Source of the DNA: Eunapius fragilis
Lineage: Eukaryota > Porifera > Demospongiae > Spongillida > Spongillidae
Assembly: GCA_963681505.1 (NCBI GenBank)
Contig: OY811973.1
Span: forward strand, 13,704,237-13,768,236
DNA: 64,000 nt
Reading direction: 5' to 3'
The translations under genes were made by a program, and so were the position numbers. This document shows positions 1-64,000 of this stretch, piece by piece. Positions within the stretch are counted from its first letter, which is position 1; each line of letters opens with the position of its first letter. The notes beneath the pieces were generated by a model that was given only the letters and a program-made list of their open reading frames with translations, was not told the origin of the DNA and ran no database searches.

Positions 1-111
1 TAACGAGAAAGCAAGGGTCTTCGCTGTCATTTGGAGAAGTGTGTTTTTGCACAACCTTGTGTGGAGTACCTCGGCCACATCCTGTCTGGTCATGCATGGG
101 ATAGCTAAAGG
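1..111 (+). pseudogene. Ty3/gypsy reverse transcriptase fragment
   Basis: The first bases read through to a stop at 109-111 with the motif LRCHLEKCVFAQPCVEYLGH, the segment of Ty3/gypsy reverse transcriptase that follows the YxDD active site (family pattern: LEKC.F....VEYLGH). The same motif with a few changes lies on the minus strand at 17.8-17.9 kb, so the same retroelement family is present twice. The fragment is cut by the window edge and ends in a stop, so it is a relic; no LTR is visible. Confidence 0.7.
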
Positions 112-975
112 TCCAAAGGTGAACAAGATATAAAAATTTAATTAAAATAAAATTGGTGATGTAAGATATGTAGACAGCAATTGAGTAAAAAGTAAGCTAA
201 AGGAAACAAGGAAATACCTCATATCCAGAAATGCGCGGTCAAAGGGAATTGACAATTGTTGCGGTTTGTACATTCGCGTATACTTCCGGATAACTCCCAT
301 AGAAAATGAACGGCGTTTTATAAACTTGATTGCTATTTAATAACGTAATAGGGTACAACTTTTGTGGCTATCAATATTGTTTCAGATACGTACGATCTTG
401 ATTTACCTAAACAAAAAACAACTGCTTTGTATTGAAAATTGTTGTAGTTTTTGTGAAAACAGCACTTTCCATAGAGATGTATGGAAAATCAACTTTTTTG
501 CACCTAATTAAGGTATTCTGCAGCTCATAATTCTTACACCAGTTTAGATTCAGATTTTGTGGGCCTCCAGAATAAGAGATCATGCAGTTCTATTATTTTT
601 AGAGATATTTAAAAAAATTTACCTAGTATAGATTTCGGCCATTTGAATTTTAAATTGTTTTGGGTCACAATGAGTAGGATACAATTAGCGCCATCTTATT
701 AAGTGTTTTTAATGTAGCTTCCATGGATACAGATACATGGCTAAATGCAAATTAATTAATTAACTGGAACGTTGGCTTATTGAATAGGTTATTTGTCTAG
801 TGCAAATGATGTCATGAGACCTGTTCAGCGCTGGCTGTACCAAGGACTACAACATTAGTCGTTGACTGTACCATGTGAGAGTGTACGTGTATTCATCCAC
901 TTCTTGTGCGCGCGCGAGATCTGGAGTTCGTGCGTGTGTTTGTATGTGTGATTGCGTGTGTCTACATGTAGGCCT
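112..975. other. non-coding, AT-rich spacer
   Basis: No credible coding exon was found. The stretch around 221-300 loosely resembles 61255-61340 (shared words such as AGAAATG.GCGGTCAA and GCGGTTTG), so it may be a dispersed repeat. Confidence 0.5.
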
Positions 976-1132
976 ATGTGTGTGAGTGCGTGTGCGTGTG
1001 TGTGTGTGTGTGCGCGCGCGCTCACACACATACACGCACACGACTCAAACTATGCATGCAGAGGGGAAAAAGAGGAAGGATTCATAGCCATTCGCACAAC
1101 GCCCGTGAGCGCGCGCGTTCGTGTGATTGTAA

Positions 1133-1199
<67 letters not shown>

Positions 1200-1232
1200 G
1201 TGTGTGTGTGTGCGCGCGCGCGCGCGTGTATG
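976..1232. repeat. (TG)n microsatellites with CG-alternating ends
   Basis: Two TG tracts, about 985-1020 and 1135-1220, end in alternating CG runs such as GCGCGCGCGC. Open frames through them are artefacts of the dinucleotide repeat. Confidence 0.95.
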
Positions 1233-2639
1233 AATCTATGTATTTATGTATGTATATGTGTATGTATCGACGATCTATTTACATCAGTAGCCTATGTCTG
1301 AGTACGTATATGTATTTTTTTAGGTACTAAACTTGGTTTAATGTCTGGTAAATGGGATCGGAGCCTATATGTCTGGAAAATCTCTGAGGACACTCTCACC
1401 TCTATTGAGACCAAATGTGTCTAATAAGGGAGCCTATAGGTCTAGCAAAGCATAACCCTCACCTCTGTTCAAACCATCACACCTTTTACCCCCTCAATGA
1501 CACTGCTAAACTGATATGGTTCCAGGTCCATGCATATATAAACAGTGGTGGTTGGTGGGCATCACTCAGTCTTACATTCAGCTACATGTAAAGCACTGCT
1601 GCCTGAATCGCTTACCCACCCATCACTCCACCTGTGCATTGATTGTACTTGTACACATGTTTGCTGTGTTAACTATCAATGGTGGGCGGCACCCTTCGGG
1701 CTTCTACACCCTGACCTAACCACTTAACCTTGACCAGCGTCATGGTGGCACTGGCCGACCCAATGGTAACCAGCGTTACCCATTGGTCCCAGTTAGGCTC
1801 AGCGGTGGGGGGTCAGCACCCCTTGGCAGACCCGACTGGCTGGCTGCTGCCTGCCCCCTTTATGGGCACACAACATACTTATCAGTCAAACTCGCAAAGG
1901 GGGACAGGGCAACTCACAGTTTGCATGTGCAGGTACAACTGTCAGCATACGAGAGCATTTAGACAGCATTAAGTATGTGCTTGTGTATAAAATTTTGATT
2001 TCAAATTGAACTCATGGGATATAAAGTCGTCCCATATGTGTAGATAACATCTTAATGGAGAGAAAATGCATCCAACGAAAGTGGGAGAATACAGTTTAAG
2101 GTGATAAATAAATTTAACTCCTTCAACAATTCAGGAGCACTTTGCTGCTGGCAGGTGAATGCCACGAATTCAATAGTGAAAAACTAAATGTTCGTTAAAA
2201 ACCAGAACACTATAAGGTGCGTGCATGTGTGTGTGTATCTGTGTGTGTATGTGTTGTGTGTGTGTATGTGTGTGTGGGAGGGGGGAGGGATAAATAGGCC
2301 TGAAGTTATTGTGTCTAAATTCATATCCAATCTAATAGGTTTCTATTCATCATTTTATAGGCATGCCCTGATACAAAAATTTTTGGGGGCTAATTTTACA
2401 GTCCATGTATACATATATGCCATTTTCCGTGAAAGTGAAGAGCGATTTACATGCAGGCCTACATGTAGATCATGTAGATATAATTCTAACTTGTATATGG
2501 TTAACTATAATCTATTTGGAACGCCCTCTCTTTTTTGATGAATGCTGCATGAATAATTAACTGTAGGCCTGCCAGCCTCTTTTAACCTATTGCTGTATAG
2601 GATGGATGGCATATATTTATGTGTGATGCTCTGTTCATC
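1233..2639. other. non-coding spacer
   Basis: No exon supported. It contains an imperfect duplication of about 60 bp near 1370-1470 ('gggagcctata.gtctgg') and short TG tracts near 2225-2275. Open frames here lack family motifs and splice support. Confidence 0.5.
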
Positions 2640-4170
<1,531 letters not shown>

Positions 4171-4738
4171 GCATTTCTGATATAAATTCTACACAGAGGA
4201 TTTGATGGGGTTAACCTTTAGTTCCTGCATCTATGGAATCGGTAGTAGGCAGCAGTGTGTTATATCATCTGCCATATGATTGTACAGGATTAATTGGTTT
4301 TTATTTGTTTCTTAGATGTTGGTTTTGGTCTTACCTCTTCCACCATAACATCCACCAAGCTACGAATGGTACATTGCGTTGGTACACCATCAACTGTTTG
4401 GTTCACTGGTCTCTTTTAAATAGGATGAAATGAAATCCATTTCAAGAAGATGGCAATCCTTTCCTGACACTACTCTAACTGGATGATAATGACATGATGC
4501 TATGCAGTAGTCGTCGTTGATTATTACTTGTGGACTTTTGTGTATCAGTTGGTGCATTTGGAAGTGAAATGAGTATAAAATGTTTGATATCTACATCTAT
4601 CCCTATTTCTGATGTGGGGCAGTGCACTGTATACAGTTGATAAACAATTGAGGGAGTAGAGTAGGGCTTTGTATTAGAGGAGCAAATGTTACGTGCATGC
4701 ACATAGTTGTTTGCGGAGACATATCATACCCCACCATC
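4171..4738. other. non-coding spacer
   Basis: No coding exon, RNA gene or repeat structure was recognised. Confidence 0.45.
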
Positions 4739-6062
4739 AATGGCGTATCCAGGATTTCAGCGAAGGGGGTGCTTCAGGTCAGACTCAATATGGAAAGGGG
4801 GGGGAGGGGGGGGAGGCTTTAACCCTCCAGATTTTTGCACTTCAGGTATTAAAATTTCTGAAGTCGTTATAATCCATTGTAAAGCGCTCGCTATTCAATA
4901 GATCATAGAGTTGCCCTTTCATGTAAGGTACCTCCCCCTCTTCTGCTAAGCAACTCCCCCTCCCCCCGCCTTTCGTATTGTGCCTGAAGTGTACACCTCC
5001 CCCCACCCTCACTGTCGTATCGCCGGACTAAACCCCCAACCATAATTAGCCCCCCCCACCCCCCGCTTGTCGTCTCGCGGGTCTAAATCCCCAACCATAA
5101 TTAGCCCCCTTCCCCCCCACCCTTAAAACTTGTCTACGCCCTTGGGGGGTGGGGGCAGAGATTATCTCTGGTGGGGGGGGAGTGCCAGAGATATATTATC
5201 TCTGGGAGTGCTGTCCGCTTCAGGTCCGATACAAAAAGTGGGGGCCCTTTGTTATCGTTAATAATTAACGGTTACAGGTCGAAGCTAACGTATCCCAGAG
5301 AGCTGGGTGCTCCGGGTGCTTCACCCTCCTCGGCCAAAATTGTAACCGGTAATAACGATAACGCTATGCCAAACAATTAAAGGGCCCTGGCATAAGTACA
5401 GTTTAGGTTCCGTAATAGAAATCCATTACAGTACTAAGATTTCGTGGCCAAACAGTTAGTTTAGACATTCTGAACCCTACGACGGCAAACAAATGCTATT
5501 TTACCGTGAGGTTTATCTCTAACACAAACAGTAATGAACACTTACAGTAATGAGCGTTTCATTTTTCGCCGGTACTGGTCCACACCCCTCTTGTAAATTC
5601 TCGTTCTAGCTGGGCCTAGTTTAGGTTCAGTGTAAGGGGGATAAGTACATTGGCTTTCCACCACTTTCTATCCGTAACTCTGAAGCCAATGTACTTATCC
5701 CCCTTACACTGAACCTAAACTAGGCCCAGCTAGAACGAGAATTTACAAGAGGGGTGTGGACCAGTACCGGCGAAAAATGAAACGCTCATTACTGTAAGTG
5801 TTCATTACTGTTTGTGTTAGAGATAAACCTCACGGTAAAATAGCATTTGTTTGCCGTCGTAGGGTTCAGAATGTCTAAACTAACTGTTTGGCCACGAAAT
5901 CTTAGTACTGTAATGGATTTCTATTACGGAACCTAAACTGTACTTATGCCAGGGCCCTCACTTTTCGTATTGGGTCTGAAGCGGACAGCAACTCCCCCCC
6001 ACCCCCCAATTATCGTATCTGGCCTGACCTGAATCACCCCCCCTCGCTGACGCCGGCTACTG
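4739..6062. mobile_element. G/C-tract element with diverged terminal inverted repeats, hosting a foldback
   Basis: The left end (GGCGTATCCAGGATTTCAGCG, then G tracts and TTCAGGTCAG) is matched in inverted form by the right end (CTGACCTGAATCACCCCCCC...CGCTGACGCCGG). Interior segments repeat 'gggtctaaatcccc aaccataattagcccc' twice. No ORF of transposase size is present, so this would be a non-autonomous element. The palindrome F1 lies within it. Class cannot be assigned from the sequence. Confidence 0.4.
5381..5958. mobile_element. foldback element F1, near-perfect palindrome
   Basis: Two 276-bp arms (5381-5656 and 5683-5958) are reverse complements with no mismatch that I could see, separated by a 26-bp loop. 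It codes for nothing. A related copy (F2) lies at 10558-12325 with a different loop, so this is a dispersed family, not a local inversion. Near-identity of the arms implies recent origin or gene conversion between arms. Confidence 0.9.
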
Positions 6063-6212
6063 CCGTAGTGTGCAGGTATTAGTGTCGTGATCCATTTGAG
6101 ATAATAAAGTGATGTCTTACTTTGCGCTTGCCTACCAGGGTTAGTATTTCAATATTCCACTAAACATCGAAAGTCAGCCGGTCATCAGTCTGATCGCTCG
6201 AGGTTATTTATA

Positions 6213-6502
6213 CAAGTAAATAAAAACATTCTCTAACGAGAGAGTTGTTGGTATATAGGATTGACCAATGGTGGTGTAAAAAGCATGGAAACAAGAGTGA
6301 CAGAAATATTATTGGAAAATTGAAATAGGCCTATATTTAGCCCATTATTCAGGCATGTGTGTTGTATTGTGTGCTAAATATAGGCCTATTTCAATTTTCC
6401 AATAATATTTCTGTCACTCTTGTTTCCATGCTTTTTACACCACCATTGGTCAATCCTATATACCAACAACTCTCTCGTTAGAGAATGTTTTTATTTACTT
6501 GT
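6213..6502. repeat. 3' terminal hairpin of copy A
   Basis: Arms 6213-6341 and 6373-6502 are inverted repeats of about 130 bp around a loop of about 31 bp. The outer ends read CAAGTAAATAAAAACATTCTC. The same hairpin, diverged, ends copies B and C. Confidence 0.9.
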
Positions 6503-6608
6503 TTCATAAGTTTTTTTTCACCCTGTCATAGCAGTATCATAGTCAATAATCAAATGTAGGAAGAGGATGGATGATCCCCTTTATCTCTTAATGCCAGAAC
6601 AAATAACT

Positions 6609-7231
6609 TTAATAGTTGGGGGCAGCGCTGGTGGTGCTGGCGGGAGTAGCTGCTGGTGGTGGTGTGGGCAGTGCTGCTGGTGGTGGTGGCAGAAGCGGGG
6701 CTTCTGGAGGTGGTGGGGTGAAGGGGAGAGGAGTTGGAGGATGAATGTACTGTTCCTCCTCCGACCCCTCGTTGGTGAAAAACCCGCAAAGGTCGTCAGC
6801 CATCTACATATACGTAACAGAGAGTATGATTAAATTTTTACTTCTTTATTTTTAAAGCAAAGTGCAAAGCCTTTACACATGCACATAGAGTATTATTAAA
6901 ATTTTACCTCTTTTTGCTAAGTGCACTATTCAGCGGATGAGTGGCTTTTATACCTGCAAAGCCTTAACACGTGTGCAGACTGTGAGTCCAATTCCATCAT
7001 ATTAAGGTGATAGGGTAGCGCTGGTGGTGCCGGTGGGGGCAGCGCTGGTGGTGCCGGCGGGGGTAGCGCTGCTGGTAGTGGTGGTGGGGGCAGTGCTGCT
7101 GGTGGTGGTAGGAGTGGCGGGGCTTCTGGAGGTGGCGGGGTGAAGGGGAGAGGAGTCGGAGGATTTATGTCATCCTTTTCCTCCTCCGACCCCTCTTGAT
7201 TAAAAAACCTCGTAAGGTCTTCTGCTGCCAT
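6609..7231 (-). pseudogene. duplicated proline-rich exon-like segments of copy A
   Basis: Two open segments (7231 to about 7010, and 6803-6609) are tandem duplicates. Each starts with an acceptor-like TGTAG or TATGTAG followed by ATG, and encodes an acidic start (MAAEDLTRFFNQEGSEEE / MADDLCGFFTNEGSEEE), then PPTPLPFTPPPPEAP and a proline/alanine tail. They look like alternative or duplicated exons of the copy A gene. How they join the upstream exon could not be resolved, and the function is unknown. Confidence 0.45.
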
Positions 7232-7371
7232 CTACATGTACGTGACAGAGACAGAGAGTATGATTTTAAAATTTTTTACCTTATTCTTTTTGGATCATCA
7301 TATAAACGGCATGTGCTAAAATTTTATTGGTCAAATTTGAAAATGCTCCAATCTAAACATGGAGGTGTAGC

Positions 7372-8133
7372 CTACATGCAGTAAAGATGGATATAAAGCA
7401 GCCTAGTGAAAGCCCTTAATACAGGAAAGTGAGGTGAAGCTGCCCTAATAACCCGCAATGGACTAGAGCATTCTGGAAGCTCACAATTAATAGGATGCCC
7501 AAGCTGTTCAATAATCGCAGAATTCAATTTCAAAGTGATACCAGTATGAACATGACCACACCCTGAATCAAGATCATCAAGCCCAGCTCGAAGATCTTCA
7601 ATGGACATTTGGAACAGTGACTTTGTCCTCAACACTATTCTTCACTAGTGAGGTTGCGACACTCATTTGTACATTTCCATTTCAAGGGGTGCATGGTAAT
7701 CTTATCTCTGTCCCCTATCTCCTCTGACACTACACACCTACCATTGAGGTCTACTGGAATGGTCCCAAGTCGTTTTGTGTAAGTGTACGAAGTATTTAAA
7801 AAGTAAGGTTCAGAGCCAGCAGTATGATAACTATGCCCTACTAAAATATCATTTTCTCCTATTTTCATTCTATTTATTTCACGGATAGTTTTTAGCAATG
7901 ACCCTGCTTTTGCTCTTCGTACACTTAGTGCTTTAGAAACCAATGCCTCTGCCCCAATCTTACTTACAGCTGCACGGGCAGATCTAGTAACAACCTTTTG
8001 AGCTAGCAATGGATGAGACTTACAAATGGCATCATTTACTTCACTTAGAAGCTCACTATCCCTAAGAATAGCTTTTTCAAGACCACCATTATACTCCACT
8101 AGTGCATGAGATTTGGGTTCATACAAGGAGTAG
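7372..8133 (-). pseudogene. second exon of the copy A gene, frameshifted
   Basis: The exon starts after the acceptor TATAG at 8134 and reads YSLYEPKSHALVEYNGGLEK and onwards for about 165 residues to a stop at 7635. The homologous frame then continues in another register (IEDLRAGLDDLDSGCGHVHT ... LPECSSPLRVIRAASPHFPV) to 7372. A frameshift near 7640, or an unrecognised intron, separates the two. Copy C conserves the first part (YSLYEPNSRVLTEYNGGLEK). The sequence resembles the N-terminal leader of large Helitron-type replication/helicase proteins of invertebrates; that is a recollection of the family and not a search result. No catalytic domain is present. Confidence 0.6.
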
Positions 8134-8501
8134 CTATATGGGAGAAGGCTATGGTTGCAGTTATTGCCATTTCACCTATAGTTCTCAGCCCTTGCAACTG
8201 TAATTATATTCATACAGTTGCAACATATGTACATGGCTAGACAGATAAGGAAGCCTTCAAATAAGGAAGCCTTTTTATACATCAGATTAAAACAATAGAC
8301 ACTACTACTGTACACAGTTGCATGCTTTACATGTGAAGTGAATGGTTTTGTGCAGATCCGTGCTGTACATAGTTGGGCGGGCCCTACTACCGCGTTTGGT
8401 CAGGTAGTAGGGTGACAAGCCCGACCAAACACCGCCCGACTATACTCTACAAATGTTGCATGCACAGCTTTTTAATGTTAATACAACATGCCATAACATA
8501 C

Positions 8502-9411
8502 CTTTGGGTGGTAGTGGTAGTACTGTGACCCCTGCGGTACCGCGTCCTCTCGGAAGCACATTTAGCCAATCGGACAGCGGGGTCATTCCAATACCGACTC
8601 CTTTTAGATGCTTTAATGGCAGCTGAATTGTCCTCGTATTTCTGCCTGTTAGCAGCGCGGTTTCCCTCGAGGTCCTCTTCATATCGCCGCCTTTTAGCAG
8701 CATGGTTCTCCTCGAGGTCCTCTTCATATCGCCGCCTTTTAGCAGCACGGTTCTCCTCGAGGTACTCTTCATATCGCCGCCTTTTAGCAGCACGGTTCTC
8801 CTCGAGGTCCTCTTCGTATCGCCGCTTTTTAGCAGCACGGTTCTCCTCGAGGTTCTCTTCATATCGCCGCCTTTTAGCAGCACGGTTCTCCTCGAGGTCC
8901 TCTTCATATCGCCGCCTTTTAGCAGCACGGTTCTCCTCGAGATCCTCTTCATATCGCCGCCTTTTAGCAGCACGGCTCTCCTCGAGGTCCTCTTCATATC
9001 GCCACTTTTTTAGCTTTTAGCAGATCGCTTAGATTCAATATCTGCGTTGTAGCTGTCGCGTACAGAGGCCTTCTTCTTTTCGGGATCGGCCTTGTAGCTG
9101 TCGCGTACAATGGCCTTCTTCTTTTCGGGATCGGCCTTGTAGCTGTCGCGTAAAGAGGCCTTCTTCTTTTCGGGATCGGCCTTGTAGCTGTCGCGTACAG
9201 AGGCCTTCTTCTTTTCGGGATCGGCCTTGTAGCTGTCGCGTACAGCGGCCTTCTTCTTTTCGGGATCGGCCTTGTAGCTGTCGCGTACAGAGGCCTTCTT
9301 CTTTTCGGGATCGGCCTTGTAGAGCGCTCGGGCTTCAGCTTTGTTCTCGTCTTGCTTTTGGAGGTATTCCGCTCGTTGCTTAGATCTCTTCTTTTGATTA
9401 CGCGAAGGCAT
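8502..9411 (-). pseudogene. first exon of the copy A gene: two arrays of 15-residue repeats
   Basis: The start is set at MPSR (9411) because copy C begins identically. After a basic leader (MPSRNQKKRSKQRAEYLQ) come about six repeats of KADPEKKKASVRDSY, then about eight repeats of the type AAKRRRYEEDLEENR, then KRSRYWNDP. Both arrays have a 45-bp period and predict a charged helix. Near 9010 a duplicated GCTAAAA plus one extra A puts the second array out of frame, so the gene is broken. The exon ends CCACCCAAAG|GTATGT at 8502, a junction shared with B and C. Open frames on the plus strand here are shadows. Confidence 0.75.
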
Positions 9412-9957
9412 TTTTAGAAAAACAACTTCACTAGCCAAAGCAACAACTAAACTGCGATAGGAACACCAGATATTTTAAGTGCAGGTTAGAGTATTTATAC
9501 TGTCTAAAATTATTAATAAACATCTATTACATACATTATTAAATAGAACTTGATATGTGTCTATATGACATGTAAGGATAACGTGCCGGTAAATTTGGAA
9601 GCGATTGGTACTATTCCCGTCCTTCTAAACCGTTCCTAGCTCGAGTTATACCCTCCTAAGAAGAAGAAGAAGAAGAAGACGACGACGACGACGACGACGA
9701 CGATGGAGAATTATTTTAGGACTGGGCACGAGAAACAGGAAATTGTTTGTTTCTCTATAACCACACCGTTTTATGACACGGAACAAACGTAGAACTGTAG
9801 ATCGTTGTGCTCCCATTCCGCCGCGATAAAGAGATAAGCGATCCGTTTCTCAGTTGTCCCTCCAGAGGCTAGTGAAGTTTTATTAATGACATTCATCAAC
9901 CCTCAATCAATCCTATATTGAACCTGCTGCCGCAGGTTCAGATGCCGCAGGTTCAGA

Positions 9958-10035
9958 TTATTGGTGAGAGGATTATAATTGCACATTAACATTGTTAATT
10001 CGTTTAATAGTTAGTTAATCGACCCCCCTCCCCCC

Positions 10036-10067
<32 letters not shown>

Positions 10068-10347
10068 TACGTCAACTACGTAGTAATTAAAAAACATATC
10101 TTGATTTTAACTTCATAATCCATAAAAATCTGAAACTCAAATTTTTATAGTGGAAAGAAAAAAAATTCCGCTATATGCTAAAATGTTATAGAATTCAATT
10201 TGGAATTTTTTTATGAATGTCCTCCAATGTATGGGGCATTTCTGGATATGTTATACGCATGCGCTAAAATGAATGACATATAAAAATGCGTGTATGCTGA
10301 TACCAATCACTTCTTTGCTGCAGTCAGGTGTCATTACATTGGCGTAG
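9958..10347. other. spacer with poly-C tract
   Basis: A C/A homopolymer tract lies at about 10021-10068. No gene is seen. A TGGCGTAGTCGG-like run at 10339-10350 precedes the gag fragment and could be a degraded primer-binding region; this is a guess. Confidence 0.4.
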
Positions 10348-10557
10348 TCGGCACTCTCTGGACCAATTGCGCAAGCCAAGCGTCCCCTTATTTCACCGGA
10401 CGCGTACTCTGGCGACACCAGCTGGACAGACTGGGTTGACCATTTTGAGGCAACGGCCTTGGTGAACGGCTGGGATAATGCTGCAAAGCTAGTCTGGCTA
10501 CCAGTCCGGCTTACAGGTAAAGCTCAGGTAGCATGGAAACGGATGACAGCAGACGCG
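10348..10557 (+). pseudogene. Ty3/gypsy gag N-terminal fragment
   Basis: After a stop at 10345 the frame stays open to 10557 and reads YSGDTSWTDWVDHFEATAL, then VNGWDNAAKLVWLPVRL and GKAQVAWKRM. This matches the beginning of gag capsid regions in Ty3/gypsy elements of invertebrates. There is no start codon and the frame is cut at 10558 where foldback F2 begins, so only this fragment survives. Confidence 0.65.
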
Positions 10558-10802
10558 AACAGTAATGAGCACTTACAGTAATGAGAGTTTCATTTTTTGC
10601 CGGTACTGGTCCACACCCCTCTTGTAAATTCTCGTTCTAGCTGGGCTTAGTTTAGGTTCAGTGTAAAGGGGATAAGTACATTGGCTTCACTCCCCTATCC
10701 TAGCGTGGCACACTCATTCTAACGCCCCCCATTTTCTAACCCTAAGTGAAGCCAATGTACTTATCCCCTTTACACTGAACCTAAACTAGGCCAGAGATAA
10801 TA

Positions 10803-12198
10803 TCGGAACCTACGCGAGTAGGTTCCATATAGGAATCCTGCAGTATCATGATTGTCATTAAAAAAACGTCACTCGCGTCTAGCAGGACAGCCAAGAGTCG
10901 GGTCACTTCGCTTTTAGTGGCAATCGAGCAATATCAAAAAGGAGAACAGTTCTGCGTCATACATATGTCATAAGACGGTGTACTTTTAGAGAACAAAAAT
11001 ACTCGTCCCCATCGTCCGTACCCAGTCCCACCTAAAATTTCTCCTTCGTCGTCTTCTTCTTCTTCTTCCTTCCGGAGAGTATAACTCACGACAGGAACGT
11101 TTGTAAAGCACGCCATGTGTACCAATCGCTTCAGGATGTGTCCGCATGTTATCTTCAGGTATCTGTTAGACGCCTAACCGATCAGGCAATTGGCTGAAGC
11201 GAGTAGTACCTTATTTGGTGTTGATCTACAAATAGCACATTACATCAGCTATCACAATGTTCATGACGCACCAGTATAATATAACCAGTGTTATCAAATT
11301 CGATGGTTTTACCATATAATCTCATGAGGACAATTCTGATTCCACTCGAGCATATAAAAGTGGAAAGATCCAGATGCTGCCAGATCTGTCAAACGTGCGT
11401 ATGTCAAGCGCGGTACCGAAAGGAACAACAAAACGACCACCCAAAGGTACGTTTATACGGCATCGATAAATGTTGGATCGATAAATTATAAGCATGCATA
11501 TGGTATATCGCTAAAATGGAAGGAATAGTTTAGTTACAGCGGTGGAGATACTGCGTCTCTCCGTTTTACAGTAATATGCGCTGTTTGAAATGTGTGTATA
11601 ACGCCAAAGTTGCTTACGTCAATTTGGTCATGTATTGTGGTGCATGGTTTATCTGATTATAGCGTGAGATCAGTTTACTTAGAGTGCATTTATTCTTTGT
11701 ATTATATGGCTTCGTTTTTAACCTTTATCAATCCTTTGCTCCTCAATGGAGATAGTCTGGGGACTAGTGTAATATTTGGTACACACCTCAACAGAATTGC
11801 ATATTCTAATATAAACCTGTCATGATCGCGCAAGTTGACGTTTATGCTACCTTATTCTATGCGTTTCAAGAACTAAGTACAATACCAAATGCACCAGAAA
11901 AATTTAGGAAACAAGTAATAAAAACATTCTCTACACGAGAAGGTTGGTGGTATATAGGAATCAAAGGTGAGATGGTGGTGTAAAAAGCAAGGGAACAAGG
12001 CTTTTGATTGAAAAGGAAAAATGAAATAGACCTATATTAGCACGCACATTAAAATATGACAACATGCGGCTAATATAGGTCTATTTCATTTTTCCTTTTC
12101 AATCAAAAGCCTTGTTCCCTTGCTTTTTACACCACCATCTCACCTTTGATTCCTATATACCACCAACCTTCTCGTGTAGAGAATGTTTTTATTACTTG
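10803..12198 (+). mobile_element. copy B of the TC...CTTG family, internally deleted
   Basis: The 5' end TCGGAACCTACGCGAGTAGG and the following 300 bp are nearly identical to copy C at 52732. The first exon has lost its repeat arrays: leader sequence passes directly into the last codons (GATGCTGCCAGATCTGTCAA, then CACCCAAAG|GTACGT at about 11448). The 3' hairpin (11911-12199, two 130-bp arms) is intact. It cannot encode the protein and is a non-autonomous derivative. Confidence 0.8.
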
Positions 12199-12199
12199 T
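11911..12199. repeat. 3' terminal hairpin of copy B
   Basis: Arms 11911-12040 and 12070-12199 are inverted repeats with a 29-bp loop. Confidence 0.9.
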
Positions 12200-12325
12200 A
12201 TAATATATATATTATTTCTGACTAGGCCCAGCTAGAACGAGAATTTACTAGAGGGGTGTGGACCAGTACCGGCAAAAAATGAAACGCTCGTTACTGTAAG
12301 TGCTCATTACTGTTTGTGTTAGAGA

Positions 12326-13980
12326 ATATATTTGAAACCTGATGGACCGTCTGTATTTGCCCATCTCATACAACATACCCTGTTTGAGATGATAGATGCG
12401 CGGAATGCATTATGTCATTGAGGTGTCAATAAGATGTTAACTGAATATCCGTACCGTAAAAGTATAGGTGCGAGGGAGGGGGGGGAGGGGGGGGGGGGAG
12501 AGATCTTCACAAGAACCGAAAACGGGGCGGGATGAGTCTACTGGAGCGGCAGAATTGGTAACGTTCGGTTCACTCATCGAAGCTGTGAGTTGCGACTGCT
12601 TGAGCGCGTGCTAGAGAGAAGTGCGCATGCGCGGGTATAGCGTGCTCATGCTAACCACGGTTAACTACTTTAACCTTCATTTAATTGATCAAGATGAACA
12701 TCAGATTTGTAAGTCGATACGTCGTCACAGAAGTATGTGTTTGAATTGCGATCGCCGTCCAACTCTCCTCTTTTCTCCCCCCACTCTATTGCTTGTATGA
12801 AGCTGTTATGTATTGTAATAGTGCTCGCGCGGCCGCCGCTGGTTACTGTGTTGTGCGCGGAATGGACGTCGGTTAAGTAGTCGAATTACATTGCCGTGTT
12901 GCGCCCAGGACGTGCAAATCTGCTTTCTTACAACAGGCCGACGGAAAAAACGGCGGATCCATTATTTAACATATATTGCGTTGCATTCCTCAAAGCAGAT
13001 ATGTCTGGCTCATTTTGCGTGATCACATGTGCGTGTTGAAGTACCTACCCCCCCAGCATAACACATGCACATGCACGCAAACCATATAGTACTATATCGC
13101 GTACTGTTTGCACTTGGCCGCAGCCCCCTGATCAACTTAACGATGGGTTTTTATTAAGTGTACTCGCACGACTGCGAGCGTCGATCGTTTACTCATACCC
13201 TCTGTATTAAACGTATGGAAAGCACGCAGAGGCGGATAGATTTTCGAAAAGGGCGGGTTTCAGGTTAGACCTCATATACTAAATGACAGACCCGAGCAAA
13301 CTGTTTCCGCTGTAAAAAGAAATTGGAGTGCAGGCAACGATTATTGTATTATTTTAAAAAAGCTTTTTAATTGATTAACGTCGGATATTTGTTGAGCTAA
13401 AGTAGAGTTGTCCAAAAACAGCTAAATGAGGCAGCAGAGGAATGTTATGTAGCTGGGAGGGGTTTCAACAACATAATCTGAAGCCGTGAACATGACTAAC
13501 TTCAAATTGGTATAATTTTTCAATAGGTCTGGAAGAATTCATTTTGTAACGGTAAACATGCACACTGATTTTTGACGCAGATCCATTGCTAGAGTCAGGT
13601 AATAGCAATTTTAGGTTGCCCAGTGGCGTGCACCCCTTACCCTCCCCCCCCCCCCCCCCCCACTACCACATCCCTGAGTAGGTGGAATCATTCACTGCCC
13701 ATGATTTAAGTAGATTATACATGTTCAGTTGTGTGTCCCACCCCCTACAGCCAACACCAGATATGGGTTGGAGTGTACTTAAATCTCAGTGGTAGCTCAT
13801 GCCTTTACGACACTGTAACTTGTCACTAGCTGTGCCTTTTTAAGATATCAATAACAACTTTAATCAACAACCATACAACTGTATAAATAAGTGTGCTGAC
13901 AAGGCAATAAGAATGGAGCTACAGTTTCAATGCAAACGTTCATGTAATGACAGCTGCACAGGATTTCTCATTCGCTCATT
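12326..13980. other. intergenic, with a possible promoter near 12.6 kb
   Basis: G tracts at 12478-12502 and a C tract at 13642-13662. No coding exon is supported apart from the very short candidate near 12.69 kb listed separately. Confidence 0.5.
12610..12712 (+). promoter_or_regulatory. possible CpG-rich promoter and tiny first exon
   Basis: A GTGCGCATGCGCGG stretch (about 12630), which matches the NRF1 core TGCGCATGCGC, is followed by ATGAACATCAGATTT and a consensus donor GTAAGT. No downstream exon could be linked; the GPCR exon at 19157 needs a different phase. Confidence 0.2.

Positions 13981-14077
<97 letters not shown>
13981..14077. repeat. (CA)n microsatellite
   Basis: An uninterrupted CA tract of about 48 units. 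Confidence 0.98.
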
Positions 14078-14078
<1 letters not shown>

Positions 14079-14334
14079 CCCCAAGTAGGTGCAATGTCAG
14101 GCTGGAGTGATTATGGGGGACATGCACACATCAGCATGTCTGCATTGCCACCATACCCCTTGGGCTTACAAGAGTACAGGGAATACTATTATAAATCAGA
14201 TATATTTAAAGGTATGGTATGGGGACAAACTCATGGCGTGTCTATAGTGGGGGGGGGGGGGGGGGGGGGGAGGGGGGGAGGAGAGAAAGAAAGAGCTTAG
14301 TCCCACCCCCCTCATCTCCTCTTAGGGCATCCAC
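14078..14334. other. spacer with G tract
   Basis: A G-rich run lies at 14250-14280; nothing else was recognised. Confidence 0.5.
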
Positions 14335-15210
14335 CATCCTGAAGAGAGCTTAGGTGTCAGTACAATATTTGGGTGGCCACAATAAGCTTCTCAAGCAAGC
14401 TGTACATGTAATAAAAAATAGAGACCTCACAAATCCACAATCAGATAAAGGTACATATAGGTAGCTGGAATGAACAAATACACAACCACATATGTACATA
14501 GGCTTTGGATATGAATATAATATTAACAAAAAGTACATCACACTCAGGGCTCTTTTTGCTAGATCTGGCTTGACCCTTTGCACTATTGGAACACAGCTGA
14601 CAAAAAAAGAACACTGTGGGTGGGGTGAGGAGTGTGCGGATTGTCGGCTATGTTCCTTAACCCCTCACATTCCTGGAAAATACACCACACCCACAGGGGT
14701 CTTTTTAGTCGGCTATGTTACTTAACCCTTCACACCTTAACCATGCAGAAAGTTCACTGCACCCACAAAGATCTTTGTAGTTGGCTATGTTACTTAACCC
14801 CTCACAATCCTGGAAAATTCACCATACCCACTTGGCTCTTTTTAGTCCGTTCCTTAACCAGAAAGTTCACCACACATCCTCTTCTACACTTAGTCCTTCA
14901 AAGGAGAGGAGGGGATTGAGACATACACATACACATACGCAGTGCTTAGAGATGGAACTCACAACCAGAGCAACCTTGTTACAGGCCATCCTGAAGAGAG
15001 CACAGGTGTCAGTATGATATTTGGGTGGTCACAATAAGCTTCTCATAATCACTTAGCTAGCTGGGACATACCATGTACTTTATTTATCCCTGCAATAAAA
15101 ATAGAGATAAGTACAAGTATCCACAATCAGATAAAGGTACATGTAGGCAGCTGGAACAGACAACCACACAACCACATATGTACATAGGCATTGGATATGA
15201 ACAAAACTCC
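14335..15210. repeat. direct duplication enclosing about 65-bp tandem repeats
   Basis: The segment at 14337-14520 (CTGAAGAGAGCTTAGGTGTC ... CATATGTACATAGGCTTTGGATATGAA) recurs at 14990-15205. Between the copies lie three to four imperfect repeats of about 65 bp containing GGCTATGTTACTTAACCC and CACACCCACAGGG. Non-coding. Confidence 0.75.
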
Positions 15211-15225
15211 CCAGGAAAAAGAGCT

Positions 15226-15228
<3 letters not shown>

Positions 15229-15318
<90 letters not shown>

Positions 15319-15353
15319 TGTGTGTGTGTGTGTGTGTGTGTGTCTGTGTGTGT
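15229..15353. repeat. (GA)n followed by (TG)n
   Basis: GA tract at 15230-15274, then TG tract to 15353 with two TC interruptions. Confidence 0.97.
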
Positions 15354-15796
15354 GCAGACCACACCCAGGCATTAAAATGACCAGGGGCCCTTTCTGGGGT
15401 ACAGGCCACACCAAGACATTAAAACGACCAGAGAATCATTCTTGCCCAGACCAACTGCCCAGCATGCAGCTTGGGAGATTTAAACATTAACCCATTCTTG
15501 CCCAGGGTACAAGCCACACCCAGGCAACTCAACTAACCCAATCTTTCCCATGGTATAGACCATATTCACAAGACACAACTGACTAGCAGCTAGAGATATT
15601 TAACCCATTCCTGCCCAGGGTACAGATCAACCCAATAGGTTACATTAGTATCAGCTAAAAAGATTTTTCATAATATAAAGTGGACACCTTGATAGTTGAG
15701 TATAAATTTTATTTCCTACTCGTCAATGTTTGAAATCAGTTTTATCAATAATGATACGAGCTATAAAAATATTAATAATGCATTTTCGTTGGCAAA
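15354..15796. repeat. imperfect tandem repeats of about 60 bp
   Basis: The words CAGACCACACCCAGGCATTA, GGTACAGGCCACACCAAGAC and GGTACAAGCCACACCCAGGC recur with CATTCTTGCCCAG between them. This extends to about 15630; the remainder is AT-rich with no feature. Confidence 0.6.
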
Positions 15797-15839
15797 CTAG
15801 TTTTCCAAAAGAGCTTGAAATTGTAGCTTATCACGTGAC

Positions 15840-16130
15840 ACCTTACTTTCTATTATCGGCATGATCCACATGGATTCGGCTCCATGGCTTCTCTGGTAGC
15901 ATCCAAGGGTGATTACCAGGCTTGGCTGGTTTGGTTTGGTGCTCTGCACAGGTTTGGCACTGGTGACATTGGTTTGTGATGTCTGTGTCAATCCATGGCT
16001 AGTATACTGCTGTGCGAGCCAGTTGTTTCATCCTTTGGATTCCAAAATGACCCAAATGAAGGAGTTCCAGGACTTGTGGCTGAAACTTTATTCCCATGAA
16101 GGAGACATCCATGCACTGTAAAAAGTGACA
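15840..16130 (-). pseudogene. Ty3/gypsy integrase zinc-binding region, degenerate
   Basis: On the minus strand, with several frame breaks, one can read LGHFGIQRMKQLARTAVYWP, then CQTC with nearby His residues (HHCC zinc finger) and ENHPWMLPEKPWSRIHVDHA-type residues that precede the DDE core. Stops and shifts make it non-functional. In a normal element this would precede the polyprotein C-terminus, but here it follows it, so the order is rearranged. Confidence 0.6.
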
Positions 16131-16354
16131 TTGCAAGCTTCCTGAACTGTTCCATCAAGTAGTCCTTTGGCATAGTACCCACCAATGAAATGGTCAACCA
16201 AAGTCATAAGAGCAGCAACAGATTCAACTGATTTTGAATGCACATACATCAACATATAAACACAGCTGATTGTCCAATTAAATAACTAATTATTACAAAT
16301 TGATCATGTCACTACACTACTCCCCCTCTTGAAAGAGTGGTCCCTCACTCCCAG

Positions 16355-16606
16355 TCATTCAATGATTTCAGCAGTGTCCATGTTGTCTGGTAGCACCAGA
16401 GGGTTTCCATAGCGTACAGGTGGTTTGCTTATCCTGCTAGAGTGTGACAGTGCAGGGGCTTCCTCTGTAACAGGAGGAAGAACTTGGGATACAAATGCTG
16501 GGTGCTCCATCTCAGGAACTCGATGCTGGCAGACTGGTTGTGTATCCCCTGTGTTGATTTTATGGGATGTCAATCGGGTACGCCCAAGGTCACTCATCCA
16601 ATGCAA
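16355..16606 (-). pseudogene. Ty3/gypsy pre-RT stub fused to polyprotein C-terminus
   Basis: The frame starts in the conserved lead-in to reverse transcriptase (SDLGRTRLTSHKINTGDTQP) and passes abruptly into a tail typical of the polyprotein C-terminus (SHSSRISKPPVRYGNPLVLP) ending at a stop. Reverse transcriptase, RNase H and integrase are missing between them, consistent with an internal deletion. Confidence 0.6.
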
Positions 16607-17686
16607 TGACGTCTTGGAACGAGCAAGGTAGTCACTTTCTCTCGAACCTCAGGAGCCAGGCCGTCTGTCATCTGCTCTATACAATGCTTAACAGACTGGG
16701 TGGATTGCTTACGGGCAGGGTATTGTACTGATGCACAATCAGCACTATCATCGATAGGTTTTAACATACCCATTATCTCATCTTTGTGCACTGTAATCAG
16801 TGCGAAGCCAGGGTTAAGAACTTGGACCATTGTGTGACTAGCAGCAGCATCCATGATGGAGTGAGCAACCAAGAGGCCATGCTGATCCATAAACCGTCCC
16901 ACTGGTTCCACCAGGAGGGCACCGGAGCTGCTGGTGCAATGACCTGCATGCCGTGACACCTTTGCAGGAAGGCACATTTGACAATAAGGAGGGACATTTA
17001 TGGTTTCAGACAACGTCACAAAACAAACTGGGGGACTTTGCATACCACTTCTCATAGGTGACAAGAATTGCACAGGACCTTCTTTTGTGAGCAAAATTTG
17101 TTGTTGAAGGTCAACGATACAACCTCACTATAATCAAAAAATCCGCCCCAAGAAGGCACTTCTGGTTTAAATTCTTTGCTATCAAAACTGGATGATCTTT
17201 GGCTGATACCTCGACCTTTATGCTCAATTTACACTGCCCAATAATGTCCAACTTCTCCCTATTTGCTGCTACTACCGAAATCGCAGGTACCTGCATTGTA
17301 AGTGACTTTCCCAATGGTACCATTCTAATAACATCCTCTCTCACTAACGTCACCGCCGAACCCGTGTCTACAAGCATTCTAGTGACTTGACCTTCTATAC
17401 TACCTTCCACCATTAACGTGGAACTTACGGCTGCCGCCTGCCAAGAATCCTTATGATCCTTCCGCTTGCGAGGGCAGTTACACCGAACATGATCTCGCTC
17501 CCCGTAGTTCCAACATATAATCGCTGCAGACCCTTGCTTTCTGGTAGAAGACTGACGTTGTTGGTCAGCAGCAGTAGTTTTCCCTTTGCCAGATAGCCGT
17601 CTGTTCAGCTCTTCGACTTGTTTTCTAAGGTCCTCCACCATTCTTTCAGAATCTTGGGCCTGTTTCCGGAGCTGTTGCACCGACAA
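16594..17686 (-). pseudogene. Ty3/gypsy gag-protease region
   Basis: The first frame (17686-17111) has a coiled-coil leader, a zinc knuckle in which the second cysteine is tyrosine (CWNYGERDHVRCNC) and a retropepsin active site MLVDTGSAVTLV. The second frame (17094-16594) is the linker between protease and reverse transcriptase (LLTKEGPVQFLSP ... VLNPGFALITVHKDEIMGML). The two are separated by a frame break near 17100, and the second is shifted again at about 16600. No intact polyprotein remains. Confidence 0.75.
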
Positions 17687-17716
17687 TGGTAGGAACTTAT
17701 TGTAGAATTGGACAGA

Positions 17717-18033
17717 TCAAAGAAAAGAGCGTAGAGTTGTGATATCTGTAGGATGTGGCATCCACACAATTGCTGTGTCCCTTTGCAATACCTTGGTTAG
17801 AAATCATGAATCTGAGGTACTCAACAGATGGTTGTGCAAAAGAACATTTCTCTAAGCGACACCTTAGCCCTTTTTCTTGCAGTCGTGAAAACAGTGCCCA
17901 AAGGTTTTGGAGATGGTCTGAAGTGGAGGCACACTGACAAAAAATGTCATCCAGGTAGACAATGACACCCTGAAGGTCTGCTGTCGGCTTGAGGTTGTTG
18001 AAGATAGGTCTGACTGATTTGTGGTCTGGGTAT
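17717..18033 (-). pseudogene. Ty3/gypsy reverse transcriptase fragment with YLDD motif
   Basis: The minus-strand frame is open across the fragment and contains the active-site signature GVIVYLDDIF and the downstream LRCRLEKCSFAQPSVEYL. It lies on the 5' side of the gag-protease region, the wrong order for an intact element. It abuts a plus-strand protease fragment at about 18035. Confidence 0.75.
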
Positions 18034-18035
18034 CT

Positions 18036-18190
18036 TTAAAACAGTCACCTCACTGCAGGGAGAAGATACAAAGGACATCACTTTCACTGTCACCAATTAT
18101 CCACGATTGAACTTGTTAGGCCAGGATGCCATTGTCAAGCTCGGTGTCAACGTTCAAGCCCTTCTGAGTCCCTTTGAAGGACAGGCAAGG
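18036..18190 (+). pseudogene. Ty3/gypsy protease C-terminal fragment, opposite strand
   Basis: The frame reads FTVTNYPRLNLLGQDAIVKL then GVNVQALLSPFEGQ, the retropepsin C-terminus (LLGxDAI motif) and its linker. It is head-to-head with the minus-strand reverse-transcriptase fragment, showing an inversion or a second insertion. Confidence 0.65.
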
Positions 18191-18560
18191 TATGCACCTG
18201 TCTGTACGATAATAAGCCCATATATTTCCATACCAATATGGCGGACAATAAAGCAATTAAACCCCACGCGTCATGTGACCATGAAAGTGCTCTATACACG
18301 TTACCGTATGAGTGCTACGGTTATTGCGCTTTTTTTTAATTATAACACTAATAATAATTATTATTATACATGTATACGATTAAACTAAATCATACAAAAA
18401 AAACTCTTCATCATCCCCATTCATTGTCCCCATTACTGAAGCTGAATTGCCTCTCTGAATGGCAACAGATAGCCTTTGGGCTTTCAATTTACCATGTCCC
18501 ACCCTTCATTAATATTCATATCACCAACCAGCCAAAAACAATGGATCCGCCTATGAGTGG
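18191..18560. other. spacer
   Basis: AT-rich with short ATT/TAA repeats near 18340-18370. No exon identified. Confidence 0.45.
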
Positions 18561-18790
18561 TAGTGATGTAACATGTCCAGTGATAGTGATGTAACATGTC
18601 CAGTGGTAGTGATGTAACATGTCCAGTGGTAGTGATGTAACATGTCCAGTGGTAGTGATGTAACATGTCCAGTGGTAGTGATGTAACATGTCCAGTGATA
18701 GTGATGTAACATGTCCAGTGGTAGTGATGTAACATGTCCAGTGGTAGTGATGTAACATGTCCAGTGGTAGTGATGTAACATGTCCAGTGG
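18561..18790. repeat. 23-bp minisatellite, 10 units
   Basis: The unit TAGTGATGTAACATGTCCAGTGG, with G/A variation at one position, is repeated ten times without spacers. It is followed to about 18930 by CTACCTCCTCC-type pyrimidine repeats. Confidence 0.95.
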
Positions 18791-19005
18791 TATTGATGAA
18801 GCTTGTTGCATCATGTTATCTTCTTCCTCGTTACCTTCTGTGATCTACCTCCTCCCTCTCCTTACCATCTACCTCCTCCCCCTCCTTACCATCTACCTCC
18901 TCCATCCTCCTTACCATCTTGCTGTAGGTCCTCATCTTCATCTGTGTTGCGATTATTATTGCTCCAGGTATCATGTGATCCTTGTAATGTTGCCATACCT
19001 GTGGT

Positions 19006-19075
19006 ATCAGAATCTGCAGAAGCAGGTTCCATATATAGGATTGATGTAGGGTAATGAATGTCATTAAAATTGCAT
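19006..19075 (+). mobile_element. 5'-end relic of the TC...CTTG family
   Basis: TCAGAATCTGCAGAAGCAGG, followed by TTCCATATATAGGATTGATG and GAATGTCATTAAAA, is the diverged 5' end seen in copies A, B and C. It is preceded by TA. It stops within about 70 bp and lies just upstream of the first GPCR exon recognised. Confidence 0.6.
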
Positions 19076-19156
19076 CATATCGGCACCAGTTATTAGCAAG
19101 CATTGAGAACTCTGTGTAATTATTATCATAGTACTTTTATATTTCCATAACAACAG

Positions 19157-22100
19157 GTCACTCCCTCAACACACCCCTAGCATGTGACAGCTTCTGCTCT
19201 CCCAGTGGTATAGTGATGTGCACATGTGACAGTGGCAATGCATTAGGCAGGACTGTGTGGAGGATCACCAATGGAACACTAAGTGTCTGCAACATGACTC
19301 TTAACCAGACAGCCAACGCATGCACCAATGTCTTTGCCACCTGTTCTGCCATCAACGGCTTCAATGCCACCAACGAAGAACCCCTCATGACTGGTGCTCC
19401 GTGTGACACATCCATCCTCAACATTGACATGACCTTGATCGAAAACCTGAATGGGTTAAAAATTATCTGCACTAATCCACTCGGGACTTTATATGGCAGC
19501 ATCACACGTAGGCTACCAGCAAATTTTTATTACTCGTGTGTATGTGTGTTTTTATAATAATTCATGCACAATCTTGCATTCTTATAGCCTGTTTCAATCA
19601 CACTGTAAGGTTTATGTCTACCATTCTCTCCCAGCTGCTCCAGGTGTTCCTACAGTGATTTGCAACAAAGCATCAGCATCCATACAAGTGCTTCCTTCAC
19701 CTTATGGTGGCATCCCAACAAGCTACACAATTATTATTGATGCTGGCAGTGCACAAAACTATGTGCCTTTTGCCACTGGGGAGCTAAACATACCCCTCAA
19801 CCTTAAAAGCAAAACTGATGTCACTGTGAGTGCCATCAACTGTGCTGGGAGCTCATCCATATCCCAGACATGTAAGAGTTTGCATGTAATATGGGTGTGT
19901 TTAGGTACAGTTTGCTGTTGGCAAAGCAACATTTGTTGTTTATTTAACGATTATACAAATGGCACAAAAAAACATGTAGAAGGGGACCAATGTGCTTTTA
20001 TCAAACAGACTAGGTCCATAAGTTAGGCTGCATGTAGGGGTCCATCAGTTAGGCTGTATGTAGGGGTCCATCAGTTAGGCTGTATGTAGGGGTCCATCCG
20101 TTAGGTTGTATGCAGGAAGCTCTATGTAGTCGCGCAACATACATCATTATGGTTACTGTTAACCTGGTCTATTTATTTGATAATACTAAATGTAGCTCTT
20201 CTGCATGTTATCATTTGAATAAAACCACTATTGTTACACCCACTCGTCACATGTCTCTTACCGTTCTTTCAGGTCCTACAACAAATGGTGAGTTAGTGAT
20301 GTATGACTCCGATATAATAATCTAAACTTAATAACATATAACTACATCAAATGGCCATCAAGTTGTGGCTAAGGCTAGTTACCTTACCTGGCTCACCTCC
20401 CTGTCCTTTGTGCCCAGAACACCCCTTGGATCCCCTTGGTCACCATGCATTGACATATAAACCCATCCCTTTTGTCTGAAGTGGGTCTCTCAGCTGGGTC
20501 AGCAGCAATTGCCGCAGAGCTAAGAAAGCACTCGGTCAATGGTGCAAAGTGTTCTGACCTGGGATGGACATGCATTCCCCTTGTGATGGAGTCATATGGA
20601 GCTTGGTCAGGGTCTTTCTCAAGACTTGCATGCTACACACCTTGCCACAAGGCCAGCACCCCCAAGTCCAAGGTGGTCTCCAACTTGTATGGCCGCCTGA
20701 ACTTAACACTAGTGCGTGCCAATGCTCGGTCCCTCCTCTTAATTTAATTATGGTTAGACATGGTGTTTAAAAAGGTTGTTGGATTGATTAGTTAAGTCTG
20801 CATATTATTTAGCACAAAATGGTATGAATGAGAAGACCAACAGAATAAGAGGCTTTTTCAATCATCAGCCGCTGTGACATGCACATTGATGGAATAACTA
20901 CACCGTTAATGATTCCATCCATACAGTGTGTATGACTATGAATTAGAAAATGCCCGACTGTTAGTTGTTGAAGTTATTAATTCCCAGTGGCAGATCATGC
21001 AGATAATTACCCCCAATGCTAAAAACATATCTCAGTTCAATTGTGTTTCCCTTTGAGGTAGTGTCTACTATGAGAGAAATATTTATGTATACCTTACTTC
21101 AGACTTAATTGAAGCCATATCCTTTCATTATTTGGGTTTAGCCATGAAAGGACGGCTAAACACAAATAATGTTGATGATATATTTAGCACAAAAGTAGAA
21201 CTGCAAATAGTCTTCTGTAATCTAGGGAATCAAGTTTTAACTAAGCTAATCTTTCACTATCATGTATCTGCATTTGTAGAATACAGATATAATCTGCAGC
21301 CATTTCAAATACTAATGACCTTTGCTATATGGAGTGCTATTCTATTTTAGAAGGGTGCAACCCTGTCAATGACACCACATGGAACCTTCAGTGGCCCAGC
21401 ACTGCCCTCAATACAACATATGTCCTACCATGCCCTCAAGGAGGAAGTAACTATGTATCAGGTAGGGTAGAGGTGACAATGGTTCAATTATCTTGTGCAT
21501 ATATTTAATCTGGTATATGTGAACAGGATATGCGTATCGGATCTGTTCCAGCAATGGTGAATGGAGTCCTACAGATGTAACCCAATGTGAAAGCTACATA
21601 TTTATATATTTAGCAGAGCAGGTAAAAATGTGCACTACAAGGAAGTGGTAAATACACACAAGGTATATAACATTAAAACTGCTTGATGCATAGTAAAACT
21701 GGAATGTGGCACTTGAATACAAAATATCGTTATTATGGGACAATTCAGTACATTGAAAACTTTCCAGACAGAAGTTGGATTTGTAGGTTGCATCTCATCA
21801 TGCTGCCCATATGTTTAACAGGTTTCCCTTCCAAGTCTGGACATAACTCAAGGTCTGGGTATACTGACAGATTTGTTCATTGCAACACAGCCTAACTCTC
21901 TTGGATCTAAACTACCTCTGGACCTAAGAGACAGTCTCTACATCCTTTCTACTGTTTTACGGGTGTTAAACACAAACCTTCAACAAGGTGTGGTCACAGA
22001 TGTACAGAGTACAGTGGTAAGACGTTCTTACGTACCAGTGGATTGCCTTCATTAATCTTCATGATTATAGATCATCCTGGATGTGATAAACAACATTCTG

Positions 22101-25100
22101 AATGAAACTAATCAAGTTGGGTGGGAGATCCTTCAAATGGTGGAACCCAATAATGCAAGTTCACGTCTCCTGAAGACCAGTGAGTCATACGGTCTCTACC
22201 TTGCATCAGCAATCAATACCTCAAGTACCATTACTAAGTCAAGATCATCAATTGGTAAGTTAATCAGCCTAGGTGAAGTGATTTGCAATTTAGAAATAAA
22301 CTCAATGCATGGATTGCACAGCAATTGGATGACTTTTCTTTTACTGCTAGTAATCCAGGCATCCAATACTCCCATCACCACAACTCAAGCTGACATTGGG
22401 TTCCCTGACAGCAATGATGCCTTGTTTGTCAATGCAACATTCTCTGCTAGTGATGCCAGCATTTTAATTCCTGGTTCGCTTCTTTTGGAAAGAGGAAACA
22501 ATGGTATCATTGACAATAACCTGAAGTAAATAAAATAATCAAACTTATATCCCAGCTCAATCAATACCGGTGGTAAACATGATCATCAAAAACATCAACA
22601 CCTTCCTACCCCGCACTGGATCTCTGTATGTGTGCAGCTTTTTTCCATTAAAACTGAACTCACCTATCTAACCTCCATCTCACATGCTTCACATTCACTT
22701 GTGCAACTACAGTGCACAACAAGTTGATTCATTCGTCCTTTCAAGCCAAGTGGCAGTGGAAGATGGAGGATTTGCATCAGAAGTTCTAAAAACAAGACCT
22801 GTGGTAATCAACTTTAGAATAAACAAGCCAAGCAATGTGAGAGATACAATAGTCTGGGTCCTGTAGATTTAAAATTATTCATTATGGCCTATTACATTCC
22901 AGCTTACAAACAAATACCAATGCTCTTTCTGGAACTTTTCAGATTCGTAAGCTCTCCATACATATTGCATTAGCATAAGCAGAATATGTCTTCAGTTCCT
23001 GGTCATCAGAAGGCATGTCACCTCCATCGAGCAATGGCTCATTTGTCCAGTGCTACTCAACGCACCTGACCAGCTTTGCTGTTCTATTGGCTGTAAACAA
23101 CTTTGTATGGTTTCTACTGTGAGTACTGTAATGCATGATTATACATGTATGCCTTTTGTGATCAGCCTGACGGTAAAGCTCTGACAATAACTTCATACAT
23201 TGGGTGTGGCATCTCAATAGCATGCCTATTAGCTACAATTGTCTTCTTCCTAACCCTCAGGTGAGGATGTATATGTGTGCAACTGATATGATGTACCATG
23301 CTAATATGTATTGATTAGGAAAAAACTCTTTGAAAAGCCGCACAACTTCATCCACCTGAACGTGGTTATTGCACTGTTTCTAGCCTTTCTTGTTTTTGTG
23401 GCCGGTGTAGAAACTGCTAAACACAATGAGGTATGTAGTAAAAGTATATTGTATGTATTGTGCTCCATGATTCCACATCCAGGCTGCATGCAAGGTTGTT
23501 GCAGCACTCCTTCAGTACTTGTGGCTCTCTGCATTCTGCTGGATGATGTGTGAGGGTGTCATGTTGTACCTCATGTTGGTGGTGGTATTCAGCACTCTGA
23601 AAGACAAGTGGTGGTTCTTTTTCCTACTAGGATGGGGTGAGTATTATTTGTTTTATCTTACCTATTTGCATAACTCCCACTCACCCACTGTAGTACCTGC
23701 CCTTGTGTTTGTGGTCATTGGGTTAGCAGTAAGAAGTGAATATTACGTTGTGAGAAGCAAAAATGACAACATGGCCATTTCATAGTAAGATGATTGAAAT
23801 GTGATGCAATGACAGTAATGTTAAGCATTGAGGTTAAAGCTCAACCCACACTGCAATCAATTGTAAAAACCAATCCCTTGGAGATCAAAAATTTTACAAT
23901 AATGTAAATTTGTTTTCTTACATGTTACACAGTATTTGCTTGCCCAAAAATTTTGAATTAGTCGTATGGCGCATGACCCACTAGTTAAACGATGCTATAC
24001 GTGTGTCTAACAAACTGTATTGCATTCCAAAAGGTAACTTAACAAAAACATGTTATAAAACCTTTCTTACATTATCAGTGATAAACACTTCTGCCTTCTG
24101 ATATCAAATCTGTCAAATTTAATTTAGCACTACTGTTAGATATTTATAACTATATGCTAATTGCAACATTTTATAAAGACAAATCATTACAATAGATTAA
24201 CGGTATCATTCTTTTGAATACCTACTGTCTTTGTAGTTGTTGGATGTCCATTGGAAAGGGGACCATATGGGCCTTTGCTGCTCCAGTGGTGCTAATCATG
24301 ATGGTAAGCAATATTGCCAAATATCTTATTTTAATTCATGTAATTCTATGCTCACCCCAGATCAATACTATGTTCCTGATAATGGTGATGGTGGTATTGG
24401 TGAAGAAGAGCAGGTCAAAACTGCTTGATGTCAAGGATGTAAAGCATCGAACTATTGTTATGTACGTTAGGAAAGCACATGCAATTAATATGTATTATTA
24501 TTATTTTTGCCTCAACCATGTAATAGATCCCTCATAAAATCTGCAGTCATTTTGCTGCCCATTCTTGGATGCACATGGATATTTGGATTGCTTTCTCTGA
24601 ACCAATACACACTGGTCTTTACATGGCTATTCACAATTTTAAACTCCTTGCAAGTCAGTATAATTGTAGCACAATAAACTACTAAGCTGTTTTTTTATTG
24701 CCTCCTATAGGGTTTTTTAATATTCTTGCTGTATGTACTGAGACATGAAAAGGTAACCAGGTCACCAAGTGTTTCTTCTTTCATTTTTTCACACTGTTGG
24801 AATGTATCTTTAGGTGTGTGGCAGGATAACTAAGAAGTATAAAGTCAGTTCTTCACCTAAACGTTCAGATAAAAGAGTGAGCATTTCAATTTTTTTACAT
24901 TAGGCATATAGCCATCCATAACTAATGTGAAATGTCTTATTATTCTCTAATAGATGTTCAAGGATTTTGCAGGTTCACATGCCGAAAACAAGTCAAAGGT
25001 TCATTCAGATGTGAAAAGTTCATCAGTGATGACAGAAAATAAAAATTCCAAAGGAGACTCAGGTCCATTCTCCATTTAGTTACATTTTGTTTCTTTATGC

Positions 25101-25208
25101 TTCATATTACTTTATCCTGTAGTTGCAACTTACAAAGATTTTGTAGACTCCAAGCAAGCAAATGCCAAGAAACTAGCCTTTGTGCTGAAGGGATCAGGCA
25201 ACTTCTAG
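19157..25208 (+). CDS. adhesion G-protein-coupled receptor (5' exons not identified)
   Basis: Cell-surface receptor of the adhesion class. Exons inferred from splice sites and phase: 19157-19507 (Cys-rich Ig-like), 19635-19871 (FN3), 20273-20287 (15-nt microexon), 21351-21461 and 21527-21621 (HormR domain, CNPVNDTTWNLQW ... CSSNGEWSP), 21822-22016, 22071-22254, about 22344-22497, about 22556-22626 and about 22711-22864 (GAIN domain), 22996-23104 (GPS, THLTSFAVL), 23166-23260 (TM1), 23319-23430 (TM2), 23483-23636 (TM3, AACKVVAALLQYLWLSAFCW), 23694-23784 (TM4), 24237-24303 (TM5, YCWMS), 24361-24461 and 24527-24653 (TM6, ILLPILGCTWIFG), 24711-24752 (TM7, GFLIFLLYVL), 24814-24876, 24954-25062, 25123-25208. 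All joins keep frame; the stop is at 25206-25208. The cytoplasmic tail is short, Lys/Ser-rich and lacks a clear PDZ ligand. Three of the four canonical GPS cysteines are replaced. The signal peptide and first exon were not found upstream. Confidence 0.88.
20400..20745 (+). pseudogene. non-LTR retrotransposon C-terminal fragment in a GPCR intron
   Basis: LDPLGHH, GSAAIAAELRKHSVNGAKC, LGWTCIPLVMESYGAWSGSF and LYGRLNLTLVRANAR are the C-terminal signatures of the retrotransposon family that recurs at 34.5-38.8, 48.1-48.6 and 63 kb. The first part is frameshifted. It lies in the intron between the microexon and the HormR exon. Confidence 0.7.
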
Positions 25209-25586
25209 CAACCTGACAAATATTTGTGTGAAGTAGTACAAGTACTAATCCTTACATGGATTTTTCCTAGAATATTGAACATAAAATGGCCAATAGGGGG
25301 AAAACAATAATTTAAATTCGAACCCAGTGCCTGCTGCATGGACATACCTAACAATCACTTATTTTCACCACTAGTGCCCCATGCAAATGTGGGGGTGGGG
25401 TGGGAGGATATGGTTCACAATGCAATCTATGAGGCGTTTTGCCTGTTTGCCCGCTTGGTATACCTGTACGGCGAACTTTGTGCCACCTTCGTCAGTGAAA
25501 CACCAGGTGCTCGGATCAATTCATTGCTATTCAGTATCGTAAAATAATAATTCTGTGCACGTGCTGTTGGATTTTCTAAATGTACT

Positions 25587-25810
25587 TGTAATAAAAACAT
25601 TCTCTATGAGGACGTAGGTGCCATACAGGATTGGAAGGCAATAGTGGTGTAAAAAGGAAGGAAACAAGGGTCTAATATGAAGGGGAAATGGATTTCACAT
25701 ACAAACGTAGTGTTCTACAAATGGACGAAGTATAGGACTATATATATATATATATCGGATACTGCGGAAGCAGTTTCCATATAGGATTGATGTCGTATAA
25801 TCAATGTACA
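25587..25810 (+). mobile_element. end relics of the TC...CTTG family downstream of the GPCR
   Basis: 25587-25690 is one arm of the family's terminal hairpin (CAAGTA-like start, then ATAAAAACATTCTCTATGAG and GGTGTAAAAAGGAAGGAAAC). 25755-25810 is a 5' end (TCGGATACTGCGGAAGCAGT, then TTCCATATAGGATTG), preceded by a TA tract. Everything between the ends of a full copy is missing. Confidence 0.55.
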
Positions 25811-25818
25811 TGGACTGT

Positions 25819-26075
25819 GGATCACATGAGCCACAGAACTAAGGATCACATGAGCCACAGGACTGAGGATCACATGTGCCACAGGATGGATGATCACATG
25901 AGCCACAGGACTGAGGATCATATGAGCCACAGGACTGAGGATCACATGTGCCACAGGACGGATGATCACATGAGCCACAGGACTGAGAATGCCATGAGCC
26001 ATAGGACTGAGGATCACAGGAACCACAGAACTGAGGATCACATTCATGAGCTACAGGACTGAGAATCACATAAGC
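25819..26075. repeat. 24-bp minisatellite, about 10-11 units
   Basis: The unit GATCACATGAGCCACAGGACTGAG is repeated with scattered substitutions. Frames stay open in several registers because 24 is a multiple of 3; it is not a gene. Confidence 0.93.
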
Positions 26076-28590
26076 CAGGGGCGTAGTTGGAATGGAGCAA
26101 CTTTTAAATATCTTCAGTTTCCGTGGTTTTTAAGCCTCCCAAAGATTACCATATAGCTGGAAAACGTGTGAGGGTGAAATCTTTCTCGAATATGAGAGGA
26201 CACTACAATCAGTACAGATTATCTTGTATTCACCTAAATATTAGCAATTATTAAAACCGAACTTGGGATAGTGATGTTACATAAGTGATTTAAGGCTGAG
26301 TTCATTGGTTTGGGTAATTAATTATCTGTGCATGGGTCTTCAAAATTTGTACATGTATATTGCCCAAATAGTAACTTGTACTAATGAGTCAAGTTTAAAA
26401 AGTTGAAGTGATGGAAAACAATCAACCAACCTTCAACCAATAGCCATTTCTGGTCTCTATCCATAACAACCCCAACCCCACCCTAGAGGTTACACATAAA
26501 TTAGCACTTGCGATATGATGCGTGATTTTGTATAATGTTGTGGGTAACTGAGTCAGCAATTAGAAAGAACTATGATCCGACAAGAAATACTGCTGTGAAG
26601 GGTATAGGCGATTTTTTAAAATCGGAAAGCAATGCATACAAAATGAGTTAAGCTCTATGTTTCCCTTGGAAGCTGAGAACAGATATTTAAGGTTTTGACA
26701 TAACAGACAGTGGAATACTGTGATGAAACTCATTCACACATTTGCTGCATGCGTGGGTCACACACACACAACTAGTGCTTAGTGCCTCACAGGTACCCTC
26801 AACGTGTAAGACACCGACCAGACTATAGTTAGACCACTGTTAAGCTTGAGGTCAAGCTTGAAATACATGGAGAGGTGGATTACCATGTCATCAACACCTA
26901 TTGGCAGTTGTGGATCGATTGGGTCTTCCATAGCATGGTCCTCCAACTGGGACTAAAACAGGTGGGTCTTCTGGTTGGTGATCCTCAGTTGGTAGAGGAC
27001 CACACCCTGGTTTTCATCTGGAAGAGCATTTTCCTCTGATAGCTGCATAGCTGGTTGGATGCGTAGTCTAATCTAATCCTATTTGTATATGCAAAATCCT
27101 TCGTCGTCCATCTGAACCTTTAAACACCGCCTATGCGCTTCCCTTAATTTCAGAGAGACAAATGATTAATACAGGAATAGGCCTACGCTTTACATGCAGT
27201 AGTACAAACACATGCAAGCGCACTTTACCAAGCAAACCCAGCCCGAGGTTCAGCTAGCCAGTTGCCTAGCCTGCGTTCTTAATTTTCAGAATAGACCTAC
27301 GCACCACATGCAGTTACAAGCACATGCAAGCGCACTTTAAAATAACAAGCAAACACAACACGACATTTTATCTCTTTCGAAATAAATATCACGCGACTTT
27401 ATCCCTTTGCTACAATGGAATTAGAAATATCTGCACTTGCAAGACGCCGCTCTTTGCTAGTACTGTTCTAAGTAGAACTATAACTTTTGCTGTCCCAGCC
27501 AACAATGAGGATGTCAGCAGGCAAGGTCTCTGGAAAGTCCATGACCTCTCTATGGACTCAGGCATCTTGGGATTTGAAGTAGAGGTAGCTGGGTACATGA
27601 ACACCAGGTTAACCTAAATAGCACCTATTGCTCTCTTAGGGGAGGGAGGGGGAGGATGGGTTAGGATTAGAGGGACACATGCACCGACGTACAATCCCAA
27701 TACCCCTCAGAAACAACCTTGACCCCCCCCCCCCCTCCACACTCACACACCCCCCTGGACATTTAAATACCCACAACCCTGAAACATTTCGTTGTTGCCG
27801 TGTTGGCAACAGGACAAAGGTTTGTATGTACTTTCTTCATATAAAGCTTAGAAGTACATGAATACATGTTCATTGATAATAATAAAATGCTAGAATAAGC
27901 TAGAGAATGCCTAAGTCTTACAATGTGAACTTAGGTGAACCTCGTTTTAGCACAACCTCCACGTTATTTTATCTGAAATTTATGAACTGATGATAATACT
28001 TGGTATATTTATATTGGATTTCAGCAATCTCTTCTACTAGTCTGGACTTGCATCTGGACTCTGCTGAATGTCAGGTAGCACTTAAATAGTGGTTAGGTCT
28101 TGACACGTCAGGAGGCTCCCTGTGCCCTCTTTGTCCCGATTAATGCGACTTAAGGTATACAAATTCATATAATTCACATGCATACATAACATAAACTTGG
28201 ATGTATACATCGATCACATTGGGAGTTCAGAAATGTAGTAGAATGTACTTTTTCCCTCCATATAGGTACAATTCATGTGATAAATGCAACTCAAATACTA
28301 CGCAGCATTTTAGAAATGGTTCGGTCACCGGAAAGCATAAGCATAATCGTATAAATGATTTACATGCATATTCATAATGAGAAATCTTTTAACTGATTTC
28401 GTATCTGTGGAATAATTGCTGAATTCGCGAAACGATAAATCATATTGAAATCCAACATTTCATGTATTAAATCCACTAATAAATCAAAATTGATTTTCGG
28501 TCCTTTTCCCCTTATGGATTACTTACGCCAGTTGCCATCCACTTTAAACGAACATGGAAAGCCAGTACTTACCGTATAATCTCATATTAA
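26076..28590. other. intergenic
   Basis: No exon with family support. It includes a partial duplication (27178-27240 and 27290-27345, sharing ACATGCAAGCGCACTTTA) and a C tract at 27721-27737. The minus strand at about 26870-27060 has a degenerate open stretch that might be retroelement tail; I could not support it. Confidence 0.45.
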
Positions 28591-28778
28591 CACCGCAGCG
28601 TTTATTCTGAACAGAATTATTTTTTTTTTTCAAGTGCTCGTCGTTTAAGTGTGTTCTCTTCAACTATATTTCAACTAAATTGGCATCTGATTTGTGCATA
28701 TAGTTGAAGAGAACACACTTAAACCACGAGCACTTGAAAAAATTAATTTTGTTCAGAATAAACGCCGCGGTGTTTATA
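28591..28778. repeat. small foldback (MITE-like)
   Basis: The left arm (about 28591-28670, ACACCGCAGCGTTTATTCTG ... TTCTCTTCAACTATA) and right arm (about 28700-28778) are inverted repeats with a few mismatches around a 30-bp loop. No coding capacity. Confidence 0.8.
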
Positions 28779-29154
28779 TAATGAAAAGAGAAATTTGGAT
28801 GTGCCGTAGTAATATATGTAAGGCATCACCCTAACTTTATCACTACTGCAAAAATTTGCTGCAGTTAAAATGCCTACTTTGTCTTCGAGATGTATATTAA
28901 AATTCGTCATGATACCCGTTCGTCACAAAATATACTATAGTTGTAACCAGTGAGCACTCTAACCACTAAACCACATGCGTATCCTTGCATGCCAGGAAAA
29001 GGGTGGGGGAGGAGGAGGAAGTATGAAACGCGGATGCACCTATATAGCTATAAATGTAGTGATCGCAACGATCGTCAGGCAAGCGATGACATCATTACGT
29101 CCTATTAAACGTCAGTAATTATTGTTGTTAAATTGTGTCACGTGGGCCGAGTAA

Positions 29155-29160
29155 TATAAA
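29155..29160 (+). promoter_or_regulatory. TATA box of the 29.2-kb gene
   Basis: TATAAA lies 66 bp upstream of the ATG at 29226. The two paralogues also have TATA-like boxes at short distances, so the promoter architecture appears shared. Confidence 0.5.
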
Positions 29161-29225
29161 TGGGCTTGCTTTGTTGCATCCTTTCATTTCGTGATCAACA
29201 ATTCTATACGCTCAACTAAATCAAG

Positions 29226-29870
29226 ATGGCGGCGGAGAAAATAACTACCATCACATCCAAGTTCATGACTTCTAAATGGCTACAACAGCAAAATGCGCAA
29301 AATGTAGTATTCTCTTGCGAGTATTCAGGAAGCGATTTACAAATCGTATTTAATAGCGATACCAGTGAATTCGAACAATTGTTCAGGGCGTTAGTGTTCC
29401 AGCCCAGTCCTAAAACCATCTTCTCCTCACTGGTTATTAAGTGCAGAGTTGGACTCGAGCACACTGGATCTCAGAACACAACCATTTCTTTTCTTATCGG
29501 TAACAACGGTGGTTCGGCCGTTGGTTTCCAACTTACTTACGGCTTGGCGTTGTCTAACAGACCGTATCGCTCCATTGAAGGCAACTCTGGAAGGACTCTC
29601 ACCGATATTCTACCATCACAAGAGGGAAACACCCTACAAAATAATAAACTTTCGGGCTACCCTCGCTTTTACGACATGACGTTCTATCTAAGCAAGGATA
29701 AAGCTGTTGGAATATGCTCCTCGTCACTAGATGAAGGACACAGCATCATAACGACGTATTCTAAGTGCCCAAAACTTGGCCAGGACCTCTTCTTGCAAGT
29801 TCACAGAGAGAGCCGCACTGCATCGTACACCCTCAACTTTGTACAAGTGGCAGTCAACACATTAGGGTGA
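29226..29870 (+). CDS. unrecognised intronless protein, paralogue 1 of 3 (214 aa)
   Basis: Single-exon frame of 214 residues. I do not recognise the family. It has no signal peptide or membrane segment, so it is probably cytosolic. Landmarks shared with 33562-34203 and 48840-49490: an N-terminal FMTSKWL, LVIKCRVGLEHTG, VGFQL, PYRSIEG, YDMTF, the strongly conserved VGICSSSLDEGH and a C-terminal LNFVQVAV. Alternating hydrophobic residues suggest a beta-rich, possibly jelly-roll or lectin-like fold; that is inference. AATAAA signals follow at 30165 and 30185. Paralogy, matching length and conserved motifs argue that it is a real gene. Confidence 0.8.
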   Translation: MAAEKITTITSKFMTSKWLQQQNAQNVVFSCEYSGSDLQIVFNSDTSEFEQLFRALVFQPSPKTIFSSLVIKCRVGLEHTGSQNTTISFLIGNNGGSAVGFQLTYGLALSNRPYRSIEGNSGRTLTDILPSQEGNTLQNNKLSGYPRFYDMTFYLSKDKAVGICSSSLDEGHSIITTYSKCPKLGQDLFLQVHRESRTASYTLNFVQVAVNTLG

Positions 29871-32800
29871 TCTGGATGTCACAAATGGACCCGGCATGTA
29901 CCGTCATTGTAGTTGACAGTATATAGTATTTAGTTACTCATATTCACCAATTTTTGTGTGATTCAAATATAAGACTGAATTTTGGACAAAACCACACGCA
30001 TGCATGCATCAATCACAATATACATGCATGTATGCATTTTGTGCATGAGGTAACAAAAGTCATTGCACATGCAAGGAAACGTTCATTATTAATTACTCAA
30101 AGTAAAGGTCTGAGAGCATTTCTTGCAAGGGCAGGTCCCCGTGCTAAAGTCTCAATTACTCAAAAATAAACTGAACTTGAGATAAATAAAGCCTTACTGG
30201 ATTTATTTATATATATATAATTATATATCCCAATTCTGCATGAGGTAAAAAACTTCATGCAGCAATGTACCAACTCCAAATGATATTATAGGCTGTTGTC
30301 CTTTATCTAGTTGGCCCGACTATATACCGCGTTCGGTCGGGTAGCTTTACTGAACGGTCCTCTACTTACAGCAGTTTACACTTATTATGTTTATTAACCA
30401 TATCTACATGTACTTTTAAAAAGCCTTCGTCTGTGTGACAAACCTTTCTATATAAAAGAAGTACCCACATCAAAGACACATCAATGGCTTGCCTAGAAAT
30501 AAGATTTTTTTTTTCTTTGCTGCGGCATTATTCATGATTCTTTGATTGAGTGATTGAATTTTGATAGGGACGACCACTCAAACGTCACATGACAGTGCTA
30601 TAATACATGCACGTATATTTCTTAATATGCATGGTGTTGCGTGCATATTGCATGCATGTACCACACCTTGCTTTATTTATGGGATTCCACAGATGTAATG
30701 AAAATTAGTATGTACACAACGTACACCATGCATGCATTCCTTAGTGAACTTGAGTTGTGCATGTACATATACTGTGTTGTACATGTATATATGATCTGTT
30801 GCGTGAACGTGCATGGAATATATAGATTACTTCATGCACTGATCGGTGTACAATCATGTTTCAGCGGGAAGTCATGCAGAAATCATGCATGTATATACTA
30901 TGGTTACCATTGCTGTGAAGCACTCAGGAAAAAAATATAAAATCTTGCATAAAAGTAGCAGGAATATGCATGGGCAAAAATCTTGGGTATTAGTGTTATA
31001 ATATATAATATTTGTTTTCAAGCTGCCAGAAGTACACAATATACTGACTATAGCTGGCATGACATGGATAGCCATTAAGTGCATGGAAAGCGTGCGGGCT
31101 TCAAGTCCCAAGGGTTGTTGCGGCTATCCACATAATTCCCCAGAATTGGGCATGGTTTAATCAATTAGATTGTGGCTTTCCCGATCAGTTCTACTGAATT
31201 TCATACACTACCACCGCAGCTATATAATTAGGTTTTAATTTTTATATATCTTGTATACCAATGAATTTCCCCGCAATGGATGGCACGGCTGTTTCGAGCT
31301 GGACATTAGGTTTTTAATTAGAACACATTCGAACATTTGGGATCCTAGAGGAGCTAATTATTTTGTGGTTTACGTTCAGAGGGGCTGTTTACCACTACCA
31401 ATTCATTATACACAACCATTATTATTTTGAGCTATTCCACAACCTAAAAAGAATGTGCGCACAGTCAAAGTACGTTCTCCTTTGGCTAATTATTGCCGCG
31501 CATGTGATTACTGAATGCACGTCTTTTATTGTCTTCATTAAGTGTTCAGGCGACAACCGGCAGATGGTTTTAAACCTTTCTCCTACTCAAAAAGCAATCA
31601 TTGTACATCACCTTTGCGTTTAGTGCATGCTGTGGCTTATTCTCTGGTGAAAGAACAACACGGTTAGACGGGACCATGTAACTAATGAATAATGCACGTG
31701 CGTCACACCCATATGTATAAATTTGATACACGACGACAATGGGAAACATGCAATGTCATGTCCAAAAGTTCTGTCAGAGAGTATGTGGTCATAACTGAAC
31801 TGTTTAAGATATAGAAGGGTGGAAAAACCATAGATATTAGAGTAGTAATATCTAGAGTCTCAAACAAAATACACCCGTGCTGCGTGCCTTTTCAATGGAG
31901 CTTTTAATTGACATGCAATAGACATACGCAATGACATTGTTTGATTTCCTGCAGAGCGTGCAAATACAAGAAGCTGCAATAAAGAAAATCGCATACAGGT
32001 GTATGGTAAAGCCATAGAACTGGCTACCACATCGTAAGTATTGACCCATTCACAACATGCTAACACATGATGGCTTTTATGTTTTGGGGACGAAACCCTA
32101 ATGTCCAACTTTTTCAATGGATTGAAACAGCCGTGATGGATGGATGGACATGTAGACAATCACTGGGCGTTGTACGGTTTATGAGGGCGGATGACGGTGC
32201 AGTTTGAGGGTCATTACAACGGCTACGTTACTTAGACCATGCAGTTCTGGGACAAATGGATAAACCTTGTACATATATACTTGCATTGTTGTGATGTCAT
32301 TGTAGATCGCTCAGATAGGAAGGGGTGGTTTTAACGTAGGACATCTGGAAGGTAACATAGTGTAAGATGAAGTATATATAAGACTTGGAGTGACTGGCGA
32401 TCTATACGGGCGTGCCCTTATTACGGATTAATGCGTTCTCTGTGAAAAACCACAACATAATGCGAACAGCGCGTGAATTAAACTCTGTGCCACGATAAAT
32501 GACGAGACGTCTAATTTATTACGTCATGACAAGCGAGTCTAGATATCAATATTAAAGCATACACAGCTGCGGTGGAATTCAGTGGAAAGCCACAAGCCCA
32601 TTCGGTGGAAATGTAATTAAATTCTGTGCCGGCGCATGCAGTAATTGGATAGCCATAAAAAATCCATAGGACATGAAGCGCACGCATGCGCTTTACAAAT
32701 AAAGCCATGTATGCATTTAGACAAGCTATTGTCTGTATTGCATACTCCTTCCGGCAGCTTACGAAATCAAAATTATAATGATGGCATCATGCACTCAAGG

Positions 32801-33561
32801 TATATAACAGTTCCACAGGGAATTTATAAGTTAGTAACTATATATGAAAGGCGGCAAGATCGATAACTTTTTTTTTGGGGGGGGGGGGGGGGGGGGGGGT
32901 GGTGGGAGAGGGGGAAGGCAGAACTATACAGGCGAAGCAATTCCAAAGCCAAAACACATGCAATATCCACAAATGTGCATGGCCTCGTTTAATAAAAGAA
33001 CAGATTGTTGCTTTGCCATGAAAGGCAAACATTAATTAAAAGGTGCATGCATGCCTCCCAATGTATAGTGGTTGGTCCTACATACATGTGACATGTCGTC
33101 TTCTCACCCTCAAGTGCGCTGGTCGGTTGATTTTAACCGACCATGCATTATCAGAACAAGTGAGCATGCATGCATGCACGAACCTCATGCACATCCCACG
33201 TCCGAGGCATATAGCCTGTGCATCACGTATATGTAGATGCTATACTATATACCGCCGTAGACGGTGACGCCTTGTCGATGGGATCCTGCCTACACCCCTT
33301 TACGCCTTTTCTGATTAAATAGACCGTAGATTTGACAGTCTATCTTATGCGACATCACTGCCGCGCATACACGAATTTGGCCGTGATGTCACTTGGTGTG
33401 AATACGTTAAACAGATAGCGTCTTTTTTTTAGAAGCGCGCTATATGTACATATAAATATAACGACGTAGCCCCTTACGTGCAGTGTATATGATCGTATGT
33501 GAAAAAATGACCAATATTATTTCAACAAATACTTTCTATATAGCAACACACATTCTTTTGT
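29871..33561. other. intergenic, rich in TGCATGCA words
   Basis: No coding exon is supported. Contains AATAAA signals near 30165-30190 for the upstream gene, a short inverted motif (CCCGACTATATACCGCG-TTCGGTCGGG, about 30315-30345) that also occurs near 8380-8450, and a G tract at 32878-32899. Open frames here lack motifs and splice context. Confidence 0.5.
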
Positions 33562-34203
33562 TCACTCTAACGTGCTAACATCTACTTCAACGAAGTTGAT
33601 GGTGTACTTCGAGGAACTTCTTCCTCGGTACGCCCACAGGAATATCTCATTACTTGTATCCAGCGTGTTCGAATACGTGGTATTCACCATGTGTCCCGCA
33701 TCAAGGGAAGAAGAGCAAATCCCAACAACATCGTCTTCTGTTATACTGAATGTCATGTCGTAAACACTAGGGTTCATCCTAGAACTGGGAACGTTCTCCG
33801 CCCTACGGACGATAGGATTCATAACGTTACCAGACTCTCCCTCTGCAGGTAAATATGGAAACCTGTCTCCTGAAGAGTAGCTGTACATCAACTGAAAGCC
33901 AACGTTCCAATCCTCGTCACCAATAAAGAAAAAAATGGAATCCTGAGGTCCCGTGTGGATGAGTCCAACTCGGCACTTTATGACGAGATTGCGATAATCC
34001 CTTGCAGATCTGAGTACCCTGGCCTTAAACAAGTATTCGTTATCTCTAGCATCAGTTGAAAATACTATTTGGTTATCGTTTGTGTTTGGCATATCGATGT
34101 TGCAACCAAACCAGACATTATTCCTTTGCGTGTTGCTATCCACCAACCACTGCGGAGTCATGAGAACGTAATTGCGATTCTTCACTTTCGTCAATCCTGC
34201 CAT
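33562..34203 (-). CDS. unrecognised intronless protein, paralogue 2 of 3 (213 aa)
   Basis: Single-exon frame on the minus strand. I chose the ATG at 34203 (MAGLTKVKNRNYVLMTPQWL) because it aligns with the starts of the two paralogues and gives a matching length. An upstream ATG at 34233 would leave almost no 5' UTR after the TATATAA box at 34264-34258. Shared motifs: LVIKCRVGLIHTGPQ, VGFQL, PYLPAEGESG, YDMTF, VGICSSSLDAGHM, INFVEVDVSTL. It is closest to paralogue 1, in opposite orientation 3.7 kb away. Function unknown. Confidence 0.8.
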   Translation of the reverse strand: MAGLTKVKNRNYVLMTPQWLVDSNTQRNNVWFGCNIDMPNTNDNQIVFSTDARDNEYLFKARVLRSARDYRNLVIKCRVGLIHTGPQDSIFFFIGDEDWNVGFQLMYSYSSGDRFPYLPAEGESGNVMNPIVRRAENVPSSRMNPSVYDMTFSITEDDVVGICSSSLDAGHMVNTTYSNTLDTSNEIFLWAYRGRSSSKYTINFVEVDVSTLE

Positions 34204-34257
34204 AGCTCTTGCAATAGTCCTAAACGTTAGCATGCGCTGAGACAAAGATTGCGCGTC

Positions 34258-34264
34258 TTATATA
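34258..34264 (-). promoter_or_regulatory. TATA-like box of paralogue 2
   Basis: On the minus strand CCATATATAAG lies about 55 bp upstream of the chosen start codon. Confidence 0.45.
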
Positions 34265-34495
34265 TGGTGGTGACATGCATATTCACGCACGTGAATCCAC
34301 TTCAAGTTAGGGTTTAATTGAATAATTCCACCGTTAATGCTAATTCAATGTGAAATGTCTGCCAGGAGAGGCTCAGTTGGAGGAGGATTACTTACATGTC
34401 CACCTGGTACGGACCAGGGACTGTACCCATCATCCAGAACAATGTTTTGCTTATACACAATGTACAGCACTTATAAGATAAATGAATGCACCCTG
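34265..34495. other. short intergenic spacer
   Basis: Nothing recognised. Confidence 0.4.
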
Positions 34496-35410
34496 CTATA
34501 GGTAATAGTCAGGGACAAAGCATCTGGAGAGGATGGTTGTGGTGTTGGCTCTAACTAAGTTGAGGTTCAGCCTCCCATATAAGACAGCTAGGACCTCAGC
34601 CTTGGAGCTAGTTGCAAGGTGAGAGGTCAGAAGAGAAAATGACTCCGCATTGCTTCTGTCCCCAAGCACCATATGCCTCAACCATCATGGGGACGCAAAT
34701 CCACCCTAGCTCCTTGCATTTGGCATCATTTTCTCTGCTCGGTAGTTCTGGCAGCCTGACCTGCTGCTAGTCCCGCTTTATTATTATTATTATATTATTA
34801 TTTTGATTTTTTTAAAATGCTTCATATTGAACAATACAGTAATAGTTACACGAAACAACAAATGAAAAACAAAAATACTGTCAACCAATGATGACCAATG
34901 AAGGTCCAGCTCTTGACAGCAGAGCTCTTGCAGAGGACCTCACCAAAGTGAGGCTGAGTCTGCTATAAATGGCAGCAGTGGCCTGGGACTTGGTACACCT
35001 CACAGGTATGACCAGATGGAGTGGCAAGATGGGACAGTTTTTATTTTTATTGTTACTACAAATTTGTACAATTATTATTATTCATGAGTATACAGAAACA
35101 ACACTGATTGAATACAAAGTACAGCTCTACAGTAGACGAGCTATCCTAGAGAGGATAGCTGTAGCATTAGCCCTGACCAGGTGGAGATTCAGTCGGCCAT
35201 AGATCTCATTAAGTACGATGGACTTTGGCCGACACATGGAAGTGGCAAGTCTAGAGGCTACAGGGGAGGTAATGGCAGTGGCTTCTTTTCCCCAAGCTCC
35301 ATATGATTCAACGACCATAGGGACACATACCCATCCTACATCTGAGCACTTGGGGTCATTGGCGTGGTGTTTCCTAAACTCAGTGGCCTGGGCAGCAGCT
35401 GTGGCCTACA
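34496..35410 (-). pseudogene. three truncated non-LTR retrotransposon 3' ends in tandem
   Basis: Minus-strand fragments at 34496-34760 (VLAVLYGRLNLNLVRANTTT), about 34895-35000 (IYSRLSLTLVRSSARALLS in a broken frame) and 35127-35410 (VESYGAWGKEATAI, EIYGRLNLHLVRANATAILS). All carry only the C-terminal end of the family protein, as expected for repeated 5'-truncated insertions. None is intact. Confidence 0.75.
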
Positions 35411-35504
35411 CTCCCGCTTACAACTGTAGGCTATGTTTAAGATTATACCTATGCGTATACGTATTGTACATGTATTACATTTCAAATAATAATAATAATA
35501 ATGT

Positions 35505-36070
35505 TGGTCGGAATGTGTGCCCCTTTTGCCAAGATGTGGCTCTTGATCCCCTGGGCCACCATGCTGTAACCTGCAGGCATGGGGGAGATGTGGTGATAAG
35601 GCACAATCACTTGCGTGATGTCTTTGTGGACTTCTGTCAGCGAGCTCATCTGAGTGTGAGTGTGGAGAAGGGTCATGGTCTTACAAGAGATCACAGCCAC
35701 ACCAGACTTGCAGATGTGCTCATTGCTGGGTGGGACAGGGGCAAGCCTGCAGCTTTTGATGTCACTGTAACATCTCCTCTTTGCCCAGCCATACTTAGGG
35801 AGTCATGCAGATCATCTGGTGCAGCTTCTATGGCAGCGGAGACCCGCAAGCTTCACACCAATGGACCCAAATGTGAGAAATTGAGGTCAACGTGCATTCC
35901 CCTAGCTGTAGAGATGTTCTGTAACTGGGGTAAGGAGGCTCACCTCACATTCTCCACATTGGCATCCCACCTTGCCATCAGCTTGTCCTTCCATCTTGGT
36001 AGACTTTACAGTGGATGAACATCACCTTGGGTCAGATCAATTGCCAGAGCCATCTTGGCAAGGAAGTTCC
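35505..36070 (+). pseudogene. non-LTR retrotransposon C-terminus with CCHC and endonuclease-like motifs
   Basis: Best-preserved copy of the family in the window. It has a CCHC motif CPFCQDVALDPLGHHAVTC (C-x2-C-x9-H-x4-C), then VVIRHNHLRDVF, then RLADVLIAGWDRGKPAAFDV and TVTSPL. A zinc finger followed by RHN and a P-x-D ... D pattern is the layout of the restriction-like endonuclease of R2-like non-LTR elements, so I infer that class. The tail reads CIPLAVEMFCNWGKEAHLTF and ends near SIARAILAR. The reverse transcriptase is absent (5' truncated). Confidence 0.75.
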
Positions 36071-36459
36071 TGCCCTCATGACTTGACTTTATTTTTGGGT
36101 GTATGATTATGTGTTCATTGTTGTATATGGATAAGATACAAAATTTTACAGTACACTGATGTATACACAAATGCAAAATTCATGTGGACACCATCCTACT
36201 AAGGATGGCCGAAGAAATTGATCTTATGAGGCAAATGTTCAGTATATGTTAGGTCGAGTAGTTGCTAGCCATGTGTGTATGCATTCCTGTAATCAAAATT
36301 TTCCACCACTTATAAGACTGCAACTGTATGATTTAATAGCAACAACTTAAGTAGAGACACAGTAAGACCCGTCCAGCTGACATACTTCTTCCTAACTGGT
36401 TTTTGGGCAGAACAGCAGCATTAGATGTGTCCATCACCTCACCGCTAAACCCTGTTATT
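36071..36459. other. spacer between retrotransposon fragments
   Basis: AT-rich; nothing recognised. Confidence 0.4.
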
Positions 36460-37470
36460 TTGTTATATCTGGTGAGGATGGCAGTGGCATTGGCCCTCAC
36501 TAGATGGAGGTTGAACCTGCCATAGATGTCCTGGCTCTAAGTACAGCTGACTTGGGCCTGCCATAGATGTCCTGGCTCTAAGTACAGCTGACTTGGGCCT
36601 GCCATAGATGTCCTGGCTCTAAGTACAGCTGACTTGGGCCTGCCATAGATGTCCTGGCTCTATGTACAGCTGACTTGGGCCTGCCATAGATGTCCTGGCT
36701 CTATATACAGCTGACTTGGGCCTGCATGTGACAGTGGCAAGCCATGATGCCAGCTGTGAGAAGGATTCAACAGCTTCATTTCCCCATGCACCAAAAGTCT
36801 CTGCTACCAAGTGAACACACAACCAGCCAAGTTTTTGCATTTTTCATCAATGACCCTGTGCTTTCTACTTCAGTGGCTAGGGCAGCTGATCCTGCAAACA
36901 TCCCACTTCTATCAGAGTATGTGTGTTGAGAGGAGAGGTAAATATCAAAGGCAGCTGTCTTGCCTGTTGTCCAGTTAATCAATAGAAGGTCAGCAGGATG
37001 GGTGTGGCTATGATCGGCTGTGAGGTCATTGCCAACCTCCACTTGGATGCCAAGAGGAGATTGAAAGAGATCCCTGCATGCATGCATGGGGTCAACACTT
37101 ATGTTTGTGGAGCACCTACAAACATAATTTATGGGGCTTCTGGGTTTCCATTGAAATACATAAATATCAATTCCTGAGAAATCAGCTGTCTTCACCTTCA
37201 GTAAAGCACACATGCACTTTCCAACCAGCCTCTGTAAGGTTTCTCCCACAGCAATTGGCCTAATGTCAGGTGCACATCCCTCCTTGTTCTTGTTCGGAGC
37301 AATTAGGCTTCTGCCAGCCAAGAACCATGACACTGAACTGGGGGCCTTCCCTGCTGCAAGTATATTGATGACTGACCTAAGAGATGAGCATATGGGAGTG
37401 GGACCAATAAATGCATGAATACATGTGCCTAAACTATACATATATACAGTAACTAAACCAAATTGCATGC
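36460..37470 (-). pseudogene. non-LTR retrotransposon fragment including the start of reverse transcriptase
   Basis: The minus strand reads NILAAGKAPSSVSWFLAGRS and PDIRPIAVGETLQRLVGKCM (reverse transcriptase N-terminal region), then jumps over an insertion-like block (37057-37170, also found inverted at 47236-47370) to LGIQVEVGNDLTADHSHTHP and the endonuclease-like region. Much of the reverse transcriptase is deleted. The 3' end has been expanded by a 41-bp tandem repeat. Confidence 0.7.
36516..36720. repeat. 41-bp tandem repeat, 5 units
   Basis: The unit, which includes CCATAGATGTCCTGGCTCTA and GTACAGCTGACTTGGGCCTG, occurs five times with two substitutions. It arose inside the retrotransposon coding region (each unit encodes the IYGR-type motif). 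Confidence 0.95.
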
Positions 37471-37489
37471 TCTACTGAGGAGAGGTCTG

Positions 37490-38778
37490 GCATTGCACCC
37501 CACTATAGGGCTATGTTCAGCTTTCCATAGATCTCTGTCAAAATCTTTGGCTTCTGCCCGGAATTCCTAAGCCAAAGGACAGGCATGAGGCCAAGTGGGA
37601 GAAAACTTGCCTGGCCAGCTCCCATAGCTCTCTACCGCGAGAGGGGTGCATTTCCACCCAAGCATGTGACACTTGGGGTCATTAGCCTGGTGCTTCCTCT
37701 GCTCTGCCAGTAGTGCAGCTGTTCCAGGTGTGACACTTGCTTCCTGAAGTGACACTGGTGTGAGAGGAGATGTCACTGTAATGTCAAAAGCAGTCAGTAT
37801 TCCATCTGACCAATTGCTCACTAAAGCGTCCACGGGATGAGACCTATAAAGGTCAGGGGTAAGTGTGCTGCCTGCTTCAACCTTTACACTAAGGTTCACC
37901 TTGTGGCAAAAGTCTACAAATATATTAGTACCACATCACCACCTCTCGTCTGCACAACAATACATGGTGCCCCAACGGGTCCAAAGCTATTTCAGGACAA
38001 AATAGACAGCAGGAGGAAGCCCTTGTGGTTTCTAAACCCAGCCACCATGAAATAGGTGTGCGGAATTTGCTAGGATCAAAATGTGTACCAGGTTCACCTG
38101 AAGGAAGGACTGAGACCCAAGAAGTGGCCAAAGAAGCAGAGGCAGAGAGGAGGCGAGCTTTGTTTGCTGGAGAAGATAAGTCATACAAATTGCTAAAAGA
38201 CAAGCTATTCAGCTTATGGGAGAGAGATCTCTGCGAGGGAGGAGACTCAATGGGAGATTCTGGAGAGATGGCATCTGAAGAAGAGACTAAGCTGTTGAAG
38301 AGATTCATCAGGTGATGGTTATCTGTGGTGGCAAAGCTACAGTAGCGGCTCGCATATCCGCACTTTTAACACGTCGCACATCCGCACAATTGAACAAACT
38401 TTTAGCATTCATAGCAAACCCTATCGATCTCTATATAACGATATTCACTGTACATGAAAGCTAAAAGTTTGTTCAATTGTCTTTTGAACATCATTATTTG
38501 TGCGGATGTGCGAGGTGTTAAAAGTGCGGATATGCGAGCCGCTACTGTAGATGAACAAAAATAAAAGCAGAGAGAGCGAAGGCCCAAACCCCCGAGCCTT
38601 AGGCTTAGTTGAGACTGGCACCACGCAGCCTCAGAGAGATGTATAGAGAAGCACTTCGAAAAGCAACTTCTAACATTGGAGTCCATTATCTACAAAGAAT
38701 CAGCAGCCATACTTGGGGGGGGGGGGGGGGGGGGGGTTGACCTGGCTAGGTGCACTATCTTACAAAAGCCACTGCACA
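37490..38778 (-). pseudogene. non-LTR retrotransposon, split by the CACTG transposon
   Basis: The minus strand carries VRSCFSKCFSIHLSEAAWCQ, LSLRLGGLGLRSL, FSNLYDLSSPANKARLLSAS, the zinc finger CLFCPEIALDPLGHHVLLC, LTPDLYRSHPVDALVSNW and AFDITVTSPLTPVSLQEA, then the C-terminal KCHMLGWKCTPLAVESYG. Upstream coding sequence is found at 47118-47240, on the far side of the 8.3-kb transposon. Removing that transposon and one CA restores the motif LCSGFCKIVHLARSTPP in frame. A Tc1-like MITE (38340-38547) and a G tract also interrupt it. Confidence 0.8.
38340..38547. mobile_element. Tc1/mariner-like MITE with TA target duplication
   Basis: Inverted ends CAGTAGCGGCTCGCATATCC with TA on both sides (38338-38339, 38548-38549). 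The inverted repeat extends inwards for about 70 bp, with an 18-20-bp insertion in the right arm. TA duplication plus a CAGT terminus is typical of Tc1/mariner. It interrupts the retrotransposon frame. Confidence 0.85.
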
Positions 38779-38945
38779 CACTGTTAAAAAAAAGGTGTTA
38801 CCGCAACACACTTCGGGGTGTTCGTATGGATATTTAAAAATGACACCCCCTGGGGTGTAGTGGTAACCGCTTAGGAGTGTTACAGCTAACACCTCTGAAG
38901 TGTAGCCAGTACACTCTATTGGGTGTTGACAGAGGTAACAATATC
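38779..38945. repeat. left terminal and subterminal repeats of the CACTG transposon
   Basis: After CACTGTTAAAAAAAA come GGTGTTACC, GGGGTGTTCG, GGGGTGTAG, GGAGTGTTACAG, AACACCTC and GGGTGTTGAC within 170 bp. Confidence 0.8.
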
Positions 38946-39264
38946 TCGTATATTTACCGTAAATTGATGATCCCAACATAAATTGATATTAATAAACTAT
39001 ACAACAGGTCCAATTGATTTTAATAAAATGATGATAAATAAATACAACATGAAGAACACATATATATACGAAAGTTAGAAGTCTTTGCACGCCATGACGC
39101 TCGAGCAGGTTATTTCTCTGGTTCAGACACTAAACAAAATAAGAGAACACATAAAGGTCAGGTTACAGTACAAGACATGTCTGACCTTAAATCTTGGCCT
39201 TCGCGAAGGAGTATACTGTAACAACGCCGTCGACCGCACTGACAGCGAAATACATTGTTCTGGC

Positions 39265-39455
39265 TTACCTCGATAGCTTGGTAGGGCGTGTCCTTTTAGT
39301 CTTGCGAACTTTGTAAAATAAAATAGGGCGTATTTGAACGCGTGAAAGGGAACTGACGTGTATGGCTTACCCCGATAGCTTGGTAAGGCATGTCCTTTTA
39401 GTCTTGCGGACTTTGTAAAATAAAATAGGGCGTATTTGAACGCGTGAAAAGGAAC
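39265..39455. repeat. 100-bp tandem duplication
   Basis: 39265-39355 and 39366-39455 share GATAGCTTGGTA.GGC.TGTC, TAGTCTTGCG and AGGGCGTATTTGAACGCGTG. It lies inside the CACTG transposon. Confidence 0.85.
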
Positions 39456-40567
39456 TTACATGTACCTCGATTCCTCACGCGTATAGTGAGGTAGCGTGCG
39501 CTGTAGTAGCTGGGTAGCACGGTAGTAGAATTTTCCTTAGCGTATATAGCCGAGAAGTGGATTTGTACAGGCATTCCGAACTGCTGTACTAGTATCCCTA
39601 CCAAGAACAACTCGATGCACTCTCTTCAAGGCACCCAACTGTTGTTAATTGAACGACGCATCGCTAAATGTTTGAAGAAAACAACTGGGTTTAATGTCTA
39701 ATGTCCTGGGCGTGCTCCGCGGTGCACGTTTGTACACCGCGGGGTACGCAAAACAAAGTTTTTTGCATTCCGCCGTTTCAGCATTCTAGTGAAGTTTGAC
39801 TGTTATGCCACGTTGTATAAGTCCTTATCAGTTTGGGCTGAAGCTTTGAAGGCCTAGTACCTTTCGCTGCTAATACAACAAGTCGCCACAGCAGAGGTAC
39901 ACTGTACGGCGAGTGTACGCGGTAATTGAAAAATAATAATAACGTACGTACCGGAAGTTTCGCGTACCTCCGCTGTGACAAGTTGCTGTAAGAGTCGCGA
40001 ACGGTATTAGGCGTTCAATGCTTCGGCCCAAGCAGATAAGGACTTATACAACGTGGCGTAACAGTCAAACTTCACTAGAATGCTGAACCGGCGGAATGCA
40101 AAAAACTTTGTTTTGCGTACCCCGCGGTGTACAAACGTGCACCGCGGAGCACGCCCAGGACATTAGACATTAAACCAAGCAAAACATCACCATGCCTATT
40201 ACCTTTCACGAACACTTTATACACAACCAGTTCTCCACACTTCTGAATCTCTCCTGATTTAATGATCTCGTGCGTTACGGCTGTGATATTACGGACGTAA
40301 CGGAGGTGATTTCCCAAAGGGTCCGATTCAGACATTATATGTGCGGTCTGAATCACCTGGATTATTATAACCATTGCTAGTTACTATTAATTTGAACTTA
40401 ACAAACGATACACGGCCGGTTTTCACCTCTGAATCGCTGCTTGATCACGTGACCACGATTGGTGTCCGAGAAAGCGAGCCATCGTGTAAGCTTGGATTCG
40501 AGTTCAGAAACAAGTATTTGCGTCATCTGAAGGCGGCTGGTTACGAAGCATACCTGGAGTAAAATAG
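39456..40567. other. transposon interior without a resolved gene
   Basis: Apart from the foldback at 39688-40176, minus-strand open stretches at 40374-40177 (TAVTHEIIKSGEIQKCGELV) and 39610-39470 (QFGMPVQIHFSAIYAKENS, ending in a donor-like GAG|GTACATG) could be two exons of one minus-strand gene split by the foldback. A plus-strand open stretch (40374-40562) overlaps the first. I could not decide between them. Confidence 0.3.
39688..40176. mobile_element. foldback element inside the CACTG transposon
   Basis: Outer arms of about 140 bp (39688-39828 and 40037-40176, starting GGTTTAATGTCTAATGTCC) are almost perfect inverted repeats. The interior continues as a weaker inverted repeat. The arms include the palindromic GTGCACG/CCGCGG words. 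Confidence 0.85.
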
Positions 40568-42483
40568 GCGAAGAAACAAACACAGCCGTGTTAGTGCCTC
40601 CACATGTACAGATTGTGGTTCAACCTCCTTTTGCCACACGGGGTGAATCCTGCTCTAGTAAGTAGCAGTGTAATAAGATTTTGGACATATTTTTTTGCGA
40701 ATTTATAGGCCTAGGCGACGATTTCGAAGGTGCTGTCGTCGAGAATACTCTACCGGCTGTAGTCAGTTCCGAAAGAGAAGAGACTCTACCAGCTGTAGTC
40801 AGTTCCGAAAGAGAAGAGAGTGCTGTTGGTAAGATAACCATTGCACTTAAGTAAACGTATACTATTATGGTAGATTGTAAGTGCTACTTTTATATTCAGA
40901 TGGCCCTTACCCAGTTATTCATTTCATGTCAAGGTTGATGTTTGCACTGGTCTCCAAGGCATAATTTCATTAATTTCAATACACCTAGGTTTTGCAGAGG
41001 TTTTCAATACACGGAGGTTTTGCATACTCGAACTCTGGGGCCTTACAAGTATCTACTTAGATTCCGGATGGCTCAGTTTTCACCACAGCAACACAAGGAG
41101 GTTTTGGCTTGCATTAACTCATTTAACTTCTCTGGCCATGCAGCTCTCTCAGGAGATATCTCTAAGTACTACTATAAATCATTTGTGGGGCGTGATTTCA
41201 AAACGTTGGCACAACTAGCACACTGTGTTTCCACCATTGTTAACACCTAGTGAAGCAGACGTATGGTTGGCTCTTTCAAAGGTATGTGTTACACATTTAT
41301 GTATGTGTCTTCATTCGTATCATCTGTCTCAGGTGTTCAAGCGGGTATAATTGTGAGAAGTTTACATCATGAAGTCTGTGTTGTTTTGAATTTGTTCGAG
41401 CCACTGATAGACACTGTCCGGAGCTGAGGGAAAAGCTCAAAATTCATCTCCTCCTTCATCTACCTGATCACATGCTTTAGTTTGGACCTGCATCAGGGTT
41501 TAACACCAAAAGGTAAGACTTAATTCTGGCTCAGGGTCTGTGACATTGTTAATCATTCTTTAGATGTGAGAGCTATAATGGTGCGATTAGGTCTCGTAAC
41601 ATATACGGCAATAAATATGCTCCGAGCAAAGACATTGCCAACAGTTTTGCAATCCAGGAGAGCATACAATTTTTCTGTTCAGGAGGTCGTTTCGATCCAT
41701 CAGAAATGCAGTGAGTATTGGTTTTGCCATTTATTTTTAATAATGACTCCTCATCAGGTGTGGTGATGGCCTGCTACAGTTATATCAGTCAGCAGAAGTT
41801 GTTGAGTTCTTGACAGGAAGGTTACCTACAAGTGATACAGCCATCTGTAGTCATGGGGCACTTCGTAAGGTATTCAGTTGGCTTTCGTTTTCACTGTGTT
41901 GCTACATTATGGTGATACTCTGCAACCTTAGATCAGTGTATGTAAGCCAACTAAAGTTGGGATCTGTGTTGCTTCAAGTACATGGACTTGGGGAGATGTC
42001 TGTCACAACTCTGATAGATGAACATATGTTGACTACTGACCTGCAAAGTCATGTCACCTGGGGCAAAGCAACAGTGACAGCTGAATGTGACACTGTTAAT
42101 GTGGGTGACTTTGTGCTCAATAATGACAGAGCTGGGTCTCCAGTAAGTCCTCCAGACAGTGTATTCATTATTACATGTGCAGTACTATAGATGGAGGTAG
42201 GGATCCTACTGAGCTAACAGCACCCGCTACTACATATGGATCGTGAAATGGCCAGTGGACAGCCATGCCTCAATGAGTTTGATTGCCAGCTTCTGACGCT
42301 TACAAAGGTCCTTCAGGTCATTTCTCCTACAGCCATCGTTCGTGCAGTTTCAGTGGTTACTCAACATGTGTTGTGGATTTCATGCGTATTGCTACCAGGA
42401 CAGAACGACAGGAAGCAACTGAAAACAAACTGCGTTTAAAACATGACTGGAGTAATACTATGTTTTGTTATAATGTTTACTGA
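40568..42483 (+). pseudogene. transposon-associated protein gene, multi-exon, degenerate
   Basis: Exons by splice sites: 40568-40642, 40711-40829, 40900-40933, 40989-41281, 41333-41512, 41564-41710, 41758-41869 and later exons to 42483. Landmarks: ACINSFNFSGHAALSGDI, YYYKSFVGRDFKTLAQLA, ELREKLKIHLLLHLPDHML, FGPASGFNT, then CESYNGAIRSRNIYGNKYAP and SKDIANSFAIQESIQFFCSG. These recall the C-terminal half of large proteins carried by CACTA/KDZ-like elements of fungi and animals; this is from memory, not a search. A single-base shift near 41240, one or more shifts in the 41333 exon and an in-frame TAG near 41479 break the frame. A 39-nt duplication in exon 40711-40829 gives two copies of LPAVVSSEREE. 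Confidence 0.6.
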
Positions 42484-43887
42484 ATTGCAAATGATGTTTT
42501 TATCATAAAAGCGAAAAACAAAAATATATATATGAATGCGCTCAATAAGGGATACGGTATACTTTGAACTTCGTTGATGATTCATCAGCTATACGGACAT
42601 GAATCAGGTGCGGTTGATAATGATTCACCCGAGATAATTTAAGAAGCGTATCACCGCGCTGCCAAAAGGATCTGATTCTCCCGCGTGCTAATAGAGACGT
42701 TACGCAAGCGTTAACAGCTCTGATTCGTTGTCAAAAAACTGGCCGTGTATTAAAGGTCACGGAGAACGTGCTATTAAGGGTCACGCATGCGCAATGAAAA
42801 ATACCCTGGGGTCGAGGCAGCGAAAAGGGACCTAGCGCATATTTTTTCAAGTTTTCAAAATATTTCATATTCAGAGAGACACCTATGTCCTCTACAACTT
42901 CTTTCATACACACTGGAAATTAGCCTGTCCATCATGGGGTTACAGGGTCCCGAATTTTTAATTACGCGTACATTTTTATTACACATGTGGACTTTGATGC
43001 TCCTTCCTGGAAATTTTTATAATATGCGCTAGGTCCCTTTTTGCTGCCTCGACCCCATTTACTCACTAGAAGTTCAATGTTTTTATCAACATGAACACAA
43101 AACATGGATACATATTAATACTGATAAAAAGTTGATCCAATTATGACATCATGCTGGTGCCAAGCTTAAGCATGCATGATATGCCAAATGTGGCACCATT
43201 TCAGATATTCATACAATATGGCACATGTGGAATCAAAATGCTACCCTGCTATTGACTGACCCATCACATGATCTTCATGGCAACCAGTCTGGTCCAAGTC
43301 ACATGATCCCCTCTATGGCAACCTTTGGTAATGGTCCCCACAGCCATTTCCTCCTCACTCGCTAAAACCTTGTCTGCATCAGGAGTCTTCTCAGTTGTCT
43401 CTTCCTTTACAAACATGTCTTCCTTACCCTCAGTTCATCCTACATGTATACCTCAGACTACTTGCCTCTCACTATAGTTACTTAATTGCCTCTCCCTACT
43501 TGTCAACACGCTATGTAGTGCTACACATCGATAATAATTATATTCTCATCCATAAAAATAAACAATAGATGGAGCAACAGAAAACTAAGGGCAACCCAGA
43601 TGCGCTTTTATAAGAGTTACAAGGAAGAGCAGATAAAGAAGTGGCTAGCAACTACGCACTAACGACCAACATATGCAATCAATCTGTGTACATACTTTCA
43701 CATTACCACGACTCAAAAAGCTTTTGGCAGTGTGGTATAACCTCAAAGTTTGATACACATGTATTTGTTCAGCAGTTACAATAGTAACATGAATCAAAAT
43801 GACAAAAAGGAATAAGCACTTAGTCAGAGTACAGAAAAAAATGATTAGTTACTATAGTCAATCCAGGCATACAGCAAAAATGATCAG
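42484..43887. other. transposon interior, non-coding apart from a MITE
   Basis: No exon supported outside the MITE at 42809-43060. Confidence 0.45.
42809..43060. mobile_element. MITE with 37-bp terminal inverted repeats
   Basis: Ends TGGGGTCGAGGCAGCGAAAA, then GGGACCTAGCGCATATT, inverted at the right end. Partial copies occur at 56188-56253 (one end) and 60955-61057 (interior), so it is a dispersed family. Confidence 0.85.
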
Positions 43888-44399
43888 TTACAATAGTCGA
43901 TCCAGTGTTGACTTGACACAAACAGCTAGGGTAGGTATTTTCTGACTATCCTGGATGTCTAGAATATAGAATTGTCCAAATGTAAGGAATGCTAGACTGG
44001 ATTTTGGATACTCTATATTAAAGGCAAAGTATGCTCCATACAGAGACTTGATAGCCTCCCAGCAAGTTGGCTTCTCTACCAGGATCTCTTGTTCGGTAAC
44101 AACAAAGATTTGTGGGGCAGTAGAGTCATGATTCACTATAAGTATGTAGGGCCAGTTTTGTCCCACAGTTTGTACAGCCTGTTCCAGTTGGGTACAAATC
44201 TGTCAGGAAAATGTTTTTTGACACCTACAGATGTTTGCTCACTCCCCTCCTCCTCCACCTCTAAGCCCCTCAGTATTTAGAAAACTCACAGACATTCAGA
44301 GCACAACGTTGATACTTTTGCTCGCATATTTCTTGGGCGTAAGTAAGGCATTGAGTAGCTCCAAAGAGTGCAGTTCGCTCAGTGTATTTGCTGTCCAAA

Positions 44400-44443
<44 letters not shown>

Positions 44444-44990
44444 TACACACACACATGCACACACACATGTGCGCACACACACACAAATTTGAACATGTGT
44501 AAACAAACAGAAACAGTCACTACTTGTAAATCACAAGTGTTTATGTGCATGCATTGTTATTTATACTGAAAAGTTTAGCTGGCATTTAGAAAAATTCTAA
44601 ATCATTTTATCAAGACCCTATATAATTTTAAAGATGGTGTTTATTATATGCCAATATACCAGAGCTATCTAACTTTAATAAAATGAAATGTGTCAAAGCC
44701 ATAATATCTTTTCGTATCTGTACATAACTACAACTACCCCTTTTCACAGTCATTATTCACAGCAAAGATTATCTGTATAAACATGTAAAAATAGCCTCTT
44801 TACAATTACCTTCCTCATTTGTGCAATTCTGTATCTCACTGAGCTGAGCTTTAAGTATAGCAGAAATATTCTCCCGACTTTCAGCTTCCTTCTTTGACAG
44901 TCTGTACACTTTAGGAATCATCATTTTCCATCTCTCACTAGCCACTTCCTCATTGTCAGTGCCAACTATAGCCACCAGTTCCCTCCAAAG
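43888..44990 (-). CDS. opposite-strand gene inside the CACTG transposon
   Basis: Three exons by splice sites: 44990-44810 (LWRELVAIVGTDNEEVASER ... AILKAQLSEIQNCTNEEG), about 44390-44305 (NTLSELHSLELLNALLTP; the frame here is chosen by phase and another is possible) and 44199-43888 (TQLEQAVQTVGQNWPYILIV, AFNIEYPKSSLAFLTF, stop at 43888). The final exon has the NIEYP motif that I associate with transposon-borne uncharacterised proteins in sponges and fish. The start codon and first exon are unknown. A (CA)n tract fills part of the first intron. It sits between the two plus-strand coding blocks. Confidence 0.5.
44400..44486. repeat. (CA)n microsatellite
   Basis: Interrupted CA tract in the intron of the minus-strand gene. 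Confidence 0.9.
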
Positions 44991-45486
44991 CTGAAGGGTA
45001 CAAAACACTAAATGAAGCTAAAGACTGTCCATCATTAATATTTAATGCATGTTCAGAACTCGTTTTGAATGACAAATACATGTATGTGCATGAACATAAA
45101 ATATTTGTAAATTCATTACTACTATCACCCGGTCCGCATCTTCCTAATCAGATTGTGAAGGGAGGATCCTCTCCCACCTTTGATTACCATACCCCCCCCC
45201 CTCCCCATTTTCTTACACCTCCCCAATCCAATTCTCCTACACTGTACCTCCCTAATCAAAACTATCATCCTCCTCACCCTCCTTCCCCCAGCCTCCTCCC
45301 CCTTACACTTCCTGTATCATCCTCACAAGCATCTCCATCATCCTTATAGTACACGCTCTCTTGTCCTCCCCCTGCTTACACAACAAAACTAGGTAACCCC
45401 AATTGAGTTAATGAGACGTGTTTTTCATGAGTGAAAAAAAAAAAACGATGTCATCGTTATATAAACACATATATTTTTAATTGCAG

Positions 45487-46398
45487 GGCTAAATGGGTCA
45501 CCTTTGCTGGTCAGAAGTATCAAACTATGTGTATTGTTATTCTAGGAGTGGATGAAGACTACCCTATGTTTGGGCAAGTTAAGGAACTGTACATGATTGA
45601 TACCACAAAACCTATGGCAATTGTGACTGTAATGTCAACGCTTGCATTCAACGAGCACTACCATGGCTATACATTGAGTTATTCAACCTCTACCAGGGCA
45701 GGGCCGTAGAGAGGGGGGGGTAAGCAGGGTATGTTACCCCGGGCCTCAGGGTGTAAAGGGGCCTCCGGGTCCAGAAAATATTATTCCTACAATTGGGGGG
45801 TTGAAGGAATCATCATCAAATGTGATGCTTCAGCGGCGGATCCGGAGGGGGGGGGGGGGGGGGGGGGGGTAACTCAGTGCACGTGTCTCCCCCCCCCCCC
45901 CCCCCCCCCCTTCCAAATATAAATTCATAACTTTTTGGGCTGCATTTTATAATAATAGCCGCATGCTTGCGCCACCTATTGATACCCGTACGCATTAACT
46001 CTACTAGTGTACTATATCCTGGGCCCCCTGATATGCGATCATACCCCCCTTCCCCCACTTTTTATATTGGGCTAGAAACCGACAGCACCCACCACCCCCC
46101 CCCCCCCCCCCCGCTTTTCGTATCGGGCCAGAAGCCAAAAGCACCCCCCTCCCCAGCCACACCCACCATCCGTGCCCCACCCCCCCTATAACCTGGATCC
46201 GCGGCTATGCTTGGCATGGGTGAGGGGCCTCATTAACTTAAATACCCCGGGCCTCCGTGCCGCTCTCAACGGGCCTCTACCAGGGTAATATCTCTCAAAA
46301 CATTGTACAGTCCTTTTCCACTCCATGCTAGAAGATGTCCAAATGGCGACAGATTGGTGGTAATGAAGCACCATATATCTGGAACAGTTCAAAGTTAA
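45487..46398 (+). pseudogene. C-terminal exon of a transposon gene, interrupted by an insertion
   Basis: After acceptor TTGCAG the exon reads AKWVTFAGQKYQTMCIVILG, VDEDYPMFGQVKELYMID and LAFNEHYHGYTLSYSTSTR to 45698, then resumes at 46286 as SLKTLYSPFPLHARRCPNG, DRLVVMKHHISGTVQS and stops at 46396-46398. A 575-bp insertion bounded by the 12-bp repeat CCTCTACCAGGG separates the halves; omitting it keeps the frame. It belongs either to the gene at 40568-42483 or to a second plus-strand gene of the same element. Confidence 0.55.
45699..46273. mobile_element. hAT-like non-autonomous insertion in the C-terminal exon
   Basis: It begins at or next to CAGGGCCGTAGAGAGGGG and ends with a weak inverse (CCGCTCTCAACGGGC). 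Direct repeats CCTCTACCAGGG (45687-45698, 46274-46285) flank it. The interior is G- and C-tract rich (45846-45910, 46095-46112). The CAGGGCCGTAG start is shared with the MITE at 54098. Confidence 0.6.
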
Positions 46399-46904
46399 AG
46401 CGTACATATACTATCCTGTATGAACTGTATTGACTGTAACAGGTGATAGACATGATTTTATTGTGTTGGTACCAGATGATTACTATGCTCCTCCTTGAGC
46501 TACATGTGATAACATATGAAAAACTTGTGTCCAACAATATATATATGTTCCCATGTAATTTTACTATTAGGGTGTGGTCTAACTAGAATCCAGATGGAGT
46601 TTTAACACTGTGACGTGGTGCGCATACATGAACCACTGCACGCAAGCCTTCTTAAACACAGCTTTGTTGTATACCGTTATTGCACGTTGTAAAAGCGACG
46701 CTAACGTGTACAAACGCACTACCCACACCGACGAACGCCCGCCAAGGCCAGCGTTTAGTACTGTAAGTCGTGTGCGTGCGTACATACCTTAAAGATAACG
46801 TTCGGCTTTAAAGTTCAATCCAACTACGAAGTCTGTCACAGCTGCCATAGCATCTTGCCAACCACGCCCTCAATCCGTCAAACAAACAAGGCTGGGAACG
46901 CGTT
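46399..46904. other. transposon interior, CpG-containing
   Basis: No exon identified; 46640-46870 is rich in CG and could be a promoter for a minus-strand transcript, but nothing shows this directly. Confidence 0.35.
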
Positions 46905-47117
46905 CACTGGGGTGTAATGCGGTAAATCAGTGCTATGACAACACACCTTTTAAATGTCTTAACACTCCATTATTGGTGGGATACGGTGCTAACACTCTCG
47001 CGTAGTCTGCCAACACCCATAGGTGTAAGCTGAACACCCTAGTGTGTTATCATAGCACCCCATGGGCTGTAACACCCCTCAGACCTAACACCCCTCGGGC
47101 CTTTTTTTTTAACAGTG
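46905..47117. repeat. right terminal and subterminal repeats of the CACTG transposon
   Basis: AACACC/AACACT words recur (AACACACC, TTAACACTCC, CTAACACTC, CAACACCC, GAACACCC, GTAACACCCC, CTAACACCCC) up to CCTTTTTTTTTTAACAGTG. Confidence 0.8.
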
Positions 47118-47345
47118 CAGACGCAGCATGTTAAAAGCCACCTGAGGATCAACAACTGAAACATCCTCCAGCGTTGTGTGCTGTGAATGTGTGCGTGTGT
47201 GGTTTCCACTGAGTTCCAGATGTTGTTTTATGAATTCATATGCGGAATTGATATGTTTATGTATTTCAATGGAAACCCAGAAGCCCCATAAATTATGTTT
47301 GTAGGTACTCCACAAACATAAGTGTCAACCCCATGCATGCATGCA
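47118..47345 (-). pseudogene. upstream half of the split retrotransposon, plus a dispersed repeat
   Basis: Minus strand 47215-47120 reads HTTLEDVSVVDPQVAFNMLR, the retrotransposon sequence immediately upstream of the transposon insertion. Sequence at 47236-47345 is an inverted copy of the block at 37057-37170 (AATTATGTTTGTAGGTACTC, CCATGCATGCATGCAGGG). Confidence 0.65.
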
Positions 47346-48069
47346 GGGGTCTCTTTCAACCTCCTCCTCTTTATACCTTCCAGTAGTTTTTATATCCTAC
47401 AAGATTAATGAAGTCATTACCCTATATATCAAACACCCTCCCATGGCCTTATTTGTATTAGGCAAGTGGTATATATGAGTTTGGTATATGCATGCAGCTG
47501 ATGCATCATAGGATAACACTGCATGGTTGATCCTATTTTATGGCCGTTGTTGGACGTTATTGAACGGTACCGTGCACCTGCATGTGTACATTGTTGTAGG
47601 CGACACTTATTATGCAATCACACGTGACCGGTCACATGTTATGGCATACATCTCACCAATGGATGCATCAATAAGCCGCATCAACACTGGCACACTCATC
47701 TCGCACGAGTATAAGAATTATGATGTAATGTGCCCTTGAGAGATACATGCATGCACGTCTCATGTATATGGTGTATAATACATGCATGCCTGTATTTGAT
47801 GCAACACTTGGATCCTTTATGTTACCACAGCGATAACAATTTGCGCACACATGCATGTTAAAATTATCGTGTGACGGTACATGTATATAGACTTTACGTT
47901 ATTATTATTATTATTTGAAATCCACATATTATTATTGAACATAGATTACATGTACAACGAACTAAAACCCCTAAGAGAAGTGTACAGCAAACCCACATGT
48001 CTCAAATAACCCCCCCTCTACTGACTGCAACAGCCTTGCAAGGGATAGCATGCATGGCTCTTGCAATAC
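47346..48069. other. spacer
   Basis: A plus-strand open stretch at 47600-47739 after an acceptor-like TTGTAG (DTYYAITRDRSHVMAYISP ... NYDVMCP) could be a terminal exon, but nothing connects to it. Otherwise nothing recognised. Confidence 0.3.
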
Positions 48070-48640
48070 AACGAACTAAGGTCAGGTTAAGTCTCTGGCT
48101 TTGGACTTGCTGCCCTGTAACTGCAAAGCCAGGCGGGCTGCAAGGCGAGAAAACGAACTATGTGCTTCTTCCCCCCAGCACCCATAAGACTCGACCGCTA
48201 AGGGAATGCAGACCCACCCCAGCTCCCTGCACTTAGGGTCTTTGGCATTGTGCTTGCGCACTTCGGCCTTACCCGCTGCTGACCCACTTTTAGCTCCCGC
48301 TTCAATCAATGTATCAATTGGAGTTAAGCGGTGAGACTACACGCAGCTGGCTTGCCAAGTGTCCAGTTGCGCACCAGAAAGTCTGCTGGCCGGCTATTAG
48401 AAACTTCCCCTCCCGATCCATACCCTATACCTCCAGTTGACCACCCAGACGAGCTCTATGGCAGAATTGTGCAAATACATCCCTCAGGGCATTATGCCGT
48501 ATCACTGCATCCCCTCCCCCTTTGCAGGTTACTGCATGATGCCCAAGAGGGTCTAGCTGATGGTCGTGGCAGTGGGGACAACGTTGCTGCGGTGAAGTGT
48601 CCATCCCAAGCCACCATTTCATTATTATTATTTTATTTTA
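48070..48640 (-). pseudogene. non-LTR retrotransposon C-terminal fragment
   Basis: Zinc finger CPHCHDHQLDPLGHHAVTC, VIRHNALRDVFAQFCHRARL and, after frame breaks, KCRELGWVCIPLAVESYGCW. Same family as at 35.5 kb. 5' truncated and frameshifted at 48300-48425. Confidence 0.75.
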
Positions 48641-48839
48641 TTTTATTTATTATTATTATTATTTTTGCAGGTATAATATTAAAGATACGTGGAATATATA
48701 CACCTACAGATAAAATAGATTAGGATTATTATTATTACTACTATTGCGCCCGGACCCATGGATGCATGATGTACAGTTTTCAGAACAATACAAATGAAAG
48801 TATACCATATTCTTTATTACGCAAGGTTATGGTTAAAAT
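48641..48839. other. AT-rich spacer
   Basis: ATT repeats at 48620-48665 and 48725-48745, as often found next to retrotransposon 3' ends. Confidence 0.4.
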
Positions 48840-49490
48840 CTAATCATGAGGCGATACAGTCACTTCGATGAAGTTGATCTTGTATGTTTCTACCACGAAC
48901 CCCCGATAAGCTTCCAAGAAGAGGCCATTTGCATCGTAATTCAAATCTTTTGAGTACTGATGCATCACCATGTGGCCACCGTTAAGAGCTGACGTACAAG
49001 TTCCAATACTTTCGCCAGTTTCAAATGTTATGTTGAAAACGCGTGGCCAAATAGCTGGAGAAACGCCCGGCGCGTTCGTAATGGTTGGTCTCCCATTCCC
49101 CAACAGTCGCTTAGCTGCTCCTTCAATCGGCCTATAGGGTCCGGTCTGGCTGTAAGCGACAAGATCAATAAATTGGAATCCCCAAGCATTCTTTCCATCG
49201 CTGATAGTTAATGATAGGGGGTCCGGCCTGGGAGGTACCACTGGTATTACTGGGGGCAATGGTGGTCCTGTGTACACCATTGCAATCCGTATTGCCACAG
49301 TGTATTTGCGTGTAGAATCAAGTACACCAGCGTCCAAAAGCTTCACCTTGAATAGCCTTTCGTAGTCCTGAGCGTCGGTGTGGAGTGTTAGTACATTCTG
49401 ATTTGTTTCGGCGGAGTTGATGCTAACACCAAACTTGGCATTTGCTTGAAGCCATTCTGAAGTCATCAACTGGTAGTATACGGATGCCAT
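48840..49490 (-). CDS. unrecognised intronless protein, paralogue 3 of 3 (216 aa)
   Basis: Single-exon minus-strand frame starting MASVYYQLMTSEWLQANAKF. It shares with the copies at 29.2 and 33.6 kb the MTSEWL start, a VYTG turn, WGFQF, GPYRPIEG, FNITF, IGTCTSALNGGHM and INFIEVTVS. It is the most diverged member and carries a proline insert (PPLPPVIPVVPPRPDP) at the HTG turn. The cysteine of the central motif and the C-terminal strand are kept, so the fold is probably conserved. TATA-like sequence lies about 30-45 bp upstream of the ATG. Function unknown. Confidence 0.78.
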   Translation of the reverse strand: MASVYYQLMTSEWLQANAKFGVSINSAETNQNVLTLHTDAQDYERLFKVKLLDAGVLDSTRKYTVAIRIAMVYTGPPLPPVIPVVPPRPDPLSLTISDGKNAWGFQFIDLVAYSQTGPYRPIEGAAKRLLGNGRPTITNAPGVSPAIWPRVFNITFETGESIGTCTSALNGGHMVMHQYSKDLNYDANGLFLEAYRGFVVETYKINFIEVTVSPHD

Positions 49491-49773
49491 ATTTGTCTTT
49501 CTCTCGGCACTCTATATCTATATACATGTGAGATTGTTCATTTATATATAATTATTATTATATATACCTTACGTTATAACGTCGCGTGAGCTCAAAATTA
49601 GTTTACACTATTCCTAGGAATTCCAAAGCATTGTACCGCAAATTGCAAGAAGCCGGTGTTGGAGCGGTGCGTGACTCCCTGGGATGAATGACTCCTCGGT
49701 GATTGATACCTTAGGCTCACGTGACTCCACCCTGACGCAATTGACTCCCCATGTGCTACAAATCAATAGAAAA

Positions 49774-50033
49774 ATGGAAGATTTTAGCAAAGAGCTAGGT
49801 ATCGTAGAGAAATGTTTGTTGCGCGGAGAGTATCCTGTTGGAATGACAAAAGCAGACAAAGGGTTTTGTATTATCGAAAAAATGTGGAGACAGGTGACAA
49901 ACAAGAGGATTCGTTGTGGAGAATATGTGTTAGAACGTGTGAAGATATAATGCGCATTCTCGAGTCCTGTCATGCGGGTTTGGCAGGTAATGAAATGATG
50001 GAAAGGTGTGTGTTAGAGCAGATCTCTGATGTG

Positions 50034-50106
<73 letters not shown>

Positions 50107-52605
50107 AATGTGTGCGTGTGTACGTGCTGAGGTAAATATTATAGCTAGCGTGATTGTGGTCTGTTCTTTTCTTGTACATGTATATAGAAGATAGTGTTGT
50201 TTAATAGAATAAGATCTCATTATGATTAAAGTACATTAATTTGTTTGATTCATAAAGGAATAAGATCTTGAATGCATTGTTTAAATATTTGTACAGGTTC
50301 TCACCTAGGTAGAGATAAAACATTGGAAAAAAATATCTGCACGCTTTTATTGGCGCAACATGTATGAAGATATAAAATTATTTGTAAAAGTCTGTGAAAA
50401 GTGCCAGAAGATGAATCCAACGTTTATTAAGAGCAATGCTGTGTTGCATCCAGTACCTGTGCGAGCGCAAGTCTGGCATAAAGTATGCATGATATGAATA
50501 AACATTATAACTTAAGATGCACTCATGTATCTCTATTATGCAGGTTGGAATTGACCTCATTGGGCCATTAACATTAACTGCAAAGGGAAACAAGTACATT
50601 GTCACGCTATTGGACTATTTCAGCAAATGGCCAGAAGCCGCTCCACTTCCCAATAAGACTGCCATTGGGGTGGCTAACTTTTTGTATGAAGAATTTTGCA
50701 GGTTAGTAAAAAGTAGCTGTATGTCACTTTGTATAATAAGCAGCATAGACTCTTCTAATTAGTGGGGTTATGTGCGAATAGCTTTCACCTATTCAATGTT
50801 TACATCCAGATTTGGTTGCTGTGAAGTACTTATTTCAGATCAAGGGCGTGAATTTGTAAATGAGGTTCAGGAAGAGCTATTCAGACTGACAGGCACTGAA
50901 CATTGTGTTACTTCAGCTTATCATCCCCAAAGCAATGGGTTAACTGAGCGCTCTAATCAGACTTTACAGACTGCACTTATCAAATTGGTTAATGAAAGCA
51001 AAATGACTGGGATGATCACTTATCAGGTGTACTTTTTGGGTACAGAACTGCTACACAAAAGGCTACAAAGATGACCCCATTTGAAGTCATGTACTGTCGG
51101 TATGGTTTGATATAGCATACTGTTTTTAAGTATAATATTATTCTTTTTTATATTGTAAGGCTGTGTTACCTGCTGAAATGAATGCAAAAAGATGTCCAGA
51201 TATCACTGCTGCAAATGATTCGGAAGTTGAAAGTGATATCTGGGATGCAGACTATATCATTTTACAAGCTAAGGCAATGGCATGTGTGAGAGAGATGATA
51301 AATGCAAAGACAATGTCAAATATTAAGATTGCTCAAGCAAAAGATAAAGCGTACTACGACAAGAAGCATGCTAATTCTAAGGTAACTGCTATATTCATTT
51401 GCACGATATTGACATATATATATATGATTTACAGAGCCTAAGTAATGGCACTCAAGTTTTGCTCAAAAACAGTGCTAGAGAAACAAAAAAAGGAGACAAA
51501 TTGAAACCAAGGTGGAATGGTCCATACTTAGTACATGCAGATCTTGGAAAGGGTGTGTATCACTTCTACAATTCAAAGACAGGAAAAACTCTGAAGAATG
51601 CAGTCAATGTATCTCGACTAACAGAGTTTCATACTACAGATAAATCTTCACCACAACAGGGTCAATCTGCAACTTCATCATCATCTCATTTGCAATCAGC
51701 TAATTCTTCCACATTCTCAGAAGGTGAGTTAATTGTGGCAGATGAAAATGCTCGTACACCTGAAAAAAAAAGAATGTCAAGTATGGATCAGGGATTTAAG
51801 ACTTTATAAAATTGATGAGCATGATCTGTTGAATGGCAACGAGCTTTCTGATGCAATTATCCATGCAGCCCAAATGCTATTGATGAAAAGCTCTCCAAAT
51901 ATCAATGGACTCCAGAACCCTGTTTTGGGAAAGGTGCTTCAGTTTCAACACTCCCCAAATCCAGTTGTGCAAATCCATCACACTGGTAAGCCATGTATTG
52001 ACCATACTTATCCCTTACATAACCCCAACTAAATTTTTATGTACATGTAGGAGCTTGTCACTGGGTATGTACTACAAGCATAGGAGCTAAATGTGGAGAG
52101 GTTTTATTGATGGACAGCCTGGCATCTTCTATGAGTGAAACATTAGTTCTTCAAGTTGCACAGATTTATGAAATCCTGTCGTGAAATCTTGTCTCATCAT
52201 CCGAACTCTTGATGTTCAGCAACAGAATGGATGTAAAGACTGTGGGGTGTTTTCCATTGCATTTGCAACTGAATTATGTAGTGGCAATGATCCCAGGAAA
52301 GCATCTTTCATCCAAAGTGATATGAGACCACACCTCTTCAAATGTCTCAATACTGGCACATTAGAACGCTTTCCACAGTATTCACCACAAGCAGTCAAAA
52401 CTGTTTGTATTCATCGTTGCGAACCAGAGAACATATAACAAGGGAACTTTGATGCATCTGTCATATGCCTGATCATTATGACCAAAGGATGGTTCAGTGC
52501 ACTCTGTGTCAGGGATGTTATCACTATCGTTGTATGGAAATCAGAAACAAAAAGGACATCTCTGTAAATTGGAGATGCAGCATATGTTCAAAATGCCTGG
52601 CATAA
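49774..52605 (+). pseudogene. Ginger transposase (integrase + Ulp1-like protease + PHD), broken
   Basis: Exons: 49774-49986, 50297-50482 (HHCC zinc-binding, SHLGRDKTLEK ... CEKCQKMNP), 50544-50701 (GIDLIGPL, first catalytic D), 50810-51099 (ISDQGREF; SAYHPQSNGLTERSNQTLQ with the catalytic E), 51160-51381, 51435-51985 (chromo-like GTQVLLKNSARETKKGDKLK), 52051-52605 (Ulp1-like CHW ... GCKDCGVFSIAF, then a PHD finger ending CSICSKCLA). Catalytic D, D, E and protease H and C residues are present, but internal deletion in exon 1, an A-run shift in exon 2, a shift after NESKM and further shifts after 51770 and 52180 make it non-functional. The first intron holds a (TG)n tract. Confidence 0.8.
50037..50105. 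repeat. (TG)n microsatellite
   Basis: TG tract of about 33 units in the first intron of the decayed Ginger copy. Confidence 0.97.
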
Positions 52606-53265
52606 AGCCCCCAGTTTTATATCATGCTTTATTTGAAAACATTTAATGAATACGCTATTAATTATATACTAATGGGAGTTATTAATACCTAGGTATCATT
52701 GACTCCCAGGCCAGGGCTGGGGAGTCATTTATCGGAACCTACGCGAGTAGGTTCCATATAGGAATCCTGCAGTATCATGAATGTCATTAAAAAAACGTCA
52801 CTCGCGTCTAGCGGGACAGCCAAGAGTCGGGTCACTTCGCTTTTAGTGGCAATGGAGCGATATCAAAAAGGAGAACAGTTCTGCGTTATATCTGTGTCAT
52901 AAGACGGTGTACTTTTAGAGAACAAAAATACTCGTCCCCATCGTCCGTACCCAGTCCCACCTAAAATTTCTCCTTCGTCGTCGTCTTCTTCTTCTTCCTT
53001 CCGGAGAGTATAACTCACGACAGGAACGTTTGTAAAGCACGCCAAGTGTACCAATCGCTTCAGGATGCGTCCGCGGGTTATCTTTGGGGGTCTGTTAGAC
53101 GCCTAACTGATCGGGCAATTAAATAAAGCGAGTAGTTCCTTATTTGGCGTTGATCTACAAATAGCGCATTACATCACTAGGTACATTACGCAGCCAATAT
53201 AAAAAAACCAGCCGTTATTAAATTCGTTGGTTTTCCCATGCAATCTAACACACTTGGGCTAAAAA

Positions 53266-54840
53266 ATGCCTTCACGTAAACAGAAGAAGAGATTGCAACA
53301 ACGAGCGGAATACCTCCAAACCAAAGACGAAGTGTTAGAAATAAAGTCATCGCAAGAGTGTAAAGCTAAAGCCCGTGCGCGCTATTTAGCAAATGCTGAA
53401 AAAAAGAAGGCCTCTGTTCGCGACAGCTACAAGGCTAATCCTGAGAAAAAGAAGGCCTCTGTTCGCGACAGCTACAAGGCTAATCCTGAGAAAAAGAAGG
53501 CCTCTGTTCGCGACAGCTACAAGGCTAATCCTGAGAAAAAGAAGGCCTCTGTTCGCGACAGCTACAAGGCTAATCCTGAGAAAAAGAAGGCCTCTGTTCG
53601 CGACAGCTACAATGCTGATGTTGAATCCATGAGGTCTACTAAAAGACAGCGATATCAGAATGACATTGATGAAAACCGTGCTTCTAAAAGACAGCGATAT
53701 CAGAATGACATTGATGAAAACCGTGCTTCTAAAAGAGCAAAGTACAAGGACTATTCTGATACCGTTCGGGCATCTAGAAGGAGTCACTACTGGAAAGACC
53801 CCGATGCTGCCAGATATGCCAAACGAGTGCAATACAAGACACAACACGGTGTCAAGCGCGCTACTAAAAGTACCGACAAAGCTACCACCCAAAGGTGCGT
53901 TACAGCATGAATGTTGGATCGGCCATAAATTATGAGCATGCCATTGTGTATCGCTAAAAAAGGAAGGAATATTTTAATGGAAGGAATATTTTATGTAACA
54001 GTTACAGCGGTAGATATTGCATCTCTCTCCACTCTTAGACGTTGACGACAATTTCATAATATTGTGGTGCATAGTTTATCTGATAATGGCGTCTAAACAG
54101 GGCCGTAGCCAGAGGGGGGTTCGTAACTAAGCAAACCGTAAAATAGCTAGTGAAATCGGGATTTTATTATGGGTTTCCTTGGTTACGAACCCCTCTGCTA
54201 CGGCCCTGCAAAGTTGCTGGTGACAATGTATTGTGGTGCATGGTTTATCTGATAATAGCGTCAACGACAATGTATTGTGGTGCATGGTTTATCTGATAAT
54301 AGCGTGAGATCAGTTGACTTAGGTTCATGTAATCTTTGATGTATTATATGGCTTCACTTGCCACCGCCATTGCCAATGCTTTAATTTAACTGAGGGTTGT
54401 TTAAACAAGTCTAGGACAAGATTAATGACTGCAACCATCTCCTTCTCTCATGTAGCTACTCCCTGTATGAACCCAACTCTCGTGTACTAACGGAGTATAA
54501 TGGTGGTCTAGAAAAATCTATTCTTAGGAATAGTGAGCTTTTAAGTGAAGCAAATGATGCCTTTTGTAAGACCCACCCATGGCTAGCTCAAAAGGTAGTT
54601 ACTAGATCTGCACATGGGGCAGTGAGTAAGATTAGCTTTATCAGTCCGCCTACCACATCCACCACCCCTTTCTCCTCCAACGCAGTCAGGAGGACGGGTC
54701 GCTCCAGTGTCTGCTCTTCCTCCAGCGCCGTTGGGAGGACGGGTCACACCAACACCGGTACCCTTAGCGTCTGCTCCGGATCCTCCAGCGCTGCCAGGCA
54801 CTGCCGGCAGATATTCCCCTTTATATACGAGTGGTGGTAG
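53266..54840 (+). CDS. repeat-array protein of copy C (two exons, truncated)
   Basis: Exon 1 (53266-53894) starts MPSRKQKKRLQQRAEYLQ, then five repeats of KANPEKKKASVRDSY, two of KRQRYQNDIDENRAS and a basic tail ending TTQ(S). The donor GTGCGT and the acceptor at 54455 (intron 561 bp) join in phase to YSLYEPNSRVLTEYNGGLEK. Exon 2 is homologous to copy A for about 63 residues up to AVSKI, then diverges and stops at 54838-54840. The leader and repeats are strongly basic and coiled-coil-like, suggesting nucleic-acid binding; that is inference. A minus-strand open frame over exon 1 is a shadow. The product would be truncated relative to copy A. Confidence 0.6.
54098..54208. mobile_element. short MITE, CAGGGCCGTAGCC ends
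   Basis: CAGGGCCGTAGCCAGAGGGG and inverse CCCCTCTGCTACGGCCCTG enclose about 110 bp; TTCGTAAC/GTTACGAA continue the inverted repeat. hAT-like ends; no clean target duplication seen. It lies in the intron of the copy C gene. Confidence 0.7.
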
Positions 54841-55147
54841 ATGGGGATGTCGTGGACGGGTCCCTCCAGTATCTGCTCCAAGACCAATCACTAGTGTCTG
54901 CTCCTCCAGCGCTGCCAGGTACTGCGGGGAGGTATGCAGTCACGAACGTGGTGGCAGTCGGGAACGTGATGGCAGTCGGGAACGTGATGGCAGTCGGGAA
55001 CGTGATGGCAGTCGGGAACGTGATGGCATTCGGGAACGTGATGCCAGTCGAGGACGTGGTGGTAATCGAGGACGTGGTGGTAGATGGGGGCGCGGAGGCC
55101 GACAAGGGCACCAATACATGTACAATTGTACTATAAATTATAATTGA
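54641..55147 (+). other. Gly/Arg/Pro-rich low-complexity region of copy C
   Basis: A frame from 54707 to 55147 reads proline-rich sequence, then repeats of RERDGS (18-bp period, 54948-55050), then RGRGGNRGRGGRWGRGG. It is out of frame with exon 2 above. It may be a further exon analogous to the proline-rich exons of copy A, or only a minisatellite. Confidence 0.35.
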
Positions 55148-55296
55148 TTTTTCCTTTCAATACATTAATGTTATTGCATTGATGTGTTTCGAATTAGCTA
55201 AAGCAGCATGGCCTCCACACAACACAAATGACTGCAATTTAATTCTGCCATGCATGCATGTGACTCACAAGTTCAAGTTCTTGCATGCTATTTGCA

Positions 55297-55565
55297 GTGG
55301 CGGATCCATGTATCGCAAAGTTAGAAATGAAATATTCATAGCTACAAGGGGCGGTGTCTTATGTCGCGCTGATGATATAAATACAACGAAAACGCGCCGA
55401 AGTAACATAACAGTAAAAAAGCGGCTGGGGCGAACCCCGGGTACATCGTCCTCTCTTACGCGCAATACTTCGTAGCCGCGCCCAAACTATGATTATTAAC
55501 GCCCCTCCCCTTCGCCCCCCCCCCCCCCCCCCCCCCCGCAAAAAAATTCTGGATCCGCCCCTGAT
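55297..55565. mobile_element. MITE with GGCGGATCC ends
   Basis: CAGTGGCGGATCCATG at the left and TTCTGGATCCGCCCCTG at the right, with ATTTG on both sides (a possible 5-bp duplication). A C tract lies at 55516-55538. Confidence 0.6.
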
Positions 55566-55630
55566 TTGGGTCTATATGTTTCAAGAACACGTGCATAAAG
55601 TATAACTACATCAGCCGAAAAATTTAGGAA

Positions 55631-55910
55631 ACAAGTAATAAAAACATTCTCTAAACGAGAAGGTTGGTTGGATATAGGAATCAAATGAGATGGTGGTATA
55701 AAAAGCAAGGGAACAAGGCTTTTGATTTAAAAGTAAAAATAAATAGACCTATATTAGCATGCACATTTAAATAAATCTGCATGCTAATATAGGTCTATTT
55801 ATTTTTACTTTTAAATCAAAAGCCTTGTTCCCTTGCTTTTTATACCACCATCTCATTTGATTCCTATATCCAACCAACCTTCTCGTTTAGAGAATGTTTT
55901 TATTACTTGT
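55631..55910. repeat. 3' terminal hairpin of copy C
   Basis: Arms 55631-55763 and 55778-55910 (133 bp each) are inverted repeats with a 14-bp loop. Confidence 0.9.
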
Positions 55911-56053
55911 ACCTAAAGGAGTCATTTATACCTAGGTTATAATGTTCGGGGAGTCATTGATCGCTAGAGTTCAATGACCGGGAGTCATTAATCCCTAGGG
56001 ATGAATGACCGGGAGTCATCGTAAACGGGAGTCAATGAAATCTATGACACTGG

Positions 56054-56876
56054 TATAATACATGCACAGAAATGTTGTGGCAAACGCATGTCATCACCGC
56101 TACGACTGGACCAATCTAATCCACCGCTGCTGTGACGTATATATGCAGGCTGGTCTGGGTACGTGACTAAGGCTATATATATGGGTTGAGGCAGTGAAAA
56201 GGGACCTAGCACATATTATAAACTTTTTCTGGAAGGAGCATCAAAGTCCACGCACAGCGAAACCGCTATCCGGAGACGGGTTGCAACGGTACTCCGTCTC
56301 TTTCGAACACGACGGGCTTCTACGTAAATGTCACGGAAACGTTTAGTGACGGTGCCCGTGTGTGTGCAATGGTAATCGACGAACGCTACAGCACGGTACC
56401 GTCCACATAGTTATTGACGTCATGGTCACATGATTATTATTATTATTATTCTGGCTGATCTAAGTGAAAATGAGCGGCAAGCGACGCTACTGTCACCACT
56501 GTGGGGAATACGTGTGTAGATCTACATGTACATGTCCTGTCCAGAATGCTTCAAAATCAGCAGATACTGGTCTCCTGGGAGGTGTGGACCTTCACGGGCG
56601 TGGCCTCATCAGGTAAATGTGTCGGTAGGCGCCATTTTTGTTGTGACGAACCCCCTTCTTTCAGTCTACAGGAATAGGTTGTAACGCGGAAGTACGTGCT
56701 TTTCGTTATGTAAGTTGATATCTGATACTTACTTGTATTTCCTCTCGCTTACCCTTTCCACGAACGTACTCTGGAGCGCCATGAGGTATGTCAATGTGTC
56801 ACAAGATCTCTCTTTTTTTTTTGTAACAGATGAACGTTTGCTGGCAAGAGAGTTGTGCCTTTCGCATGCATTACGG
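56054..56876. other. spacer with a MITE end and a possible small exon
   Basis: 56188-56253 is one end of the 42809 MITE family. An ATG at 56470 opens MSGKRRYCHHCGEYVCRST with CTCP following, a Cys/His-rich start up to a donor-like GGAG|GTGTGG (about 56581); it could be a first exon, but no partner was found. 56765-56870 is duplicated at 60140-60225. Confidence 0.35.
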
Positions 56877-59800
56877 TGTCGTAGGTACTAATGACTCCCG
56901 TTTTCAATGACTCCCGGTCATTGATCACCAGGGATAAATGACTCCCGGTCATTGACCCCTAGAGATTAGTGACCCCCCGGACATTTGTACCTAGGTATGA
57001 ATGACCCCCCCATGATTCCAATGACTCCCCTATAAAGCATTGGTACCTAGGTATAAATGACCCCCATCCCAGATGATTGCAATGATTGGTTGGTATATGA
57101 CGTTAATTAAATTCTGCCATCTTTGCGATGAACTCTCGTAGGATACATAATAATATGACTGAAGAACAAATACATGATGCAACAATGGTGCAGCCACTCA
57201 ATAAATTGAAACTCTTATTCACTAATGCAGCTATTACACTTCCAGCTTTTAGGGACTTCCTTCTTTGATTTAAATCCCACACACTGGAAGTGATACCAGC
57301 TCTTACACGCTGTACACTGCACCATGCGTTTGTCATAGCACTCAGGCAGACGACACAGGCAGAAAAGTTCTTGGTCAAAAGTCTTGAGTGTGGAGTGCTT
57401 GGCAGTATTCTTTGGAAGAGAACGTAATTCTTTTTTTGTATACTGTGGGAATCGAGATATTTCTCCAGCCTCAAGGCAGTTATACAGATGCTGTCGCATG
57501 CTGCACTGTTTAAATACAGCTCTTGTGGATCTTCCCCATTGCACAATTCTGTTGCAAATGCTACTGCAAATAATCCACAGTCTTTGCTTCCTTTCTGCTG
57601 TTGCACAGGAAGGACCCTAATTGACATATTCTGCACATCTGGTGCAGCTTGATAAATCTGTGCAAGTTGGAGAAGTAGGGAATCACTTGGTGATGATACC
57701 AAACTGTCCATCAACAGCACTTCGCCTTGTTTGGCTCCAATATTGCTGCTGCACACCCAATGGCCTTCTACATTGAACAATAAAAGCAATAAAGCTTATA
57801 CATTTATGATATAGTCAACATGAGCTTACCAGTGTGATGAATTTGTACTGCATTATGAGAAGCTGGTTCAAACTGGAGCACTCTTCCCAGTAGTGGTGAC
57901 TGGAAACCGGAGATATTGGTATAACAGTGTTTTAGAAGAGTCTGAGCTGCATCAATGACAGCATCAGACAGCTCTCTACCATTTTCCAAATCATCTTTAT
58001 CAGATGAATAAAGTTTCAAAGTACTTATCCACACCTTGCTCTGCATCTTTTCAGGTGTTGGAGCATTTTCATCGATCACAACTGTCTTATTTTCTCCTGT
58101 TGATGATAAACAATTAGGTGCAACTGATGATATGGGCTGTGGTAGAACTGATGACTCCAAAGAATGTGAATGATACTCTGTTAATCGACACACATTCACT
58201 CCATTTTTTAGAACCTTCCCAGTCCTAGCATTACGCAAAGTGTAAACACCTTTGTCATTGACAGTGTGAATGCAGTAGGGACCCATCCAGCGTGGCTTCA
58301 ATTTGTCTCCTTTCTTTGTGTCTCGAGCACTATTCCTTAAAAGTACCTGGGTTCCAACACTGAACACCTTTATTGTAAAGATTGAAAAAAAGTTAATTGT
58401 TAACAATTGCCATATCAATACCTTGGATGAAGCATGCTTCTTGTCATATAATGCCTTGTCCTTTTGCTGTGCAACTTGAATATTTGCTAGTGCCCTTTCA
58501 TATATCTTATCCCTGAGTTGCTGCATTTCCTTGGCACGCTGGATTATATGGTCTACTTCCAGGCCACTGCATGCTTCATGTGTAGTACCATCAATCCAAT
58601 CTTCAATTATACCAGAGCATTCTGTGTTCTCATCATCTTCCTCATCCATTATAATTCCCATTTCAGCATCCTTTTCATCATCTTTACATTCCTTTTCATT
58701 GCCACTGCTCACTTCATTCAGGGGGTCCATCTCCACAGGAAGTATAGCCTTACTATTGAAACAAAAGACATGACCATAATGAAAGGAGGTGCAAATAATG
58801 AATTCTTACCGACAATACATCAGTTCAAAAGGAGATAATTTAGTAGCCTTCTGTTTAGCTGTTCGGTAAGCAAAGAGTATTGCAGAGATGTGGTCATCCC
58901 AATTGTTCTGTTCATCATTACCTACTTTTTGCAGTGCAGTCTGCAAAGTCTGATTAAACCTCTCTGTACGCCCATTGCTTTGTGGATGGTATGCAGATGT
59001 AAGGCAGTGTTTTGTTCCAGTTAATGCAAACAATTCAGCCTGCACTGCGTTAACAAATTCCCGTCCTTGGTCTGAGATAACCACTTCACAGCATCCAAAT
59101 CTGCAAGCAAGTAAATGATAACATTATGCAGCAAATTAAATGAATTAAAACATAGTATCCAAGGTATATATAAATATAACTAACCTGCAAAACATCTCAA
59201 ATAAGAACTGTGCCACTGCTAAAGCAGTCTTGTTGGGAATTGGACATGCCTCAGGCCACTTGCTAAAATAGTCCAAAAGAGTTACGATATACGTGTTTCC
59301 TTTTTTCGTTTCAGGCAATGGACCAATCAAGTCAATACCCACCTATGTTGAATAAAATTATTTGTATTTCTTCAATCAAAATTCAGTAACACACTTACTT
59401 TATGGCACACCTGCGCACGGACAGGAACTGGATGCAACTTTGCATTGCTCTTTACAAACTTAGGGTTCATCCTTTGGCATACATCGCATTCCTTGACGTA
59501 CTTCTTGATATCTTCATACATATTCTTCCAAAAAAATCTCGCGGAGATCTTATCTATTGTTTTGTCACGTCCCAGATGACTACCTGTGCATACAAAATCT
59601 ATTATTTGAAATCAAGCAGAAGATTGCAACAAACCTGCAACTCCAGCGTGGCATGATTCGAGGATGCGCTCCTTCTCTTCATCTGATCGAACGCAAACAC
59701 GCCACAAAGCATCATCTTTGCCCTCGCAAGTAATATTCTTGCGGTAGTGTAGCACACCGTCTTCCAGCTTGTAGTTGTTTCGACACTTCCTCCTGAAGTT

Positions 59801-60036
59801 AGCTTTTTCGCCTTTTTCCATCCCTTCCTCATATTCTCCGTATATCAGGTACTTTTCAACAGCTCTCAATTCTTCCTTAAACTCCTCCATCTTCAACGCC
59901 ACGCCAGCTGTAACTATAATAGATCTAGAATCGTCAAGCACGTGGGGGTCATTGAACCCAGGCGGGAGTCACGTGAACCTAAGGTGTCAATGACTGGGGA
60001 GTCATTGCAGCCGGGGAGTCATTGATCCCTCCGACA
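56877..60036 (-). mobile_element. complete Ginger-type DNA transposon, 3,160 bp
   Basis: Terminal inverted repeats TGTCGTAGGTACTAATGACT (left) and TGTCGGAGGGATCAATGACT (right, inverted) are flanked by ACGG on both sides (56873-56876 and 60037-60040). A 4-bp duplication and TGT start are the published hallmarks of Ginger elements. The subterminal regions hold repeated (A)ATGACTCCC and CCTAGG words in both orientations. A seven-exon minus-strand gene fills the element. Confidence 0.88.
57215..59890 (-). CDS. Ginger transposase: integrase + Ulp1-like protease + PHD finger
   Basis: Exons (minus): 59890-59635, 59583-59399 (SHLGRDKTIDKISARFFW ... CDVCQRMNP, HHCC zinc-binding), 59342-59185 (GIDLIGPL), 59100-58810 (ISDQGREF; SAYHPQSNGRTERFNQTLQ), 58748-58422 (acidic linker), 58367-57830 (GTQVLLRNSARDTKKGDKLK), 57767-57215. 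The DDE integrase core is related to Ty3/gypsy integrases. The last exon has an Ulp1/C48-like triad region (GHW ... MDSL ... QQQKGSKDCGLFAVAF) and a PHD finger (FCLCRLPECYDKRMVQCTAC ... WKCNSC). I see one defect: a single-base shift near 57540 between the protease and its C-terminal helix. The start is the conserved ATG of KMEEFKEEL, shared with the plus-strand copy. Vertebrate KRBA2-like genes derive from the same integrase lineage. Confidence 0.85.
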
Positions 60037-60040
60037 ACGG

Positions 60041-60767
60041 TATACTCTTTCCAATCTGTAAGTTGTTGTATTATTATTGTTGGGCTTATGATTTTTGTTT
60101 CCTCGCTTACAGTCGAAGTTACTTTGTTTGTCTTTGGAGCGCAATGAGGTATGTACAAAAGAATCTCTTTTTCTCACCTGCGACTTTTTGTAACAGATGA
60201 AGGTTTGATGACGAGAGAGTTGTGCGACTGTCGTACAGGTTCACGCCCGTGTCATCAATAACCTAACCACAATTGTGATTAAGCAAGTACTTCGTGTGGT
60301 TCTCATCCTATAATCGTATCTTTCAACAGGACAGAATCCTACCAGTACAGTTGTTTTGTACATCAATACGTACAGAGACCAAGCAAAATACTTGCGTTTC
60401 CCTTTCGTACATGCCTATGTATTTGTACAATGACTTTTTCAAAACTGCTTCAGAATCTGAGAAAGGTGCATGTGATAGTGTGGTGCTGCATGGGTAGAAG
60501 CGGCGCGGTGCCTAAAACGTACCGACGGTACGACACGGTAAAAAGCGAACCTCTTTAACCGTCGATTTACCGAAGTGACGGATTTTAACGTATAAATGAC
60601 GTGACAGAGTGACGGGGAAAGAGACGTTACCGTCCACTCTCAGTCCACAGACGGCCCGTTGAAATTGATTTCAACGGTATCGGCCTACATCAAAGAGACG
60701 GGTAAGGTCACGTGATGAGACGTTACCGTGTCCATGTAACGGTTTCGCTGTGACGTGTGCAATAAAA
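60041..60767. other. spacer with a duplicated flank
   Basis: 60140-60225 repeats 56765-56870: both have TGGAGCGC.ATGAG|GTATGT ... TTTTTGTAACAG|ATGAA.GTTTG and GAGAGTTGTGC, splice-site-like words included. 60500-60760 is rich in GTTACCG/ACGGTA words. Confidence 0.5.
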
Positions 60768-60936
60768 CACAGCAAAAAAACGCGTCGAATCAATTCTTGA
60801 TTTTCAATTGATTTGCCGCTTACATTCTGGTACAAAATGTTTACATACCTGGTAAAACTGTTAACAATATGTACCAGAATGTAAGTGGCAAATCAATCAA
60901 AAATCAAGAATTGATTCTACGCATTTTTTTGCTGTG
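60768..60936. repeat. small foldback (MITE-like)
   Basis: CACAGCAAAAAAACGCG...ATTCTTGATTTT...CATTCTGGTAC is mirrored by GTACCAGAATGTAAGTGGCA ... GCTGTG. Arms of about 65 bp, loop of about 37 bp. Confidence 0.85.
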
Positions 60937-60954
60937 AAAATGTACGCGTAATTA

Positions 60955-61057
60955 AAATTCAGGACCCTATAGGCTATTTTCCAGTGCGTAAGAAGGAAGT
61001 TGTAGAGGACATAGGTGTCTCTTTGAATATGAAATATTTTGAAAACTTGAAAAAAAA
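60955..61057 (-). mobile_element. interior relic of the 42809 MITE family
   Basis: GAAGTTGTAGAGGACATAGG and TCTTTGAATATGAAATATTT match the MITE at 42809-43060 in inverted orientation. Confidence 0.7.
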
Positions 61058-61074
61058 AATTAATTTAAAAACAG

Positions 61075-61214
61075 GTGGTCGCAGCCATGCACAAATCGTC
61101 AGAGGTCCTACGACTCAAACCGTCATCAGCGGTGAAACAGCCGTATTCAACTGCTCAATGGATTGCAATTTTGGGAATGATTTCAATTTTATACCTACCA
61201 TTTCACCTCCCTAA
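61075..61214 (+). pseudogene. Ig-like domain exon fragment
   Basis: After acceptor AAACAG the frame reads IVRGPTTQTVISGETAVFNC, the first strands of an Ig domain (P..Q.V..GE.A.F.C pattern), then stops at 61212-61214 with no donor site. No neighbouring exon was found; it may be a displaced exon of an Ig-containing surface protein. Confidence 0.4.
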
Positions 61215-61781
61215 ACACAGCCACCCAAAAAGGAAGTGGTCAATATAACATATCGAGAAATGAGCGGTCAACGGGAGCTCTTCATTAATTCGCGGTTTGC
61301 GTAATCACGACATATTTCCGTAATCGTTCCATACACAGTACGGGGAAAGCATACCAAATGTTTTCTACTACTTAGCTCATGACAGAATGTTAGAGCGGCA
61401 CATTTGGCAAGATTTTTAAACACATCACCATATTTTTCCCGAATAAGCCCTCGGTTCCATTGAATTGTACGGGCCTTCTTTTCAAATGTTCATGAAGTCA
61501 ACGGGGTGAGTTCCTCATCACAAAATTCCACAGTCTATAACGTCAAAACCTTAAAGCTGTACCGTTAGCTCATGACAGAAAAGTGTAACTGATACACAAA
61601 GCAACCATTCTCCGCTTTTAAACTTAGGTATTCGTATTTGAAAATTCGGTTCCATACTCCACAGAAGCATTCCTTCTTGGATTTCATAGTGTCCCCGTCT
61701 CGTGCCCACAAAAATTGAAATACGGACGTACTTAGTCTCGTACGTCTGGGGGGGGGGGGGGGGCTTACGCTCCAGATTACG

Positions 61782-61821
<40 letters not shown>

Positions 61822-61999
61822 GTGTGTGTGTGTGCACGCGGGGGGGGGGGGGGGGGGGGGCGAGGATTGTGAAGCACAAAGACTTCCCCCACTGCCAAGT
61901 TAACTGCTCCACTCCCTCCTATCATCCTCCTTTTCCTTTCACTCCTCCCCTCCCCTCCATTTCCTCCACACCCGCCTCCCTCTCTCCACGTTGATGCAG
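61215..61999. other. spacer with G tracts and (TG)n
   Basis: G tract at 61748-61762, TG tract 61786-61832, G tract 61841-61860, then pyrimidine-rich sequence up to the exon at 62000. 61255-61340 resembles 221-300. Confidence 0.6.
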
Positions 62000-62219
62000 C
62001 TAGCCTCTGGTCCCTGGTGGTCTCGCCTAAAGTGGTGTCAGACACCTCCCCCCTGGCAGACCTCTCCCTCCTCTTCCTCCTCCTTCCCTTGGCACACCAG
62101 AGGTCCAAGGGACACAACCCGTTTCGCAATGCTCTCAGCTCCTTCACAGACGAACGCGAAGAGAAGTCGTTGTGTACCTTCTCGGTTAGATACGACAAAC
62201 TGTACCACACCATGTGTAG
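62000..62219 (+). CDS. dymeclin-like exon
   Basis: An exon of 220 nt between acceptor GATGCAG and donor AG|GTGAGT, in phase. It reads KVVSDTSPLADLSLLFLLLP, HNPFRNALSSFTDE, FSVRYDKLYHTMCR. This aligns with the dymeclin region SPLANxSLLLLLVL ... NPYRQAIMSF ... INFNSLYTALC as I recall the family. Dymeclin is a Golgi-associated myristoylated protein. The next candidate exon (after 62316, LLLYLCSM) may be the TLLLY segment, but it is followed by low-complexity repeats and the rest was not found. The gene may be fragmentary here or have long introns. Confidence 0.55.
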
Positions 62220-62399
62220 GTGAGTGATGGGCCAAGTGACCTGAGGATGCTGGCTGATGTACCCACCCCCTTGTTGTGATGGCACCTGGCACTGCCATGG
62301 CTCTGTTCTGTTCCAGTACTCTTATTGTACTTGTGTTCTATGGTCTGGTCTGTGGTCTCCACTTCTCCACTGTCTTGACCCTCCCCTTGAAAAGGCGTT

Positions 62400-62680
62400 C
62401 CTCATCCCACTCTACCCATCCCATCTCACTCCATACCATCCCACACACTCACATCATCTCACCCCACACCACCCACTCACACCATCCCACACCACACCAT
62501 GCCATCCCACACTGTACCATTACCTACCACACCATCACACACCATTCCACACCACACCACACTCGCCACCCACTCGCACCATCCCATACCACACACACTA
62601 CACCACTCACATCACACCACTCACACCATCCCATACCATACCATCCCACACCATCCCATCCTACCCCTCCCTCCTTGTTC
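62400..62680. repeat. CCATCCCACAC-type low-complexity tandem repeats
   Basis: Irregular repeats of ACCATCCCACACC/ACACCATCCCATACC. Frames open in several registers for compositional reasons only. Confidence 0.9.
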
Positions 62681-62973
62681 TATGGATTATCAAACTACAT
62701 GAAATTTGCTCTTGCCTGTGTGTGTATCCCACAGCAACCATCAGCATGAGGATACAGTTGGTTTAGTGCAGCTCATAGTTATTGTGCAAATTGAAGATCT
62801 GAGCTTCCAGCTCTGCTTTACATCTGTCACCTTCTGTGCCCTCCCTCCCTTCATCGTCCCTCCTTCCTTTCCCCTCCCACCCTTCGTCCCTCTGTTCCCT
62901 CCCATCTTTGTCCCTCTTTGCTCTTTTCCCCCTCATAATTGTATGTGTATTTACATGCACTGCACATGAGCAA
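62681..62973. other. pyrimidine-rich spacer
   Basis: CCCTCC/CCTTCC-rich at 62830-62930. No exon supported. Confidence 0.45.
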
Positions 62974-63690
62974 TTAAAGGGTTAACACCCAAAATCCCCC
63001 TCCCTCAGACAGCTGGAGCATGAGGACATGCTTTCTGTACATTATGTAATGTATATTATTATAATACAACAGTACATCAATCACTAAGTATAGTACAATT
63101 GCATTATAGTTATTATTATTATACAACATCAATCCTAACATTAATAAGTATCTAAATACACATGAAAACGTTATGCTTGTGCACCAAACCCTGTATGTAG
63201 CTAGGATCGCTCGAGCAATTGACCTGGTCAATGGAAGGCTCGCTCTTCCCTGACCTTGCATACGTAGAGTTCACACCAATTTGATTGACCAATAGTTCAA
63301 AGGTGTCAACAGCTTCCTTCCCCAAATTACCGTCCAGTATGTCTCCACTGCTATGGGTACACAAATACAGCCCATCTCTGAACACCTCGGCATCATTGTG
63401 TTGCAGTGTTTACGGGTTTCTGCCACTTCAGCTGCAAATCCAGAAACACCACTGGATTGATGCACATCAAAAGTGGGCTGGTTTACCACACCTTATTAAT
63501 TTATAATAACTACATTAAGTATATGGATACACTGTTATTGTCAAAATACGAAAAAATCTTTATTAATCTAAAATGCACACAAAGCAATTTAAATGCCAAA
63601 GGCAAAACATCTGGAGAGGATAGCCTCTGACAAGGTTGAGGTTCAGCCTGCCATAAAGGTCAGAGAAGACCACTGCCTTGGCCTTGTTGG
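62974..63690 (-). pseudogene. non-LTR retrotransposon C-terminal fragments
   Basis: The minus strand has SGVSGFAAEVAETRKHCNTM, CICVPIAVETYW, LPLTRSIARAILA and, at 63610-63690, DLYGRLNLNLVRG-type sequence. Two overlapping truncated copies of the family, both frameshifted. Confidence 0.65.
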
Positions 63691-64000
63691 AGATAGTTGC
63701 AAATTACAATAACAGACAAGTTGTCCCTTAGCAACAATTGTTTAGGTGACAAAACATGTGGACAATCTGTGATGACAGCCAGTCATCTCCAGCTGATGTC
63801 AGTATGTTCATTCTAGTTCTGTTACCATGGGACCACTGTAAAGGTCAGCAGATATCTAATAAGATTTTATTAAAAGCTACACTGTATCATCATTATGATT
63901 TCATTTGCAAAGAGAGGGCTTGTGTGTGCACATTTTAATGATCTTATACCTACAGTATGCTACAATATTTGTGTGTGTGTGTGCATATGTGTGTGTGTGG
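63691..64000. other. spacer ending in a TG tract
   Basis: No exon; (TG)n begins near 63970 and runs to the window end. Confidence 0.5.

Follow-up and report, generated by a model that had tools for sequence, protein, structure and literature searches.

Plant Spm/En transposons of the CACTA group encode two proteins (TnpA and TnpD), carry subterminal repeat arrays, generate 3-bp target duplications and are accompanied by abundant internally deleted copies; CACTA elements frequently capture genes. RAG1/RAG2 and HzTransib generate 5-bp duplications, and chromatin reading in the RAG system is carried out by the RAG2 PHD. Here we describe a transposon family from the sponge Eunapius fragilis that resembles plant Spm/En in its two proteins, subterminal arrays and deleted copies, but has CACTG rather than CACTA ends and 2-bp rather than 3-bp duplications, and encodes the two proteins in opposed genes. 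The 2-bp duplications also differ from the 5-bp ones of RAG1/RAG2 and HzTransib, and chromatin may be read by a BAH-like tail fused to the transposase rather than by a PHD.

The CMCT clade is characterized by D, D and E residues with C(2)C and H(3-4)H motifs, CA..TG ends and duplications of 2–5 bp (PMC12730594). The sponge family shares this motif set, with C(2)C and H(3)H lying between the second D and E, and has CAC..GTG ends and duplications within the size range of the clade; Zisupton, with 8-bp duplications (PMC12730594), differs in this respect. The TRC elements of animals (SmTRC1 and relatives from Tribolium and Aedes, the last including one of 9.2 kb), described in 2006 (DeMarco 2006, PMC1636069), are CACTA relatives that make 2-bp duplications; they resemble the sponge family in this respect, in their truncated copies and in a CXXC motif, which in TRC lies in a Transposase_21 core, a domain matched weakly and below its cut-off among members of the sponge group. 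However, TRC ends start with CCC, which the authors proposed as the core for animals, whereas the sponge ends begin with CAC; TRC proteins are spliced products of one unit, and the available sections mention neither a SAMD3-like gene in opposite orientation nor a BAH tail. The 5.8-kb Hydra family Spongebob/EnSpm-4N1_HM also has 2-bp duplications, but with CCC ends and a transposase that its authors did not resolve (PMC4298943). The first-pass annotation of this DNA, made from the letters alone, had regarded animal CACTA-like elements of this size with two opposed genes as little described; this is only partly right because TRC elements have been known since 2006. In the portion of the animal CACTA literature searched, no counterpart turned up for the CACTG ends, for the BAH-like tail or for the SAMD3-like partner. 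The class, animal CACTA with 2-bp duplications, is thus known, and the tail and partner are possibly new.

The window, a 64,000-nucleotide stretch of genomic DNA, contains an 8.3-kb insertion (Table 1). We assign a probability of about 0.88 to the reading that this insertion derives from an animal cut-and-paste transposon of the CACTA type (CMCT clade), is non-autonomous and is mobilised in trans. The ends, 2-bp duplications, empty sites, near-identical copies, a deletion of the catalytic exons and two longer, two-gene copies bear on this reading as follows.

Table 1 Features of the insertion and its flanks (positions in the window)
Feature	Position	Strand
Target duplication CA, left	38777..38778	
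Entire insertion: non-autonomous CACTA-type element with an internal deletion, and the elements nested in it	38779..47117	+
5' terminal repeat CACTGTTAAAAAAAAGG	38779..38795	+
5' subterminal GGTGT/ACACC words, 6 vs 0.3 expected	38779..39078	
Nested MITE, 216-nt inverted arms, TTAA duplications	39695..40169	
Nested foreign element CACAACC..GGCCGTG, TA duplications, broken transposase exons HLLLH..CESYNG	40222..42747	+
Palindromic insertion of ~250 bp, 37-nt arms	42807..43057	
Accessory gene (SAMD3-like), last exon region, aa 388-494	43891..44235	-
Accessory gene exon remnant, aa 355-392	44282..44395	-
Accessory gene exon remnant, aa 301-371	44778..44990	-
Deletion scar; 4.48 kb of L027 (3848-8330) missing, including catalytic exons and both gene starts	45410..45411	
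Last transposase exon, first part (codons 723-793; BAH-like tail)	45485..45697	+
Nested insertion of ~575 bp, splitting the tail exon of the transposase	45698..46274	
Last transposase exon, remainder (codons 787-830)	46264..46395	+
3' subterminal ACACC/GGTGT words, 7 vs 0.6 expected	46818..47117	
3' terminal repeat CCTTTTTTTTTAACAGTG	47100..47117	-
Target duplication CA, right	47118..47119	

As proposed in the first-pass annotation, the segment proved to be a single transposon insertion with the indicated termini and CA duplication. Rejoining the flanks with a single CA restored a minus-strand frame, ...NMLRLCSGFCKIVHLARSTPP, which ran continuously through LCSGFCKIVHLARSTPP. When the genome (218.9 Mb, 24 contigs) was searched with the joined flanks, 20 places were recovered, comprising the two flanks in the window and 18 junction-spanning sites that lack the element (76–100% identity). 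The closest of these empty sites (C3:13617507-13617602) was identical over 96 bp and contained one CA. The subterminal arrays, noted earlier as GGTGTT-rich, were real: the outermost 300 bp of the two ends contained 6 and 7 GGTGT/ACACC words, more than any of 2,000 base shuffles (means 0.3 and 0.6; maxima 5 and 4). A run of ten T reported at the 3' end contains nine.

The 22-bp 5' end matched 72 genomic places with up to two mismatches, compared with 1 for a reversed control. We compared the window copy with 19 loci (L009–L027) and with one more full copy, pieced together across L045 and L012. Both ends were present in 20 copies; L025 was left out of this count because its 5' end lies beyond the sequence stretch used, and L028, which belongs to another subfamily, was also left out. 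Perfect 2-bp direct repeats flanked 18 of the 20, and 17 of these 18 were pyrimidine-purine. Copies sharing both termini therefore exist elsewhere, contrary to the outcome that would have refuted the first-pass reading (an absence of other copies, or copies with different ends). The other two copies, L009 (C10:5854297) and the first copy in L012 (C3:2727313), had mismatched CA/TG flanks; in both, an apparent extra TG lies between the 3' end and the CA duplication, as if two bases from the previous target came along. At L012/L045 (C3:2712161-2727313), one deleted and one full-length copy lie ~490 bp apart, each within a similar palindromic repeat containing AGAATGGCTCGAGCCATTCT. A second, short subfamily is 80–82% identical at the 5' end (for example at C4:7848967, C9:4248023 and C10:1735531); pairing of its end matches suggests a length of ~4.4–4.5 kb, and the part of L028 examined contained no transposase or accessory match.

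Although described as a complete 8.3-kb element, the insertion is complete at its ends but not in its content, as 4.48 kb with the catalytic exons has been deleted. Nor is 8.3 kb the element's own length: deleted sister copies measure 4.4–5.3 kb (L019 reaches 9.3 kb owing to another insertion), and two full-length copies measure 9.2 and 9.3 kb. The missing 4.48 kb, which includes the catalytic exons of the transposase as well as the 5' portion of the opposed gene, is retained by L027 (C12:5687206-5696364) and by the C3 copy (C3:2712161-2721477). In the C3 copy, exons placed from open frames gave nine predicted exons with GT-AG at 8/8 introns and an 830-aa protein; L027 has one premature stop in the transposase and does not share the acceptor chosen for exon 3. 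Short copies matched codons 722–830 alone. Counts from the genome scan for transposase are lower bounds, with 54 of 319 candidates scored: whole-length matches occurred at at least two loci (L027 and the C3 copy), and relatives at 25–49% identity at at least about ten places. Partial matches were found at C4:7496467-7498661 (79–91% identity, residues 1–246 unmatched), C20:2171066-2172467 and C4:7976281-7976825. The earlier suggestion that the transposase is unusual or lost thus applies to the window copy, where it is lost, and not to the genome, where it is present elsewhere. The window copy is real, recently moved and protein-dead.

Substitutions were counted over the base element of ~4.7 kb (about 4,704 bp; best BLAST segment, three parts, length differences excluded). 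The window copy differed from L009, L010, L011 and L013 by 0 substitutions, from L012 by 1, from L014–L018 by 7–16 and from L019–L027 by 28–59. By this measure, there is a very recent burst of non-autonomous copies, and the substitution-free copies at five loci imply very recent movement, perhaps still under way. As these copies lack the catalytic exons and yet spread very recently, they point to a source acting in trans.

Relative to its sisters, the window copy contains an extra 3 kb (39695–42747), made up of a MITE and, after it, a 2.5-kb element bounded by separate ends. The MITE was absent from the same site in the six sister copies listed. The 2.5-kb element was flanked by TA in 10/10 copies examined, the window's included, and three other copies showed 100% identity across the 2,508 bp used for the search. 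Its exons, which include HLLLHLPDHML(stop)FGPASGFNTKR and CESYNGAIRSRN, aligned, with probability 82.9, to the part of the outer family's transposase profile around the catalytic E; the aligned stretch covers H(3)H..E, and the D, D half was unseen. Given this alignment, the guest is probably itself a broken CMCT-type element. With its CAC..GTG ends, broken EnSpm-like exons and recent activity, it may be the animal equivalent of a fungal group, ESTA, in which an EnSpm-like transposase goes with TA duplications. The two opposed genes noted in the first-pass annotation do exist in the family, head to head, but the plus-strand gene seen in the window belongs to the guest, since its exons at 40.6–42.4 kb lie inside the nested element. 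The left arm of the ~250-bp palindrome was also present in the sister copies listed. The 575-bp insertion is common to L009–L018 and missing from L019–L027; it has a hAT-like CAGGG start in a duplicated CCTCTACCAGGG context.

The label CACTA-like was borne out by the parent transposase. Its catalytic residues are D281, D374 and E636, with C394xxC397 and H612xxxH616 between the second D and E; among 18 members compared, both D columns were conserved in 18/18 and the E column in 16/18. All three residues are absent from the window copy. With E values up to 1 allowed, 7 of the 18 matched Transposase_21 (PF02992), the best scoring 20.2 bits against a cut-off of 28.6, and the sponge transposase itself had no Pfam match to this domain. 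A C2H2 match scored 20.4 bits, under the 25.2 cut-off. In a whole-fold comparison with the predicted model of a relative, P0001, RAG1 was the best match, ahead of Transib. A sequence-profile search of solved structures listed zinc-finger proteins alone and no RAG1, so the match rests on fold: for a relative of the transposase in the longer sister copies, the prediction is a fold like that of RAG1, the antibody-gene recombinase. At the level of sequence, BAH was matched by 0/12 members in Pfam, and a PDB profile gave one match, a PPR protein. The tail exon (45431–45709) had a weak Pfam match to DUF6859 (E 0.012; 16.1 bits vs a cut-off of 27.1). KDZ (PF18758) had no match in the genome, and likewise in 0/14 control genomes.

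These results bear on two other readings of the locus. The 8.3-kb copy has open frames on both strands and belongs to a family that moved recently, as might be expected of an autonomous copy whose transposase, encoded by exons at 40.6–46.4 kb, had escaped recognition. We consider this highly improbable. The plus-strand exons, one of which contains an in-frame stop, belong to a 2.5-kb family that moves separately and makes TA duplications. What remains is the 3' portions of two genes, the 5' portions of which were found in longer copies only; the last exon is split by the 575-bp insertion, and sisters without the 3-kb block have spread anyway. A Transib or ProtoRAG-type element of the RAG1 lineage would account for the fold ranking and for CAC ends with an A tract, which resemble a recombination signal, but it is unlikely: the duplications are 2 bp rather than 5 bp, Transposase_21 and DUF4218 were the commonest Pfam matches, albeit weak, and a profile of the accessory protein listed no RAG chain among solved structures. 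A non-autonomous CACTA-type derivative remains our preferred reading.

That the opposed, accessory gene, which starts ~90 bp from the transposase start, is a captured host gene with no part in transposition is a serious possibility, at somewhat below even odds. Among the matches listed, those in the window, L009, L019 and L025 fall in its last exons. Capture, a familiar process in CACTA elements, would fit a relative from Dysidea avara (P0018, 34% identity) that carries the NCBI name 'sterile alpha motif domain-containing protein 3-like'. Further relatives are P0019 from Ephydatia muelleri (81% over 81 aa), P0020 and P0021. Pfam SAM matched neither the accessory exon tested nor P0018, whose predicted model was unusable (pLDDT 38.5). 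Against capture, accessory-like exons lie ~1.4 kb downstream of the ~31%-identical transposase at L064, on the same strand; they are collinear and were the top matches outside the family (E 6.6e-6 and 0.097; 3,518 ORFs, 12 sources). At L065, the examined 3.4 kb to one side of the transposase contained nothing accessory-like, which fits capture, so the pairing is seen at one of two distant loci. A SAM_1 stretch in P0016, a Chrysoperla transposase relative (E 0.016, below cut-off), and a 34-aa stretch of P0013 resembling the accessory N-terminus (pairwise E 0.001) are weak hints, at the level of sequence, of SAM sequence joined to transposase, and speak against capture.

For the non-autonomous CACTA-type element, we envisage that the transposase of a full-length copy would bind the shared ends in trans, perhaps at the GGTGT-rich subterminal arrays through C2H2-like fingers. 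Cleavage at the CAC/GTG ends would then be performed by a RAG1-like DD..E site, and insertion, staggered by 2 bp, would fall mainly on pyrimidine-purine steps. The BAH-like tail may tether the transposase to chromatin, and the divergently placed SAMD3-like protein may be an assembly or regulatory partner, as TnpA is in plant Spm. The window copy was in addition invaded by the TTAA MITE and by the second, TA-targeting element with CMCT-like transposase remnants.

More tentatively, and with more doubt than confidence, the family may represent a still-moving animal lineage that combines a RAG1-like transposase with its own fused BAH chromatin reader and a dedicated SAMD3-like partner. If so, a recombinase of the RAG1 fold would have been paired with histone reading a second time, independently, and some of the SAMD3-like genes in animal genomes would be transposon genes. 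The class is known, and in the available sections of the literature compared, no two-gene animal CACTA element was resolved to this level. With a RAG1-level fold match and a fused BAH-like tail, the origin of chromatin reading in RAG-type recombinases could be studied outside jawed vertebrates. Around the insertion, the window also contains three similar ORFs (29226–29870, plus strand; 33562–34245 and 48840–49490, minus strand) of 214–227 aa, which share an INFVEV/LNFVQV-like end and form a small family.
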